A stretch of 64,000 nt of DNA, from NCBI GenBank assembly GCA_012719345.1, contig JAAYAN010000036.1:1-64000 (forward strand), read 5' to 3'. The notes under the pieces are model-generated. The model had not been told where the DNA came from. It was given only the letters and a program-made list of their open reading frames with translations, and ran no database searches. Of the stretch, positions 1 to 64,000 are shown one piece after another (the first letter of the stretch is position 1; every line of letters starts with the position of its first letter). The stretch comes from Ignavibacteria bacterium (GTDB taxonomy: Bacteria > Bacteroidota > Ignavibacteria > Ignavibacteriales > Melioribacteraceae). Made by a program: the position numbers and the translations under genes.

Positions 1-357
1 GAAAGAGAAGGCGGAATTACAAACAGTATTGTAGAAAGACAAGTTAAAAACGGATTGGCAGGAATTTCTGAAGCGGATTTAGGCAACATTATTATTGCTT
101 ACGAACCTGTTTGGGCTATTGGTACAGGCAAGGTAGCATCTAAAGAACAGGCGCAGGAAGTTCACGCATTTATACGCAATTTGATTAAAAGCCTTTATTC
201 GGGAGAAGCAGCCGAAAAAATTATTATTCAGTACGGCGGCAGTGTTAAACCTGATAATGCTAAAGAACTGCTTTCGCAGCCGGATATTGATGGTTCACTT
301 GTAGGCGGTGCCTGCTTAAAAGCAGATTCGTTTATGGCAATAATTCAATCAGCATAA
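1..357 (+). CDS. tpiA: Triosephosphate isomerase, C-terminal part (cut by window start)
   Basis: Interconverts dihydroxyacetone phosphate and glyceraldehyde 3-phosphate in glycolysis. The frame is already open at base 1, so the N-terminal half, including the active-site Lys and His, lies outside the window. What remains is 118 codons. It shows the motif around the catalytic glutamate ([11 protein letters not shown]), the phosphate-binding GGSVKPDN loop and the terminal [10 protein letters not shown] segment, all family hallmarks. The UUG at 55 is internal and not a start. A strong terminator follows 8 bases after the stop. Confidence 0.96.
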
Positions 358-365
358 AATTTTAG

Positions 366-391
366 AAGCCCTGTAATCCAGGGCTTTTTTA
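366..391 (+). terminator. Rho-independent terminator of tpiA
   Basis: A 7-bp stem (AGCCCTG/CAGGGCT) with a short AT loop is followed by a run of T. It lies just after the tpiA stop codon. Confidence 0.85.
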
Positions 392-421
392 TTTAAATAT
401 ATTTTTATCCGGGAAACCGAT

Positions 422-928
422 TTGACAGATTACAGAACCGTTAATTATTGGGTAAAAAAGTTAAACCTTAAACCTCACCCCGAAAGTGGATATTATTCCG
501 AAATATATCGCTCGGAGGAAAAGATATCCAAAAACTATCTTCCTGAAAGATATTCGGGTGGCAGATGTTTTGGCACTTCAATTTATTATTTAATAGTTGC
601 TGGAAAAGCATCAAAATTTCATAGGATTAAATCGGATGAGATATGGCATTTTTATGATGGACAAGTTATTGAAATCCATATCATCGATGAAAACGGCAGC
701 TATAAAAAAATTAAATTAGGTAGAAACCCTGAAAACAACGAGCAATTTCAAGCGGTTATAGAAAGAAATAGCTGGTTTGGTGCGATTGTTGTAAACGACA
801 AAGATTATTCCTTGATTGGCTGTACTGTTGCTCCGGGTTTTGATTTTGATGATTTTGAACTTGCCGACAGGAATAAATTATTGGAAAGATATCCCGAAAA
901 AAGGGAAATCATTGAAATTCTGACATAA
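422..928 (+). CDS. DUF985 / Cupin_5 family protein
   Basis: A 168-residue protein that fits the DUF985 (Cupin_5) family, a single-domain beta-barrel cupin of about 160 residues with no settled biochemical role. Visible family features are the N-terminal YWVKKLNLKPHPESGYY block, the central SIYYLI and WHFYDG strands, and the late GCTVAPGFDFDDFEL motif. The start is UUG, with a GGGA ribosome-binding element 8 bases upstream. No ATG occurs before the conserved N-terminal block, so UUG is the likely true start. It sits alone between two unrelated genes. Confidence 0.85.
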   Translation: MTDYRTVNYWVKKLNLKPHPESGYYSEIYRSEEKISKNYLPERYSGGRCFGTSIYYLIVAGKASKFHRIKSDEIWHFYDGQVIEIHIIDENGSYKKIKLGRNPENNEQFQAVIERNSWFGAIVVNDKDYSLIGCTVAPGFDFDDFELADRNKLLERYPEKREIIEILT

Positions 929-1147
929 ATCACTAAAAATTGTTACGTTTTAGAGGATAATAACTTTTAATTTCAGGAAAATATAAATGAGTTTGTAAAA
1001 TTTTAAATTTATTGAAAACATGTGAAATAGTTACAAAACAAATGAAGAATTTTAGTAGTTTATTAAACTAAAATTAAAATTTATTTGCATAATAAAAGCA
1101 GGAATTTTAATAGAAATTTTCGAATTAAATAAATCCTTGAGGTAGAG

Positions 1148-4100
1148 ATGAGTCTTAAGCATCGTTTAAAAAGTAAGTCAGCCCCCGATGTCTCATTTAT
1201 AGGCAGAAAAAATATTGTAAATGAATTTTTATCAGAATGGGACAAACCGATTGATCAGGAACCGCAGTTTATTTTTAATATTTACGGACCTCCCGGAATT
1301 GGTAAATCGATACTTTTCAATCATTTGGTTCAATATGTTTCGGATACAGATTACGTATGTAAGCTTGATGCGAATTTTAATAATCTTTCAAATCCGTTAA
1401 GTATTATTTCCGGAATAATTGAAAATACAAAGCTTAAGAATGCAAAAGTAGAATTCAAAAAAACTCATTCTTTGTTATCCCGCTTAGAACAAATTGTTGG
1501 CGGAGAAGCCAAAAATTGGAAAGAAATTCCACATCCTGTTATTACTCAAGGTTCAGGAACGGGGCAGAGCATTAACTTGAAATCAGCCGGTACAGTTTGG
1601 ACAAGTTTGGATAGCGGACAAGATGACGGGCTTATTTCCGATCCATTGGGAGTAATTACAAAACAGCTTATTCAGGAAATAAATGAATATTGCAAAGACA
1701 ATCTAAAATTTTTAATAGCATTCGATACTTTCGAAAAAGTCCCCTATGAAGTAGACAGCTGGCTGATTAAAAGATTTTTAAGTGAACCAGTTCCTTTTGA
1801 AGTGGATTTAAGACTTATTATTTCTGGAAATGATTCGTTAAAATTCAGAGACAGAGCTTGGTATGAAGAGTGGGGCGACCAGACAAAATGCGTTGAATTA
1901 GATGGTTTTACTTTATCAGACAGCGCTGATTTCTTAAAGATAAGAAAAAATCTTTCTGATGAGAAAACCGTTAAATCAATAACTCAGGTTCTAAAGGGTA
2001 CGCCTTTCTGGATGGAAGTATGGTCTGAAAGCGGTGTAAATCTGGATGCTCTTGTTTTTATGACGAAAACATCTCCTGTTGATAACTACTTTTTTGAAAT
2101 GATTCCCGAAGAAAAGCAAAAAGAATGGGTTCGCAAGGCTGCGTTTTATACCAACTTTTCCAAAGAATCCTTAAATATTCTTTTTGAAGCAGAAACAAAA
2201 GATGCTTTCGACTGGCTCATTAAGCAATCGTTTGTAAAAACTGAAGACGGAAAGCATTATAAAATTAAAAATATTATCCGCAATCAGGTTTTATTAAATA
2301 CCTATACGCGCTCGCAGAAAGTCTTGGCAAAATCAGTTGAAAAATTATATCAATATTACGAAAGCCAGTTAAAATTGCCTTTGAAAGATTGGATTGATCT
2401 TAAAATTCAACTCAAGATTTCGAAAAACGATTTAGCGTTTCTGGAATATGCAAGTTATTATCTGGCATTGGCCAATTCCGAAATAAGCAACGATCACCTT
2501 GATATGATTCTACGTGTATCTGATTATAATATCGAAGGATCAATATCTCTATTTACTTCGGCATTTAAAGCTTTGCAGGATTTGGATATAAAGCCTACTG
2601 ACAGAGATTTAATAGCATTAAAAGCTGTTAATTTGTTTACTTTAAAAATAACAGAAAACGATCTTAAAGACGCTCAGCAACAGCTCGAAACAAAAGTATA
2701 CAGCAAATATCAGAAATCTATATTGCTTAATAGAATTGCATCTTGCTACTATTATAAGCTTGATAATCAGGATCTAGCTATAAAAACGCTTGGAGAAGCT
2801 GCCGATCCTAAAGTTGGATACGAAAGAGCATTACTTCTTAAATCAACAATTTTACAAGATTCTGATTCTGATGCAGTACTTGAAGCTACACGCATTATCC
2901 TTGAAAATAATTCTAATCACGAAGAAGCATTGACAATTCGTGCAAAATGTTTTAACCGTATCGGTCAGTTTAATGAAGCAATAGAATGTTACAGAATTAT
3001 AGTAAAGCTCGATCCAAATAATGCTGCAGCATACGAAAGTTTGGCAATAAGCCTTACAAATTCAGGTAATGCAGCAGAAGCAATTAAGCAGCACGAAAAG
3101 GCAATAAAACTTGAAGAAAATAATCCTACAATATTAATGAATTGGGGATTTAATCTTGCTGAAATAAGTAAACACGAAGAAGCTATAGAAAAATTTAAAA
3201 AAGCAGATGAATTTGATCCGAACAATAAAATTGTTCCAATATTATGGGGACAGAGTCTTGCTAATACAGGAAAATTCGATGATGCAATAGCAAAATTTGA
3301 GAAAGCAGCAGAGGTCGATTCGTCAAATAAAATTGTTTATCCTTTATGGGGAAACTGTTTAACAGAACTTGGAAGGCACGAAGAAGCTTCGAAGAAATAT
3401 GAAAAAGCAATTGACCTTGATAACCAGAATGCATTTGCATATGGATTTTGGGGATACAGTTTATCAAAACAAGGAAAACATCAAGATGCTGTTAAGCAGT
3501 ATGCAAAAGCAATTGAGCTTGATCCAAACAATATTTTTGTTCTTAAAAATTGGGCAAGATCGCTTACTGAAATAGGAAATTACGAAGAATCAATTAAACG
3601 GTATCAGCGGGCAATTGCGCTTAATCCAAATGATTCGGAAGTTCATAGAGAATGCGGAAATTGTTATTATAAGATTAATCAGCTGCGTGAAGCTATTGAA
3701 AGCTTCAGACGTGCCGTTTCGCTTGACGGGAAGGATTCGGAATCTTACAGAAATCTTGGACTTTCACTTACAAAAATCGGACAGCACGAAGAAGCTGTTA
3801 AATGTTACCAAAAAGCAATTGAACTTAATCCGAAAGATGAAATGGCATACGGCGATTGGGCAGGAAGCCTTGCAAGTCTTGGCAGGTTCGATCAGGCAAT
3901 CGAGAAATTCAAAAAAGCCATCGAAATTAATCCGGAAAACTCGTTACTATATCGTCAGTGCGGTTTAAGTTTTGCAGGATTAAGAAAGCACGAAGAAGCA
4001 ATAGAAATGTACGTAAAAGCTGTTGAACTCGATTCAAAAGATTTTACGGCGCTTGGAAGTTGGGGAAGCAGCCTTACAGCTTTAGGGCGGCATAAAGAAG

Positions 4101-6961
4101 CTATCGAGCAATTTGAAAAAGCCGTTAAACTTAATCAAAACGATGCGGTTCTTTATCGTCTTTTTGGTATAAGCAATGCAAATCTTGGCAATCATAAAGA
4201 AGCAGTTGAGAAGTTCCAAAGAGCAATTGAACTTAATCCTAAAGATGCAATTTCTTTGGCAGCTTGCGGATTAAGCCTTGCAAATCTGGGCAAACATAAA
4301 GATGCTGTAGATAATTACTATAAAGCAATTGAATTAAATCCGAATAATGCAGTAGTTTACAGAAATTGCGGATTAAGTCTAGCAAATTTGAATAAAAGAG
4401 AAGAAGCAATTGTAAATTATAAAAAATCGATTTCACTTAATCCGAATGATCCTGTTACTCATCGTAACTGTGCCCTCAGTCTGGCAAAAATAGGAAATCA
4501 CGAAGAATCACTTGTAAACTATAAAAAATCAATTGAACTTGAACCGGAAGATGCTTCCACTTTAAGAAATTACGGATTCAGCCTTGCAAGTCTCGGAAAG
4601 CATCAAGAAGCTGTTGATAATTATGAAAAAGCTATCACAATCAGCGATAAAGATCCTGTTACTTTCAGAAATTGTGGAATAAGCCTTTCAAGTTTAGGGA
4701 AGTATTTGGAATCAATTGATAAATATACAAGAGCTTTTGAATTGGATCCTTCGGATGCTGTTTCTTTCAGGAATTGCGGAATAAGTTATGCAAAACTCGA
4801 CAATCACGAAGATGCTATCAATTTACTTGAAAAATCCATTGCTATCAACACAAGTGACCCTCTTGCTTTTAAGAGCTGTGCGCAGAGTCAGGCAGAACTT
4901 GGCAGACATGAAGATGCTATTAAAAATTACAGCAAATCTCTTGCTCTCGATCCGAGCGATGCAGTATCGTTTAAGAATTGCGGTTTAAGTCTTTCAAAAT
5001 TAGGCAAATACAAAGAAGCGGTAGATAATTTCAGAAAGGCCGTTGGAATTGATCCTCGAGATGCTGAATCAATCAGGTATCTTGGATTATGTCTGGCTAA
5101 ATTAAACAAATTTGCAGATTCGCTCGATTTTTATCACAGAGCTGCCGAACTTGATCCTACAAATGCTGTAACCTTTGCTAATTGGGGTATTGCGCTAACA
5201 AAATTAAACAGGTTGAAGGAATCAATAGAAAAATACGAAAAAGCTTTATCTATCGATCCCAATTTTCAAAGTGCCGAAGTTTTTTCTAATTGGGCATTCA
5301 GTCTTGCAGAATTAGGACAGCACGAGCAATCTCTCGACAAATTCGAGAAAGCAACTGAAATGGATCCAGAAAATGCAGAAAACTATTTGAACTGGGGATT
5401 GAGTCTTGTTAAATCCCGCAAATATGCCGAAGCAGTTGAGAAGTTTCATAAATCAATCGAGTCCGATCCTAAAAATATTATTGTTCATTATAATCTTGGA
5501 ATATCGTTGCGTAATTTACGCAAATACGAAGATGCAATTGATGAATTTCAAATAGTTACAGAAATAGATCCTAATCATGCTGATGCATATTACATGTGGG
5601 GAGATATTCTTTGCACACTTAACAGGAATGAAGGCGCAATTGATAAATTCCAGATTGTTACGGAAATCGATTCGAAATATGCAGCCGCATATCTTGGCTG
5701 GGGAATGGCATTGCTGAATATGGGCAGCGACCAGGAAGCTCTTGCCCGTTTTGAAGAAGCAATTGAAATTGATTCGAATAACGCCGATTCGTATGTAGGC
5801 TGGGGTATTTGTTTAGCTAAACTTAATCACGATAAAACTGCTATAGAGAAATTTGTTAAAGCAAATGAGTTAAATTCGAATAATGCAAAATTATATGATA
5901 ATTGGGGAATGAGTTTAGCCAAATTGGGACTTTACGAAGATGCGGTTAGTAAATTTCAGCAGGTAACAAAGATAGATCCGAATTACGGTGATGTTTTCAT
6001 TCACTGGGCAATCAGTCTTGTTAAAATCGGCAAGCACGAAGAAGCAATCGAAAAATTTCATCAAGCTATTAAAATTGATCCGCTTAATCCTGAAGCCTAT
6101 CATAATCTTGCTATCAGTTTGGTTAACCTGCGTAAGTTTAATGAAGCCCTTGGCAATTATGAAAAAGTTACTGATCTTGATCCAGGGAACAAAGATGCAT
6201 TCTTCGGCTGGGGAATGTGCTTGACAAATTTAGGAAAATTTGACGAAGCAATTGATAAATTTGAAAGAGTTATTAAGCTTGACAACCGAAATGCCGAAGC
6301 TTATTACGGACTTGGTTTTGCTTTAGCTAAGTTAGGTAAAGACGAAGAAGCTTTGGATAAATTCAAATTGTCCACTCAAATCAATCCTAAAGAAGCAAAT
6401 GCTTACGACAGCTGGGGATTAAGCCTTGCCAAACTTGGTAAATTTGAGGAAGCTAACAGGAAATTCAAAAAGGCAACTGAATTGAGTTCGCGTCATAAAG
6501 GAGCCTATTTGAACTGGGCAATGAGTCTTGTTAAAATGAATGACCACGATCAGGCAATTGATAAGTTCAATAAGGTTCTAAGCATCGATCCGAATAATCC
6601 TTTTGCATATTTCAGTCTTGGCAGAAGTCTTGATGCATTAAATAGATTTACCGAATCAGCAGAAGCTCTTAAGAAAGCTTCAGATCTTGATCCAAAAGCT
6701 GTTAAAGTAAGATCGAATTACGCTGTAGCATTATTAAAGAGCGGACAAATTGATGAAGCGAAAGCTGAATACGGAAGGATTTTCGAATTAGTTAGATCCG
6801 GACAAAATTCCGATAAAATAAAAGTTGCCAATAAAGCTGAATTCTTACAGAAGGCCGTTCTTTCTGACCTTGCTCTTGCTCAAAAAACTAGCGAAGGTGA
6901 AATTCTAAACAGAATTAATGGAGCAATTAAACTTGTTCAGGATGCAGCAAAAACAGTTTAA
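1148..6961 (+). CDS. Giant STAND-type NTPase with 38 TPR-like repeats
   Basis: A 1937-residue protein. Residues 47-54 are a Walker A motif (GPPGIGKS). A hydrophobic strand ending in FDTFE near residue 194 is the likely Walker B, and a G-x-P at about 284 matches the sensor motif of STAND ATPases. After a helical linker, residues 592-1885 contain 38 back-to-back 34-residue TPR-like units (one of 37, one of 33) with the pattern W/NxGxSLxxLGxxEEAIxxFxKAIELDPNN. STAND proteins of this shape are signal-responsive switches in which the repeat superhelix senses a ligand and the NTPase oligomerises. No effector domain is visible at either end. The start is supported by a GAGGT element. The gene is monocistronic and has its own terminator. 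A scaffold, regulator or defence role cannot be decided from the sequence. Confidence 0.85.
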   Translation: MSLKHRLKSKSAPDVSFIGRKNIVNEFLSEWDKPIDQEPQFIFNIYGPPGIGKSILFNHLVQYVSDTDYVCKLDANFNNLSNPLSIISGIIENTKLKNAKVEFKKTHSLLSRLEQIVGGEAKNWKEIPHPVITQGSGTGQSINLKSAGTVWTSLDSGQDDGLISDPLGVITKQLIQEINEYCKDNLKFLIAFDTFEKVPYEVDSWLIKRFLSEPVPFEVDLRLIISGNDSLKFRDRAWYEEWGDQTKCVELDGFTLSDSADFLKIRKNLSDEKTVKSITQVLKGTPFWMEVWSESGVNLDALVFMTKTSPVDNYFFEMIPEEKQKEWVRKAAFYTNFSKESLNILFEAETKDAFDWLIKQSFVKTEDGKHYKIKNIIRNQVLLNTYTRSQKVLAKSVEKLYQYYESQLKLPLKDWIDLKIQLKISKNDLAFLEYASYYLALANSEISNDHLDMILRVSDYNIEGSISLFTSAFKALQDLDIKPTDRDLIALKAVNLFTLKITENDLKDAQQQLETKVYSKYQKSILLNRIASCYYYKLDNQDLAIKTLGEAADPKVGYERALLLKSTILQDSDSDAVLEATRIILENNSNHEEALTIRAKCFNRIGQFNEAIECYRIIVKLDPNNAAAYESLAISLTNSGNAAEAIKQHEKAIKLEENNPTILMNWGFNLAEISKHEEAIEKFKKADEFDPNNKIVPILWGQSLANTGKFDDAIAKFEKAAEVDSSNKIVYPLWGNCLTELGRHEEASKKYEKAIDLDNQNAFAYGFWGYSLSKQGKHQDAVKQYAKAIELDPNNIFVLKNWARSLTEIGNYEESIKRYQRAIALNPNDSEVHRECGNCYYKINQLREAIESFRRAVSLDGKDSESYRNLGLSLTKIGQHEEAVKCYQKAIELNPKDEMAYGDWAGSLASLGRFDQAIEKFKKAIEINPENSLLYRQCGLSFAGLRKHEEAIEMYVKAVELDSKDFTALGSWGSSLTALGRHKEAIEQFEKAVKLNQNDAVLYRLFGISNANLGNHKEAVEKFQRAIELNPKDAISLAACGLSLANLGKHKDAVDNYYKAIELNPNNAVVYRNCGLSLANLNKREEAIVNYKKSISLNPNDPVTHRNCALSLAKIGNHEESLVNYKKSIELEPEDASTLRNYGFSLASLGKHQEAVDNYEKAITISDKDPVTFRNCGISLSSLGKYLESIDKYTRAFELDPSDAVSFRNCGISYAKLDNHEDAINLLEKSIAINTSDPLAFKSCAQSQAELGRHEDAIKNYSKSLALDPSDAVSFKNCGLSLSKLGKYKEAVDNFRKAVGIDPRDAESIRYLGLCLAKLNKFADSLDFYHRAAELDPTNAVTFANWGIALTKLNRLKESIEKYEKALSIDPNFQSAEVFSNWAFSLAELGQHEQSLDKFEKATEMDPENAENYLNWGLSLVKSRKYAEAVEKFHKSIESDPKNIIVHYNLGISLRNLRKYEDAIDEFQIVTEIDPNHADAYYMWGDILCTLNRNEGAIDKFQIVTEIDSKYAAAYLGWGMALLNMGSDQEALARFEEAIEIDSNNADSYVGWGICLAKLNHDKTAIEKFVKANELNSNNAKLYDNWGMSLAKLGLYEDAVSKFQQVTKIDPNYGDVFIHWAISLVKIGKHEEAIEKFHQAIKIDPLNPEAYHNLAISLVNLRKFNEALGNYEKVTDLDPGNKDAFFGWGMCLTNLGKFDEAIDKFERVIKLDNRNAEAYYGLGFALAKLGKDEEALDKFKLSTQINPKEANAYDSWGLSLAKLGKFEEANRKFKKATELSSRHKGAYLNWAMSLVKMNDHDQAIDKFNKVLSIDPNNPFAYFSLGRSLDALNRFTESAEALKKASDLDPKAVKVRSNYAVALLKSGQIDEAKAEYGRIFELVRSGQNSDKIKVANKAEFLQKAVLSDLALAQKTSEGEILNRINGAIKLVQDAAKTV
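2921..6802 (+). repeat. 38 tandem ~102-bp TPR-coding units
   Basis: Direct DNA repeat with 102-bp periodicity inside the giant NTPase gene, encoding residues 592-1885. The units are diverged at the DNA level but strongly patterned at the protein level. Unit 23 has three extra residues and unit 24 lacks one. Some adjacent units, such as those at 4230-4540, are noticeably more alike than distant ones, which suggests local duplication. Confidence 0.85.
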
Positions 6962-6988
6962 TATTTAAGCAGATGATTTGTATAATAA

Positions 6989-7016
6989 AGTCCGGTAAAT
7001 GCCGGACTTTTTTTTG
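6989..7016 (+). terminator. Rho-independent terminator
   Basis: Stem AGTCCGG/CCGGACT with a 6-base loop and a T-tract, 28 bases after the TPR gene stop. Confidence 0.85.
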
Positions 7017-7095
7017 AGAATCAGTTGCACAGATTGAAACGAAAAAGAAAATGATATTATAAATATTTGTATTTTTGCAAAAAAAGATAAAGATA

Positions 7096-8205
7096 ATGGA
7101 AGATAAAACAGAAAAAAAGTATCGTCCGGATTGGCATCCGGAAAATGCCGGGGATGAATTTGCTGTAAGAGTAGTAAAAGGAAGTGAGCCGGGAAAACCA
7201 GAAATTATCAAACCTGAGATTAAAAGAAGACATTATGAAATTGATGATTACGCTGAGGGTGTTTTAAGAAACGACAGAACAATTTTAGCACGTACAATTA
7301 CTTTAATTGAAAGTAATTCATCAAAACATCAGGCAATTGCAGAGGAAGTTTTAAAACGAATTCTTCCGTTTACTGGTAAATCTTTAAGGATAGGAATTAC
7401 AGGTGTTCCCGGAGCCGGAAAAAGTACGCTGATTGAAGCTCTCGGTCTTTATCTTATAAAAAACGGGCATAAAGTTGCTGTTCTAGCTGTAGACCCGAGC
7501 AGCAGTGTAACAAAAGGTTCAATTTTAGGTGATAAAACGCGGATGGAAAAATTATCGCGCGAACAAAACTGTTTTATCCGTCCTTCCCCTTCGAGCGGAA
7601 CTTTAGGGGGGGTAACTAAAAAAAGCCGCGAAACTATTCTTGTTTGCGAAGCGGCTGGCTTTGATGTAATATTGATTGAAACTGTGGGTGTCGGTCAAAG
7701 TGAGATAACAGTCCGTTCGATGGTGGATTTTTTTCTGCTTGTTATGATAGCCGGAGCTGGTGACGAGCTGCAGGGGATAAAAAAGGGTGTTATTGAAATT
7801 GCAGATGCCTTGCTCGTTAATAAAGCTGACGGTGAAAATAAAAAGAAAGCGGAGATAGCAAGAGCAGAATATTCTAATGCGCTGCATTATCTTCAGCCGG
7901 CAACTCCCGGGTGGAAATCGCTGGCTCATACGTGTTCAGCTGTTACCGGCGAAGGAATTCCTGAAATTTGGGAAATGATTAACAAATTCAAAGAAATAAC
8001 TTCCGAATCAGGTTTTTTTGAAATGCGCAGAAAACAGCAGTCGCTTCAATGGACTTTTGATATGATTGAGGAAGAATTAAAAGACAGTTTTTACAAACAT
8101 CCGAAGATTATTAAAATATTGCCTGAAATTAAAGAAAAACTGCTTCAGGAGAAAATTCTGCCGACAACTGCTGCTGATGAATTGCTTAATTTATTTAAGG
8201 AATAA
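7096..8205 (+). CDS. meaB: MeaB/ArgK-type G3E GTPase, methylmalonyl-CoA mutase chaperone
   Basis: P-loop GTPase of the MeaB/ArgK family, which guards adenosylcobalamin-dependent mutases such as methylmalonyl-CoA mutase and gates cofactor loading. Visible motifs are Walker A (GVPGAGKSTLIEALG), the switch segment VDPSSSVTKGSILGDKTRM, ETVGVGQSE, and the base-specificity motif NKADGE. I chose ATG 7096 (369 residues) because the in-frame UUG at 7075 lies in an AT-rich stretch and adds only a short lysine-rich lead. No mutase gene is in the window, so the partner must be encoded elsewhere. It converges with the following minus-strand gene. Confidence 0.93.
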   Translation: MEDKTEKKYRPDWHPENAGDEFAVRVVKGSEPGKPEIIKPEIKRRHYEIDDYAEGVLRNDRTILARTITLIESNSSKHQAIAEEVLKRILPFTGKSLRIGITGVPGAGKSTLIEALGLYLIKNGHKVAVLAVDPSSSVTKGSILGDKTRMEKLSREQNCFIRPSPSSGTLGGVTKKSRETILVCEAAGFDVILIETVGVGQSEITVRSMVDFFLLVMIAGAGDELQGIKKGVIEIADALLVNKADGENKKKAEIARAEYSNALHYLQPATPGWKSLAHTCSAVTGEGIPEIWEMINKFKEITSESGFFEMRRKQQSLQWTFDMIEEELKDSFYKHPKIIKILPEIKEKLLQEKILPTTAADELLNLFKE

Positions 8206-8219
8206 TACTGTTAATTTTG

Positions 8220-9434
8220 CTAATTTTTATTTTCGTTCTTCAGCATTTTTAACGTAAAAGCACCAATAGTAACAATCAGCAATGAAATAACTACCCAGAG
8301 CCATATTTTATTTGATTCCTTTTGAGAAATACCTGCAATAAGAATTTCTTCTTCCGATAGCTTGGCTTCATTTATATTTCCGGGAATTTTATCTTTGAAA
8401 TTAACAATATCATAATTCGGAGCAGAGGAGTATTTGCTCCCGTAATAAATGAAATAGTCGGCATCTTCATCAAAACGAGCTTTTAAACTGTAAATTTTAC
8501 CTTTTACCTCGGACGACGCAAAATTAAGCGGCTGATTATCCTGATTTCTTATAATAATTCTTATGTGCTTCGTTAAAATATCATCAAAAGAAAATTGATT
8601 GCTGCTAAGTGAAGAAACATATCCGCTTAAAAGATGCTGAAAATAAGGACGCGTACCTTTTTCAGTTTTAATACTGTCGAAAAGATACTCGATAACCACG
8701 GACCGGTAAAAATCAATTTTATCGGAAAAATTAAGTTTTAAAAATGAAACCGGAACAGCGTGTTTTAAAATTATATTTATTTCAGTATTATTCCTTTTTT
8801 TTTCAGAATAATCAGCAGAAGTTTTAATAATCCGGTAGTTTCCGGAGTTAACTTTTTCTTCCGAAATAATTGCATTTTGAAATTTCGTTTCTTCATTGCT
8901 CTTTATCAAAAGGCGGAAATATCTGTACGAAGAATAATCGAAACGCAAGGTTGTAAAAACATAATCGGCATATTCATTTTTCATTGAAACAATTCTTGAA
9001 TCTTTGCTGATAAGAAACCATTCATTCAAGTCCATACTTCCTTCAAGGTCAACCCGCCAGTCAAAATTATCCAGACTAAAGTTTAATTGAATTTTATTTA
9101 TTGTTTTTGTTTCGCCGGCATCGAAAGTAAAATAATATCCGTTGGAATTATAAGATTTGTTTATAACCGAAAATTCTATTCGCTTTTCGGAAGAAACATC
9201 CTTATCAAAATCAATTATATAAGGAGCTTCAATAGTATCATTTCCTTTAAAACCGAAAATCCGTATATCCGAAAATTCTGTATTTAAGCGGGAATACATT
9301 TCGTCAGGCAGAATTATTTTTTGCCATTTGTTTGCGGCTGGTGTTATTTCTCTTCGGAAATTAAAATCGGATGGTTTACTAAAAATTGTAATTGAAATAA
9401 AAAGTAAACAGCAGCTAAAAATATTCTTATTCAT
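8220..9434 (-). CDS. DUF3999-like secreted/membrane-anchored protein
   Basis: A 404-residue protein with an N-terminal signal peptide (hydrophobic residues 4-19) and one C-terminal transmembrane helix (IWLWVVISLLIVTIGAFTL) followed by a basic tail. The bulk should therefore be periplasmic. The N-terminal region, with its KWQKIILPDEMY and DIRIFGFKG segments, resembles DUF3999, which predicts beta-sandwich domains. Its start overlaps the end of the upstream DUF2339 gene by 8 bp. This pairing recurs in many bacteria and supports the assignment. Function unknown; a cell-envelope role is likely. Confidence 0.72.
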   Translation of the reverse strand: MNKNIFSCCLLFISITIFSKPSDFNFRREITPAANKWQKIILPDEMYSRLNTEFSDIRIFGFKGNDTIEAPYIIDFDKDVSSEKRIEFSVINKSYNSNGYYFTFDAGETKTINKIQLNFSLDNFDWRVDLEGSMDLNEWFLISKDSRIVSMKNEYADYVFTTLRFDYSSYRYFRLLIKSNEETKFQNAIISEEKVNSGNYRIIKTSADYSEKKRNNTEINIILKHAVPVSFLKLNFSDKIDFYRSVVIEYLFDSIKTEKGTRPYFQHLLSGYVSSLSSNQFSFDDILTKHIRIIIRNQDNQPLNFASSEVKGKIYSLKARFDEDADYFIYYGSKYSSAPNYDIVNFKDKIPGNINEAKLSEEEILIAGISQKESNKIWLWVVISLLIVTIGAFTLKMLKNENKN

Positions 9435-11748
9435 TTATTATCACACTTTTATATTTGTTGTAAAAAAAGGAAGTCAATAATAGTAAAATTCCAAGCGAAA
9501 CAAATACGATTGTTTTAGAAATTGTTGAAAGATGCGCAATATCGTAGAAGAAAAGTTTAATGAGTGTTGCAAAAAACAAAACTAAAGCTCCGATGCGCAG
9601 ATGTTTTTTGTTTTTGAAAATTCCTATAATTATAAGCATAAGAGAACATATTCCCCATAAAATGCTTAAACCTAATTTATATGAATTTTGAGAACCGGCA
9701 AAATGCATCCAGTTCAGCAATTCGCTGCTTGCAATCCAAACAACTGCAGCAGCTGAAAGTAAATCCGTTGAAACTGATATAATATTATAAGGAAGAGTTT
9801 TCTTGAATGTAAAGAAACTAATTAGAATAAGATAAGCAGCAATTAAAAGTGAAATGTACCTGATAATAATATTAAAAATACCGGCTTTAAAATATTCTGT
9901 TCCGCCGGAAATGTAACTATCGCGGAGCTGGCTTAAAAATAAAAGTCCGAATGAAAGAAAAATAATCATACCAAAAATATTAAGTCCGAAATTTGTGTAG
10001 CCTGTAGTTATATTATTTAATTTTAATTTGCAGAATATTGTAAGGCAGGCAAGAAAAACAAGGAGATAATTAATCGACCAAACATTTCCGAACAGTTGAA
10101 TATCGTTGTTAAAAACAGGTTTGTTAAAAGAATCGTGTTTGCTGAATGATATAATAGAATTAATTGTTTGCTGATGAAAATGATTTTGTATTTCCAGCAT
10201 TCCGCCGAAGAGAATTGCGGCAAGAAAAAGGATTATAGATGATGTTCGTATGATTTTTGTAATATTTCTTTTCCCTGTAAGCTGACCTGTATTGATTTTT
10301 GATATGTAATAATTTAACGCAGATGCTGCAATGAAAAGAACAGTAACCAAAAAATTCAAATTAAAAATAGGGATTATATAACCTTCTTTATTAAAACTGT
10401 TATATTGAAAATATCCGTTTCCCCAATCCATTAAAAGGCTAATTGAAGAAATGAGTATAAGCGGAACAGCCATTTTTTCGTAAAAAGTTATTTGTCTTTT
10501 TATTCCTATCCAGAAAAGAACAACAGACTCGAAAATCCAGAAAAGCGTAACCCAATTGCCATCGAGCTGCACAGGTATTGTAATTGTGAGGAAAATAAGG
10601 ACAAGCCCGGTAATCAGATAAAAAACACTTCTGTCGGCAAGTCTGTTTTTATAAATAGCCATACTTATCATTAAATGAATAACCGCATTCAGCAAAGTAA
10701 AAAGTCCAAGATAATCTTCACCAAAATACCCATCCGATATTATATTGAAACCTATGCCGTAAAATATAAATGAATTTGCAAGGACAAGGAAAATATCCGA
10801 CGTTCGAAAAATTTCTTTGATTATTATTTTATTGGTAATAAAGGCGGCATAAAAAATTCCGAAAAACAAAAAGTTAAAAATAAATGCTGTGTTGCCATAG
10901 GTGTGGAAGTTATAGCTGAATGAAAACCAAAGCGAATAAATTAACCACGTTAAGATAAAAGAAAAGAATAAAAGCGGCTTCCAGACTTTTTTGATTGATA
11001 TTACAAGAATTCCTGCATTTATAATTGCAAGATAACTGAATAAAATAACAATTTTCCCGGAGTTATCGCTTAAAAGAAAAGGTATAGCATAAGCTCCTGC
11101 AAGTCCTATAAAAGCTATAACCTGCTGATTATAATGTAATGCGGCAACAACTGTGAAAACCGTAAACATTACCATTATTATAAAAGCTGCAGCTTGCGGA
11201 AACATATCGTAAAAACTGTAGGCAATAAATGTTACAAAATAATTTATTGCCATCGATCCGCTTAATAAAACTGCGCTGAAGTTGTTATATTTTTCCTTTA
11301 ATCGGATAGCTGTAAATAATAAACCCAAACCAAAAGCGTATGCAAGAATGATTCTTGTTAAAGGACTTATAAAATTATTATCAATTGCATATTTAGTCCC
11401 GATAAAAACACCGATTATTGTAATAATAATACCAATTTTGTTAATTAAATTTCCGCCAACAAATTCTTCGGTATTTTTCTTTTTTTCAACTTCAGTTTTC
11501 GTTTCGGGTAAAGAAAAAGTCTGGTCAGCTTTTTCGGTAACTAAAACTTCCGGTTCTTCATTTTGCGGTATGCTGAAAACATTAACATTTTCATCTTTTA
11601 AATTATCAAATTTCACAGTTTCCGAGACTTTCATCTGTGTTATTTCGGATTTCAATTTCTGAATTTCGGATTTCATCTCATCTTGCTTATGAGACATTCT
11701 TTCAATTTTATTCAGAAGTTCATCAAGCTTTTTCGGGTCAATTTCCAT
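9427..11748 (-). CDS. DUF2339 family polytopic membrane protein
   Basis: A 773-residue protein. The N-terminus is a coiled coil (about residues 1-45) followed by a charged linker to about residue 95. The rest is about 20 or more closely packed hydrophobic helices. The first membrane block (LINKIGIIITIIGVFIGTKY) and the following GLxLLxxAIRLKEKY region match the DUF2339 family. Such proteins are usually encoded next to DUF3999, as here, where the two reading frames overlap by 8 bp and are likely translationally coupled. Biochemical role unknown. Confidence 0.82.
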   Translation of the reverse strand: MEIDPKKLDELLNKIERMSHKQDEMKSEIQKLKSEITQMKVSETVKFDNLKDENVNVFSIPQNEEPEVLVTEKADQTFSLPETKTEVEKKKNTEEFVGGNLINKIGIIITIIGVFIGTKYAIDNNFISPLTRIILAYAFGLGLLFTAIRLKEKYNNFSAVLLSGSMAINYFVTFIAYSFYDMFPQAAAFIIMVMFTVFTVVAALHYNQQVIAFIGLAGAYAIPFLLSDNSGKIVILFSYLAIINAGILVISIKKVWKPLLFFSFILTWLIYSLWFSFSYNFHTYGNTAFIFNFLFFGIFYAAFITNKIIIKEIFRTSDIFLVLANSFIFYGIGFNIISDGYFGEDYLGLFTLLNAVIHLMISMAIYKNRLADRSVFYLITGLVLIFLTITIPVQLDGNWVTLFWIFESVVLFWIGIKRQITFYEKMAVPLILISSISLLMDWGNGYFQYNSFNKEGYIIPIFNLNFLVTVLFIAASALNYYISKINTGQLTGKRNITKIIRTSSIILFLAAILFGGMLEIQNHFHQQTINSIISFSKHDSFNKPVFNNDIQLFGNVWSINYLLVFLACLTIFCKLKLNNITTGYTNFGLNIFGMIIFLSFGLLFLSQLRDSYISGGTEYFKAGIFNIIIRYISLLIAAYLILISFFTFKKTLPYNIISVSTDLLSAAAVVWIASSELLNWMHFAGSQNSYKLGLSILWGICSLMLIIIGIFKNKKHLRIGALVLFFATLIKLFFYDIAHLSTISKTIVFVSLGILLLLTSFFYNKYKSVIINE

Positions 11749-11908
11749 AGTTACCTAATAAAAGTAAAATGTATTTTAAAATTAAAAATATAAGATTGAA
11801 TTTATAGAAAAAATTATCGAATAAAAACATCGCAGAAGGAATGTTATTTGAAAAAAATACTTTATATTCTATTTAGATTAAAATAATAACTATGCAGGAG
11901 TAAAAGTT

Positions 11909-12904
11909 ATGAAAATTTTATTTATCGGCGGAACAGGAAATATAAGTACATCTGTAAGCAGACTATGTATAAGCAAAGGTATCGATTTATATTTGCTGAA
12001 CAGGGGGGTTACAAAAAGAAAGATTGAAGGAGCTAAATACATTAATTGCGATATTAATGATTTTAACAGTGCAACCGAATTACTAAAAAATCACAAATGG
12101 GATTCTGTTGTTAATTGGATAGCATTTACAGAAAATGAAGTGCTTCGTGATTATGAATTATTTTATAAAAGTACAAAGCAATATATTTTTATAAGTTCAG
12201 CATCCTGTTATCAAAAACCTCCGGTAAATCCTTTTATAACAGAATCGACACCTCTGTACAATCCTTTTTGGGAATATTCAAGAAACAAAATTGCCTGCGA
12301 AGAAAGATTGAATGAAAAATACCGGGAAACTGGATTCCCTATAACAATTGTGCGTCCGTCGCACACCTACGATACAGCAATTCCTGTAGCTATAGGGGGA
12401 TGGAACGATTATACAATTATTGACAGAATAAAAAAGGGCAAAAAGGTAATTATTCATGGCGATGGAACTTCTTTATGGACGCTTACACATTCAAAAGATT
12501 TTGCAAAGGGTTTTATCGGTTTAATTGGTAACGGACAATCAATTGGAAATGCTTTTCATATTACTTCCGATGAAGTGTTAAATTGGAATCAAATTTATAA
12601 AATAATTGCCGACTCATTGGAATGTGAATTAAATTATCTGTATATCACGTCCGAGCTTATTTGTAATTTAGAACCATCTCTTACAGGACCACTTTTAGGG
12701 GATAAATCAGCAAGTGTTCTTTTTGATAATTCAAAGATTAAAAGATTTGTCCCGGAATTCTGTGCAACAATCCCTTTTAGTGAAGGAATTAAGGAGACAA
12801 TATTGTGGTTTGAATCTGAAAAAGAAAGAATGATAGTTATAGAAGAAATAAACCAGATGATGGACAGAATAATTCAGACTTACGAAAAGTGTTTTTTAAG
12901 ATAA
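11909..12904 (+). CDS. NAD-dependent epimerase/dehydratase (extended SDR)
   Basis: A 331-residue Rossmann-fold enzyme. The N-terminus has the glycine-rich dinucleotide motif FIGGTGNIS, and the catalytic pair appears as YSRNK (Tyr-x3-Lys) near residue 130. The best match in style is the atypical SDR subgroup that includes nucleotide-sugar epimerases and plant CSP41-like proteins. Substrate unknown. The start has a clear AGGAG 9 bases upstream. It is monocistronic with a strong terminator. Confidence 0.82.
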   Translation: MKILFIGGTGNISTSVSRLCISKGIDLYLLNRGVTKRKIEGAKYINCDINDFNSATELLKNHKWDSVVNWIAFTENEVLRDYELFYKSTKQYIFISSASCYQKPPVNPFITESTPLYNPFWEYSRNKIACEERLNEKYRETGFPITIVRPSHTYDTAIPVAIGGWNDYTIIDRIKKGKKVIIHGDGTSLWTLTHSKDFAKGFIGLIGNGQSIGNAFHITSDEVLNWNQIYKIIADSLECELNYLYITSELICNLEPSLTGPLLGDKSASVLFDNSKIKRFVPEFCATIPFSEGIKETILWFESEKERMIVIEEINQMMDRIIQTYEKCFLR

Positions 12905-12921
12905 GTTTAACCCACCAAATG

Positions 12922-12971
12922 ACCGGCTGCATCCTCCGCCCAATGTTCCAGCAGCCGGTTTCTTTTTTTTT
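12922..12971 (+). terminator. Rho-independent terminator with long loop
   Basis: Perfect 9-bp stem ACCGGCTGC/GCAGCCGGT around a 20-base loop, followed by T-rich sequence. It closes the SDR gene. Confidence 0.8.
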
Positions 12972-13167
12972 GTAAAAATACTAGTTGTTATTAAACTGTA
13001 ATAAATAAGTTGGAGAGGAATTTAAGCCTTAAATAAAGGTTGAAACTAAAAGAAGTGATTGTAAAAATTATTAAGCGGTAAATAAAATTCTGGGATTTGA
13101 TTATTCACTTAGATATTTTCATATAGGTTATTAGTTTTGTTGTAATGATTTTTTTAAATTGGAATTT

Positions 13168-13713
13168 ATGAATCAAAACTCTGAAATAAATTCTGGCGAA
13201 ATAAGTGACTGCGAAATTATTCGCAGAATAAAAAACGATGATAGCAGTGCTTTTAGGCAGCTATATTTCCGGTATTTTAAAATGATGATCAGTTTTGCCT
13301 GGAACCGGACCGGTTCTACAGATACGGCAAAAGAACATGTACAGGAATTGTTTTGCAGAATATGGATAAAAAGAAGCAATCTTGATCCGGATAAGCCGAT
13401 AAGACCGTATTTATATAAAGCATTAAACAATATTGTAATTAACAGTAACAGGTTATCTTTTAATAAACTAAAATCATTAGACTTTGCAGGGAATGAAAGA
13501 TTTTCGGGCAAAAACGAGGATCAAGATTTACAGATTGATGTTTACGATGCGGTAAATAAGCTTCCCGAAAAAATCAAAAAAGTATTTTTGATGAGCAGAC
13601 TGGATAAATTCAGTTATCAGGAAATTGCCGACATTGAAGAAGTATCAATAAAAACTATCGAAAAAAGAATGTCCAAGGCATTGGTTATTTTGCGTAAAAT
13701 ATTGTTAAAATAA
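13168..13713 (+). CDS. ECF RNA polymerase sigma factor (FecI-like)
   Basis: A 181-residue extracytoplasmic-function sigma factor. Region 2 covers roughly residues 20-85 (YFRYFKMMISFAWNRTGS, then HVQELFCRIW). Region 4 is at the C-terminus, with the helix-turn-helix FSYQEIADIEEVSIKTIEKR. I chose ATG 13168 over the in-frame UUG at 13159. It is followed 13 bases later by a FecR-like anti-sigma gene, the classic partner arrangement. It should drive a small regulon in response to an envelope or nutrient signal. Confidence 0.92.
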   Translation: MNQNSEINSGEISDCEIIRRIKNDDSSAFRQLYFRYFKMMISFAWNRTGSTDTAKEHVQELFCRIWIKRSNLDPDKPIRPYLYKALNNIVINSNRLSFNKLKSLDFAGNERFSGKNEDQDLQIDVYDAVNKLPEKIKKVFLMSRLDKFSYQEIADIEEVSIKTIEKRMSKALVILRKILLK

Positions 13714-13726
13714 TAAGGAGGGTTTT

Positions 13727-14794
13727 TTGCTTAGTAAATGTATTATGAGCAAGAGACGTGGAAAAGGAATGTTGTTTTTTAGAAAAAAAAATCGGGATTT
13801 ATGCTTAAAAGTTTTATCAGGGAATGAAAATCCTGATGAAAGAAAAAAGTTTGAAGAATGGCTAAACTCTTCTGACGAGAATAAAACGCTGTTCGAAAAA
13901 CTTTTGCAAGCATGGAATATTTCTCCCGAAGCAAATCCAAATGATTTTCCGGATGTTGAAAATGAATGGAAAATTTTATATAACCGGCTTGATCTTGATA
14001 ATATTGATAAACAACTTTATAAAGTTAAGAAGGTTCCCGGTGAGACCAAATTGCTGTCTTCAAAAACATTGCGTCCGGTTCTCACCGGTGTTTTTTCTTT
14101 GGTTATTGTTGTTTTTGTGCTGCTGTTTTATTCTGAAAGCAACCAAACTGAAGTCTGGAAAGAAGTTACCGCTTCGGATAAGGAGATACTTAAAATCCAA
14201 TTATCAGAAGGTTCCACTATTATTCTCAATAAAAAAAGCAAAGTTAAATTTCCTGCCGAGTTTGATGAAAACAAAAGGGAAATTAAACTTTTCGGCGAAG
14301 CATTCTTTTCTGTAAAAAAAGACAAAAAACGTCCTTTTATTGTTTTTACTTCAAATGCCAAAACAACGGTTCTTGGTACAAAATTTAATGTTAATGGGCA
14401 CGAAGAAAAAACGGAAGTAATTGTTAAAGAAGGACTTGTTAATCTTTCTCCTCTTTCGGAAGAAAGCGAAGGCATTAACATTAAAGAAAATGAAATCAGC
14501 ATAATTACAAAAGATAACAAAATAAGTCTGCCCGGAAAAATAAACGCTGATTACAGACTTGGCTGGGTAGAAGGTAAACTTATTTTTGATAATACTTCTT
14601 TGGCAAATGCTATTCCGCAGATAGAAAAATTTTACGGAGTAAAGATATCAGCCGACCAAGGAGAATATTTGAATGCAGGCTTTACCGGAACTTTTAAAAA
14701 ACAGAAAATTGATGATGTTTTAGATATAATTTGTCTTGCTTACGAGTTAGATTATATAAAAGAAGGAGATTCATATAAAATAACAAGGAAGTAA
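13727..14794 (+). CDS. FecR-like anti-sigma factor
   Basis: A 355-residue inner-membrane protein. Its cytoplasmic N-terminus of about 115 residues would bind the sigma factor. One transmembrane helix lies near residues 117-138 (SLVIVVFVLLFY). The periplasmic FecR domain contains LSEGSTIILNKKSKVKFPAEF, GEAFFSV and VLGTKFNV, and the C-terminal DUF4974-like region contains FDNTSLANAIPQIEKFYGV. An AAGGAGGG element 4 bases upstream supports the UUG start; ATG 13745 or ATG 13769 are alternatives. In Bacteroidota the next gene is normally a TonB-dependent receptor, which is absent here. Confidence 0.9.
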   Translation: MLSKCIMSKRRGKGMLFFRKKNRDLCLKVLSGNENPDERKKFEEWLNSSDENKTLFEKLLQAWNISPEANPNDFPDVENEWKILYNRLDLDNIDKQLYKVKKVPGETKLLSSKTLRPVLTGVFSLVIVVFVLLFYSESNQTEVWKEVTASDKEILKIQLSEGSTIILNKKSKVKFPAEFDENKREIKLFGEAFFSVKKDKKRPFIVFTSNAKTTVLGTKFNVNGHEEKTEVIVKEGLVNLSPLSEESEGINIKENEISIITKDNKISLPGKINADYRLGWVEGKLIFDNTSLANAIPQIEKFYGVKISADQGEYLNAGFTGTFKKQKIDDVLDIICLAYELDYIKEGDSYKITRK

Positions 14795-14848
14795 GACTTA
14801 GGAGCTTGAGTGATAAATAAATCTTAACATTTAAACTGGAGGTTTAAA

Positions 14849-15667
14849 ATGAAACGATTTGTTAAAATGCTCCTTTTGCTTGTAGTGTTCTTAATTTATT
14901 CTTGTTCCACCGTACCGGATAATTCATTAAGTAAAGAGAATTATATTCTTCCGGTATTAATTGAAAAACCAGAGATGTATTATCCTCCTACAGCAGAGGA
15001 AGGTAAATATTCGGGCAGAGTTAAAGTTCTGCTTACAATTTCGTCCAATGGGAAAGTGGAATCGGCGACAGTTCAGAAATCATCAGGTTTCCCAGAACTG
15101 GATTCATCAGCAATCAATCATACAAAGCAATTTGTTTTTATACCGGGAAAGATTGATAACAGACCGGTATACTCCAGAATTGCTTTCGATATAGTTTTTA
15201 ATTATCAGAACTTATCGGTTTATGCAAGAAATTATAATGAAGATATTGAGAATCTTTATAAATCGCTTGTAAATGCCGATAGTATTGAAAAAATTGCACT
15301 CATAAAGCGTGTTCTAAATGAACATAATAAGTTTATTGAAAAAATGAAAGATCCGCAAAATTTTAATCTTTATATCAGTGCTGTTTTATTGCCGGAGATT
15401 AAAAATGAATGGAGTGATGAATGGAATTCGTGGCCACTTACTTTTCTTTTGTACTATGATTTTCTGAAGCGTTTTAATGAAGGAAAAGAAAACAAAGAAT
15501 TTAAATCACAGATGTTCAAATTATTAGAAAGCGATGTAAAATTTATCAAAAAAAATGTTATAACCGAGCTGTCAGGGATGATTAAAAAGCGAAAACTTCT
15601 TGAAAAAATAAAAACTTTTGTCACTCAGGAATACTCAGCTGAAAAAGCTAATGACTTGGGTTTATAA
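14849..15667 (+). CDS. Lipoprotein with TonB C-terminal-like domain
   Basis: A 272-residue predicted lipoprotein: the signal peptide ends in a lipobox with Cys19 (LIYSCSTV). Residues about 35-115 form a TonB_C-like domain (GRVKVLLTISSNGKVESATVQKSSG, then LDSSAINHTKQFVFIPG), the fold TonB uses to contact receptors. The remaining 150 residues are charged and mostly helical and I do not recognise them. A GGAGG ribosome-binding site precedes the ATG. It follows the anti-sigma gene and lies one base before the next TonB_C gene, so it belongs to the same operon. It has no TonB-type N-terminal transmembrane anchor or proline-rich spacer, so it is not a standard TonB. Confidence 0.78.
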   Translation: MKRFVKMLLLLVVFLIYSCSTVPDNSLSKENYILPVLIEKPEMYYPPTAEEGKYSGRVKVLLTISSNGKVESATVQKSSGFPELDSSAINHTKQFVFIPGKIDNRPVYSRIAFDIVFNYQNLSVYARNYNEDIENLYKSLVNADSIEKIALIKRVLNEHNKFIEKMKDPQNFNLYISAVLLPEIKNEWSDEWNSWPLTFLLYYDFLKRFNEGKENKEFKSQMFKLLESDVKFIKKNVITELSGMIKKRKLLEKIKTFVTQEYSAEKANDLGL

Positions 15668-15668
15668 T

Positions 15669-16346
15669 ATGTTGAGCAAAATTTTTGGCTTATGCCTGAA
15701 ATATTTCAGTTTGATCCTTTTGTTGGAACTCTTCTCTCCGATAATATCCCAAACAAGGATATTAGAAGGGGGAAGAGTTTTTTTTAAATATACAAATAAG
15801 CCCCTTAATGTTATTATTGAAGATTTAAGGGAAAAAACAGGCAAAAACTTTGTTTATAAAAATGATTTATTAAAAAATAAGAATTTAACGTGTAAAATTG
15901 ACAGTGAGTCGATAAAGGATTCTTTTACGAAATTTCTTAAAGGTTTTGAATTATCAATTAAAGAAGTTACCGAAAATACCTTCGTTGTTGTTAAAAATGA
16001 CCTAAAACAAGAAAATATAAGCAAGTCTGTAATTAAACCAAAAAAATTTATTCCGGATGAAGTATATAATTATATAAGTCCGGTTCTTATAAATCGTAAC
16101 AGCGTTTTGTATCCGCAAAGCGCATTAAATGCAAAAATACAAGGAGAGGTAAAAATTCTTGCTTTTGTTACCCAAAGCGGGAAAGTCTCAAAGGTCAGAC
16201 TCAGCAAATCTTCCGGCTATGCTATTTTAGATAATGCCACAATTGATTTTGTTAAAAACAAGGAATTTCTTCCGGCTTATGCAAACGGGAAACCCGTGAG
16301 CGTATGGACATCACTTACTTTTAAGTATAATCTGAAAACCGATTAA
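15669..16346 (+). CDS. STN domain-TonB_C fusion, exported
   Basis: A 225-residue protein with a signal peptide (about residues 1-28). Next comes a short secretin/TonB N-terminal (STN) domain at about 38-102, containing PLNVIIEDLREKTGKNFVYK. The final TonB_C domain runs about 125-225, with QGEVKILAFVTQSGKVSKVRLSKSSGYAILDNATI. STN domains normally sit at the periplasmic N-terminus of FecA-type receptors, where they touch FecR. Here the domain is joined to TonB_C with no beta-barrel. ATG 15669 starts one base after the previous stop. An earlier in-frame start at 15618 would overlap the upstream gene and precede the signal peptide, so I rejected it. Confidence 0.8.
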   Translation: MLSKIFGLCLKYFSLILLLELFSPIISQTRILEGGRVFFKYTNKPLNVIIEDLREKTGKNFVYKNDLLKNKNLTCKIDSESIKDSFTKFLKGFELSIKEVTENTFVVVKNDLKQENISKSVIKPKKFIPDEVYNYISPVLINRNSVLYPQSALNAKIQGEVKILAFVTQSGKVSKVRLSKSSGYAILDNATIDFVKNKEFLPAYANGKPVSVWTSLTFKYNLKTD

Positions 16347-16364
16347 CAGAAAATATTTTCTGTT
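16345..16364. terminator. Bidirectional terminator-like palindrome
   Basis: AACAGAAAAT/ATTTTCTGTT is a perfect 20-bp palindrome spanning the 16-base gap between convergent genes and overlapping both stop codons. Confidence 0.5.
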
Positions 16365-17412
16365 ATTTAATAATCGGATAAATTATTCTAGGATTTTTCT
16401 GTTCAACCCAAGGAAGCTGATCTAAAGTTAAAACATTATCACAATTATATGTATTGCGTATGGATTTAGCTTCATCTCCAGTCTGTTTCGAATCTCCCCA
16501 AACCATAAACCACGACCATTTTGGCTGTTCTTCTAAAATTAATTCAGATGGCACCGCACCGACTTCACCCATAGCAATTGGTTTGTTTTTTGCAAGTTTA
16601 AGCAAACTGTTGTAATCGGAAGTATCAAAACCATTATGATAAATATCTGTGGCAAGTATGTCTACAACATCATCTCCGGGATAATAAGTTTCGTAGGAAT
16701 CTACTGTAAATCTTTCTTCGTTGCAATTATAAACCCAGATTAAATTGTTAAGTCCGTGAAAATTTACAAGTCTGTCGTATAACATTTTGTATAGTTTTTT
16801 ATAACCGTTTTCACCTTTTTTCTTTCCCCACCAAAACCAGCCGCCGTTCATTTCGTGATATGGCCTCCAAATAACCGGAACGCCGGCATATTTTAATTGC
16901 TTCAAGTGCCAGGCAATAACATCTACCTGCGATTTCCATCTTTCGTGAATTAAAGTTCCCGGGGTAACGAGGTCATTCCATTCTTCATCAGTAATATCTC
17001 CTTGAACGGATTCTTTAAATTCAACAGGTTCGTCTTCTGTAGGGCGTACAGCATGCCACATCAAAGTTATAATAAAACCCTCGTAATACCTGCGGATTGC
17101 TTCGTCAACAATATTTTGTCTGTAATTTATTCCGTCCCATGTCCCGGGAGCGCTGAAACCGAAATCTTGTCCGAATAATGCAGGAAATCGTTTGGTGATT
17201 CGGTTTATTACAGCCAGACGGGTTGACCCGACAAGAGGATTGCAATGCTGTCCCGTTAAAGTATATTTACCTGAATTATCTTTTAAAAAATTAAAAAGCT
17301 GTTCAGCTTCGGGGGTGGGATTTTGGGTTACGAGTTTCAAAGTATCATTCTCCTGCGAAAAAATTGCAGATGTTAAAAAAAATAGCAAGAAAAATTTATG
17401 TGTAAATTTCAT
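16363..17412 (-). CDS. Glycoside hydrolase family 26 (beta-mannanase-like)
   Basis: A 349-residue secreted enzyme with a signal peptide (residues 1-19, cleaved near FSQEN). The catalytic acid/base is the Glu in WRPYHEMNGGWFWWG and the nucleophile is the Glu in AMGEVG, both characteristic of GH26. The early TGQH and GQDFG segments also fit. GH26 enzymes hydrolyse beta-1,4-mannan, or mixed-linkage glucan in some members. The protein is a bare catalytic domain with no carbohydrate-binding module or Por-type sorting tail, so it is probably periplasmic or surface-exposed. No neighbouring polysaccharide-utilisation genes are visible. Confidence 0.88.
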   Translation of the reverse strand: MKFTHKFFLLFFLTSAIFSQENDTLKLVTQNPTPEAEQLFNFLKDNSGKYTLTGQHCNPLVGSTRLAVINRITKRFPALFGQDFGFSAPGTWDGINYRQNIVDEAIRRYYEGFIITLMWHAVRPTEDEPVEFKESVQGDITDEEWNDLVTPGTLIHERWKSQVDVIAWHLKQLKYAGVPVIWRPYHEMNGGWFWWGKKKGENGYKKLYKMLYDRLVNFHGLNNLIWVYNCNEERFTVDSYETYYPGDDVVDILATDIYHNGFDTSDYNSLLKLAKNKPIAMGEVGAVPSELILEEQPKWSWFMVWGDSKQTGDEAKSIRNTYNCDNVLTLDQLPWVEQKNPRIIYPIIK

Positions 17413-17443
17413 TAAAACCCCAGACTTTTATTAAACCAAAAAA

Positions 17444-18421
17444 TTATTCTCTATTCAGTTCGTATTTTTTAACTGCTTTTTTTAATCTGTCCATTATGGC
17501 TTTACCTAAACCACGTTCTTCAACTTTTTCGGCAAAAATAATCTCAATTCCTTCATTTTCAAATTCGTGAAGAAATGAAAAAAGATTCGCTGCAGCTTCA
17601 ATAAAATCTCCTTTTTCCGAAAGAATTTTTATGGACGAAAAATTGAATTTGAAATCTGTTTTACTAAATAGAAGAGCGCCGGTTTTTTTATTTTCAAATT
17701 CATTCGGATTAGTCTCATCTAAGAAATAAATCGGTACCGAAGGAGCATAATGAAAAGGGAGCATTCCGGGGGCAGTAATTTTTTTTGCTTTTGTTTTAAC
17801 CAGCAATTTCCCAGTTACTTTTTCAATATCTTCTGCCGGAAGACCTCCGGGACGAAGAAGATAAACCTCGCCATTTTCAAACGAGATAATTGTAGATTCC
17901 ACGCCAACCCTGCTTTTACCGCCGTCAAGAATAATATCAACTTTTTCGCCAAGCTGCTTAGCAACGTGTTTTGCTGTTGTAGGACTCAACTTTGTAAAAA
18001 CATTTGCACTCGGTGCTGCAATCGGAGTTTCGGATGCTATTATAAGTTCTGCTGCAACTTTATGATCGGGCATACGTACTGCAACAGTTGTGTTTCCGGC
18101 AGTAACAATGTCCGGAACAATATTTTTTTTGGGAAGAACCAATGTTAATGGTCCCGGCCAAAATTTATCTATTACTTTATAAATAAGTTCGGAGTTTATT
18201 ATGCATATTTTTTCTAAATCTTCTTTATCGGCAATATGAAGAATTAAGGGATTGAACGACGGACGTTTTTTTGCTTCGAAAATTTTAGCTGCTGCTGCAG
18301 AAGAAAGTCCGTCGGCGCCAAGTCCGTAAACTGTTTCAGTTGGAAAGGCAACCAATCCGCCGTTTTTAATTATTTGGGCAGCTTTTAATATATTTTTGCT
18401 GTCTGCTGTTAATAATTCCAT
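17444..18421 (-). CDS. sua5: L-threonylcarbamoyladenylate synthase (Sua5 type)
   Basis: Makes threonylcarbamoyl-AMP from threonine, bicarbonate and ATP for the universal t6A37 modification of ANN-decoding tRNAs. The N-terminal YrdC domain (residues 1-200) shows NGGLVAFPTETVYGLG, KKRPSFNPLILHI and the APSAN segment. The 325-residue length includes the C-terminal Sua5 domain, so this is the long Sua5 form and not the short TsaC. It lies 31 bases upstream of the GH26 gene on the same strand. Confidence 0.94.
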   Translation of the reverse strand: MELLTADSKNILKAAQIIKNGGLVAFPTETVYGLGADGLSSAAAAKIFEAKKRPSFNPLILHIADKEDLEKICIINSELIYKVIDKFWPGPLTLVLPKKNIVPDIVTAGNTTVAVRMPDHKVAAELIIASETPIAAPSANVFTKLSPTTAKHVAKQLGEKVDIILDGGKSRVGVESTIISFENGEVYLLRPGGLPAEDIEKVTGKLLVKTKAKKITAPGMLPFHYAPSVPIYFLDETNPNEFENKKTGALLFSKTDFKFNFSSIKILSEKGDFIEAAANLFSFLHEFENEGIEIIFAEKVEERGLGKAIMDRLKKAVKKYELNRE

Positions 18422-18486
18422 AATATCTGTAATTTTAGTTATGAAATATAAGCAAGTTTGAAAATATAAAAGATACCGGAGTGAAA

Positions 18487-19248
18487 ATGGATAACCTGAA
18501 AGAATATAAAAATTTTTGCAAACTACTTTCGGAAGAAAGCGGGGAAATAATCCGTAAATATTTCAGGAAAGAGATTTCAATAGAATCAAAAAAAGATGAA
18601 TCGCCTGTAACTATAGCCGATAAATCCGCTGAAGAAAAAATGCGGGAAATGATTATGAAAGAATTTCCGGATCACGGAATAATCGGAGAAGAATTCGGAA
18701 CCCATAATCCGCAAGCCGAATGTCAATGGATTCTTGATCCTATTGACGGCACAAAAAGTTTTATTAGCGGGGCGCTTTCTTTCGGCACATTAATAGCCCT
18801 TACAAAAAAAAATGAACCGATTTTAGGAGTTATAAATCATCCTATACTGAATGAATTTTTAATAGGCGATAATTTAACAGCAAAATTAAATGGTCAAAAT
18901 GTAAAAGTAAGATCGGTTCAGTCGGTTGAAGATGCAACACTCTTAGCAACGGATCATTTGATGGTAGGGGATTACCAGAACAGAAAAGGATTTGATGAGC
19001 TTACCCGGAAAGTTAAGCTGTACCGTAATTGGGGCGATTGTTACGGGTACTATCTGGTAGCAACAGGATTTGCTGATATAATGATTGATCCGGTTATGAA
19101 TATCTGGGATTTGATGGCGCTGATACCTGTAATACGGGGAGCAGGCGGAGAGATAACTGATTATCAGGGAAACGATCCGGTAAAAGGGAAAAGTTCGGTT
19201 GCCGCATCAAAAGAAATTCATAAAAAAGTAATAGATATTTTAAATTAA
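18487..19248 (+). CDS. Inositol-monophosphatase-family phosphatase (HisN-like)
   Basis: A 253-residue Mg2+-dependent phosphatase of the FIG superfamily. Metal-binding motifs are the GEE of GIIGEEFG, WILDPIDGTKSFI (D-P-I-D-G-T) and the C-terminal WDLMALIPVIRGAGG. The set and length fit either histidinol-phosphate phosphatase (HisN) or inositol-1-phosphatase; neighbours do not decide. A GGAG spaced 5 bases upstream favours ATG 18487 over the overlapping GTG at 18481. Confidence 0.88.
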   Translation: MDNLKEYKNFCKLLSEESGEIIRKYFRKEISIESKKDESPVTIADKSAEEKMREMIMKEFPDHGIIGEEFGTHNPQAECQWILDPIDGTKSFISGALSFGTLIALTKKNEPILGVINHPILNEFLIGDNLTAKLNGQNVKVRSVQSVEDATLLATDHLMVGDYQNRKGFDELTRKVKLYRNWGDCYGYYLVATGFADIMIDPVMNIWDLMALIPVIRGAGGEITDYQGNDPVKGKSSVAASKEIHKKVIDILN

Positions 19249-19256
19249 AAAATAAA

Positions 19257-19523
19257 TTACAAAATATAAATTATTTCGGAGCAGCTTTCTAATAAAGTAT
19301 AAATAGAAAGCCTTTCCTGATCGGTTTTTATATTTACAACAAAATTAAGGCTGGCATATTTCCCTTTGTTGCTGATGTTAGAAGGAGTAATATCGTATTT
19401 AAACCCTGCTGCAATTTTTTCAATTTCTTCAATTGTTTTGGTTATGTCCCTGCAGATTATTTTGTAAGGCCATTTGCAAGGGTAGGCTATTTCCGGTTTC
19501 TGGCCGTTTTCTCCAATTATCAT
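19257..19523 (-). CDS. DUF493 (YbeD-like) small protein
   Basis: An 88-residue protein matching the DUF493/YbeD family, a compact alpha/beta fold like the ACT-related regulatory domain. Visible are the opening PCKWPYKIICRD strand and the NISNKGKYASLNFVVNI core, which lines up with the SSKGNYHSVSITI core of E. coli YbeD. Function is unsettled; in E. coli the gene lies near lipoate biosynthesis, but no such genes occur here. It converges with the phosphatase gene, 8 bases apart. Confidence 0.8.
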   Translation of the reverse strand: MIIGENGQKPEIAYPCKWPYKIICRDITKTIEEIEKIAAGFKYDITPSNISNKGKYASLNFVVNIKTDQERLSIYTLLESCSEIIYIL

Positions 19524-19652
19524 ATAACGTCTTTTCTTTTTTGCAATAATAATAAAAAAATACCGGTGAATAAAAAATTATCGAAAATAAAGGGAACTAC
19601 TTTTCAGGTATTTCGTCATAAGTATCGATTTTCAAATTTTACAGGATATAAT

Positions 19653-19877
19653 ATGGAAAACCAAAATCCCATCTCAGAATTAATAACCGATGATATTTAT
19701 GAATTATTAAGTTCCCGCGGACTTATTGATGAGATGTCCGTAAGAGATTATCAGATTAAAAAGAAATTTAAAATGCTTCGCGACAGAAAAATAAGAGCAG
19801 GCGAGGCAATTGAAGAAATACGTAAAGATTACCCTTATCTGCAATTCGATTCTATTAAAAAGATTGTTTATAAGTAG
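19653..19877 (+). CDS. Small hypothetical protein
   Basis: A 74-residue protein I do not recognise. It is highly charged, with a basic middle (VRDYQIKKKFKMLRDRKIRAGEAIEEI) and predicted helices. An AGGA element 8 bases upstream supports ATG 19653. A longer frame from GTG 19566 has a lysine-rich lead without coding character. A possible nucleic-acid-binding or helix-hairpin protein; the tight terminator just downstream supports a real transcript. Confidence 0.6.
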   Translation: MENQNPISELITDDIYELLSSRGLIDEMSVRDYQIKKKFKMLRDRKIRAGEAIEEIRKDYPYLQFDSIKKIVYK

Positions 19878-19911
19878 AACTGATTATAAATAATAAGACC
19901 CATTCCTTTGG

Positions 19912-19941
19912 ACTGCCTGGATTCCGGGCAGTTTTTTTTTA
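19912..19941 (+). terminator. Rho-independent terminator
   Basis: Nine-base stem ACTGCCTGG/CCGGGCAGT with one G-U pair and a 3-base loop, followed by nine T. It overlaps the end of the convergent HAD gene. Confidence 0.85.
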
Positions 19942-20574
19942 CAAAAAATCTAAAATTTCTTCAATTCTATTAAAAATATTATCAGCATTTCCAAAATTTG
20001 AATATGCCGCATTCAAATCGTTTTTAATAATCCAGCAGTCTATCCCGGCAGATTTCGCTGAAATCAAACCTCTTTCCGAATCTTCGATCACCAAAGCCTC
20101 TTCTGGCAATGTTTTTGAAATTGATAAAGCCTTGAGATATGGTTCCGGGTCAGGTTTCGAATTATTGTAATCTTCTCGGACTAAAGAAAAATCAAAGTAT
20201 TTTAAATAGCTTGTCCTTTTATGAATAATTTCAAAATGTTCTTTACGGCTGCTTGTAACAATTGCCATAATGTATCTTTTCGAGAGAGATTTGAGTATTT
20301 TTTCAATTCCCTCAATTCTTAAATCTTCAGTTTCAAGAAGACTGCGATATATATTGTTCCTTTCATTTCTTAGTTTACCGATAAATACTTTATCTCCGGC
20401 AACTTCTCCCAGTAAATGCCATGCCCCGGAATTGTTTTTAAGAAAAAAGTCGATGTAATTCTGCAGGGATAAATTTATTCCGTATTGCCTTAAGATTAAT
20501 GCATTAGCCTGGAAATACAATTTTTCGGTGTCGACTAATACCCCGTCATTATCCCAAAATAAAGTTTTATACAT
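19939..20574 (-). CDS. HAD hydrolase, beta-phosphoglucomutase-like
   Basis: A 211-residue HAD-superfamily enzyme. Motif I is FWDNDGVLVDTE (both aspartates present), motif II is VTSSRKE, motif III is a Lys in NSKPDPEPY, and motif IV is VIEDSERGL. The cap-domain position between motifs I and II matches the C1 cap of beta-phosphoglucomutases and small sugar-phosphate phosphatases. Substrate unknown. It follows another HAD gene after 4 bases, so the two are co-transcribed. Confidence 0.85.
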   Translation of the reverse strand: MYKTLFWDNDGVLVDTEKLYFQANALILRQYGINLSLQNYIDFFLKNNSGAWHLLGEVAGDKVFIGKLRNERNNIYRSLLETEDLRIEGIEKILKSLSKRYIMAIVTSSRKEHFEIIHKRTSYLKYFDFSLVREDYNNSKPDPEPYLKALSISKTLPEEALVIEDSERGLISAKSAGIDCWIIKNDLNAAYSNFGNADNIFNRIEEILDFL

Positions 20575-20578
20575 TTTT

Positions 20579-21331
20579 TCAGATTTTAATTAAGTTTTCA
20601 ATTTCCCAAAGATTGCCGATAACTGCTGTACGAGGATAATGATGAACGAATTCAGAATTTAATTTTGAATTATGCCCGTATTGCTTTGTATTGGGATAAC
20701 TTGGACGATGAATTAATACAGGCTGTATTCCTGCATTTATAGCCCCTTGAATATCTTCCCGGGAATCTCCTATAAATATTACTTCTTCAGGTCGAAGTTC
20801 TAAATTATTCAAAGCAAGGTCAAAAATTCTTTTATCGGGTTTTTTATATCCCGTTTCAGCAGAAATAACAATCTTATCGAAAAGCATACTCCACTTGTAA
20901 TTTTCAAAAAGCTTATAGATGTGACGGGGATGATCGAAGTTGGAAATTAATGCAATTTTATAGTTTAATTTCAGTTTGGCAAAAAGTTCAGTAACACAAG
21001 GATCGGCAGTAACGTATTGTTGCCAGGCCTCAATAGTCATATCTGCGCAGGCGGTTAAATCGCTTTCAGAAAATTTAATATTATGTGCATCAAGAAATTC
21101 TATAATCCTTTTTTCGTAAATTGAATATCTGTTTGATCCGTTAACAGGTTCGGGGCGTTCAAAAAAAGTGCTGCATTTATCCGTAAATTCCTCGAATGAC
21201 ATTTTTATTTCGGACTTTTCTATATACGAATAGAATGTGTTACTCCAGGATTTCCAAGATTTTTCAAGGTCTTCGAAAATAAAAAGAGTGCCGAATAAAT
21301 CAAAAAAAACAGCTCTAATATTTTTTGCCAA
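20579..21331 (-). CDS. HAD hydrolase with DLFGTL motif I
   Basis: A 250-residue HAD-family protein. Motif I reads FFDLFGTLF: the nucleophile Asp is kept, but the usual second Asp (general acid) is Phe. Motif II is ISNFDH, motif III falls in TGYKKPDKRIF, and motif IV is FIGDSREDIQGA. The altered second position resembles dehalogenase-like and some YjjG-like members, so the reaction may not be a simple phosphatase one. It is the first gene of the two-gene HAD operon. Confidence 0.82.
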   Translation of the reverse strand: MAKNIRAVFFDLFGTLFIFEDLEKSWKSWSNTFYSYIEKSEIKMSFEEFTDKCSTFFERPEPVNGSNRYSIYEKRIIEFLDAHNIKFSESDLTACADMTIEAWQQYVTADPCVTELFAKLKLNYKIALISNFDHPRHIYKLFENYKWSMLFDKIVISAETGYKKPDKRIFDLALNNLELRPEEVIFIGDSREDIQGAINAGIQPVLIHRPSYPNTKQYGHNSKLNSEFVHHYPRTAVIGNLWEIENLIKI

Positions 21332-21394
21332 TTAATAAACCAATTTTTCTTTTAAGTTGAAATAATTCAATTATACTTAGGTTTTAATGATATG

Positions 21395-21838
21395 TTATAC
21401 TAAATGTTCGCACCTTTTTTTCAAGGCGGTGTTCATATTTTCAAAAGCAATCTGGGTATCGTAACTGATACTTCCCCAAATCATCGGCAGAAACAGACCT
21501 TTAAAAAATTCTGTATGTATAAATTTGGTTTTAAATTCATTTATCTTTTTAAGATGGAAAACTTGTTCACCTTCTATTAAACCCATTCCGCCTAAAGCCT
21601 TTTTCCCGAACCACCGGATTTCCTTTTCCTGTTCGCATTTTATTACAACAGGTTTAAATTCGGTTTCTTTGTGTTTGTAAATTTTTAACATCATATCCAG
21701 CTCAGAATCTTTTTTTAAGGTTCCGGATATGCTTAATATGAAGGGATTCCACGAAGGGTAATTTTTAAAATCAACTAGAACTTCCCATACTTTTGCAGGA
21801 GAAGCATTAATTTCGATCTCTGTGTAGATTTCTTTCAT
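21395..21838 (-). CDS. SRPBCC-fold protein (polyketide cyclase-like)
   Basis: A 147-residue single-domain START/SRPBCC protein. The N-terminus (EIEINASPAKVWEVLVDFKNYPSWNPF) is the signature opening helix and strand, and the sequence ends with the long helix that closes the hydrophobic pocket (YDTQIAFENMNTALKKR). These proteins bind lipids or other small hydrophobic ligands. The ligand cannot be predicted and no neighbouring gene gives a pathway. Confidence 0.85.
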   Translation of the reverse strand: MKEIYTEIEINASPAKVWEVLVDFKNYPSWNPFILSISGTLKKDSELDMMLKIYKHKETEFKPVVIKCEQEKEIRWFGKKALGGMGLIEGEQVFHLKKINEFKTKFIHTEFFKGLFLPMIWGSISYDTQIAFENMNTALKKRCEHLV

Positions 21839-21981
21839 ACTTATCCTAAATTCTTTTAACTAATTATGTCAATATAAAATGAAATATTATTCTATTGCAA
21901 ATCTTTTAATAATATAATCGGAATAAATACTGAGAAATTAAGAATAACCTCAGGAAAATATACCCAAGGTTATTATTAGTC

Positions 21982-23643
21982 TTAATTTTCTGATAAAAGT
22001 TTAGCAGTTTCAACCAATTTAAGAAACTCCTGCCGGTAACCGTTTTTGTCATTCCCCATATTATTTTTTGCATTTTTCAGAACAAAGTTATAATCAGTTT
22101 TTCCTTTAAATTCGGAATTTCTTAGTATCATCCCGAAACAAGCTACGGCAGAAGAAAATTTCAGATTTTCGGAAGACTTACTGAAAGCATCTATTTTGTT
22201 TTTCACTGTTTTTACAATCAGATTGCTTTTATCGGAATCGGGATTTTTATACCGGAATTTAACTGTAAGTATTTCATCTTTAAAATCACCTACTGGATTT
22301 GTTGTTGTATTTTGGTATTTTAGCGGGTCTGTATCGTTTACCGGGAAGTCCGAACCAGCTGGCACTATTTCGTAGAGAGCTGTAACAGTATGTCCCGAAC
22401 CTAATTCGCCGGCATCTTTTTTATCGTCATTGAAGTCTTCCTTGTTAAGCATTCTGTTTTCATACCCGATCAGGCGGTACGCTTTAACCAATTCCGGATT
22501 AAACTCCACTTGGATTTTCACGTCTTTAGCAATTGTAAAAAGAGTGCCGCCGAATTCGTTTATAAGTACTTTTTTTGCTTCCAGAAGATTATCTATGTAT
22601 GCATAATTGCCGTTTCCCTTGTTCGACAGTTTTTCCATTTTTGAATCTTTATAATTGCCCATTCCAAAACCGAGTATTGTAAGGAAAATTCCCTGTTTCC
22701 TTTTTTCTTCAATAATTCTTTCCAATTCACCATCGCTCGAAGGTCCTACGTTGAAATCCCCGTCTGTAGCGAGAATAACCCTGTTGTTTCCGCCTTTAAT
22801 AAAGTATTTACTTGCGGTTTCATAAGCCAATTGAATACCTTCTGCTCCGGCAGTTGAACCTCCTGCTTCAAGTTTTTCAAGCGCGCTGATGATTGTTTCC
22901 TTATTATTGCCTGAAACTGAAGGGAGAACAAGTCCTGCCGCTCCGGCATATACTGCAATTGCTACTCTGTCATTTTCCCGGAGCTTATTAGTAAGCAGTT
23001 TAAATGCATTTTTTAAAAGAGGAAGTTTATTCGGTGAATTCATAGAACCGGAAACATCAATTAAAAAAACAATATTGCTGGGCGGTAATTTCTCAGTTTC
23101 AATTTCTTTTCCTTTTAATCCGATATGAACGATATAATTCCCTTCATTCCAAGGACAAGATGCTGCTTCTGCAGTAATTGAAAAAGGATTATTATCTTTT
23201 GGCTGAGGATAATTGTAATCGAAGTAATTTATCATTTCTTCAATTCTTACTGCATCGGGCGGGGGCAGACTGCTGTTATTTAGAAATCGGCGGACATTGC
23301 TGTAGGATGCGGCATCAACATCAATTGAAAAAGTTGAAAGGGGATCGTTCGTAACGAGACGAAATCCGTTTTCGTGTATCCGGTCATATTCTTCAGTATT
23401 AAAATCCTGCTGGTAAAATCCTAAGGATTCTCTCGATAATTTCATTGCTGTCGGCTGAGAAAAGTTTTCAGCGTCAACATTTTTTACTTCAGGCATAACA
23501 GGAGGTGGCGGAGGCGGATTAACAGGCGGGGTAATTATAACTGTCTGTTCTTCCGAAGGATTTTTTTGCGTATCTTCCGATGAGCAGGCGAAAAAAGTCA
23601 TCAGAGAAATAATTACTGCAAAACATAATATTTTTAGTTTCAT
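21982..23643 (-). CDS. YfbK-like VWA-domain lipoprotein
   Basis: A 553-residue lipoprotein: signal peptide with Cys20 in MTFFACSSE, then a proline-rich linker (about residues 38-52). A conserved N-terminal block contains FSIDVDAASYSNVRRFL and EEMINYFDYNYPQP. The von Willebrand A domain carries a full MIDAS motif (FLIDVSGSMNSP, with the distal Thr and Asp in ATDGDFNVG). The C-terminal 170 residues correspond to the DUF3520-like region of this family. Probably a periplasm-facing surface or adhesion/assembly protein with a bound divalent metal. An ACGGAG element precedes the ATG. Confidence 0.87.
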   Translation of the reverse strand: MKLKILCFAVIISLMTFFACSSEDTQKNPSEEQTVIITPPVNPPPPPPVMPEVKNVDAENFSQPTAMKLSRESLGFYQQDFNTEEYDRIHENGFRLVTNDPLSTFSIDVDAASYSNVRRFLNNSSLPPPDAVRIEEMINYFDYNYPQPKDNNPFSITAEAASCPWNEGNYIVHIGLKGKEIETEKLPPSNIVFLIDVSGSMNSPNKLPLLKNAFKLLTNKLRENDRVAIAVYAGAAGLVLPSVSGNNKETIISALEKLEAGGSTAGAEGIQLAYETASKYFIKGGNNRVILATDGDFNVGPSSDGELERIIEEKRKQGIFLTILGFGMGNYKDSKMEKLSNKGNGNYAYIDNLLEAKKVLINEFGGTLFTIAKDVKIQVEFNPELVKAYRLIGYENRMLNKEDFNDDKKDAGELGSGHTVTALYEIVPAGSDFPVNDTDPLKYQNTTTNPVGDFKDEILTVKFRYKNPDSDKSNLIVKTVKNKIDAFSKSSENLKFSSAVACFGMILRNSEFKGKTDYNFVLKNAKNNMGNDKNGYRQEFLKLVETAKLLSEN

Positions 23644-23737
23644 GGCAAGGCTCCGTTTTTTTTGTTTTTTTCCGGGCCGGATTAATTACGAACGTTCGGG
23701 AGTTTTTACAATTAACTTGAATTTATGTTCCTGCATG

Positions 23738-24091
23738 TTAAAAAGGTTTAAAAACAGCAAGATATACTGCCAGAAATCCAAGAATAATAACACTGTTCCA
23801 AATGATGTTCTTTAGTTTTTCTTTTTTTATAAAAGCTATTGAAGCGCCGAAAAAAATCCAAATAATTATTTTTAAAATTATCCAGACCTCTAATCCGTAT
23901 CCTTCTTTTACCATCAATCTGAATCCCGGAACAAGAATTAAAAGAAGTCCTATGCCATGTAATAGTTTTAATTGTTTAGCTGCTTTTGCCAAAGAATTGC
24001 TGCTGAATGAACTGATTATAAGCCCGCCGAAGGAAACGAAGAATAATATTATTCCAAAATAGTGCAGAACAAGATAAAATTGGTTTGACAT
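23738..24091 (-). CDS. Small four-helix membrane protein
   Basis: A 117-residue protein with four predicted transmembrane helices. They start at about residues 7 (LHYFGIILFFVSFGG), 42 (LLHGIGLLLILVPGF), 68 (VWIILKIIIWIFFGA) and 94. Conserved-looking His11 and His45 face similar depths, as in small heme-binding or SirB-like membrane proteins, but I do not recognise the family firmly. It may be a cytochrome-like subunit or a generic integral membrane protein. Confidence 0.62.
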   Translation of the reverse strand: MSNQFYLVLHYFGIILFFVSFGGLIISSFSSNSLAKAAKQLKLLHGIGLLLILVPGFRLMVKEGYGLEVWIILKIIIWIFFGASIAFIKKEKLKNIIWNSVIILGFLAVYLAVFKPF

Positions 24092-24170
24092 ATTAAACTC
24101 CTTTTATATTATTTAATTATTTCAATATTAAGGATTGATTGTTCTATCTGCAAAAAAATAATTGGAATTT

Positions 24171-25352
24171 TTAACCGGTGAAATTTCTGAGTTCCTTAAC
24201 CATTTCTGTATTTTTAAGCTCAACAAGTTTTTTAACATTTTCTTGATTGCCTGTAATCATATTTGCTTTTATCAGACAATCCATTGCATCGAGCACCCTA
24301 TTGTTTTTAATGTGATTTTCAGCTTCAGATTTGGCATCTTCCGCCATTTTTATATAATCTGTAAAACCAAATTCTTTTTTGCTTAATTGTTCTGAGCTGT
24401 TTGAGCGTTTTTTAATATTTTGTAAAGATTTAAATATATACCATAAAGCATTATTATATGTGAAATATTCTTCCCATACCAAACGTGCTTTTTTGCATTT
24501 TTCTTTAATTTGTTTAAATGAATTTTTTGTAAACCACTTTTCAACTATTTGAGAAGAAACTCCGGCATCTTTTTCATCAATCCGGATAATAAAATCGTCA
24601 TAATTAATTTCATTTTCGAAAGGGAGAACACAATTATCGGAAATAAGTACAGGAATTCTTCCCATTGAAAGTGTTTCAAAAAAACGAATAGAATTTTTTC
24701 CGGTTCCAGCAGGACATAAAGCTAAGTAAGATTTGCGTAATGCGCTTATAAAAAGTTCGCGATGCTTTTGCTGCGAGTCAGTATCTGTATGAAAGAAAAA
24801 TTTATCAAATACGGTTATTTCACTTACAAGATTTTTGTTCGATAAAAAGCTTTTTAAAACCGGCAGTCTTACTGAAGAAGAACCTATAAATCCAACAAAG
24901 TTTATGTGGTGTGAAAACACGGACTCATCAAAACTCAGTAAATTTTCAAAATTTTCGCAGAAATACGGAAGAGCAATGCCCGCTGATTCGGTATCGCATT
25001 TGTTCATGCTGTTTTTAAAGACAATCGAGTTAATGCACAACGGGTTATAATTATCATCCGGTCTGAAAAAAATATGTTTATGGCTGAAAGAATTATATAG
25101 CGGCAAATTATTTATATATGAAGTAATGCCGTTATAATCAAGCTTGGTAATCAATCCCTGCAAATAATACGGAAAAAGAATAAAATCAGCTTCTTCCGGA
25201 TTTTCACTTTCAGAAAAGTAAATATCTTCTGCTCCTTTAGATAGTATACCTTTTTTTACAGGTTCGTAAATCGGTACAAAACTTTTCCCTACAATTTCGG
25301 AATATTCACAGTTCTTCCCGAATTCATAAATATAAAAACTGATTTTACTTAT
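24171..25352 (-). CDS. Exostosin-like glycosyltransferase (GT47) with non-canonical start
   Basis: A family GT47/exostosin-like enzyme of about 393 residues. The N-terminal strand (KISFYIYEFG), an EEADFILFPYYLQ segment, the CPAGTGKNSIRFFETLSMGRIPVLISD nucleotide-sugar-binding core and the later DDFIIRIDE are all typical. The frame is open back to a stop at 25374, yet no ATG, GTG or TTG precedes the conserved N-terminus. An AAGGAG element sits at 25362-25367, and the first plausible codon after it is ATA at 25350 (9-base spacing). A UUG start at 25163 would delete the first 63 residues of the domain. The last 70 residues are helical. Confidence 0.78.
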   Translation of the reverse strand: MSKISFYIYEFGKNCEYSEIVGKSFVPIYEPVKKGILSKGAEDIYFSESENPEEADFILFPYYLQGLITKLDYNGITSYINNLPLYNSFSHKHIFFRPDDNYNPLCINSIVFKNSMNKCDTESAGIALPYFCENFENLLSFDESVFSHHINFVGFIGSSSVRLPVLKSFLSNKNLVSEITVFDKFFFHTDTDSQQKHRELFISALRKSYLALCPAGTGKNSIRFFETLSMGRIPVLISDNCVLPFENEINYDDFIIRIDEKDAGVSSQIVEKWFTKNSFKQIKEKCKKARLVWEEYFTYNNALWYIFKSLQNIKKRSNSSEQLSKKEFGFTDYIKMAEDAKSEAENHIKNNRVLDAMDCLIKANMITGNQENVKKLVELKNTEMVKELRNFTG

Positions 25353-25411
25353 TGGACAAATCTCCTTATTAAATTAATTATCGGGGCAAAATCACTAAAA
25401 TTGCAGGAAAA

Positions 25412-26380
25412 TTATTTGTTTGCACAAATAATGCTGCTGCTAAAACCTGTATCTTTCTTTGTTATTGCGGAAAAGCCTGCAGCAGTCAGCCATTTGGACA
25501 CTTCACTAAAAGTGTAAGTATCGCCCGCGGTTGTATTAACAAGCATATTTAATGAAAAGAGTGCTCCTCTTTCCGGGATAATTCTGGTTTCATCCATGAT
25601 AAAGTCAACAATCACTATTTTCCCTGCAGGATTTAACGATGCGTGGCATTTTTGGAAAATTTTCATATTTGCTTCGGGTGAATGACTGTGAATAACAGCC
25701 GAAAGAAAAATTAAATCGTAATCTTGCCCGATTTCATCTGAAAGATAATCGCCTTCTAAAAATTCAATTGATTTTCCGCAGCCTGCTTTTTCGATGTATT
25801 GTTTTGTTAATACTATAACCTCCTGTATATCGAAAATTACCGATTTCATCCCTTTGTTCATTTCAACAAATTCTATTGAAAACGCGCCTGAACCGCCTCC
25901 AAGATCAAGCATTTTATTCACGTTATTGAAGTCTATTAAATATTTCAAAATTTTAGCTTGCTCTTTCCCGCGGTAATGCATTGCTTCAATAAAAGATTTA
26001 AGCCAGCTGTCTTCGAATTCTAAATTCGCCGAACAGGTTCCGCTGATTACGCTATCTGTTAAAAATGACCAACTCTTCCAAAGCTGATTTTGATGCATAA
26101 GTCCGGACATAAAATCGGGGCTGCTTTCGTTTAAATATTGTGCAGAAACTGAAGAATTATAAAACTTGGAATTTTTCTTTTTCAAAAGCCCGATTGCACA
26201 TAAAGCATTCATAAGTCTATTGGTTGCACGCGTATCGGTTTTTATTTGAGCAGCAATTTCTTCCGAAGTAAGCATTTTGTTTTTAAGAGCTGTAAAAACT
26301 TTTAGTTCCAATGCTGTTAAAATTACACGGCTTATCTGAAAATTATTTACAGTTTCAAGTATCTGTTTCTGCGATTCCAT
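25412..26380 (-). CDS. Class I methyltransferase with N-terminal winged helix (O-methyltransferase type)
   Basis: A 322-residue SAM-dependent methyltransferase in the architecture of acetylserotonin- and caffeate-type O-methyltransferases. The N-terminal dimerisation winged helix spans residues 1-95 (VILTALELKVF, then TSEEIAAQIKTD). The Rossmann domain follows, with the SAM motif LDLGGGSGAFSIEF and the acidic FDIQEV loop. A His-Ser-His near LSAVIHSHSP sits where the catalytic base is expected. Its ATG shares one base with the stop of the chagasin-like gene (TAATG), so the two are translationally coupled. Confidence 0.85.
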   Translation of the reverse strand: MESQKQILETVNNFQISRVILTALELKVFTALKNKMLTSEEIAAQIKTDTRATNRLMNALCAIGLLKKKNSKFYNSSVSAQYLNESSPDFMSGLMHQNQLWKSWSFLTDSVISGTCSANLEFEDSWLKSFIEAMHYRGKEQAKILKYLIDFNNVNKMLDLGGGSGAFSIEFVEMNKGMKSVIFDIQEVIVLTKQYIEKAGCGKSIEFLEGDYLSDEIGQDYDLIFLSAVIHSHSPEANMKIFQKCHASLNPAGKIVIVDFIMDETRIIPERGALFSLNMLVNTTAGDTYTFSEVSKWLTAAGFSAITKKDTGFSSSIICANK

Positions 26381-26808
26381 TAATAATAAATTCGCTTTAT
26401 ACGTTTATTAACTATTACACTAAACTTAACGCTGTCTGAAGGATTAAAAACCGGTTCCCATTTACGCAAATGATATAGTTTAACATCGCATTTTCCCTCT
26501 TTTTCAGTAGAAAAATAAAATGTTTCAGTAACCGGTGCGCCGCACTTTAAACTATCCGGGGCAGTTTGGCGGGTTGTTGTATTTGTTAAATTTACAATTG
26601 CTGAATCGTTTATTAAACATATCCAGCTATATCCGGCAGACCCTTGTAATTTAAGATCGAGCGTAAACTGGGAATTTGGAGCAATGTGTAAAGTTTTTCC
26701 GCTAATTGAATTATTAAAGGTTTCTTCAACGGGCGAAACAGGATTTGAACATTTTGTTGCAAAAAAGAAAATAACAATAAAAATTGCATAATATATCAAT
26801 TCTTTCAT
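26380..26808 (-). CDS. Chagasin-like (inhibitor I42) lipoprotein
   Basis: A 142-residue lipoprotein whose signal peptide ends in a Cys (FFATKCSNP). The mature part resembles inhibitor family I42, cysteine-protease inhibitors with an immunoglobulin-like fold. It shows GSAGYSW in place of the consensus NPTTGYxW loop and RKWEP in place of RPW. Start ATG 26808 was chosen because the upstream in-frame ATG at 26832 adds a charged stretch before the signal peptide. It sits between two methyltransferase genes in one operon. Weak consensus matches leave the inhibitor activity uncertain. Confidence 0.65.
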   Translation of the reverse strand: MKELIYYAIFIVIFFFATKCSNPVSPVEETFNNSISGKTLHIAPNSQFTLDLKLQGSAGYSWICLINDSAIVNLTNTTTRQTAPDSLKCGAPVTETFYFSTEKEGKCDVKLYHLRKWEPVFNPSDSVKFSVIVNKRIKRIYY

Positions 26809-26841
26809 TTTGGCAAACCCCCGCAAAAGCACTATAATATT

Positions 26842-27678
26842 TTATTTCCTTACACAATCGAAAGAAAGAAACGGAATTGTCATTTCGAAACCTCCGTTTT
26901 TGCCGGCATATTCGTTCATACGTCTTTCAAGAATCGGGCAAATTGCTGCCCAGCATTCTTTATGTACAACACTTTTCCAGCCTTCTAAAAATGCCAGGCG
27001 TATGAAAAAATGATTGAGCATCGAGGTGCCGTCGGCATATTTGTACTTGAATTCGTTTTCGTGAATCGAGTTTATATGCAGTCCGCATATCTCCAGCATC
27101 TCTTTTATTTCTTCAACTGGTTTCCGTTTGGTGTAAATCTGGTCGTACATACTAACAACTGCTTCATCCATTCTGTTTTCTAAAAGAATCTCTTCGTAGA
27201 TACGGTAAAATTCGTGCATCGTTTTATTAGTATTTACTGTTGCAGTAAACTGTCCGCCGCTTTTCAAAACCCGCGAGCATTCGCTTAAAACAACTTCCAT
27301 ATCGGCAACGTTATTTATTCCGTTGTTGCTGAAAATAAGATCCACAGAATTATCGGGCAGTTTAATTTCTTCGGCCGAACCGTTTAAAACTTCGACGTTC
27401 GAAATTCCGTAAATTTCAATTTTCTTTTTTGTTCTTTCTACTGCCTGTTTCCAGGGATCAATTCCATAAACTTTGCAGGTGCTGCCTAAACGCATTGCAA
27501 CTTCCAAAAGCGGAAATCCGAGTCCGAACCCGATATCCAGTGCGGTGATATTTTTTTTGTAATGAATAATATCGAGCAATTTTAATCCGAAAGGAGCGGA
27601 CCAAAGTGGAATTTCATCAATTACAGAAACTAAATCGGGGTCGTTAAAATCGAATTGTTCGGGTTTGTTATTTCTCAT
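26842..27678 (-). CDS. Class I SAM-dependent methyltransferase
   Basis: A 278-residue Methyltransf_11-type enzyme. The SAM-binding motif is TALDIGFGLGFPLLEVA, followed by the acidic YGIDPWKQAV strand, the NGSAEEIKLPDNSVDLIFSNNGINN motif II-IV region and the post-III SGGQFTATVNT. The C-terminal 100 residues are a variable cap. Substrate unknown. It is the first gene of a four-gene minus-strand operon that continues with the I42-like lipoprotein, a second methyltransferase and a glycosyltransferase. Confidence 0.85.
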   Translation of the reverse strand: MRNNKPEQFDFNDPDLVSVIDEIPLWSAPFGLKLLDIIHYKKNITALDIGFGLGFPLLEVAMRLGSTCKVYGIDPWKQAVERTKKKIEIYGISNVEVLNGSAEEIKLPDNSVDLIFSNNGINNVADMEVVLSECSRVLKSGGQFTATVNTNKTMHEFYRIYEEILLENRMDEAVVSMYDQIYTKRKPVEEIKEMLEICGLHINSIHENEFKYKYADGTSMLNHFFIRLAFLEGWKSVVHKECWAAICPILERRMNEYAGKNGGFEMTIPFLSFDCVRK

Positions 27679-27881
27679 AAATCAGTTAAAATTATTTCGC
27701 TTTTTGGCTAATTTAAAGATTTAATTTCGAAATGACAAGATTTTGATTAGCCGGTGCGAAAAAAAGGGTAAAAAAGCGTCATGTCGTGGCAATGTTTCCC
27801 CAGAGTTTTAAAAGCAATAGCAAATGGGCTGATTCACTATTTAAAATTGTACACAAGAGTATTTTTATAATTTTATTTGTT

Positions 27882-27970
27882 TCAGTTTTTAGTTGCCCCG
27901 GGATTTATCTCGGGAATTATTAAATTTTCAGAACACAAATCCGGCTTTAGCCAAATGATTTTTATTTATT
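27882..27970. repeat. REP-like direct repeat, copy A
   Basis: About 89 bp matching 28100-28190 closely. Contains an imperfect CCCCGGGA/TCTCGGG hairpin and the string CCGGCTTTAGCCAAATGA. Differences are single substitutions and small indels. Confidence 0.8.
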
Positions 27971-28009
27971 GGGATAAATCCCATTTGTTTGTTTCCTAAT
28001 TTCTCTTGT

Positions 28010-28029
28010 CCACGGCTTGAAAGCCGTGG
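28010..28029. repeat. REP-like perfect hairpin
   Basis: CCACGGCTT/AAGCCGTGG with a 2-base loop. Not followed by a T-tract and not at the end of a gene, so a terminator is unlikely. It resembles extragenic palindromes linked to RAYT transposases. Confidence 0.65.
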
Positions 28030-28099
28030 CAATTGAGTTTTGGCAATTAGTTGATTTTAAATTAATAAACACACAATCCAATCTTTATAATTTGTCAAT

Positions 28100-28190
28100 T
28101 CAGTTTTTAGTTGCCCCGGGATTTATCTCGGGGATGTATTAAATTTTCAAAACACAAATCCGGCTTTAGCCAAATGATTTTTTGTTTATT
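28100..28190. repeat. REP-like direct repeat, copy B
   Basis: Second copy of the 27882-27970 repeat, in the same orientation 218 bp away, about 91 bp long. Confidence 0.8.
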
Positions 28191-28583
28191 CCTTCTGCAA
28201 AATTGCAGGTTAAATAGTCATTGGGATCAAGCGTGCGCTTGCTTTTCGGATGTCCGTTCAGAAATTTACCAGGATTAGTTTCCCTCTATTACCCGGCTCA
28301 ACAACTCTATATTATCCGTTAACGGTTGTAAAAATAATTTTAAATTGAATATTAATCAAGCCGACACGAAAAAATTTTAGTTGTACTCTTTTAATATTTC
28401 CATTTTAGTAACAGTAGGAAAAGTTGCCCGGATTACCACTTTGAATCCCTGTTCGGATTTAATATGATTGGCTTCAATAAATAAAATATAAGTATTCAGA
28501 AATATTTTTAAATTTATTATCAAAATAAATTTGAATTGTTTATTTTCTAATTATAATTTTTCAAAATTAAAATTTTGAGTATT

Positions 28584-29084
28584 ATGCCTTTCGAAAGTCT
28601 GACAGATGATAAATTGGCTGATTTACTAAATTGCCCTAAAAAAGTGTTAAATCCACAAGCTAAATGCAAAAATAAAGATGGACATGAGCAGATAAATTTT
28701 AAAGTAATATCTACTGATGGAAGTGATTATAAATTCGAAGTTTATAAAAGACAAAATAAACGGGAGGGAATGGAAGATGATTTTTCTTGTGGTATCAGCT
28801 GGATTGCCCCCAATGGTGAAACCTTAACGCTTAAAAGGTACAATGGGTGTAATCATAATCACTCAAATCAAATAGAAAAGACGCAGCTTGGTTATAATTG
28901 TCATATCCATTATGCGAGTGAAAAATATATTAGGAATAATAAAAAAGCTGAAGGTTTTGCATCAATAACAGATAGATATAATATAGTGAACGGTGCTTTG
29001 CATTGTTTAGTTACAGATTGTAAAATAACAGGTTTAAACACTACACCTGACGAAACTCAACAAATTGGATTGTTTGACCAATGA
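28584..29084 (+). CDS. Unknown protein, first gene of an overlapping accessory pair
   Basis: A 166-residue soluble protein with no signal or membrane segment. The N-terminus (ESLTDDKLADLLNCPKKV) is followed by a beta-rich middle (DGSDYKFEVYKRQN, then DFSCGISWIAPNGETLTLKRYNG) with several His and Cys residues (CNHNHSN, NCHIHY), so metal binding is possible. It resembles proteins I have seen as DUF6978, but I am not sure. ATG 28584 was preferred to the UUG at 28575. Its stop overlaps the next start by 4 bases (ATGA), so the two products probably act together. Flanked by repeats on both sides. Confidence 0.65.
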   Translation: MPFESLTDDKLADLLNCPKKVLNPQAKCKNKDGHEQINFKVISTDGSDYKFEVYKRQNKREGMEDDFSCGISWIAPNGETLTLKRYNGCNHNHSNQIEKTQLGYNCHIHYASEKYIRNNKKAEGFASITDRYNIVNGALHCLVTDCKITGLNTTPDETQQIGLFDQ

Positions 29085-29866
29085 ATTTAGATATAAGAAA
29101 GTTACAAGAAACATTATGCAATATTATGTGTGCATCCATTTCTATTAGAGAAAAAAACTCGAATCTGTTGTTTGTTGAAACTCCTTTTTATTTCGCAGAT
29201 GGAGATCCTTATCAAATTTACATTAAAGAAATGCCTACCGGTATTATCAGACTGACTGATATGGGACATACAATGATGCACTTAAGTTATGAAAATGACA
29301 CTGATAAATTTAGAGAAGGAACACGAGGAAGAATTTTTGACCAAATTAAAGCTGAAACAATGATTGAAGAAGAAAATGGTGAAATATATATAGAAACACA
29401 AATCGAGAATTTAGGATTAAACATCTTTCGAATTGGACAAGCTTTAACCAAAATTAATGATTTAACCTTTTTGAATAGAGCAAGCGCGCAATCAACTTTT
29501 TATGAAGATTTACACGAGCAATTATTCAAGATAGTTGCAGAAGATAAGATCATAAAAGATTATTTCTATGAAGAAATGGAAAATTCAAGAGATTATCCAA
29601 TTGATTACAAAATTGATGGTAAATACGCCCCATTATTTTTATTCGGAATACCAAACAGAGATAAAGCCCGTTTAACAACAATTATTTTGGAAAGATTGTT
29701 AAGGGCAAAAGCCGATTTTGACAGTTTACTGATTTTTTCAAACCAAGGCGATATACCTAAGCAGGATTTAGCGCGGCTTACTAATGCAGGCGGTGAAATG
29801 ATTGCTTCTTTAGATGCTGAGGCTGATTTCCAGAGAAAATTATTAAAAAAAGTAAGTATAAACTAA
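29081..29866 (+). CDS. DUF1828/DUF1829 domain protein
   Basis: A 261-residue protein. The N-terminal 100 residues, with FVETPFYFADGDPYQIYI and IRLTDMGHTMMHLSYE, match DUF1828. The C-terminal part, including FGIPNRDKARLTTIILERLL and later charged helices, would be DUF1829. These domains are known mostly from phage, plasmid and accessory regions and have no proven activity. Translation is coupled to the upstream gene through ATGA. Context (repeats, restriction system, Fic) points to a defence or toxin-antitoxin-like role, but that is inference. Confidence 0.75.
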   Translation: MNLDIRKLQETLCNIMCASISIREKNSNLLFVETPFYFADGDPYQIYIKEMPTGIIRLTDMGHTMMHLSYENDTDKFREGTRGRIFDQIKAETMIEEENGEIYIETQIENLGLNIFRIGQALTKINDLTFLNRASAQSTFYEDLHEQLFKIVAEDKIIKDYFYEEMENSRDYPIDYKIDGKYAPLFLFGIPNRDKARLTTIILERLLRAKADFDSLLIFSNQGDIPKQDLARLTNAGGEMIASLDAEADFQRKLLKKVSIN

Positions 29867-30288
29867 TAATATTAAGATTATTAGAACACCCGCCGCAGCT
29901 TCGCCCAAATGTAAATTCTTCATACTGTTTTCCGGTTAAGGCAATCATTCATTCTTATAATCATTTAATTTTACAAATCTAATTAAACCGAATTCGGGGT
30001 AATTAAAAATAGGATTATATAAACCTTCCCATCCATTCGTAAAAATGTTTGAATCATTAACCATCTTTTCGGTCCGGTGAACAATAACTAACTAAATATC
30101 AATCAATTAAATCGTCAGGAGTAACACCTGACGAGACGGGAAAATTGAATATTAATCAAGCGGGGAAGGAATGTTTTTTCATTAATGTTAAAACATTTAA
30201 AAACTTTTTTCTGAAAATGGTGATAGTCTAAAAAGGTATGAATCAATAACAATCTTTTCCAGTCCGGTGAACAATAACTAACTAAATA
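29867..30288. other. Intergenic region with repeat remnants
   Basis: No gene seen. It contains the first copy of a 67-bp repeat at 30072-30138 and the start of the second at 30262. Also present is an 18-base string (AAATTGAATATTAATCAAG) that also occurs at 28342. The rest is A/T-rich. Confidence 0.6.
30072..30138. repeat. 67-bp dispersed repeat, copy 1
   Basis: 65 of 67 bases identical to 30262-30328. It ends in an inverted repeat built on CGTCAGG/CCTGACG. Read on the minus strand it would encode VSSGVTPDDLID then stop, but the frame is closed upstream by a TGA, so this copy is not a gene. Confidence 0.82.
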
Positions 30289-30328
30289 TCAATCAATTAA
30301 ATCGTCAGGAGAAACTCCTGACGAGACG
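30262..30328. repeat. 67-bp dispersed repeat, copy 2
   Basis: Second copy, 190 bp from the first and in the same orientation. The inverted repeat is CGTCAGGAG/CTCCTGACG. On the minus strand it supplies the C-terminus (VSSGVSPDDLID) of the small membrane protein at 30289-30438. Confidence 0.82.
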
Positions 30329-30438
30329 AAAATAAGGACACCCGCAGCTACAATGGATGTTCCAATAGCAAAAATTGTTTCTAACGTTGATACAACTACA
30401 AGTTTTATACTATTCAGAACTGATTTTACTCTGTCCAT
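30289..30438 (-). CDS. 49-residue single-span membrane protein, C-terminus within a repeat
   Basis: A very small protein: MDRVKSVLNSIKLVVVST, then a hydrophobic span (TIFAIGTSIVAAGVLIFV), then the polar tail SSGVSPDDLID. An excellent AAGGAGGT lies 4 bases upstream of ATG 30438. The longer frame starting at 30606 overlaps the mod gene and adds unrelated sequence. The tail is encoded by copy 2 of the dispersed repeat. Size and topology recall small type I toxin or holin-like peptides, but no antisense RNA was identified. It lies downstream of mod on the same strand. Confidence 0.55.
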   Translation of the reverse strand: MDRVKSVLNSIKLVVVSTLETIFAIGTSIVAAGVLIFVSSGVSPDDLID

Positions 30439-30571
30439 ACATACCTCCTTTTTTAAAAGTAATTGTTTAATAAAACTGACAACTATTAAATAAAAAATTA
30501 CAGTTGCTATCGGAACAGAACCGAAGTAGCTACAAGTGCCTAACCCCAGAGGGGAACTCTTGTTGAAAAAA

Positions 30572-33154
30572 TCACACTCCCAGCACCTTTGTACTTTCTT
30601 CGCCAAACTGGCTTATTACGCGGACTGCTATTTTCTGCCCGGGTTTTATTTCAAACGGATGCGACTGGAAGCCGTAAAGCCGGTCGAACGCTTCTTCGTC
30701 TATTTCTATTTTTAACGTGCGTTCGGCATCTCTTCTGGTTTTTTGTTTTGAAAGATTATCCAATCCTTTCCGCCATTTTTCAAATTCTTCTTTTTTGCCT
30801 CCGCAGAAAAACACCTGCCGTAAAACAAAGTTGCTGCCGTCGTAACCCGTATCAACCATCCAGTATGCAATGTCTTCTACATTACGCGCATTTACAACAT
30901 CTTTTATCGGATCATAAATATCAAGTCCGCAAATTTCTACAGTTGCAGTTTTCCCTTCCTTGTGCAGTTTTACATCGGGTTCGCCAATTGTTACAAACGA
31001 AGCTGCTTTTTTATCTTTTTTAAGTAATCCGTCCTGCATTAGGTCATCGTGCATCCGCACTTTTGTTACCTCAAAGGAACCGAGATTCATTGTGACGCTC
31101 TGGTTTGCAATATCGCTTTCGAAACTGAAACCGAGTATTATCAGCCAATCTGCATCCCCGCGGATTCGGCAGGCTTTAACGGCTTCATTAACCTGTAATT
31201 TACTTACAGTGCCGAATTTAGGACCAATATGTAAATATGCTTTCCTTTCGCCTGCGCCTGTGTTATAAAAACCTTCGGCGTGCAGCGCGCTGTCTGCAAG
31301 TCTTTCCACTCTTATAAAAACCGCCTGTTCGTTTTTAATTCCGTTTTTTACACCGGCAGATTTAAGATGCTCAAAAATTCTTTCTTCAAATGCGCCGCTG
31401 TCTTCTTCTTTCCGGCTTCCGTCATCTAAGTTTTCGGGGTTTAAAGGTTCATAGTTCTGAAGCGTTTCAACTGTAAATGGACCCGATACTCGCAGTTTTT
31501 TGTTGTCCTCGTAAGGCTGGTCAAATAAAGTTTCTTCTGCTGCCGGTTCATCATTGGCTAATGACTTAAGTGTTATATGCGGTACTGTTTTGTATTTAAA
31601 GCCCTGCCTTATATCGCCGTTTTCTTCATCGTACAATTTATAATATGGGTAAGTAGCTGTCATTAAACGCTGCTTTGCAATGTTTAAAGCAATTCGGCTT
31701 GTGTCAATTGTAATCCATTTTCTGCCCCATTGCTCTGTAACAAAAGCTGTCGTTCCGCTACCGCAGGTAGGATCAAGAACAATATCGCCGGGATCGGTGG
31801 ACATTAAAATACACCTGGTAATAATTTTATCTAAAGTTTGAACTACATACCTCATATCAGAAATATTACCTGCAGTATCTTCCCAAAAATTTGTTAATTC
31901 TATAATTGGAAAATCTTCTATATAAAACTTAAAACCAAAACCATTTTTTGTTTTTATAATCCTATTCTTTTGTTTTAATTTTTCCATCTGTGTTTCATCA
32001 CCACGCCACTGGTAACCTTTTGGTGGCAAATATTCTTCTCCTTCAAAATCTAATGGGAAAAATCTTTTTTCATCATTCCCACTTTCTATTATCTTATCAA
32101 CTCTAAATACTTTAGCTTTTTCTCTGGTCGCAAGTATTGATCTTTTTTCTTCTGTTGTTAATGTACGGATTGAATTATTGGAAAATTCTCCCCACAAAGC
32201 CAGCTTTCTAGGATCCTCTGTTGTTCCCTCATCACCTTGTCTATTTTGAAAAATCTTTCTTACTTTAATTTTTGTTAAATCTTTAGTATACCATAAAATA
32301 TAATTAAATGCATTTCTAATTGTACCGGATACAGGAGTACCTTTTTTCCAGACAATTGTTGCACATTGATTATCACTTCCAAATACTTCGTCCATAACAT
32401 TTCGAACATTATGAACATTTTCATCTGAAATCTGAAGAAAACAGGAACCGCTGTCAGTTAGTAATTCTTTTGCAATTAAAAGTCTGTCGCGCAAATAACT
32501 TAAATAACTATGAACTCCAAGTTCCCACGTATCACGAAAGGCTTTTATTTGTTCAGGCTCACCGGAAAGATGTTCATCATTACTTTCACTTACATTTTTA
32601 TCATTTATATTTATTTGCCAGTTAGACTTGTAACTTATCCCATACGGCGGGTCCATATAAATGCATTGCACCTGCCCAGCCATTCCTTCGCGTTCAAGCA
32701 GCGAACCCATAACAAGCAGACTGTCACCTTGTATCAGGCGGTTAGTCCAGCCGTCACTGTGTTTGTAATATTCGCTTACCTTTTCAAGTTCATCGTATTC
32801 AAGCGCGTTACCAAAAAGTTTATTCGGCGCAAAAATGTCAAACTGGTCTTCAACCCTTTTTTCTTCGGTTACTTTATAAAGTCCGGCAATAAGTTTTTCG
32901 GGGGCAATGTGTTCGTACCGGTACAAAGATCGGATATCAACTTTAAGCAGTTCTTCTCGGTCGTCGTTTCCGTATTTGTTCATCCAGTAAAGTTCCGGGT
33001 CTTGTCCCCGTTGTGTAACAGGGTTTAACGGCAGTTCAAGCGTTTCCTTTCCCTGCGTTACTTTATTGCTTGCGTTTTCGTAACCTGCTTCTTCCTTAGA
33101 GGGGATGTGCGCCCGTTTGCCGCTGTGGTGAATTGAATCGATTTCTTTTGCCAT
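30572..33154 (-). CDS. mod: Type III restriction-modification DNA methyltransferase (Mod)
   Basis: An 860-residue adenine/N4-cytosine DNA methyltransferase. Motif IV is MDPPYGI near residue 167 and the SAM motif I is [12 protein letters not shown] near residue 460. This is the beta-class order with a target-recognition domain between them, typical of type III Mod subunits. A further 350 residues follow the catalytic core, longer than most Mod proteins; they contain [13 protein letters not shown] and probably contact Res or DNA. It is the last gene of the res-toxin-antitoxin-chaperone-ORF6N-mod operon and starts 20 bases after ORF6N. The product methylates the recognition site and directs the Res translocase-nuclease. 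Confidence 0.87.
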
Positions 33155-33174
33155 AGTTATTTTTCTGCCGGTTT

Positions 33175-33681
33175 TTAAAATCCTATTGGGTTTTTATTAT
33201 CTAATTGCGGTTTAACAAGTTCTTCTATTATTCTGTAAATATTTGAAATATGCTGGTTTTGTTCGTTATCAGAATTCTGGAGTTCTTTTATTTTTTCAAG
33301 CAGTCCCGAATAATTCGTTGCAAATTCGCGCATTTTAACAAATACACGCATAATCGAAATATTTACTTGAACAGCTCTTTTACTATTTAAAACAGAAGAA
33401 AGCATAGCAACACCCTGTTCTGTAAATACAAACGGAGGTGTTCTGCGCCCTCCCCAACTTGAGGTAACAAATTGTGACTTCAAGTCTTTCCATTCTTCAC
33501 CGGTCAATTGAAACATAAAATCTTGCGGGAATCTGTCTATATTTCTTTTAACTGCTTGATTAAGAACTTTCGTTTCAACTCCGTATAATTCTGCAAGATC
33601 GCTATCAAACATTATCTTTTGATTACGGATTACACGAATTTGATTTAATAATTTCTCATCCGGTAAAGTTATAGTATCCAT
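33175..33681 (-). CDS. ORF6N-domain protein
   Basis: A 168-residue protein. Residues about 8-95 form an ORF6N domain ([33 protein letters not shown], then [11 protein letters not shown]), a small DNA-binding module related to KilA-N and common in phage antirepressors. The second half holds [15 protein letters not shown] and a coiled-coil-like C-terminus. It begins 5 bases after the chaperone-like gene and ends 20 bases before mod, so it is co-transcribed with both. A regulatory role in the operon is plausible. Confidence 0.87.
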
Positions 33682-33686
33682 AATTT

Positions 33687-34136
33687 CTATAAATTCTGAT
33701 TTAATGGAAAAGAAACATTTTCTTTAACAATCTCTGTAACATTGATAGTAGGCAGCAAAAACTTATTAAATTTTGTGTTTTCAGTTTTAGTGTGTAAAAT
33801 TCCGCGCAATGTGCCAACAGTAAGCATTGCAAGGTGCGCAATAAATCCCTGAGGAAATTCAACAGATGTTCCTTCTGGATTGATAAGTTTTTCCCAATCT
33901 TCTTTCACAATTAAAAAATCACAACAAGCTTCCAATACAAGAAAAGGAATTTTTTCCTGTTCGAAAACTATTTTCATAAGCACTGCAATAATATGTGCCT
34001 TAGTATCCGCCTTTATATTAACAGAAACAGAAAAATTGGCTGGTTTGCCATCCTGATATGAAGTTTCTATTGTGGCAAATTGTTCAGTTTTTATTCTGGC
34101 TAAGCCAAAACCTATTTTCATCTCTTCTTTATTCAT
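33687..34136 (-). CDS. SecB-like chaperone of a toxin-antitoxin-chaperone system
   Basis: A 149-residue protein with SecB-like character. Beta strands (residues 5-80, with KIGFGLARIKTEQFATIE, NFSVSVNIK and FLVLEACCDFLI) are followed by a helical C-terminal half with FPQGFIAHLAMLTVGTLRGILHTKT and LLPTINVTEIV. In SecB-like proteins the latter is the conserved client-binding and tetramer region. Its start codon overlaps the antitoxin stop (TAATG). Known TAC systems (M. tuberculosis HigB1-HigA1-Rv1957) have this exact gene order, with the chaperone stabilising the antitoxin. Assignment rests on sequence pattern and context. Confidence 0.7.
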   Translation of the reverse strand: MNKEEMKIGFGLARIKTEQFATIETSYQDGKPANFSVSVNIKADTKAHIIAVLMKIVFEQEKIPFLVLEACCDFLIVKEDWEKLINPEGTSVEFPQGFIAHLAMLTVGTLRGILHTKTENTKFNKFLLPTINVTEIVKENVSFPLNQNL

Positions 34137-34588
34137 TATGCAGCCTTTGGTTTTTCGTTTTCATTCCATTCACTTTGTCCGGAACAGCAGACGAGTTCAA
34201 GTTTTGTCTTATAGCCTGGAGCATTTGAATTGACATCTGATACTGGTGAGGAAACTACTTCAGCTTCATATTGATAACTTTTAACTTCGATTAGCTGTAT
34301 TTCAAGTGCAGTTTCAAGCTTTGTAATTGTTTCAAGCGAAAGATTTTCACTGCCTTTTACAATCTTGTTAACATACTGGGGACTAACACCCATCTTTTCA
34401 GCAAGTTCTTTCTGCGAAACACCTTTTTTCCTGAGTGTTCTAAGTACTTTTAGAGCAATCTTTCCCGAAATATCGAGCCATTTTTCATTATCTATTCTCC
34501 ACTGTGCTTCTTCCATCCATTTAGTATCGGGAATTGCATCAGCAAAAAGTCTTTTTACATTCTCATTCATTTCTTCATTTTTTATCAT
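34136..34588 (-). CDS. XRE-family antitoxin with C-terminal extension
   Basis: A 150-residue protein. Residues about 45-100 are a classic XRE helix-turn-helix (LRKKGVSQKELAEKMGVSPQYVNKIVKG). The N-terminal 44 residues include the tryptophan-rich segment DTKWMEEAQWRIDNEKWL. The last 50 residues (after EIQLIEVKSYQY) are polar and probably disordered, where a chaperone-addiction tail is found in TAC antitoxins. A GGAG 7 bases upstream and a TAATG overlap with the toxin gene show coupled translation. It likely represses the operon and neutralises the toxin. Confidence 0.78.
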   Translation of the reverse strand: MIKNEEMNENVKRLFADAIPDTKWMEEAQWRIDNEKWLDISGKIALKVLRTLRKKGVSQKELAEKMGVSPQYVNKIVKGSENLSLETITKLETALEIQLIEVKSYQYEAEVVSSPVSDVNSNAPGYKTKLELVCCSGQSEWNENEKPKAA

Positions 34589-35157
34589 TATTCACTCCTA
34601 ATTATATCGCTGTAATAAAAATCACTTTCTTCAATAAGGTAGTTTTCTTTCAAATATTTTTTTGCAATTTCAAGCTTTTCCAATTCCTTTATTAAGTGTT
34701 CTCTATCATTCATTGTTTTTGTTAATTTTATAGCTCCGCCGGTAATTACAAATCTGTTTGGCGAAATCCTGATGGCATAGATTCTTAACCATGATTTTTT
34801 CCTTAAACCATAGGCTTTTTGTCTTTCAAGGGTAATGTCAAAACTATCGGAAATAAGTGGTTTAAATATGTTTTGTAATACTTCATCTGTATTAGTCTGT
34901 CCTTTAGTTGCAAGCTCAAAGATTCTTTTTTCTGTTTTTTTAGCATCATCTATTGTTAATAAAACAGCATTCTCTATTTCTGTTTCTTCATAAAATCCGC
35001 TGTTTAAGTCAATTAAATTATCTTCAAAGAAGCTTTCTAAAAACTCATAATCTTTCCAAAGATTAAACAAATGTCTGAACTCGTTTTCTTCCTTGTCATC
35101 AAACTGAACTGCCAAAAGACTGTTTTTAACGATTTCAAATATACTTAAAATTTTCAT
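34588..35157 (-). CDS. Candidate toxin of a TAC system (HigB/RelE-like C-terminus)
   Basis: A 189-residue protein. The N-terminal 110 residues are acidic and helical (EFRHLFNLWKDYEFLESFFED, then TIDDAKKTEKRIFEL). The C-terminal part holds a basic strand-turn-strand (RKKSWLRIYAIRISPNRFVITGGAIKLTK) followed by a helix, similar to the core of HigB/RelE-type toxins, which cleave mRNA on the ribosome. It is longer than ordinary HigB (about 100-125 residues). Starts 9 bases after the res stop and overlaps the antitoxin gene by one base. Activity not proven. Confidence 0.62.
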   Translation of the reverse strand: MKILSIFEIVKNSLLAVQFDDKEENEFRHLFNLWKDYEFLESFFEDNLIDLNSGFYEETEIENAVLLTIDDAKKTEKRIFELATKGQTNTDEVLQNIFKPLISDSFDITLERQKAYGLRKKSWLRIYAIRISPNRFVITGGAIKLTKTMNDREHLIKELEKLEIAKKYLKENYLIEESDFYYSDIIRSE

Positions 35158-35166
35158 TAAATCAAC

Positions 35167-38100
35167 TTATAGGTTTATTATCGCATTTATTAATTGATTC
35201 TTTATATCTCTTATATCATTTGCAATTTCAATAAAATGCCATTCTTCATAATCATATTTCTCTTTAACTGCATTAACTGCCAGAAGCCACCTGTTTAATA
35301 CGTACCATTTTTTTTCATCCTTATCCGTATTCATCCCGGATATTTCAATCATCAGGTTTTTAACAATGCCTTTTGAATTTTTTACTTTAACTATAAAATC
35401 AGGGAAATATCCTTTATCGTTTCCATCCTTAACATAAGGTATTCTGAAACCGAGAAACTGATTTTTCGCATAAGAAATAACTTCAGGAATTTCTTCAAGA
35501 GTTTTGGCGCATATACCTTCCCATCCGGAATCCATTGCAACGTAATTAATATGGCTTTTCTTTGCCTCATATACGTCTTTTGATGTATTCCCGTGGACAT
35601 ATTTGGTACTACCGAACCTGTTATAAAAATTAAATACTGGTTTGATATACTCGGATGTATTGATATGGGTATTAATTCCCCGTGCAATATGATCCACAAC
35701 TTTTTTTGGTTCTTCAAAATAAATTAGTTTCTTGTAATTTTTATCGCTGATGTTTAGAACTAAAAGTTTGTTGTTATACCAATATTCAACTATTTTTTTC
35801 AAACGGTTGAATTTGTGAAATTTGGGAGTCCCATCATCATCTGAAAAATGATATTTTATCAATTCTTTGGTAAAAAGAAAAGTAATTTCCTGCTCTCGTT
35901 TTTCAAGTACGCTTTTAACTTGCATTTTCTCTTCTTCCGGTGTAAATGCAGAACCAAGAATTGTTTCAACAGGAAATTTTGATCCGTCAATTTCAAAATT
36001 TTCAATGTCTGTAAAATCAAATTTTATTTCATCTTCTTCGTATTCTACCCGGTAACCGTCAATATTTGGAAACTCGATTTCATATTCTTCCTGTCTTTCC
36101 GGAATAGAATGAATGTGTGTATATTCTTTTGGTTCACCTGGCTCAGCAGTTCCGCCTTTAAAAACTTGAAAGGAACTCCGATTATATGTGCGTATTCGGG
36201 TGGAAATTTTTCTATTACAATTTTTCTTTTATCATTAGTAGGATTTCCTTCTTTATCATATCCCTGCAAAAAATAATTCATCCTTCTTAAAGCGCGTCCT
36301 GCAACCTGCTCGCATAATAATTGCGAACCAAATGCCCTAAGCCCCATAATATGCGTCACAGTATTGGCATCCCATCCTTCTGTCAGCATCGAAACTGAAA
36401 CTACGCAGCGGATATGCGCGCCAAGTTTGCCGGGCGCTCCTACCGTATTTACTACTTCTCTGAGAATTTCGGCATCTGAAATCTTATCAATCGAACCCTG
36501 ACCGTGTAAATTTGCATAATCTCTTTTAAATTCTTCTATTTCCGATGCAAATATTTTTTTAAAATCATCATTTATTTGCCCGCTTTCTTCAAGTGCTTCC
36601 GAATCAATCAATAGTGTGGGAGCTTTACGTTTTAGTAAACCCGATTGTTCGTAATTTGAAAACAAATCATAATTTCCCGGAATAACTTGTTTTTCGCCAA
36701 GTTTATTCTCAAATTCATAACCGGCAATAAACTTGTACACTTCCTTTGAAACAGATGTATTGTTGCAAACAGCTATGAAAACAGGCGGTTTTGTAAACAA
36801 GGAAGTTGTTTCTTCACCTTTGTTACGGAGATTTTGATAATAATTAAGATAGTGATTATAAAATTGGTCTAATGCTCCTTTTACTAATGTTGGCAGTTTA
36901 GGGGGTTCTTCAGTTATTGATTTACCTTCTTCTTTTGCCTCTTTTTTTCTTGTTCTTTGTCCTTTTTTAGGAAGTTCTTCCTTTACGTGTTCGTACAAAT
37001 TTCTAAGCTTTGGCATAGTCAATTCGTGTGTACTGTCGGACTCAGGTAAAAAAGGTATTTTTACAAGTCCCGATTCAATTGCTTCAATCAAACCAAAATC
37101 CGAAACAACCCAGCCAAATAAACTGTAGGCATTATATCCGGACCCTTGAAGATAATATGGTGTTGCAGATAAATCATAAACAGTTCTAATCTTGTATCGC
37201 TTATTTAGTTCTGCTAATCCGGTAAACCAAACAGCAGCTTTTGCATTTTCATCAGATTCACTATCAGTCGTTTTGCCTTTTGATTTTGGTAAATAACAGT
37301 GATGCGCTTCATCATTAAAAATCAGTAATCTGGAATCGGGTTTAAACTTTCCTAAAACTCTTTTAATAACTTGATTGTAATCTTCTTTAGGTTCAAACTT
37401 AATGGCTTTATTGCTTTCATCAAATCCGGCTATTTTCCCATCAAACGGCGACTTTTTATTCCCTTGAAGTGTTCTCGGTTCAAATGAATGATAATTGGTT
37501 ATTTTAATTCTTGAATTAATACCTTCTAATTTGTGTTTCAAATTTTCCGGTACAAGTTTACGCTGAAAATAATAATCTTTACGATCAATTTCGGATTTAG
37601 CAGTTTTATCAACAAATAAAACTCCAAGTCTGTCTCGGATAGTAACGCCAGGAGTTACTATTAAGAAATAATCTGCAAATCTGGTATCTTGTCTATATTC
37701 CTGCCTGTTAAAAAAATTGTAAACTATTAAAGCAGCCATTACTACGGTTTTTCCTGTTCCGGTTGCCATTTTAAATGCAATCCGGGGTAGTTGATTTGCT
37801 TTTTCCGGACTGACTTCTTTTTGTTCACTAGCAATCAAATTAAGTATATGTTGTCCGGCATTGCTTTTTTCAGCAGCTTCATTTAGCCATATTGCAGTCT
37901 CTATAGATTCCTGCTGAGCAAAAAACAATTTCTCAACTGCATGTCTTTCTTCATTGTTAAACCAGAAATTTAACAGCTCGCTGCTTACTCTTGTTGAATG
38001 GGGATAATTACTTTCGCGCCATTTTTTTATTTCTTGCCTTAACAGATTTACAATATGTCCGCTATATTCTTCTTTGTGATCGTTTATAGAAAAAATTGAC

Positions 38101-38258
38101 CCCTGGCTGCTTTGCCGGGAAGGAATCACGTTTAAATCAGGGGTAAATATACGTCTTCCTTCAATAATTTTTTCATAATCCAACTCACCTTGGTCGTTGG
38201 TAGAATAGTGAAGAAGCGGTTCTGAATATGGACAGTTAAGTATTGGATTATTATTCAT
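35167..38258 (-). pseudogene. res: Type III restriction subunit Res, frameshifted
   Basis: The first segment (38258 to about 36163) carries the N-terminus, Walker A ([14 protein letters not shown]), the DEAH-type box ([12 protein letters not shown]) and helicase C-terminal motifs ending [12 protein letters not shown]. The frame then breaks in a run of five A on the + strand (36160-36164). Restoring one base gives the next frame: [18 protein letters not shown], then [16 protein letters not shown], on to the C-terminal nuclease region. The restored product would be about 1030 residues, normal for Res. The nuclease motif is YFPDFIV...IEISG, where the usual ExK lysine is Ser. Either a decayed gene or a homopolymer sequencing error. 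It is first in the operon. Confidence 0.85.
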
Positions 38259-38424
38259 CAGATTTTATCAGTAAAATTTTAAAAGTCGAATTATACTTTT
38301 CAATATTGCCCCATATTAAAAACATTCATCTCCGTTCGAGTTGTTGCTAAAATAATAAATTATATTCAAAAAGACATAATAAAAATTTGGAAATATTTTT
38401 AAAGCTAAACTGCCTTTCATTATG

Positions 38425-38497
38425 CAAAACCCTGTTTTCAGCCCAAAAACGGCAAAAAGTTATTTACTTTTAGTAAAGGACTGTTCCCACAGGGCAA
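38425..38497. repeat. 73-bp direct repeat flanking fic, left copy
   Basis: 65 of 73 bases identical to 39812-39884 and in the same orientation. It contains the small palindrome TTACTTTTAGTAA and the string CAGCCCAAAAACGGCAAAAAG. It sits between the fic stop and the res start. Confidence 0.85.
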
Positions 38498-38529
38498 TTT
38501 CAATTATTGATTTATAAACAAACTATGTT

Positions 38530-39666
38530 TTATTTTCTGAATAAGTTTATATAATCCTGGAAAACATACATTCTGTTTCTTTTTTGCCCTGTTACTTCGT
38601 ATAAAATTTTCAGCTTAACCAATTCCGAAATCATTGTATTTGCAGTTTGCTTCGAAACGGCAAGTTCATCAATAAGATCCCCAAGGTTTATTATTGGATA
38701 CCTGTACAAATAATTAATTGCATTTTTAGCTAACGGAAGCCTTCTGCCGAGAGTAATAATTATTTTATCTTCTACTTCAGTTCTCAATTTCAGTATTTTC
38801 CGGAAAGTATCCACTCCGTATTTTGAAGTTTCGATAACGCCGGTTAGGAAAAATTTTATCCACTGGGTAAGATCGTTTTTTGTACGGACAATTGTCAGGT
38901 TATCATAATAAAGCTGACGGTTCTTTTCAAAAAAATCAGACAGATAAAGGGTCGGTTTTTTTATCAAATTGTTGGCAACAAGATATAAGGTAATTAGTAA
39001 TCTGCCAACTCTTCCATTTCCGTCCAAAAATGGATGAATAGTTTCGAACTGGTAATGAGCTATTGCAATTTTAATAAGATGAGGCACATTAATATTATCG
39101 TTATTTAAAAACGATTCAAGATCGCCAAGTAAATCAGGCATATCTGAATGATGAGGGGGGATAAAAGCGGCATCCTTTATAGTTGCCCCGCCAATCCAAT
39201 TTTGGCTTGAGCGGTATTCACCGGGCAGTTTATTATTTCCACGGGTGTTTTCAATTAGTATTCTATGTGCCTGACTTATAAGCCGCGAAGAAATGGGCAG
39301 CGTGGCAAGCGCGTCAACAGCATTATTCATTGCGGAAATATAGTTTTGCACTTCACGCCAATCGTCCCTCTTTTCCGGTGATACGTCCTTTTCCTTTAAA
39401 ATTGCTTCCTCAATATGGGTTTGAGTGCCTTCAATTCTGCTCGAAGTTGTTGCCTCTTTTACTATGTGCATTCTTATGAAAAGGTCAACATCCGGCACTA
39501 TTATTGAAAAAGCATTTAATTCGCCAAGTTTAAGATTTGCTTCTTCAAGCATCTTGTTTACAACAGGATCACTTACAATCCATTCTTTATTCACCTTTTC
39601 AGGTAGAAAACTCTTATAGTGAAATTGTGGAATGTATATACCGGCTTTGAAATCCTTGATATCCAT
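38530..39666 (-). CDS. Fic-domain protein, predicted AMPylating enzyme
   Basis: A 378-residue class II Fic protein. The active-site motif HPFLDGNGRVGR lies at residues 211-222 with all key residues (His, Asp, Asn, both Arg). An inhibitory-helix motif SSRIEGT at 75-81 lies in the N-terminal domain, so the enzyme is autoinhibited. A C-terminal winged-helix segment (INLGDLIDELAVSKQTANTMISEL, about 320-365) should bind DNA or act as a regulatory module. Such proteins transfer AMP to Ser/Thr/Tyr of targets. The gene is bracketed by 73-bp direct repeats and preceded by tandem promoter-like repeats. Confidence 0.93.
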   Translation of the reverse strand: MDIKDFKAGIYIPQFHYKSFLPEKVNKEWIVSDPVVNKMLEEANLKLGELNAFSIIVPDVDLFIRMHIVKEATTSSRIEGTQTHIEEAILKEKDVSPEKRDDWREVQNYISAMNNAVDALATLPISSRLISQAHRILIENTRGNNKLPGEYRSSQNWIGGATIKDAAFIPPHHSDMPDLLGDLESFLNNDNINVPHLIKIAIAHYQFETIHPFLDGNGRVGRLLITLYLVANNLIKKPTLYLSDFFEKNRQLYYDNLTIVRTKNDLTQWIKFFLTGVIETSKYGVDTFRKILKLRTEVEDKIIITLGRRLPLAKNAINYLYRYPIINLGDLIDELAVSKQTANTMISELVKLKILYEVTGQKRNRMYVFQDYINLFRK

Positions 39667-39695
39667 ATTTATTAAAATTTATTATTTTTAATCAA

Positions 39696-39777
39696 AAGTT
39701 AGACTAAAGAAAAAGCATAGTCAAGCATAATCGATTAAGTTAGACTAACAATTTTTATAGTCAAAGATAATCTTTCT
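39696..39777 (-). promoter_or_regulatory. Tandem promoter/operator repeat upstream of fic
   Basis: Two units of 41 and about 40 bp share AAGTTAGACTAA followed by ATAGTCAAxxATAATC (+ strand). Read toward fic each gives TTGACT, a spacer of 16-17 bases, then TAACTT, a sigma70-like -35/-10 pair. The GACTA and TAGTC blocks are also inverted relative to one another, so the units could be repressor binding sites. Confidence 0.6.
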
Positions 39778-39811
39778 ATCTTCCTTCCCTAAAATCTCCC
39801 ATCTGTTTTCA

Positions 39812-39884
39812 CAAAACCCCGTTTTCAGCCCAAAAACGGCAAAAAGCTATTTACTTTTAGTAAAATGCTGTTTCCGCCGGGCAA
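39812..39884. repeat. 73-bp direct repeat flanking fic, right copy
   Basis: Counterpart of 38425-38497. Its end partly repeats itself (TTTCCGCCGGGCAAAA, then TTTCCGTCGGGTAAAA). Confidence 0.85.
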
Positions 39885-39929
39885 AAAGGTATTTCCGTCG
39901 GGTAAAATACTTCTTCAATGTCATACTTC

Positions 39930-40754
39930 TCAGGTAAGGGTATTTGCAGTTTCATCTTCGGCAGGATTATTAAAACTATCGTTATGCTCCGCATCTTTTT
40001 CTTCGCTTATTTCTTCAAGCGTTTCGGAAATATTCAGCCACGATTCGCTGTTTTGCATCCGCTCTTTGTGCTTTACAATTTCCAAATATTTTTCGCGTTC
40101 AACGCCAAAATCAACTGTCTTCGAATCCTTGCGGTCGTTATAAAACTCTTTTAACTTTGCAACGGCAATTGCGGTGCTAAGCAAATTTATAATTGCCTCG
40201 CGCGTTTTTTTATCTTCCATTCCCTCAATTTCAGCGATATCCTCTTTTTCAAAAAGCAGTTTTCCAATTGAAATTTCCTCATCGTCTGCCACTTCAAAAA
40301 TTCTTTCAACAACGCGCTTTATATATTCCAGCAAATCTTCCTTTTTAATCGAGCCGGTCAGGCTTTCTTTTTTCACGTCGATTAAATTCATCCCGAAATC
40401 TATTTGATATTTACGCCGGAACATTTTGCCATCGCGTTCCTCAATCGATTCGAAAGAATACTGAAACGAAATATTAAGCGCTTTTTTCTCTTCGGAATAG
40501 AAACCGTCGGCAGTAAGTTTTTCAGTTTTTTCGTTCAAAAAGTTAAAACTGAAATTCAGTCCCTGAAAACTTTTGTTTATCCAGCTTGTCTTAGGATCAA
40601 TCCCCGATTCGTAAAATATTTTTGCCAGATCCGAAATGTCAGTTTGTAAAATTGAGTTTTCATTTTGCAGCGGTTCTTCCTTTTTAACATCGGTTTTATT
40701 TTTGTTAAAAAGAAGATTCTTATTGTCCGAAATGCCAACCGAAGCAATATCCAT
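39930..40754 (-). CDS. Hypothetical acidic/charged protein
   Basis: A 274-residue soluble protein I do not recognise. The N-terminus is lysine/aspartate-rich. The middle has beta-strand-like segments (LNFSFNFL, LNISFQYSFE) and RKYQIDFGMNLIDV, and the C-terminal third is strongly helical and ends with an acidic tail. No signal peptide, membrane segment or enzyme motif. Only weak ribosome-binding sequence (CCGGA) precedes the ATG. The neighbouring fic cassette and the divergently transcribed YIP1-family gene give no functional hint. Confidence 0.6.
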   Translation of the reverse strand: MDIASVGISDNKNLLFNKNKTDVKKEEPLQNENSILQTDISDLAKIFYESGIDPKTSWINKSFQGLNFSFNFLNEKTEKLTADGFYSEEKKALNISFQYSFESIEERDGKMFRRKYQIDFGMNLIDVKKESLTGSIKKEDLLEYIKRVVERIFEVADDEEISIGKLLFEKEDIAEIEGMEDKKTREAIINLLSTAIAVAKLKEFYNDRKDSKTVDFGVEREKYLEIVKHKERMQNSESWLNISETLEEISEEKDAEHNDSFNNPAEDETANTLT

Positions 40755-40887
40755 ATTTTTTCCGGTTTTTTTTTGTATTTTCGGAAGTAATTTGCAATTA
40801 ATTAGAGAGATTTGTCACGTTTTAATAAATCTGAGAATTATTAAATATTCCGAAATAAATTCAGCATTTTAATAAAAGGAGGAAAAA

Positions 40888-41700
40888 ATGGAAGAATCCA
40901 AAGAAAATAATGTTAATGAAGATTTAGAAGGGCAGCAGACACTCGGGCATCTGGACCGGATGATTGGTGTAATCAGCGAACCTTCTGCAGCATTTTCGGC
41001 AATTTCTAAACAAGGCACGCGGCACACCGACTGGCTGATACCAATTCTTTTAATGATAATAGTAACAGTGATAACCACTATAACCGCGTTTTCTAATCCC
41101 GAAATTAAAGCTAAAATGATGCAGATGCAGAGAAAAACAATGGAAGAACAATTCGAAAAGCAAATTGCATCCGGACAAATGACGCGCGAAGAGGCAGATA
41201 AAATTAAAGAAAACGCGAGCCGGTTTACCGAAAATCCTGTTATGCTTATTGTTTTCCCTGCAATAAGTACAGTTATTGTTACATTTATATGGTTTTTCTT
41301 CTTCGCGCTTATAGGCTGGCTTGTTGCTAAAAATCTTCTTGGCGGAACAGGAACATTCAACGATGCGATGACTGCCTTGGGCTTGCCTTTATACATAACT
41401 ATTATTTCACTAATTATAATAATTATAATTTCTTTTGCTTCGGGAGAATTAGCATCAGGAGTAAATCTTCTGCTGCTTACAAAAGCCGAAGTTACTACAT
41501 TCGGCGGATTTATTCAAAGCAAAATTGATGTATTTGCAATATGGTTTTATGCAGTTGTAGGTATAGGATTTGCCCGTATGTTTAAGTCCGATAATACATT
41601 AAAATATGTAATCACTTCTTTATCAATATGGTTTGTACTAAATCTTGCGGTATATTTTCTTGCAACAACCGTTCCTTTATTCCGGGGATTTTTGCGTTAA
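40888..41700 (+). CDS. YIP1-family membrane protein
   Basis: A 270-residue protein. A cytosolic N-terminus (DRMIGVISEPSAAFSAISKQG, a YIP1 signature) is followed by five predicted membrane spans, at about 48-70, 112-140, 163-183, 206-225 and 238-260. A charged, helical loop (about 75-110, with KAKMMQMQRKTMEEQFEKQ) separates spans 1 and 2. Bacterial YIP1-domain proteins have unknown roles in the membrane. The ribosome-binding site AAAGGAGG is strong and the gene ends in a terminator. Confidence 0.8.
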   Translation: MEESKENNVNEDLEGQQTLGHLDRMIGVISEPSAAFSAISKQGTRHTDWLIPILLMIIVTVITTITAFSNPEIKAKMMQMQRKTMEEQFEKQIASGQMTREEADKIKENASRFTENPVMLIVFPAISTVIVTFIWFFFFALIGWLVAKNLLGGTGTFNDAMTALGLPLYITIISLIIIIIISFASGELASGVNLLLLTKAEVTTFGGFIQSKIDVFAIWFYAVVGIGFARMFKSDNTLKYVITSLSIWFVLNLAVYFLATTVPLFRGFLR

Positions 41701-41710
41701 ATTTTAACAG

Positions 41711-41738
41711 AGCCGTCGTTTGAGGCGGCTTTGTTTTT
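41711..41738 (+). terminator. Rho-independent terminator
   Basis: Stem AGCCGTC/GGCGGCT with one G-U pair and a 6-base loop, then T-rich sequence. It lies 10 bases after the YIP1-family stop. Confidence 0.78.
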
Positions 41739-41745
41739 CCAGATT

Positions 41746-42639
41746 ATGAACAAATTTAATATTCTTTCAGCCGGCGAAATATTGTTCGACTGCTTTCCCG
41801 ATAAAATCTGCCTTGGCGGAGCCCCTTTCAATTTTATTTATCATATAATAAAACTTACAGAAAACGGAATTTTTATTTCGCGGATTGGAGATGACGATTT
41901 AGGAAAAAAAATAAAATTATTTTTTGAAGAAAGAAATATTTCTGCCGCTTTTTTACAAACCGACTTTAATCATTTAACCGGTAAAGTTGATGTTATCACC
42001 GACGAAAACGGGATACCGGATTTTACAATTAAAAAAAACGCAGCGTACGATTTTATTGAAATAAACCGGGAAATTCTTGATTGCGCAAAAAAATCGGATT
42101 TGTTTTATTTCGGCACGCTTGCACAAAGAGAAGGGAAATCGGGGAATACAATCCTAAAGCTTGCGGAAAATTCTAAAATACGGTTTCTCGATTTAAATTT
42201 ACGAAAGGATTGTTTTTATGAGAATATTGTAAAAAAGTCACTTGAACTTAGCACAATTTTAAAAGCCAGCGAGGACGAGTTTAATTATCTTTGCAGGCTC
42301 TTTTGTCTTTCAGGAAAAACCGAAAAAGAAAAGATTAAAGAAATCTGCAGCCGGTTTAATATTAAATCAGTTTGTGTTACAAAAGGAGAAAACGGTTCGG
42401 TAATTTTTAACAAAGGCATTTTCAGCAAATATAAACTTCCTGCTGGAATAATTGCAGATACAGTGGGAGCGGGAGATGCGTTTTCGGCAATTCTGGCAAT
42501 AGGATATTTAAGTAATTGGGAAACAGATAAAATCAGTGAAATTGCTAATAAATTTGCCGCTTCAACCTGCCTTTTTGAAGGCGCTTTACCCTTGAATGAT
42601 GATTTTTATAATTTTTACCGCGGGATTATACAAAATTAA
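41746..42639 (+). CDS. PfkB-family sugar kinase (fructokinase-like)
   Basis: A 297-residue ribokinase-superfamily kinase. The N-terminal GEILFDCFPD and GGAPFNFIYH segments and the ATP/anion-hole motif DTVGAGDAFSA near the C-terminus (with the catalytic Asp in GAGD) are clear. The GGAPFN element is usual in fructokinases. ATG 41746 was chosen over the UUG at 41731, which falls within the terminator T-tract. Its stop codon overlaps that of the convergent histidine kinase gene (TTAA). Confidence 0.88.
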   Translation: MNKFNILSAGEILFDCFPDKICLGGAPFNFIYHIIKLTENGIFISRIGDDDLGKKIKLFFEERNISAAFLQTDFNHLTGKVDVITDENGIPDFTIKKNAAYDFIEINREILDCAKKSDLFYFGTLAQREGKSGNTILKLAENSKIRFLDLNLRKDCFYENIVKKSLELSTILKASEDEFNYLCRLFCLSGKTEKEKIKEICSRFNIKSVCVTKGENGSVIFNKGIFSKYKLPAGIIADTVGAGDAFSAILAIGYLSNWETDKISEIANKFAASTCLFEGALPLNDDFYNFYRGIIQN

Positions 42640-43757
42640 AAAACATTTTTTTCAGGAAATGTTACTGTAAATGCAGCCCCTTTGTTTTTGTTGCTTTCAA
42701 GAGAAATTGTAAGATTATTAATTTCGCAATAGTGTTTTACAAGCGCTAATCCCATTCCGCTGCCTTCATATTTGCGCGAATAACCTGAATCTTCCTGCGA
42801 AAACGGTGTGAATAATTTAGACTGATATTCCTTGCTGATTCCAATTCCCGAATCTTTTACTGTTACTTTTGTATCGTTGGAATTATCTCTGAACATTCTG
42901 ATTTCTACAAAACCTGAATCGGTATATTTTATTGCATTATCCACTAAGTTTGTAAAAAGCTGTCTTAGCGAATAATCATCGGCGATAACCTTGAAATTCT
43001 CGCTTCCTTTTATCACGCGGAATTCAAGATTTTTAGATTCGGCGGTAGGTTTGTAACTTTCGTAAATACTGCGGATAATATCATTGCTTAAATCTACTTC
43101 TTCTTTTTTAATTTCGTAATTGCCCGATTGAATCTGCGCCATTGTAAGAAGCGAATCCACAGTTCTTATCAAACGCTTTCCTCCGCTTTCAATAAGTGAA
43201 AAGCTGTCTTTCTGGTCTTCGTCGAGCATATCGTAAAGTTCGCTTTTAAGCAGCGATGTAAAACTGAGCATCGTATTAACGGGGGTTCTTATTTCGTGGG
43301 ACATTTGCGCAAGGAACTCCGATTTCAGCCTGTCCGATTTTTCAGCTTTAATTTTAGCATTTATTAAATCTTCTTCAAGTTTTTTTCTTTTTGTTATATC
43401 CCGATGAATAGCAAGTATTACAAGTTTTCCTTTATAATTAAACAAAGTTGCATTCACTTCAAAATCAATTAATTTCCCCGATTTGCTTTTATGAACAGTT
43501 TCAAACTTCATATAAACTTTTTCTTCGGAAAGTTTTTTACTGTTTTTCTTAATTGCATCGGCGTCTGTAGAAAGATTATTAAGCGATAAACCAATCAGTT
43601 CGTTCCGGTCATATCCGTAAACCTTAAAAGCGGCGTTGTTAGCATCAAGTATCACAAGATCGGGCAGACTGTAAATTAAAATAGGATCGTGAGCATTTTC
43701 GTAAAGCTCGCGATAATCTGTGTTTTCGGTACGATTATTCTCGTTCTTCCTTAGCAT
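42636..43757 (-). CDS. PAS-domain sensor histidine kinase, soluble
   Basis: A 373-residue histidine kinase with no transmembrane segment, hence cytosolic. A PAS domain (residues about 12-130, YENAHDPILIYSLPDLVILDANNAAF) is followed by HisKA with the phospho-acceptor His in FLAQMSHEIRTPVN. The HATPase domain has an N-box (LFTNLVDNAIKYT), G1 box (VKDSGIGIS) and G2 box (YEGSGMGLALVK). No response regulator is adjacent, so it is an orphan. The sensed signal is unknown. Confidence 0.92.
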   Translation of the reverse strand: MLRKNENNRTENTDYRELYENAHDPILIYSLPDLVILDANNAAFKVYGYDRNELIGLSLNNLSTDADAIKKNSKKLSEEKVYMKFETVHKSKSGKLIDFEVNATLFNYKGKLVILAIHRDITKRKKLEEDLINAKIKAEKSDRLKSEFLAQMSHEIRTPVNTMLSFTSLLKSELYDMLDEDQKDSFSLIESGGKRLIRTVDSLLTMAQIQSGNYEIKKEEVDLSNDIIRSIYESYKPTAESKNLEFRVIKGSENFKVIADDYSLRQLFTNLVDNAIKYTDSGFVEIRMFRDNSNDTKVTVKDSGIGISKEYQSKLFTPFSQEDSGYSRKYEGSGMGLALVKHYCEINNLTISLESNKNKGAAFTVTFPEKNVF

Positions 43758-43876
43758 TAACTATTCTGCATAAAAATGTTTTTAAAGAAAATCTTTTTCA
43801 GATAATCGTTTTTTTGCGGAAAATATTTAGAAAAAAGAAAATGCGGAAGCTGAAAATTGAATTGCGATAAATAAAA

Positions 43877-46342
43877 TTAAATAATATTCTGAGGGTCTAC
43901 ATCAATTGTAAGCCGGACATTCCTGAAACGCGAAAGTTTATTAAATTCTATATAAGTTTCGAGAATTGCCTTGCGTAAAACTGCCCCGCCGGCATCTGTA
44001 ATCCGGCTGCTTTTTATCAGCATCTGGAATCTGTACTGACCTTTTACGCGCGAAATTATAGCTTCGGCAGGCGGCATTACTTGAAGTTTTGAGCTGTATT
44101 TTAGCAGAATTTTATAAAAATCTTTAAGAGCTTCGCGTGCAGTGCTTTCTTTTTCATCTTTGGTCTCAATAAGGCAAAGTCTCACGAAAGGCGGATATCC
44201 GGCTTTTTTCCGTAAAGAAATTTCTTTTTCATAAAAGCCTTTGTAATCATTTAAAAGCACTTTTTGAAGTACAAAATGTTTATCGTCTTTTGTCTGGATT
44301 AAAACTTCGCCCGGCGCGCTGCTTCTTCCGGCTCTTCCGGCAACCTGGGTAAGAAGCTGGAAAGTTCTTTCGTCAGCCCGGAAATCAGGCATCCATAAAG
44401 TAGTTTCAGCCGAAATAACTCCCACAAGAGTTACATTTGCAAAATCAAGTCCTTTCGATACTATCTGAGTCCCAATTAAAATATCAATGTCACCTTTCCT
44501 GAAATCGTTAAGTATAATTCCAAGTTTCCCTTTTTCGGAAATTGAATCGGAATCAATCCGCTCGATTTTTGCCTGAGGAAAATGATAAGCCAATTCATCT
44601 TCTACGCGCTGTGTTCCTGTCCCGAAAAATTTCAATGCAAGCGAACCGCATACAACGCACGCTTTTGGAACGGTAATAGTTTTGTTGCAGTAATGGCATT
44701 TTAAAATATTTTTATTAATATGATGAACCATCGAAACGGAACAATCGCTGCAGGTAATTATTTCGCCGCAATCCTCGCAATAAACCTGCGTTGCAAATCC
44801 TCTTCTGTTTTGAAGAATTATAACGCCTTCGCGGGCTTTCAATCTTTGCGCAATTTTATCAAGAAGAATATTCGAGAAAGCGTTGTCCATAGTTTTCTTT
44901 TTTTCTTCGGCTGCAATATTTATAAGCCGGATATGAGGCAGTTTGGCATTATCAACTCTTTCAGGAAGTTCAATCAAAGTATATTTTCCGGTTTCGGCGT
45001 TATACATGCTTTCAACCGAAGGAGTAGCCGAACCAAGTACTACGGGACAATTATATATGCTTGCTTTTACCACGGCTGAGTCGCGGGCATGATATTTAGG
45101 TGTAATTTCATTTTGTTTATAACTTGAATCGTGTTCTTCGTCAACCACAATTAAACCGATGTTTTCCAGGGGGGCAAAAAGCGCGGAACGGGCTCCTACC
45201 GCAATTTTACTTTTGCCGCTTAAAATTCTCCGCCAGCTGTCGTATCTTTCGCCCAAAGACATTCTGCTGTGAATTACCGAAACAAGATCGCCGAAATTGT
45301 TAAACAACCGCGCAGTCATTTGCGGAGTAAGAGAGATTTCAGGGACAAGAATCATCACAGTTTTATTCTGACTAAGAGCTTTTTTTGCCAGCTCAATATA
45401 TACTTGCGTTTTACCGCTGCCGGTTACGCCGTGGAGCAGGTAAGTTTTAAAAATTCCTTCGTCAATATCTTTCCCGACTGAATTTATAATCTGGCTTTGG
45501 GTTTCCGTTAAAGTGAAATTTTGTCCGGCTTCTTCGTAGGTTTCCGAATAAATTCTTTCAACTTCTTTATCGAAAACTTCAACTATGCCTTTTTCAGCAA
45601 GACTGCTTACAGAACTTTGGGTTGTTCCGGTTTTCTTCAGCAGTTCGGCAAGAGCTTTCGATTCGCCTTTTAATTGAAGAAGATCCAAAAGAATTACAAC
45701 CTGCTTAGGCGATCTCGATTCAAGTTCGGGAATTAAATCGTAAACTTTTTCCCGCTCAATTATTATTCGTACGTGTTTAACTTTTTTTGTGCGGACTTTT
45801 GCATTCTCAATTTCGTTATGAATTGAAATAATTCCTTGTTTTTCGAGCGTACGCAAAACGGAATGAATATTTTTTTTACCCGAAGCTTTTTGAAGATATC
45901 CAACGCTGCAAAGTTCCTTTTCGGTAAGTGCCGAAAGAACCAGCGACCGGGTTGATTTTTTATTTTTTTCGTTTTCCAGAACTTCGCTGCAAATCTGGCT
46001 GTTGCAGGCAATCATTCTTTTCGATTCAACATCCGATCCGTAGGGAATTGAATTTTTAATTGCTTCTCCGAGTGAACTTAAATAATAATCCGAAATCCAT
46101 TTATAAAATTTGAGAGAAGTTTCATCGAAAATTGCATGTTCGTCAAGAACATCCATAACAGCTTTTACTTTTTCTTCAGTATCGGCTGTCTTTTTTACCG
46201 AAACAACAAATCCGGTAAGAATTCTTTTTCCGAATGGCACAACAACTCTTACTCCGGTTTGAACCATCTGCTGAAGGTCTTCGGAAACAGAGTATGTAAA
46301 GGAATTTCGGAACGGCAGAGGAAAAACTACATCAACAAACAT
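43877..46342 (-). CDS. priA: Primosomal protein N' (PriA helicase)
   Basis: An 821-residue replication-restart helicase that loads the replisome at stalled forks. Walker A is GVTGSGKTQVYIELA and the Walker B/DEAH box is VVDEEHDSSYKQ. Eight cysteines form the zinc-binding region (CEDCGEIITCSDCS, CHYC, CVVC), and the helicase C-terminal motif is TQVAGRAGRSS. The N-terminal 3'-end-binding domain is present. Full length for the family. A terminator and the rseP end lie just upstream. Confidence 0.97.
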   Translation of the reverse strand: MFVDVVFPLPFRNSFTYSVSEDLQQMVQTGVRVVVPFGKRILTGFVVSVKKTADTEEKVKAVMDVLDEHAIFDETSLKFYKWISDYYLSSLGEAIKNSIPYGSDVESKRMIACNSQICSEVLENEKNKKSTRSLVLSALTEKELCSVGYLQKASGKKNIHSVLRTLEKQGIISIHNEIENAKVRTKKVKHVRIIIEREKVYDLIPELESRSPKQVVILLDLLQLKGESKALAELLKKTGTTQSSVSSLAEKGIVEVFDKEVERIYSETYEEAGQNFTLTETQSQIINSVGKDIDEGIFKTYLLHGVTGSGKTQVYIELAKKALSQNKTVMILVPEISLTPQMTARLFNNFGDLVSVIHSRMSLGERYDSWRRILSGKSKIAVGARSALFAPLENIGLIVVDEEHDSSYKQNEITPKYHARDSAVVKASIYNCPVVLGSATPSVESMYNAETGKYTLIELPERVDNAKLPHIRLINIAAEEKKKTMDNAFSNILLDKIAQRLKAREGVIILQNRRGFATQVYCEDCGEIITCSDCSVSMVHHINKNILKCHYCNKTITVPKACVVCGSLALKFFGTGTQRVEDELAYHFPQAKIERIDSDSISEKGKLGIILNDFRKGDIDILIGTQIVSKGLDFANVTLVGVISAETTLWMPDFRADERTFQLLTQVAGRAGRSSAPGEVLIQTKDDKHFVLQKVLLNDYKGFYEKEISLRKKAGYPPFVRLCLIETKDEKESTAREALKDFYKILLKYSSKLQVMPPAEAIISRVKGQYRFQMLIKSSRITDAGGAVLRKAILETYIEFNKLSRFRNVRLTIDVDPQNII

Positions 46343-46420
46343 TTAATGTCCGTGTAAAAATATTACTTTTATTAAAACAATTATAATAAAAAATAAGATG
46401 TTTTTTTTAAGTTAAAATAA

Positions 46421-46446
46421 AAAAGACTGCTTTCGGGCAGTCTTTT
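46421..46446. terminator. Bidirectional terminator
   Basis: AAAAGACTGC/GCAGTCTTTT with a 6-base loop gives A/T tracts on both sides. It lies between the rseP stop and the priA start and should stop transcription from dxr-rseP. Confidence 0.85.
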
Positions 46447-46471
46447 CAACTTTTAGATATTTTTATAAAGA

Positions 46472-47830
46472 TTAAAACATACTTAGCGCATCACTGTAAA
46501 TGATAAACGCCATTAAAAGCATTAAAAGAGCAAAGCCTATATTATTAATCCATATTTTTACTTTAATCGGCACTTCTTTCCTTATAATGCCTTCAATTAT
46601 AATCATTATTACATGTCCTCCGTCCAGAACAGGGAAAGGAAGAATATTTATTATTGCAAGGCTTAAACTTAAAGAAGCAAGAAAGCTAAGAAATACACTT
46701 ATACCCATTTCGGCAGTATCGCCTGCCATTTCAGCAATTTTTAACGGTCCGCCGAAAACTTTGCCGAAAGCTACTTCGCCGAAAATAACTTTGCGGAACA
46801 TTGCAAAAGTTAAGCCTATTGTATTCCCGATATTATCGAATGTAGCCGATAAACCTTCCATAAGATTGTAAGAGACAGTATCTCTTTTACCAATATATTT
46901 AGGTACAAAAAACACTCCCATTTTTCCTTCCATATCCAGTTTGGAAGCAATTTCAATTTCTTTTCCGTCTCTTAAAATTTTAACCAAAACCGAATCGTCT
47001 TTATTTTCTTCCATTATTTTATAAATCTGGTTTGTCCATTTAATAGGCATCCCTTTCAATTCAATAACCTGGTCTCCGTTTTTAATTCCAGCATCTTCTG
47101 CCGGCGAATTTTCTATCACTTTTCCTGCAACAGGAATTACATCCCCCATATTCAAAAATTCTGCAGAAGGTTCAATTTTAGAAAGGACGGGCTTTCCAAT
47201 TTTCAGTGTAACAGGTTTTTCGTTCCTTAGGACTTTTATCTCTGCGGATTTACCTGCGCTTGCCATAAGAACTTCGCTGAAAACAGATTCCCAGTCGTTT
47301 ACTTTTTTATTGTTTACCGAAATAATTTCGTCACCTTCACTGAACCCTGCTTTTTCGGCAAAACTTTCGGGTGCTATATAACCAATTTTAGTTGTGCTTA
47401 ATATTGGTTTTCCTGAATAAATGTTAATTCCCCAGAAGATAAATACTGTTAAAAGGAAATTCATTAACACGCCTGCAGTAATTACAAAAAGTTTCTGATA
47501 AACAGGTTTTGAGCGGAATTCGTATGGCTGGGGTTCTTTTCCGGCAAAATCGGTATCGAAACTTTCATCAACCATTCCGGAAATTTTTACATAGCCGCCA
47601 AGAGGCAGAATCGAAAGTCTGTAATCTGTGTGTCCCTGCAAATCAATATCTTCGGACAGATTTCCCAAAGTGAAACCATTAATTTTATTCCACCCGAACA
47701 GCCTTTTCCCGAAACCGATAGCAAATACGTCTGTCCGCATTTTGCATATTTTTGCTGCAGCAAAATGTCCGAACTCGTGAACAAAAACTAAAATGCTTAT
47801 TGTAATTACAAAAAATATAAGTGAATCCAT
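46472..47830 (-). CDS. rseP: Site-2 protease RseP (M50 zinc metalloprotease)
   Basis: A 452-residue intramembrane protease that cleaves anti-sigma factors and remnant signal peptides. The HEFGH zinc motif is at residues 18-22, and the third zinc ligand lies in the C-terminal NILPFPVLDGGH. Two PDZ domains are visible between (AEKAGFSEGDEIISV and AEDAGIKNGDQVIEL). The gene follows dxr after 17 bases, a widespread arrangement. It could act on the FecR-like protein encoded at 13.7 kb, though that is only an inference. Confidence 0.95.
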   Translation of the reverse strand: MDSLIFFVITISILVFVHEFGHFAAAKICKMRTDVFAIGFGKRLFGWNKINGFTLGNLSEDIDLQGHTDYRLSILPLGGYVKISGMVDESFDTDFAGKEPQPYEFRSKPVYQKLFVITAGVLMNFLLTVFIFWGINIYSGKPILSTTKIGYIAPESFAEKAGFSEGDEIISVNNKKVNDWESVFSEVLMASAGKSAEIKVLRNEKPVTLKIGKPVLSKIEPSAEFLNMGDVIPVAGKVIENSPAEDAGIKNGDQVIELKGMPIKWTNQIYKIMEENKDDSVLVKILRDGKEIEIASKLDMEGKMGVFFVPKYIGKRDTVSYNLMEGLSATFDNIGNTIGLTFAMFRKVIFGEVAFGKVFGGPLKIAEMAGDTAEMGISVFLSFLASLSLSLAIINILPFPVLDGGHVIMIIIEGIIRKEVPIKVKIWINNIGFALLMLLMAFIIYSDALSMF

Positions 47831-47847
47831 TTACAAAAATTCTCCTT

Positions 47848-48993
47848 TTAATAAATACTGTTTACAAAATCCCTTGTTTTACGGTCGAATTCAAAAATTG
47901 TTTCCAAACAAGGCGACTGTATATTTTCAAATTCATTCAATGCTTTTTTAATAATTTCGGGTATCTGCATAAAACCAATTTTTCCTTTTAAAAACTTGTC
48001 AACAGCAATTTCGTTGGCTGCGTTCAAAATGCAGGGTGCAATTCCGCCCGATTCCATAACATTATAAGCCAGCTTGAGACATTCAAATTTATCAATATCA
48101 GGCTCGTAAAAACTTATTTGATGTATTTCCGGGAAATTAGTTTCAACATATCTGCTGCTGAACCGCTCCGGGTAACTTAACGCATATTGTATTGGAAGTT
48201 TCATATCGGGAAGACTTATCTGTGCTTTTATTGATCCGTCAATGAATTCCACCATCGAATGAATAACAGATTGGGGATGAATTATTACATCAATTTTTTC
48301 TTTAGGAAGATTAAAAAGCCATTTGGCTTCAATAACTTCCAGCCCTTTGTTCATCATAGTTGCCGAATCGATTGTAATTTTATTTCCCATCGACCAGTTG
48401 GGGTGATTAAGCGCTTCGGAAATAGTAACTTTTTGGAGCTCATGCTTTTCTTTTTTCCGGAAAGGACCGCCCGAAGCTGTAAGAATTAATTTTTGCACTT
48501 CCGACTTTTTTTCGCCTTCAAGACATTGAAATATCGCGCTGTGTTCGCTGTCCACCGGTATCATTTCAGAACCGCAGCTGCTTATCAGTTTTGTTATGAT
48601 TTCGCCGGCAACAACCAGTGTCTCTTTATTTGCAAGAGCAATTCTTTTTTTCTTTTTAATACCTTCAATGGTCGGCGCAAGTCCCGCAAAACCTACTAAA
48701 GCCGATACAAGAATATCGTAATCATCATAACCTGCCAATTGGAGCAGCCCTTTTTCACCTTTTAAAATGCTGCATTTATTGCCAATTTTTTGTTCAAGCT
48801 CCTGCGCTTTTTCTTCGTCGGTAACTACAACTGTATCAGGATTGAATTCATTTATCTGTTCTTCAAGCAGTCCGATATTTTTATTTACTGTAAGACCTTT
48901 TACTTTGAATTTATCAGGAAATTCGCGTATTACATTTAAAGTATTCACACCAATTGAACCTGAGGAACCAAGAATAATTACATTTTTCATCAA
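47848..48993 (-). CDS. dxr: 1-Deoxy-D-xylulose 5-phosphate reductoisomerase
   Basis: Second step of the MEP isoprenoid pathway: rearranges and reduces DXP to 2-C-methyl-D-erythritol 4-phosphate using NADPH and a divalent metal. The cofactor motif is ILGSSGSIGVNTL, the metal/substrate site is PVDSEHSAIFQ, and WSMGNKITIDSATMMNKGLEVIEA is a family signature. 381 residues, full length. It is the first gene of the dxr-rseP operon. Confidence 0.97.
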   Translation of the reverse strand: MMKNVIILGSSGSIGVNTLNVIREFPDKFKVKGLTVNKNIGLLEEQINEFNPDTVVVTDEEKAQELEQKIGNKCSILKGEKGLLQLAGYDDYDILVSALVGFAGLAPTIEGIKKKKRIALANKETLVVAGEIITKLISSCGSEMIPVDSEHSAIFQCLEGEKKSEVQKLILTASGGPFRKKEKHELQKVTISEALNHPNWSMGNKITIDSATMMNKGLEVIEAKWLFNLPKEKIDVIIHPQSVIHSMVEFIDGSIKAQISLPDMKLPIQYALSYPERFSSRYVETNFPEIHQISFYEPDIDKFECLKLAYNVMESGGIAPCILNAANEIAVDKFLKGKIGFMQIPEIIKKALNEFENIQSPCLETIFEFDRKTRDFVNSIY

Positions 48994-49095
48994 AAACCTG
49001 TTAACGGAAAAAATAATGAAGAAAAAAAGTTAAAATCAGAAACTTAAAAATAAGATAACCGAACGAATGATAAAAGGATAATATCACGTTTGATT

Positions 49096-49782
49096 TTAGA
49101 GATACTCCTTAAATATTCTTTCTAATTCCGAAAATTTGCCGTCTTCGAGGCGCAAAGTGAGAAACGAAGCGAAATTATTTAAAACAATTACTGCATTTTT
49201 ACCCGTATCTTTTTCTTCCAGCGAAGTAAGAAGTTCGGCAACCGTAGCATTAACAATTTGAATCTGTTTGTAAAGTTTATCCATTTCTTTTAATTCCCAA
49301 TCAGGTTTTTCCCCGTTACTTTGCCGCAAATACTGGGCAACAAGATACATAGATAAAGCGCGGTAGCTTGTTTCTTCGAGCGTGGCAAAAGGAAGATGGA
49401 ATTTAATTAATGGTTTTAGTTTGCTCATTACAGGACAGCAGCTCCCCGCCATAAGAATTCCTGCCATTGAGCTTAACGCATCCTGTACAGTAGTTTTTTT
49501 TTCGTAATTTCTTTGGGGTGTTTCAACCGTTAACTGGACCTTTTCGTATGAAGGAAAACCGGTGAAGAACGAAACAGCTTTGTTTAGATTTAATAATACA
49601 GGGCAGTATTTATAAACTTGTTCATCAAGATTGCATATTTCACAGCGGAAATTTTTTAATAAAGCCCATTCAGGTTTTTTGCTTTCCGTAAATCCGTCAA
49701 CTTCCAGATTGTCATTTAAAAACACTGTAAAAGATTTTTCGAAATCTTTTGTAAAAGCAAAGTTAAATTTTATTTCAAACAT
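49096..49782 (-). CDS. Hypothetical protein with conserved cysteines
   Basis: A 228-residue soluble protein I do not recognise. Cysteines form an early CEIC pair (about residue 48), a YCPVL and a central GSCCPVMSKLKPLIKFHLPF. The CPV/CCPV spacing suggests a metal or redox site. The C-terminal half is helical. The gene stands alone between dxr and the FabK-like gene on the same strand. It may be a metal-dependent accessory protein; no homologue comes to mind with confidence. Confidence 0.62.
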   Translation of the reverse strand: MFEIKFNFAFTKDFEKSFTVFLNDNLEVDGFTESKKPEWALLKNFRCEICNLDEQVYKYCPVLLNLNKAVSFFTGFPSYEKVQLTVETPQRNYEKKTTVQDALSSMAGILMAGSCCPVMSKLKPLIKFHLPFATLEETSYRALSMYLVAQYLRQSNGEKPDWELKEMDKLYKQIQIVNATVAELLTSLEEKDTGKNAVIVLNNFASFLTLRLEDGKFSELERIFKEYL

Positions 49783-49909
49783 ATTTTCCCTGATTGATTA
49801 GAAAGACCAATCAATTTCCCTCAAGTATAAAGCTGAAAAAAACTTATCAAATATAACCTTTATTTTTACAAAATAATAAAAAACAAATCGTCAGGTGATA
49901 TAAAACAAA

Positions 49910-50848
49910 TTAAATATTTGCTTTTGCAGAATTATATTGTGATATCAGGTTATCAAAAATAGTTTTTACAGGAAGAATATTCCTTATTAATCCTGCACCT
50001 TGTCCGGCTTCCATCATTCCTTGTTCTGTGTCGCCATCAAAAATTCCAAGCTTTTCACGCTTCTGTCCTTTCATTTCCCTGAGAGTTGCTTCATCTGCTC
50101 CGGCTTTTTCCGCGGCAATTACTTCCTCGCTGAATTTATTTTTAATCATTCTCGCCATGCCGGCCTTACGCAAGACTAAAGTAGTATCAGTATCGGCTGC
50201 TTCAACAATTTTTTGTTTATAATTTGGATGAGCCGATGATTCTTCGGTAGCTGCAAAAAGTGTCCCAATCTGAACGCCCTGAGCGCCCAAAGCCAATGCT
50301 GCAAGAATACCTCTTCCGTCAGAAATTCCACCGGCTGCAATAACAGGAATTTTCAGATTATCCGCTAATTGCGGAGTTAGTGCGAAAGTTGTCAGTTCAT
50401 CAAGCCCGTTGTGTCCTCCCGCTTCAACGCCTTCGCCAACAACGGCATCGCAGCCAACGCTTTCAGCTTTCAATCCGAATTTCACGGAAGAAACAACGTG
50501 AACAACAGTAATTCCTGCGTTTTTGAAATTTTCTATATACTTACCAGGATGACCTGCGGAAGAAAAAACAACTTTTACTCCTTCTTCAATTGTTACATTA
50601 ATTAAATCTTCAACATCGCCGCGGAGTAACGGAATATTTACCCCAAAAGGTTTTTCAGTTACTTCTTTGCATTTTTGAATGTGTTCGCGCAAAAGGTCAG
50701 CTTTCATTGAACCTGCACCGATTAAACCAAGCCCTCCGCATTCCGATACCGCTGAAGCAAGCCGCCAGCCTGATACCCAAACCATTCCTCCTTGAATAAC
50801 GGGATATTTAATATTCAAAAGTTCGGTGACTTTGTTCACAACATTCAT
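49910..50848 (-). CDS. FMN-dependent nitronate monooxygenase / FabK-like reductase
   Basis: A 312-residue TIM-barrel flavoenzyme of the 2-nitropropane dioxygenase family. Visible features are IKYPVIQGGMVWVS at the N-terminus, GVNIPLL, the phosphate-binding region EGVEAGGHNG and PVIAAGGISDGRGILAALALGAQGVQIGT. The family contains both nitronate monooxygenases and the enoyl-ACP reductase FabK. The protein lacks a decisive marker and the gene is not next to fatty-acid genes. It is divergent from metK. Confidence 0.85.
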   Translation of the reverse strand: MNVVNKVTELLNIKYPVIQGGMVWVSGWRLASAVSECGGLGLIGAGSMKADLLREHIQKCKEVTEKPFGVNIPLLRGDVEDLINVTIEEGVKVVFSSAGHPGKYIENFKNAGITVVHVVSSVKFGLKAESVGCDAVVGEGVEAGGHNGLDELTTFALTPQLADNLKIPVIAAGGISDGRGILAALALGAQGVQIGTLFAATEESSAHPNYKQKIVEAADTDTTLVLRKAGMARMIKNKFSEEVIAAEKAGADEATLREMKGQKREKLGIFDGDTEQGMMEAGQGAGLIRNILPVKTIFDNLISQYNSAKANI

Positions 50849-50961
50849 TTTATTTCCTCATTAAATTTTAACATCTAAATCTATCGAACTGGTTGTAAAT
50901 TTCCAAAAAATTGAATTTTGAAAAGTAAATAATTAAATTTGTTATCTTATTTTAGAAAGTT

Positions 50962-50986
50962 GGGATAAAGAAAGTTTTGTTATCCC
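50962..50986. promoter_or_regulatory. Hairpin in the metK leader
   Basis: GGGATAA/TTATCCC with an 11-base loop lies 46 bases before the metK start. It could be an operator or leader structure. It does not match the conserved core of known SAM riboswitches that I can recall, so the role is open. Confidence 0.4.
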
Positions 50987-51032
50987 CAAAAAGGAATTAT
51001 TTAATATAAATTTAATATAAAAAGAGGTCATA

Positions 51033-52196
51033 ATGTCATATTTTTTCACATCCGAATCGGTTTCCGAAGGACATCCTGATAAAGTTGCCGATGCGATATC
51101 CGATGGAGTGCTTGATGCAATTTTCACTCAAGACCCGACGGCGCGAGTTGCCTGCGAAACATTTGTAACTACGGGACTTGTGCTTGTGGGCGGAGAAGTT
51201 ACTACTACTGCTTACATTGATATACAGGAAGTTGTAAGAAATACAGTAAAAAAAATAGGTTATACCGAAGCGGAATATAAATTTGATAGTGAATCCTGTT
51301 CGGTTTTAAATGCTATTCATTCACAATCTCCCGATATTGCAATGGGTGTTGATACCGGAGGAGCCGGAGATCAGGGGATTATGTTCGGATACGCCTGCGA
51401 CCAGACCCCGGAGTTAATGCCAATGCCGATAGTTTATGCGCACAAACTTGTAAAAAAACTTGCTGACGTTCGCAGAATGAAAAATACTCCTATGCCTTAC
51501 CTTCGCCCCGATTCAAAATCGCAGGTAACGGTAGAATATGACAATAACCATAAACCTCTTCGTGTTGATGCTGTTGTTGTTTCAACACAGCACGATGCAA
51601 AAGTTAGCCAAAAAAAGATTAAAGATGACGTTATAAAATATATCATTAAAGAAATAATCCCCGAGAAACTTCTTGATAAGAACACTAAGTATTTTGTTAA
51701 TCCTACCGGAAGATTTGAAATTGGCGGACCTCACGGCGACAGCGGTTTAACCGGTCGTAAAATTATTGTTGATACTTACGGCGGCTGGGCTCCTCACGGC
51801 GGCGGCGCTTTTTCGGGTAAAGACCCAACCAAAGTTGACAGAAGCGCGACTTACGCAGCACGCCACATAGCAAAAAACGTTGTTGCGGCAAAACTTGCTA
51901 AAGAATGTTTAGTACAGGTTGCTTATGCAATCGGTGTTGCACAGCCTGTTTCAATTTTTGTTGATACAAAAGGCACAGGCGTAATTTCGGATAAAGAAAT
52001 TTCTGAAATGATAATGAAGGAAGTTGATCTTACCCCTAAAGGAATTATTGAAAGATTAAAACTTAGAAGACCGATATATCAAAAAACATCTTCTTACGGT
52101 CACTTCGGTAGAAACGATAAAGATTTTACCTGGGAACAGATAGATTTAGTGCCTGTTTTCAGTAAATATAAAACAAATAGCAAAGGAAAGAAATAA
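51033..52196 (+). CDS. metK: S-adenosylmethionine synthetase
   Basis: Condenses methionine and ATP into S-adenosylmethionine. The protein (387 residues) shows [19 protein letters not shown] at the N-terminus, [12 protein letters not shown], and [18 protein letters not shown], the signature ATP/metal-binding motifs. GAGG lies 6 bases before the ATG. The stop overlaps the ahcY start by one base (TAATG), coupling synthesis and recycling of the methyl donor. Confidence 0.98.
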
Positions 52197-53518
52197 TGAG
52201 TGAAGTATTAAATAAAACAAAATATCTTCTGTATAAAGTAAAAGATATTTCTTTAGCTGAATGGGGAAGAGAAGAAATGCGTCTTGCAGAAGCTGAGATG
52301 CCGGGATTAATGGCAATCCGGAAAGAATTCGGCAGCCAGAAACCTTTAAAAGGTGCCCGAATTGCCGGATGCCTTCATATGACTATTCAAACAGCCGTTT
52401 TAATTGAAACACTTGTTGAACTTGGCGCTGAAGTTGCATGGTCGTCCTGCAATATTTTTTCTACGCAGGATCACGCAGCAGCTGCAATAGCTAAAGCCGG
52501 TATTCCGGTTTATGCTTGGAAAGGAATGAATGCCGAAGAATTTGACTGGTGTATTGAGCAAACCTTGTTTTTCGGTGAAGACAGAAAACCGCTTACAATG
52601 ATTTTGGATGACGGAGGCGATCTTACTAATATGGTTCTCGATAAATATCCCGAACTTGTAAAAGATATTCGCGGAATTTCGGAAGAAACAACTACGGGCG
52701 TTCACAGACTTTATGAAAGAGCAGAAAATGGAACGCTTCCTATTCCAGCAATAAATGTTAACGATTCCGTTACAAAATCTAAATTCGATAACAAATATGG
52801 TTGTCGCGAATCTTTAGTTGATGCAATCCGCAGAGCAACCGATTTAATGCTTGCCGGAAAAGTTGCAGTTGTTGCCGGTTACGGAGATGTAGGAAAGGGT
52901 TCGGCACAATCACTTCAAAGCACAGGCTGCCGCGTAATTGTTACAGAAATAGACCCGATTTGCGCGCTTCAAGCTGCAATGGACGGTTACGAAGTTAAGA
53001 AAATGGAAGATGCAGTTAAGCGTGCAAATATTGTTGTAACTGCTACAGGAAACTGTGATGTTGTAAGAGGTGAACATTTCAAAGCGATGAAAGATAAAAC
53101 AGTAGTTTGCAACATCGGTCATTTCGATCACGAAATTGATATGGCATGGTTGAATAAAAATTACGGAAGTACAAAAAAAACAGTTAAACCGCAGGTTGAT
53201 ATATACAACGTTGACGGAAAAGAAATAATTGTTCTTGCCGAAGGAAGACTTGTAAACCTCGGTTGTGCAACAGGTCATCCATCGTTTGTAATGTCGAATT
53301 CTTTCAGCAATCAGGTGCTTGCACAAATTGAATTATGGAACAATTCAGAAAATTACGAAAACAAGGTTTATGTTCTTCCTAAACATCTCGATGAAAAAGT
53401 TGCAAGACTTCATCTCGAAAAAATAGGTGTGGAACTCGATACTATTAATGAAAAACAGGCTAAGTATATCGGAGTGAAGGTTGAAGGACCGTTTAAACCC
53501 GATTATTATAGATATTGA
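52196..53518 (+). CDS. ahcY: Adenosylhomocysteinase
   Basis: Hydrolyses S-adenosylhomocysteine to adenosine and homocysteine, removing the product inhibitor of methyltransferases. A 440-residue NAD-binding enzyme with the [14 protein letters not shown] dinucleotide motif, the active-site segment DDGGDL, and the [21 protein letters not shown] region. The C-terminal KPDYYRY is typical. It is second in the metK-ahcY operon and terminated right after the stop. Confidence 0.98.
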
Positions 53519-53536
53519 TTTTTGCAGTTGGTTTTT

Positions 53537-53570
53537 AAACGCCGCCAAATTTTCAGGCGGCGTTTTTGTT
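53537..53570 (+). terminator. Rho-independent terminator of metK-ahcY
   Basis: Ten-bp stem AAACGCCGCC/GGCGGCGTTT with a 9-base loop and T-tract, 18 bases after the ahcY stop. Confidence 0.92.
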
Positions 53571-53644
53571 TTAAATAGTATTTTACTGCCGAGTAAAGGT
53601 TTTTATTCAAAAATGTTTTTTGAACAAGCAATATTGGATTTTTA

Positions 53645-54223
53645 TTATTTGGGGTTTGCTAATTGCGCATGTCGGAAGCAATTTACAAGATGATCATTAA
53701 CCATTCCTGCAGATTGCATAAATGCGTAACAAATTGTTGATCCGAAAAACCGGAAGCCGTATTTTTTCATCTCTTTGCTCATTAAGTCAGATAATTCGGT
53801 TCGGGCAGGGATTTGTGAAATTGAAATAAAATTATTCTGAATTGTTTTCCCGTCTGTAAATTTCCAGATATAATTACTGAATGAACTGTATTTCCCAATA
53901 ATTCTTAAATATAATAAGGCATTCGAAATCACGCTTTCAATTTTAAGTCTGTTTCGTATAATTTTATCGTTTATCAGCAATTCGTTTATTTTGTTCGAAT
54001 TGTAGCGGACAATTATTTCGGGGTCAAAAAAATCGAATGCTTCACGGAAACTTTCTCTTTTTCGCAGGATTGTAATCCAGCTTAACCCTGCTTGAAAAGA
54101 TTCAAGTGCAAGAAGCTCGAATAATTTCCTGTCATCTTTTAACGGAACTCCCCATTCTTCATCGTGATATTTTACATATAATTTATCATTCCCGCACCAG
54201 GGGCATCTTTTCAAGTTATTCAT
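53645..54223 (-). CDS. tag: DNA-3-methyladenine glycosylase I
   Basis: Removes 3-methyladenine from alkylated DNA to start base-excision repair. The family opening RCPWCGNDKLYVKYHDEEWGVP is present, then the helix-hairpin-helix-like FELLALESFQAGLSW with the catalytic/recognition Glu and Trp. The zinc-binding pattern of Cys and C-terminal residues, in particular MVNDHLVNCFRH, fits TagI. 192 residues, full length. The ATG overlaps the ALDH stop by one base, so it is co-translated. Confidence 0.93.
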   Translation of the reverse strand: MNNLKRCPWCGNDKLYVKYHDEEWGVPLKDDRKLFELLALESFQAGLSWITILRKRESFREAFDFFDPEIIVRYNSNKINELLINDKIIRNRLKIESVISNALLYLRIIGKYSSFSNYIWKFTDGKTIQNNFISISQIPARTELSDLMSKEMKKYGFRFFGSTICYAFMQSAGMVNDHLVNCFRHAQLANPK

Positions 54224-55587
54224 TACTTAATCCAGACCGTTTTAATATTAACAAATTCTTTTATTCCGTAATGCGATAATTCGCGTCCGTAACCCGAATT
54301 ATTTATCCCGCCGAAAGGTAGCCGGGGATCGGATTTTACAATTCCGTTAACAAAAACAGATCCGGAATCTATTTGGGAAATTAATCTATCAGCTTTATGA
54401 GCATTACTTGTCCAAAGTGATGCGCCCAAACCGAAAGAAGTATCATTAGCTATTTTCACTGCTTCATCTTCATTTGCAGCTTGAATAATTACTGCAACCG
54501 GACCGAATAATTCTTCGGAATAAGCCGGCATTTCTTTAGTAACTTCCGATAATATCATCGGTTGGAAAAAGAATCCTTTATCGGGGATAGGAATGTTTTT
54601 CGTTAGAATTTTTGCGCCTGCTTTAATGGAATCATTAACCTGTTTCTGAAGCTCATCTGCAAATTCTTTTTTGGCAAGAGGTCCCAATTCAGTTTCAAAT
54701 TCCATTGGATTCCCAATTTTCAATGATTCCATTTTTTTTAAAAATCCAGGAATGAACTTATCAGCAGCTTTTCCCACTGTAATAAATCTTTTTGCAGCGA
54801 TGCAGGATTGTCCGTTATTTAAAATCCTTCCGGTAACTGCTCCATTTATTGCTGCATCAAAATCGGCATCTTCAAAAATTATAAAAGGATCGCTTCCGCC
54901 CAGTTCCAGTACAACTTTTTTTAAGTTTCTTCCGGAGATTGCTGCAACCTCTCGACCGGCAGGTTCGCTGCCAGTTAGTGTAACCGCTTTAACCAGCGGA
55001 TTTTCGATAACTCTTTTAACTTTGGAAGAAGAAATCTGCAATGTACGAAAAATGTTTTCGGGGAAACCTGATTCCCGGAAAATCCTTTCAATTTCAAGAG
55101 CACATTGAGTAACATTTGAAGAATGCTTTAACAAAGCGGCATTTCCAGCCATCAGAGTTGGTGCAGCAAACCGGAAAACCTGCCAGAACGGAAAATTCCA
55201 AGGCATTATTGCCAATATAATGCCCAGGGGATTATAAGTTATATAGCTTTGTGATGCATCGGTCTCCACGAATTCATTTTTTAAAAACTCTACACCATTT
55301 AAAGCATAATATTCGCAAACCCAGGAACATTTAAGAATTTCAGCTTCCGCCTGTTTAATAGGTTTTCCCATTTCGGAAGTAATCACTTTAGCGAGAAAAT
55401 CTTTTTCGGAAATCAATTTTTCGGATGCTTTTAGCAAACACTTTTTCCGGGAATCGAAAGTAGAATATTTCCAATGAAGCCAGTTGTTTTCCGTATTAAT
55501 AATTATATCATCAACCGTTACATCGGTAAATTCTTCGAAAACCGAAATAATCTTTTCTGTTGCTGGATTAATTGAAATTAAGCTCAT
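54223..55587 (-). CDS. NAD(P)-dependent aldehyde dehydrogenase (succinate-semialdehyde type)
   Basis: A 454-residue ALDH-superfamily enzyme. The general base is the Glu in LELGGSDPFIIFEDAD and the catalytic nucleophile is the Cys in NNGQSCIAAKRF. The cofactor-binding PWNFPFWQVFR and TGSEPAGREVA segments are complete. The overall pattern (INPATEKII opening, LPFGGINNSGYGRE close) is that of succinate-semialdehyde dehydrogenases (GabD-like). No GABA transaminase gene is in the neighbourhood. It is followed directly by tag. Confidence 0.9.
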   Translation of the reverse strand: MSLISINPATEKIISVFEEFTDVTVDDIIINTENNWLHWKYSTFDSRKKCLLKASEKLISEKDFLAKVITSEMGKPIKQAEAEILKCSWVCEYYALNGVEFLKNEFVETDASQSYITYNPLGIILAIMPWNFPFWQVFRFAAPTLMAGNAALLKHSSNVTQCALEIERIFRESGFPENIFRTLQISSSKVKRVIENPLVKAVTLTGSEPAGREVAAISGRNLKKVVLELGGSDPFIIFEDADFDAAINGAVTGRILNNGQSCIAAKRFITVGKAADKFIPGFLKKMESLKIGNPMEFETELGPLAKKEFADELQKQVNDSIKAGAKILTKNIPIPDKGFFFQPMILSEVTKEMPAYSEELFGPVAVIIQAANEDEAVKIANDTSFGLGASLWTSNAHKADRLISQIDSGSVFVNGIVKSDPRLPFGGINNSGYGRELSHYGIKEFVNIKTVWIK

Positions 55588-55601
55588 AGTAATTTAGGTA
55601 A

Positions 55602-56273
55602 TTAAAAAGGTTGCAACTCACCGTCAACGTACCCTTCGTAATGCATTACGGTACCGTCGTTATTCCACCAAGTAAAAACGCCGTTTCTTTGATTTTTCCG
55701 GAAACTGCCTTCTTCTTTTTTTGTACCGTTTGGATACCAGCAGGTATATTTTCCATTTCGTTCGCCGCTAACATAAGTCCATTCTTTAAACTTTTTACCG
55801 TTTTCGTAATATTCTGTTACCAGTCCTTGGAGACGTGCATTATAATAATTTTCGCGCTTTCTGACTTCTCCATTTTTATAGTATTCTACAATTTCACCGA
55901 GTTTTACATTGTTTGAGTAGTTTCCTGTACTTTTCAATTCGCCTGTTTCATACCATTCTTTATATTCTCCCTGAAGTTTTCCATCCTGGTAATTTAATTG
56001 GCTTTCGAGATTTCCGTTACTGTACCAGCTTGAAAATTTTCCGTCAAGAATTCCGGCAGAATAATTGGCTTCGGATTTAACAGCTTTTTTTTCGATATTA
56101 GCAACATTGGTTTTCACTCTGTTGGAATGATATGCTATTAAAGTTCCTGTAAATGGATAATCTTCTCCTTTTATATAAACAAGGTTCCCTTTAACAATAA
56201 TATCATCGGAGGATACTTGTTTATCGCAGGATAGAATAAAAAATGATACAAATATTATAAAAAAAATTCTCAT
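55602..56273 (-). CDS. MORN/YwqK-like repeat lipoprotein
   Basis: A 223-residue lipoprotein: short signal peptide with Cys16 (FILSCDKQ). About six imperfect 22-25-residue repeats of the type DGKLQGEYKEWYETGELKS follow; in these MORN-type repeats aromatic and Gly positions recur. They form beta-hairpin stacks and are used as binding or adhesion surfaces. No antitoxin is adjacent, although YwqK proteins in Bacillus act as an immunity-associated factor. It ends 14 bases before the ALDH gene. Confidence 0.82.
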   Translation of the reverse strand: MRIFFIIFVSFFILSCDKQVSSDDIIVKGNLVYIKGEDYPFTGTLIAYHSNRVKTNVANIEKKAVKSEANYSAGILDGKFSSWYSNGNLESQLNYQDGKLQGEYKEWYETGELKSTGNYSNNVKLGEIVEYYKNGEVRKRENYYNARLQGLVTEYYENGKKFKEWTYVSGERNGKYTCWYPNGTKKEEGSFRKNQRNGVFTWWNNDGTVMHYEGYVDGELQPF

Positions 56274-56407
56274 GTATTAAATGTTCTTTACGATTATAAC
56301 AAATATAATATAATTATTTATTCATTGGAAAAATATTTAACAATAATTTCTAATAAATATTAGTTCTGCAAATAAAAACATTTTTATTAAAAAATTGCGT
56401 GGAAAAT

Positions 56408-57751
56408 ATGCCAAAACAAAAAAATCCTAAAACATTTATTCTGGACACAAATGTAATTTTGCACGATCCTTCCTGCTTAACACAATTTCAGGAAAATGAT
56501 ATTGTAATACCTTTGGTTGTAATTGAAGAAATTGATCATTTTAAACGCGGAAGCCAGGTTATTAATCTAAATGCCCGCGAGTTTACCCGCACGCTTGATA
56601 ATCTTACAGGAAAAGATATTTTTAACGGCGGAATTCCGATAGGGGAAGGCAAGGGTAAAGTAAGGATTCATATTACTAAAGGTCTGGCAAAAGAAATTCA
56701 CGAAGCTTTCCGTGAGGATAACCCCGATCATCGTATTTTAAGTGCGGCTTTTGAAATTTACAAAAATTCAACTGACAAGAAAAAAGTGATTTTAGTCAGC
56801 AAGGATGTGAACTTAAGAATGAAAGCGAAAGCTTTGGGCATTTTAGCAGAAGATTACACAACAGACAGAATTACAAATGTGGAAGAACTTTACAGCGGAA
56901 AAGAACTGGTGGAGAATTTTGATGATGATATTCTTCAGAAATTTTTCCACGTTCCTTTCGAAATTCCATCCGAAGAAATTTTGCCGAAAATTAAAGCAGA
57001 AATTGTTGCAAATAAATATTACATTCTGCGGAATAATTACCGGTCGGCACTCACAAATCTTAATCATACCAAGACGTTTTTTAAAAAGATTGACAAAGTG
57101 GGAGTTTATGGTATAATGCCCCGAAATTCCGAACAGACATTTGCTATTGATGCACTTATTAATCCGGAAATTCCATTGGTAACTCTTACGGGTAAAGCCG
57201 GTACCGGAAAAACTCTGCTTGCGCTTGCAAGTGCTCTCGAAGCAAAAAAACATTACCGCCAGATTTATATAGCGCGTCCGATTGTGCCTTTAAGCAATAA
57301 AGATATTGGCTATTTGCCCGGTGATGTTGAAAGTAAATTGGGCCCTTATATGCAGCCATTGTGGGATAATTTGAAAGTAATTCAAGATCAATACAGCGAT
57401 ACGGATAAAAATTTTATTACAATTGCAAATATGATTAAAGATCAAAAACTGGTAATCGAACCTCTTAGTTATATAAGAGGACGAAGCCTGCAGCGTATCT
57501 TTTTTATTGTGGATGAAGCCCAAAATCTTACTCCTCACGAAGTAAAAACGATAATTACACGTGCCGGAGAAGGAGCTAAAATTGTATTAACAGGAGATAT
57601 ATACCAGATAGACCACCCATATCTAGATTCGCAATCGAACGGCTTGTCGTATTTAATTGATAAGTTTAAGGGACAATCGCTATATGCTCATATTAATTTA
57701 GAAAAAGGAGAGAGATCGGAGCTGGCAGAACTTGCAAGTAATTTATTATAA
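56408..57751 (+). CDS. PIN-PhoH fusion ATPase (PhoH2/YlaK-like)
   Basis: A 447-residue protein. The N-terminal PIN nuclease domain (residues 1-135) has TFILDTNVILHDP and conserved acidic residues, and the C-terminal PhoH ATPase has Walker A (TGKAGTGKTLLALA) and Walker B (IFFIVDEAQNLTP). PhoH2 proteins of this architecture are sequence-specific RNA helicase-ribonucleases. Neither the GTG at 56399 nor ATG 56408 has a strong ribosome-binding site; the ATG is slightly better placed. Monocistronic. Confidence 0.93.
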   Translation: MPKQKNPKTFILDTNVILHDPSCLTQFQENDIVIPLVVIEEIDHFKRGSQVINLNAREFTRTLDNLTGKDIFNGGIPIGEGKGKVRIHITKGLAKEIHEAFREDNPDHRILSAAFEIYKNSTDKKKVILVSKDVNLRMKAKALGILAEDYTTDRITNVEELYSGKELVENFDDDILQKFFHVPFEIPSEEILPKIKAEIVANKYYILRNNYRSALTNLNHTKTFFKKIDKVGVYGIMPRNSEQTFAIDALINPEIPLVTLTGKAGTGKTLLALASALEAKKHYRQIYIARPIVPLSNKDIGYLPGDVESKLGPYMQPLWDNLKVIQDQYSDTDKNFITIANMIKDQKLVIEPLSYIRGRSLQRIFFIVDEAQNLTPHEVKTIITRAGEGAKIVLTGDIYQIDHPYLDSQSNGLSYLIDKFKGQSLYAHINLEKGERSELAELASNLL

Positions 57752-57822
57752 TTAATTAGCAATTGAATATATAAGAAATTAATGCTATCTTAATTTTGAG
57801 TTTCTCAAAACGAGGAGGCAGT

Positions 57823-58119
57823 ATGAAAACTTATATCTTGTTTACAAAACTTTCACCTGAAATTGCAAAAAAAGTTAAGGATCGTTCTATTTTAGGAAGA
57901 CATTGGCTGGAGCAGGTAAAGGAAAAGTGTCCGTCGGTTAAGTTTGTTAATCATTATGCATTGCTTGGTAAATACGATTTTATGGATATTTACGAAGCTC
58001 CCGATGATGAAACTGCCGTAAAAGTCTCTCTTATAAGCCGGGCAAACGGAGCGGAAACTGCTGAAAGTTTATCTGCAATTTCGTACAAGAATTTTTTGGA
58101 GCTTACTAAAGAAATTTGA
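57823..58119 (+). CDS. GYD-domain protein
   Basis: A 98-residue protein of the GYD family (ferredoxin-like fold, often dimeric). The sequence runs YILFTKLSPEIAKKVKDR, and the characteristic GKYDFMDIYEAPDDETAVKVSL block stands where other members have GxYDxVxxxEAPD. GAGGAGG lies 6 bases before the ATG. Role unknown; members often accompany transport or metabolic genes. The reading frame upstream to 57796 is not part of the gene. Confidence 0.85.
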   Translation: MKTYILFTKLSPEIAKKVKDRSILGRHWLEQVKEKCPSVKFVNHYALLGKYDFMDIYEAPDDETAVKVSLISRANGAETAESLSAISYKNFLELTKEI

Positions 58120-58227
58120 TTTTACAGAATTTTTATTTTTTTAAAAAAAAATAAAATTTAATTAATTGCTGCTGTTCATTTTTTTATTCTTTGAAGAAAC
58201 ATAAACAAAACTGTTTCAGGAGGGAAT

Positions 58228-58686
58228 ATGAGTATAATGGAGCAAACAAAATATGTTTTTCATTTAGCGCAAAACATTCATTCGCATCTCAGCAAAATTT
58301 ATCATACTGTTGGCAACAGTACAGACCGTGAAAGACTGAAACTTCTTCTTGAGTATATGAGCAGTCAGGAAAAAATTCTTAAATCGTGCATCGAAGAATA
58401 TGAAAATTCTCTTTCTCGAAAGGTACTTAACACTTGGTTTAAGTATGTGCCAAAAGATATCGAAATTGATTATTCGAAAATATTAAGTGTAAATTCAGGT
58501 ACCGATATTGATGATATTATTACACTTGCTTTGGATATTGATGATAAATTGATTTCTATGTATTCCGAGATGGCGGAGCACAGCGATTGCGAAAGTGTTA
58601 AGGATGCATTTTCGAATCTTGTACAGCTTGAGCAGCAAAATAAAAAAAATTTGGTAAGAAGTTATATGCGATTTGAAGATATTTAA
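58228..58686 (+). CDS. Hypothetical all-helical protein (ferritin-like)
   Basis: A 152-residue protein predicted to be a helical bundle. Residues 1-60 and 95-150 are amphipathic helices rich in Glu and His (HLAQNIHSHLSKIYH, LLEYMSSQEKILKSCIEEYE, MYSEMAEHSDCESVKDAF). The layout resembles rubrerythrin/ferritin-like proteins, but the paired ExxH metal sites are not clear. A CAGGAGGG ribosome-binding site is strong. Follows GYD on the same strand after 108 bases. Function unknown. Confidence 0.65.
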   Translation: MSIMEQTKYVFHLAQNIHSHLSKIYHTVGNSTDRERLKLLLEYMSSQEKILKSCIEEYENSLSRKVLNTWFKYVPKDIEIDYSKILSVNSGTDIDDIITLALDIDDKLISMYSEMAEHSDCESVKDAFSNLVQLEQQNKKNLVRSYMRFEDI

Positions 58687-58702
58687 TCATTTGAAAAGAA
58701 TG

Positions 58703-58744
58703 TGGTTTGATTTGACTGAAAATCAAACAGTAGAAATCAAACCA
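58703..58744. terminator. Bidirectional terminator-like nested hairpin
   Basis: TGGTTTGATTT/AAATCAAACCA is an 11-bp inverted repeat between convergent genes, with a further inner TTTGATTT/AAATCAAA pairing option. Confidence 0.65.
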
Positions 58745-58756
58745 TATTCATATTTA

Positions 58757-59455
58757 TTAAAAATAATAATCAACACCGATATTAACTGTTAATAAATCCA
58801 TTGTGGATTTATTAACGTAATAATCAACGGCTCCGTTTGCAGGATTTATCACTATCCCGCCTACAGTCAGATATTCAGATTCTGAACTCCATAAGTAACG
58901 GCATTTTAAATTTAAGTACAAAATACCTTTTTCATCCGGATTATTCCATACTTTAATAAGCATTCCTCCGCCTATACCGTAACTCCAGCTCCAATCGTCA
59001 AAATTAGTGGATTCAGCAATGTTTTCGTCGTTACCCCAGTCGCGTTCGCTTTTTACTTCTGTTGTTGTAAAAATATAATTACCGCCTCCGAGAACTTCAA
59101 AATAAGGTCGCCAAGTACCTGTAAAAGGAGCTATTTGTAATAGTAAATGCATATTAGCAATACTGTTGTTTCTGTTAACATCAACTCTTATATCAGGAAT
59201 TGTGTGGCTTAATGGTCTGGACTGGCTTTCTCTGCCGTAATTCAAATATCCGAAATTTAATCCGAGAGTTACAGGTCTTTGCTTATTCGGTTCCCAAAAA
59301 GTACCGTGAATTTCAAGTCCGTAACCGAGTTTATCTGTGTTAGATTTAAATTCATTTTTCGGTATTCCAATTACAAAACTGCCCCCGACGGTTTGTGCGT
59401 AGTTTATGCTACAGGCAGTGATTAAAAAAACAAACAGAATCTTTAGGTTTCTCAT
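58757..59455 (-). CDS. Outer-membrane beta-barrel protein
   Basis: A 232-residue protein with a signal peptide (residues 1-20, CSINYAQTVGG). A run of amphipathic beta strands follows, with aromatic girdles (GLNFGYLNYG, YFEVLGGGNYIFTT, DWSWSYGIGGGMLIKVW), and the sequence ends in DYYF with the C-terminal Phe expected for BAM substrates. Resembles OmpW/OmpA-barrel small porins. GGAG 6 bases before ATG 59455 supports this start over ATG 59467. Function unknown. Confidence 0.78.
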   Translation of the reverse strand: MRNLKILFVFLITACSINYAQTVGGSFVIGIPKNEFKSNTDKLGYGLEIHGTFWEPNKQRPVTLGLNFGYLNYGRESQSRPLSHTIPDIRVDVNRNNSIANMHLLLQIAPFTGTWRPYFEVLGGGNYIFTTTEVKSERDWGNDENIAESTNFDDWSWSYGIGGGMLIKVWNNPDEKGILYLNLKCRYLWSSESEYLTVGGIVINPANGAVDYYVNKSTMDLLTVNIGVDYYF

Positions 59456-59471
59456 AAATTGCTCCACTATA

Positions 59472-60089
59472 TTATATTTTTATTTCGTCACTAAAAACAA
59501 CATCATCTTTGTATGCTTTATCTAACAGAAGCTGGTATTTTTTCCAGCTTATTTCAACTGCTCCGAACATTTTTAAGTGTTCAGTTTGAAATTGCACATC
59601 CAGCAAAGAGAAATTATTTTTTACCAAATGTTTTATTAAAACAGCTAATGCACATTTCGAAGCTTGCGGCACCTTTGAAAACATTGATTCGCCAAAAAAG
59701 GCTCCTTTATATGATATTCCGTAAAGTCCGCCGGTTAAAATCGAATTCTGGTAAACACCAATACTTTTCACAAATCCAAATTCCAATAGTTTAGAATATG
59801 CTGATATCAATTCTTTGCTTATCCAGGTTTCGTTGCGCTGAGCGCAAGCATTAATGATAGCCATTGTATTTATATTCGCCTTATACACAAAATCCGTGCC
59901 GGATATAAATGTTTTCAATGAACGGGGTATATTGAAGTTATTAAGTGGAATTACAGTTCTGACTTTAGGCTGATACCAATTTATTATGCTGTTTTCATCA
60001 GCCATAGGAAATGCTCCGCTTGCATAGAGCATAATCATATTTTCAGGCTCGAGCCATTTTTTTATATCTTGAGGAAGGCCGTAACTCAT
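59472..60089 (-). CDS. aat: Leucyl/phenylalanyl-tRNA-protein transferase
   Basis: Adds Leu or Phe to proteins with N-terminal Arg or Lys, marking them for ClpS/ClpAP degradation. The family pattern YASGAFPMADENSIINWYQPKVRTVIPL is present near the N-terminus, and GLYGISYKGAFFGESMFSKVPQASK is a catalytic signature. The 205-residue length is normal. It starts upstream of the beta-barrel gene on the same strand. Confidence 0.96.
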   Translation of the reverse strand: MSYGLPQDIKKWLEPENMIMLYASGAFPMADENSIINWYQPKVRTVIPLNNFNIPRSLKTFISGTDFVYKANINTMAIINACAQRNETWISKELISAYSKLLEFGFVKSIGVYQNSILTGGLYGISYKGAFFGESMFSKVPQASKCALAVLIKHLVKNNFSLLDVQFQTEHLKMFGAVEISWKKYQLLLDKAYKDDVVFSDEIKI

Positions 60090-60130
60090 TATTCAATTTA
60101 AATTATAATGAGCAAAAATAATAAAAAAAA

Positions 60131-60727
60131 TTATTTCAAGGAATCTGTTTGCGGTTTTGGGTTGAAAGCCTGGCAGTAATCCTGAATTAAAACATAGGCG
60201 CGTTTGTCGCCAAGTTCACCGGCTTTACTCCAATCGAGGCAGGCAGAATCGAGATAATTAAGCTGATAAAGAGCAATTCCCCGGTTTATATAAATTTCTG
60301 CTTCTGCCGGCTTAAATTCGATAGCTTTAGTATAATCGGCAATTGCACCTCTGAAATCGCCAAGTTCAACTTTTGCCAAAGCTCTGTTATTATATGCCAT
60401 TGAGTTTTGGGCGTTTAATATTATAAGCTGGGTATAATCTTTAATTGCTTTACTGAAATCACCCAGATTGTGATAAGCTACCGCTCTATTATTATAAGCA
60501 ATAGAATCTTCGGGATTTATTTCAATTGCCATAGAAAAATCTTCAATCGCCCCTTCGTAATCACCGCTGTCAGCTTTCATAAATCCGCTTTTTAAAAGTG
60601 ATGAACTGCGGTCTGTTTTTGTTTCAATTTTTTCTTCGCTGCAGGAAATCAATGAAAAAGAAAAAACAAACAGTACTATATAAAGTAATGAGCTTAAATT
60701 TAAACCAGACATTTTTAGAGGAAGCAT
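60131..60727 (-). CDS. TPR-repeat lipoprotein
   Basis: A 198-residue lipoprotein (183-residue core if started at ATG 60712). The signal peptide ends in SFSLISCSEEK. Three to four TPR units follow (YEGAIEDFSMAIEINPEDSIAYNNRAVAYHNLGDFSKAIKDYTQLI and two more), and the C-terminus is short. Such proteins bind peptides or assemble envelope complexes. No ribosome-binding site singles out the start, so ATG 60712 is a fair alternative. The downstream aat is 41 bases away. Confidence 0.82.
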   Translation of the reverse strand: MLPLKMSGLNLSSLLYIVLFVFSFSLISCSEEKIETKTDRSSSLLKSGFMKADSGDYEGAIEDFSMAIEINPEDSIAYNNRAVAYHNLGDFSKAIKDYTQLIILNAQNSMAYNNRALAKVELGDFRGAIADYTKAIEFKPAEAEIYINRGIALYQLNYLDSACLDWSKAGELGDKRAYVLIQDYCQAFNPKPQTDSLK

Positions 60728-60841
60728 AGATTTATATCGCCAAAAAAATTATTAAACTATTGAAATAATCGGATTTGTTAAACGTTTCTTTAACAAAAAA
60801 AATATTATTTTTATGAATGATTTAATGCAAAAAAGAGAAAA

Positions 60842-61762
60842 TTGAACCAGCCGAAAATTGCTTATCTATATGCTGCCGCTGCTGTATTCCTTTGGTCTAC
60901 TGTTGCCACAGCATTTAAATTTACGCTTGAAGGGATGAATTATATTCAATTGGTTTTTTATTCATCTTCGGTAAGCACAATAATTTTATTAATAACTTCG
61001 GCAGTAATATTTAAGATTGATTATAAAAGTATAATAAGCTCCAAAAATTTATTTTGGAATATATTCACAGGGTTTCTAAATCCTTTTTTATACTATTTGG
61101 TTTTATTCAAAGCCTATTCAATTCTGCCGGCACAGGAAGCTCAGCCTCTTAATTACACCTGGCCTGTTGTAGTTTCAATTTCATCTGTAATTTTTCTTAA
61201 GAATAAATTCTCGGCTATAACTTTTGCCGGCTTACTTATTGCATTTAGCGGTGTTATTATTATTGCAGTACGCGGGGATTTCAATAATTTACACTTCGAA
61301 AATCCTTTAGGGGTTTTTCTATCAACCGGCAGTTCTATAATTTGGGCAAGTTATTGGATTATCAATCTTAAAATAAAAAATGATCCGGTAATTGTTCTTT
61401 TACGCTCATTTATTGCAGGCACAATATTTTCGTTTTTGTTCTTGTTAAGCACGGATTCCCTGGCTTTAAATGAGCCTGTGTATATTTTAGGAGCAGTTTA
61501 TATTGGAATTTTTGAGATGGGAATAACATTTCTTTTATGGATGAAAGCATTGCAGTATTCCGCAGATAAAACCAAAATATCCTCAATGGCATATTTGTCA
61601 CCGTTTTTATCTTTAATGTTTATTGCAATTGTTTTGGGGGAAAAAATTAAAATGTATTCAGTTATCGGATTAATCTTTATTGTATGCGGTATCTTAATAC
61701 AAAATATCAGGTCTGTTAAACGGATTCAACGAAACGGCTCTAATATTTTTAATAAATGTTAA
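60842..61762 (+). CDS. EamA/DMT-family exporter
   Basis: A 306-residue drug/metabolite transporter with ten predicted membrane spans in two EamA repeats. The first (residues about 5-135) contains AYLYAAAAVFLWSTVATAFK and the second GVFLSTGSSIIWASYWIINL. The N-terminal span requires the UUG start at 60842; the next ATG lies within the second helix. A 10-codon reading frame (ATG 60813) ends in TGA that overlaps the UUG, which may aid initiation. Substrate unknown. Confidence 0.85.
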   Translation: MNQPKIAYLYAAAAVFLWSTVATAFKFTLEGMNYIQLVFYSSSVSTIILLITSAVIFKIDYKSIISSKNLFWNIFTGFLNPFLYYLVLFKAYSILPAQEAQPLNYTWPVVVSISSVIFLKNKFSAITFAGLLIAFSGVIIIAVRGDFNNLHFENPLGVFLSTGSSIIWASYWIINLKIKNDPVIVLLRSFIAGTIFSFLFLLSTDSLALNEPVYILGAVYIGIFEMGITFLLWMKALQYSADKTKISSMAYLSPFLSLMFIAIVLGEKIKMYSVIGLIFIVCGILIQNIRSVKRIQRNGSNIFNKC

Positions 61763-61913
61763 AATATTAAGGGATTGTTGATATATTGAAATAAATCATT
61801 TTGAAATAGAAAAAAGAATACTTATGTTTAATTTGTAAATGGTTTGTTAGACGTAAAGAATACAAGCCGTTTATTTTAAGTAATTATTTTTTAATGTTTT
61901 ACAGGAGTTTTAA

Positions 61914-62126
61914 ATGGCAGAACGTCAAGAGGGGACTGTTAAATGGTTTAACAGCTCAAAGGGGTACGGTTTCATTCAGAGACCAGAAGGCGAAGATGTA
62001 TTCGTACATTATCAGTCAATTATGGGTGAAGGATACCGTTCACTTGAAGAAGGCCAAAAAGTATTATTTGAAGTTAATCAGGGACAGAAGGGACCTCAAG
62101 CCAAGGAAGTGGAAGTCGTTAAATAA
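61914..62126 (+). CDS. csp: Cold-shock domain protein (CspA family)
   Basis: A 70-residue single-domain nucleic-acid-binding protein. The RNP1 motif KGYGFIQ and RNP2 motif VFVHY are intact in an OB fold (GTVKWFNSS start). It melts RNA secondary structure and binds ssRNA/ssDNA. The upstream 150 bases are A/T-rich and long for a leader, as in temperature-regulated csp genes. AGGAG sits 7 bases before the ATG. A terminator follows. Confidence 0.97.
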
Positions 62127-62143
62127 TATTTTAGCTTTTTTAC

Positions 62144-62171
62144 AGGCACCTTGCGGTGCCTTTTTTTTTTA
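62144..62171 (+). terminator. Rho-independent terminator of csp
   Basis: AGGCACC/GGTGCCT stem with a 4-base loop (TTGC) and a run of ten T. Confidence 0.93.
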
Positions 62172-62311
62172 TTTTTTAACTCAGATTAAATATTCTTATT
62201 ATAACTCCCAAAAAATTTTGCAATAATTTAACTTTTACAAGTTTAAAGTTGTTGCTGATAAAAATTAATAATAACATAGTAAGTTATAAATAAAATTATC
62301 AGAGGACGTAT

Positions 62312-63022
62312 ATGCGATCAGAAATCTTGATTGTTAAAAATATCTCACGGGAAGGTCCTGGAATTTTGCAAGAAATATTAGATGAAAAAAAGATATCGTA
62401 TAAAATAGTTGATTTATATAAAAATGAAAACTTGCCGGATCCCGAAAGCTTTTCGGCAGTTGTTGTTCTAGGAGGTCCGGACAGCGCCAATGATAAAAAT
62501 TTGAAAATGGAAAATGAACTTGAGTTTATTAAAAGGACGATAAATTTGGGAATTCCTTATCTTGGAATATGCCTGGGTTTGCAAACGCTTGTTAAATCTG
62601 CCGGCGGTAAAGTTATTAAAAGTCCGGTTAAAGAAATAGGGTTTAAAGATCCCGCCGGAAAAAATTTTGAAGTTGAACTGACTGAAAGCGGAAAAAAAGA
62701 TCTTCTTTTTAACGGATTAGGAAATAAGTTTAAGGTTTTTCATTTACATGGCGAAACTGTAGAGCTGACAAATGAAATGACCTTACTGGCAGAAGGAAAT
62801 TATTGCAGAAATCAGATAGTAAAATTCGGACGAAATGCTTACGGACTTCAATGCCATTTTGAACTTACCGGACAAATGTTCAATCAATGGCTTGATGAGG
62901 ATGCAGATTTGAAAGAAATGATGAGGGAAACCCTTACAAAGGATTATAAAAAGATTAAAACTGAATATGAAAATACCGGAAGAAAGCTTTTTGAAAATTT
63001 CATAAAAATATCAGGTTTTTAA
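62312..63022 (+). CDS. Class I glutamine amidotransferase-like protein
   Basis: A 236-residue GATase-1 domain protein. The nucleophile Cys is in YLGICLGLQTL, and the His-Glu of the triad occurs in GLQCHFELTG, which replaces the common GVQFHPE. An early VVLGGPDSAND block gives the oxyanion region. The stand-alone domain is like GuaA-like amidotransferases of unknown acceptor. AGAGGA is spaced 6 bases from the ATG. No synthetase partner is adjacent. Confidence 0.87.
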   Translation: MRSEILIVKNISREGPGILQEILDEKKISYKIVDLYKNENLPDPESFSAVVVLGGPDSANDKNLKMENELEFIKRTINLGIPYLGICLGLQTLVKSAGGKVIKSPVKEIGFKDPAGKNFEVELTESGKKDLLFNGLGNKFKVFHLHGETVELTNEMTLLAEGNYCRNQIVKFGRNAYGLQCHFELTGQMFNQWLDEDADLKEMMRETLTKDYKKIKTEYENTGRKLFENFIKISGF

Positions 63023-63113
63023 TAAAAAGGTGGTTTTTTTATTAACGAGGAGGTTTGATTTAAAAGTTTTTTATTACTTTTGTTCAATAATAAAAATTTA
63101 AAAATACAAAGGT

Positions 63114-64000
63114 ATGAACATGGGGAAAAGTGAAAAATTTATTCAGAAAATAAAAGAAAGTTATACTTTTAAAGGCGAAACAATTACAATGGGCGGTGCT
63201 ATATACGAAGGTGAATGTATAAACAATCTTAAAATAAAAATTCCGTTAAAAACCCTTAACCGCCACGGACTGATAGCAGGAGCAACAGGAACCGGCAAAA
63301 CAAAAACTTTGCAGGTTTTAGCTGAAGGGCTTTCCGAAAAAAGCATTCCGGTTTTATTAATGGATATTAAGGGAGATTTAAGCGGAATTGCAAAATCAGG
63401 AACTAATAATCCCAAAATTGAAGAAAGGCATAATAAAATAGGGGAGCCGTATAATCCCAAAGCTTTTCCGGTAGAACTTTTAACAATTTCCGACGAAAAA
63501 GGAGTAAGACTTCGGGCTACAGTTTCGGAATTCGGACCGGTTCTTTTTTCGAAAATTTTAGAATTAAATGATACACAGGCGGGAATAATTTCGGTGATAT
63601 TTAAGTATTGTGATGATAAAGGGCTTCCGCTGCTTGATCTAAAAGACTTTAAAAAAGTTATTCAATATATAACCAATGAAGGGAAAAAAGAAATTGAAGA
63701 ATCGTACGGGAAAATTTCCACTTCTTCAACCGGAATTATTTTAAGAAAAATAATTGAACTTGAACAGCAGAAAGCTGATCTTTTTTTTGGAGAAAAATCT
63801 TTTGAAGTTGATGATCTTGTACGCATAAATGACGAAGGATTGGGTGTAATATCTATATTAAGACTTATTGATATTCAGGACAGACCGAAATTATTTTCGA
63901 CATTTATGCTTAGTCTGCTTGGCGAAATTTACTCGTCTTTCCCGGAAGAAGGCGATTTAGACCAGCCCAAATTAATTATATTTATAGATGAAGCGCATTT
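63114..64000 (+). CDS. HerA/YjgR-like ATPase (cut by window end)
   Basis: The N-terminal 295 residues of a DUF853/YjgR-type HerA-FtsK-superfamily ATPase. Walker A is LIAGATGTGKTKTLQVLAEG, then VLLMDIKGDLSGIAKSG follows, with Walker B IFIDEAH at the window edge. YjgR-like proteins act as DNA-translocating or remodelling ATPases. Two ATGs (63114, 63120) are in frame; AAAGG precedes the first closely. The C-terminal part lies outside the window. Confidence 0.88.
   Translation, partial: MNMGKSEKFIQKIKESYTFKGETITMGGAIYEGECINNLKIKIPLKTLNRHGLIAGATGTGKTKTLQVLAEGLSEKSIPVLLMDIKGDLSGIAKSGTNNPKIEERHNKIGEPYNPKAFPVELLTISDEKGVRLRATVSEFGPVLFSKILELNDTQAGIISVIFKYCDDKGLPLLDLKDFKKVIQYITNEGKKEIEESYGKISTSSTGIILRKIIELEQQKADLFFGEKSFEVDDLVRINDEGLGVISILRLIDIQDRPKLFSTFMLSLLGEIYSSFPEEGDLDQPKLIIFIDEAH

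Follow-up and report, generated by a model that had tools for sequence, protein, structure and literature searches.

A receptor-free FecI-FecR-type gene unit encoding an STN-TonB_C protein in Ignavibacteriales

Four intact, adjacent open reading frames (ORFs) encode an ECF sigma factor, a FecR-type anti-sigma factor, a TonB_C lipoprotein, and an STN-TonB_C protein at 13168-16346 on the forward strand of the window analyzed here. This window comprises positions 1-64,000 (forward strand) of contig JAAYAN010000036.1 of an Ignavibacteria bacterium (GCA_012719345.1; GTDB lineage Bacteria; Bacteroidota; Ignavibacteria; Ignavibacteriales; Melioribacteraceae). The unit is conserved in related genomes and has no receptor gene, and the receptors of the window's genome carry no detectable STN domain. 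We consider it probable that this is a FecI-FecR-type switch in which the STN domain of the receptor has moved onto a small, probably soluble periplasmic protein that bears a TonB_C domain. The original prediction had described this combination, a sigma/anti-sigma pair with a TonB_C lipoprotein and a 225-residue STN-TonB_C protein but without a receptor, and the gene content agreed with it in every part.

Gene calls and domains of the four-gene unit

The sigma factor (181 aa; 13168..13713, +; alternative start TTG 13159) matched Sigma70_r4_2 (E = 4.6e-13) and r2 (1.5e-6) in Pfam. Its match to TIGR02985 reached 4.6e-32, yet this lies under the cut-off of that model. The anti-sigma factor follows at 13727..14794 (+), starting either at TTG 13727, which has a good ribosome site, or at ATG 13745. 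It has one transmembrane segment, as read, like the start, from the sequence, and it matched FecR (6.7e-20) and FecR_C (5.3e-16) in Pfam. The FecR_C domain, the STN-like end of the protein, spans 14576..14779 (+; PF16344, 2.3e-16 in the whole-genome search) and is expected to be the docking surface for an STN domain. An ECF sigma gene followed by an anti-sigma with both FecR and FecR_C domains is the FecI-FecR arrangement. The intergenic gaps of the unit are 61, 54, and 1 bp, the first one counted with FecR from 13775; a start at TTG 13727 would shorten it.

The lipoprotein (272 aa; 14849..15667, +; TonB_C 9.4e-16) has an N-terminal TonB_C domain (14972..15202, +), found by Pfam and by PDB fold matches, and a helical C-terminal domain. 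Its lipobox Cys19 was invariant in all 11 aligned copies, and a W-PL-FL motif was conserved as well. The predicted model had a pLDDT of 84.8; a PDB fold search with it gave convincing matches to the TonB part alone and none for the helical domain. The named relatives of this protein belong to Melioribacter and other Ignavibacteria-type MAGs. Three genomes (G056, G057, and G058; loci L053, L054, and L055) encoded the lipoprotein without an STN-TonB_C gene beside it, and no FecR was detected in them. This indicates that the lipoprotein has a role of its own and need not be a signaling adapter. At these three loci, it adjoins a protein of about 400 aa without a Pfam match and the same epimerase as in the window. 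Lipoprotein-like TonB_C proteins were also seen at L051:8565-9626, L052:7882-8898, and L056:8111-9163; in the first, Pfam shows a fusion of TonB_C with a ThuA (trehalose utilisation) domain, and genes near the three resemble, by eye, the pectin-degradation genes kduI and kduD.

The last gene encodes the STN-TonB_C protein (225 aa; 15669..16346, +), hereafter the adapter, with a signal peptide, an STN domain (15774..15998, +), and a TonB_C domain (16071..16334, +; Pfam 1.2e-18 and fold matches), and no barrel. Pfam did not match STN in the window copy and reported only FecR_C, below the cut-off (E = 0.0014). In the adapters of two relatives, PF07660 (STN) was above the cut-off, with 2.8e-13 in G310 and 4.4e-7 in G020. 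The predicted model of the window copy has two domains (pLDDT 77, pTM 0.41); it matched TonB C-terminal domains in the PDB and, more weakly (E ~0.008-0.05), the STN-type domains of FpvA, PupB, FecA, and PupR. The assignment of the N-terminal part as an STN domain is thus weak by Pfam in the window copy and firm through the relatives and the predicted fold.

In most copies of the adapter, the N-terminal helix ends in an AQ-type site and, judged by eye, it looks like a cleaved signal peptide. The STN domain comes right after this helix and is followed by a short linker (residues ~110-135). The adapter frame of G034 (L048:8424-9122) has no ATG, GTG, or TTG ahead of the signal peptide, which may reflect a sequence error or an atypical start codon.

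Recurrence and genomic neighborhood

The original prediction proposed looking for the four-gene set in relatives. Eight other genomes (G020, G034, G035, G052, G069, G404, G310, and G425) encode FecR, the lipoprotein, and the STN-TonB_C protein in this order, and six of them also have the sigma gene upstream of the trio (G020, G034, G035, G052, G404, and G310). The contig of G069 ends ahead of the sigma position, and no sigma gene was found beside FecR in G425. Because it recurs in eight other genomes, the arrangement is not due to chance. Sigma and FecR are separated by a 172-aa ORF in G404 and by about 5.4 kb with an 841-aa ORF in G310 (L130:11335-16711); the latter ORF resembles a DNA methyltransferase by eye.

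Among 164 genomes of the order Ignavibacteriales, 10 carried the STN-TonB_C gene, with a patchy spread. In one of them, G435, a contig end cuts the gene so that only its 3' half, coding for TonB_C, is present; two further matches in this survey were TonB_C-only proteins of another type. No full-length STN-TonB_C protein was found outside the order in samples of the class (391 genomes) and the phylum (396 genomes).

In the sigma tree, the sigma factors of the unit formed one group (support 92/97), with a canonical system of G417 as the nearest. The FecR tree did not decide whether the unit forms a clade apart from that system. The correlation of distances between FecR and the STN-TonB_C protein (r = 0.82) was the highest of the six pairs, based on just seven genomes. 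A search upstream of seven sigma genes revealed no common promoter motif, with nothing above shuffles.

Carbohydrate genes frequently surround the unit: a GH26 gene adjoins it in the window, and GH94 and an MFS sugar transporter are encoded nearby in G052. An NAD-dependent epimerase (11909..12904, +; PF01370, 2.7e-19) is a linked neighbor that lies outside the unit; in five further genomes, tblastn found copies of it, 62-74% identical, close to the unit or to the lipoprotein gene. Three genomes (G052, G310, and G425) encode orthologs (~50-64% identical) of one STN-less receptor with CarboxypepD_reg, plug, and barrel domains; its gene lies within about 5 kb of the unit and on the same strand, as does the gene of a T9SS-tailed, beta-helix-like secreted protein. 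The G052 receptor has counterparts in some carriers, but none was found in G034 or G035 and no close one in the genome of the window, and for this reason we rejected one fixed receptor as the partner in all carriers. STN-less receptors and secreted proteins of this kind form a conserved pair (L213:3013-8705, L195:3-5056, L049:11772-17306, and L219:5200-10811) that often adjoins a gene of the GlcNAc 2-epimerase family; the secreted protein of G052 has a CBM35 above the cut-off.

Receptors and STN domains in the genome

No receptor gene was present inside the unit in any of the nine genomes. A full receptor in the operon of a relative would have meant that the window shows a truncated version; none of the relatives found has one, and since the unit is conserved across them, the truncated-receptor reading was rejected. 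Profile searches of the window's genome revealed 25 plug-bearing receptor matches, none of which had an STN domain according to two profiles, PF07660 and one based on the adapter. PF07660 misses the window adapter itself, which limits its sensitivity, and the adapter-based profile compensates for this in part. An STN-bearing TonB-dependent receptor, the third component of FecI-FecR systems, was thus undetected in this genome. As controls, canonical sigma/FecR/STN-receptor or FecR/STN-receptor sets were found in G020, G417, and G425; that of G417 is a related FecI-FecR system in canonical form, whose STN-bearing receptor has 868 aa.

STN matches in the window's genome were limited to the adapter, a 693-aa protein, and very weak ones in a 411-aa ORF and a 68-aa frame. 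FecR_C was matched only in the FecR of the unit and, again, in the 693-aa protein, whose gene belongs to a pilus- or secretion-like cluster. The FecR of the unit is the sole FecR_C-type anti-sigma found in this genome, and with no STN on the receptors and the other STN only in the 693-aa protein, the adapter is its only visible STN partner. The original prediction suggested that signaling could go from another receptor through both TonB_C proteins to FecR. As neither an STN-bearing receptor nor a second FecR_C anti-sigma was detected, input from a separate receptor by way of these proteins is the most parsimonious interpretation, and the receptor-free unit agrees with it; the part assigned to the lipoprotein is less secure, given its occurrence on its own.

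Proposed mechanism and comparison with known systems

In the Fox and Pup systems, signaling domains dock on the anti-sigma (PMC11637429; PMC9249621), and an overproduced free signaling domain, which binds FoxR, shields this anti-sigma from proteolysis (PMC11637429). We propose that the STN domain of the adapter would likewise dock on the STN-like FecR_C domain and control the proteolysis of FecR. The TonB_C domain of the adapter may bind the TonB boxes of STN-less carbohydrate receptors once a substrate exposes them, possibly with the TonB_C lipoprotein as a helper or an anchor. Such binding would change the occupancy of FecR by STN, and lost or changed docking would expose FecR to proteolysis and free the sigma factor. 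The targets of the sigma factor are likely genes for carbohydrate uptake and breakdown. The TonB_C domain of the adapter could also bind a partner other than TonB boxes. A bolder version, which we put forward only tentatively and think rather unlikely, is that one soluble adapter samples TonB-box exposure over many STN-less carbohydrate receptors, with the lipoprotein as a second reader on the outer-membrane side, so that FecR and sigma report overall occupancy instead of one ligand.

The protection of FoxR by a free signaling domain (PMC11637429) also fits an adapter that is a constitutive guard: it would stabilize FecR like a built-in copy of a cleaved receptor domain while its TonB_C tethers it to the cell wall or the lipoprotein, and the signal would be envelope status or proteolysis rather than a receptor. 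In line with this reading, the lipoprotein and adapter genes almost abut in eight of the nine genomes (spacing -4 to 28 bp), and the carriers share no fixed receptor partner; however, the repeated carbohydrate context and the linked receptor in three genomes suggest a substrate signal, and we regard a guard as a minority possibility. It is less likely still that the nearby sugar locus uses the TonB_C proteins as energy transducers or as helpers in transport, with the sigma/anti-sigma pair merely regulating them and the STN domain unused in FecR signaling. The lipoprotein does occur beside similar carbohydrate genes in the three genomes with neither an adjacent adapter nor a detectable FecR. 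The adapter sequence, in contrast, lacks the proline-rich spacer, and probably also the inner-membrane anchor, that precede the C-terminal domain (CTD) of TonB energy transducers; the missing spacer and the helix resembling a cleaved signal peptide make coupling to ExbBD unlikely, and every intact adapter copy found retains its STN domain. That the unit is decaying after a canonical system lost its receptor, a view for which the related system of G417 with its STN-bearing receptor might speak, is largely refuted and very improbable, as the genes are intact and co-linear in several genera, with pairwise identities of 24-59%, even around insertions.

The preferred reading, an adapter that carries the STN of a receptor, has a precedent, although the arrangement had been described as unrecognized in the original prediction. 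VreA, of the PUMA3 system of Pseudomonas aeruginosa, combines an STN domain with a TonB/TolA-like part, and its authors proposed the same adapter role in 2009 (PMC2729926). Both proteins are short, have a signal peptide (judged by eye in the adapter), an STN domain, and a TonB or TonB/TolA-like CTD without a barrel, and are encoded with an ECF sigma factor and a FecR-like anti-sigma. The gene order differs (vreA-vreI-vreR versus sigma-FecR-lipoprotein-adapter), and the unit described here has an extra TonB_C lipoprotein, making four genes, a TonB_C domain directly found by Pfam, and a carbohydrate context in Ignavibacteria-type genomes. Judged by architecture, the unit may work like VreA/VreR/VreI. 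The role is unproven even for VreA, because no change was seen on deleting vreA under phosphate starvation (PMC4971064). A search for VreA-like proteins in plasmid records gave matches to the TonB part only; the two regions inspected had ordinary TonB-type genes with proline-rich spacers and were rejected.

The unit shares with FecI-FecR-FecA and FoxI-FoxR-FoxA an ECF sigma, an anti-sigma with an STN-like C-terminal domain, and a separate STN domain, but here the STN lies outside an outer-membrane receptor, for which the unit has no gene. The signaling domain cleaved from FoxA (PMC11637429) offers another parallel, a detached STN acting on the anti-sigma in the periplasm, as we propose here; in that case, receptor proteolysis was proposed as the source of the domain, whereas the adapter has its own gene and is fused to TonB_C.

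The mechanism of VreA has been in question since 2009, and the unit provides another case in a distant lineage, where canonical TonB_C domains, a constant lipoprotein neighbor, and links to carbohydrate-use genes are new with respect to VreA. Because it is the only detectable FecR_C system of its genome and no receptor there has a detectable STN, the role of the adapter is not masked by other systems. If the proposed mechanism is true, cell-surface signaling would be separable from a dedicated receptor, and TonB_C domains would be able to serve as sensors instead of motors.
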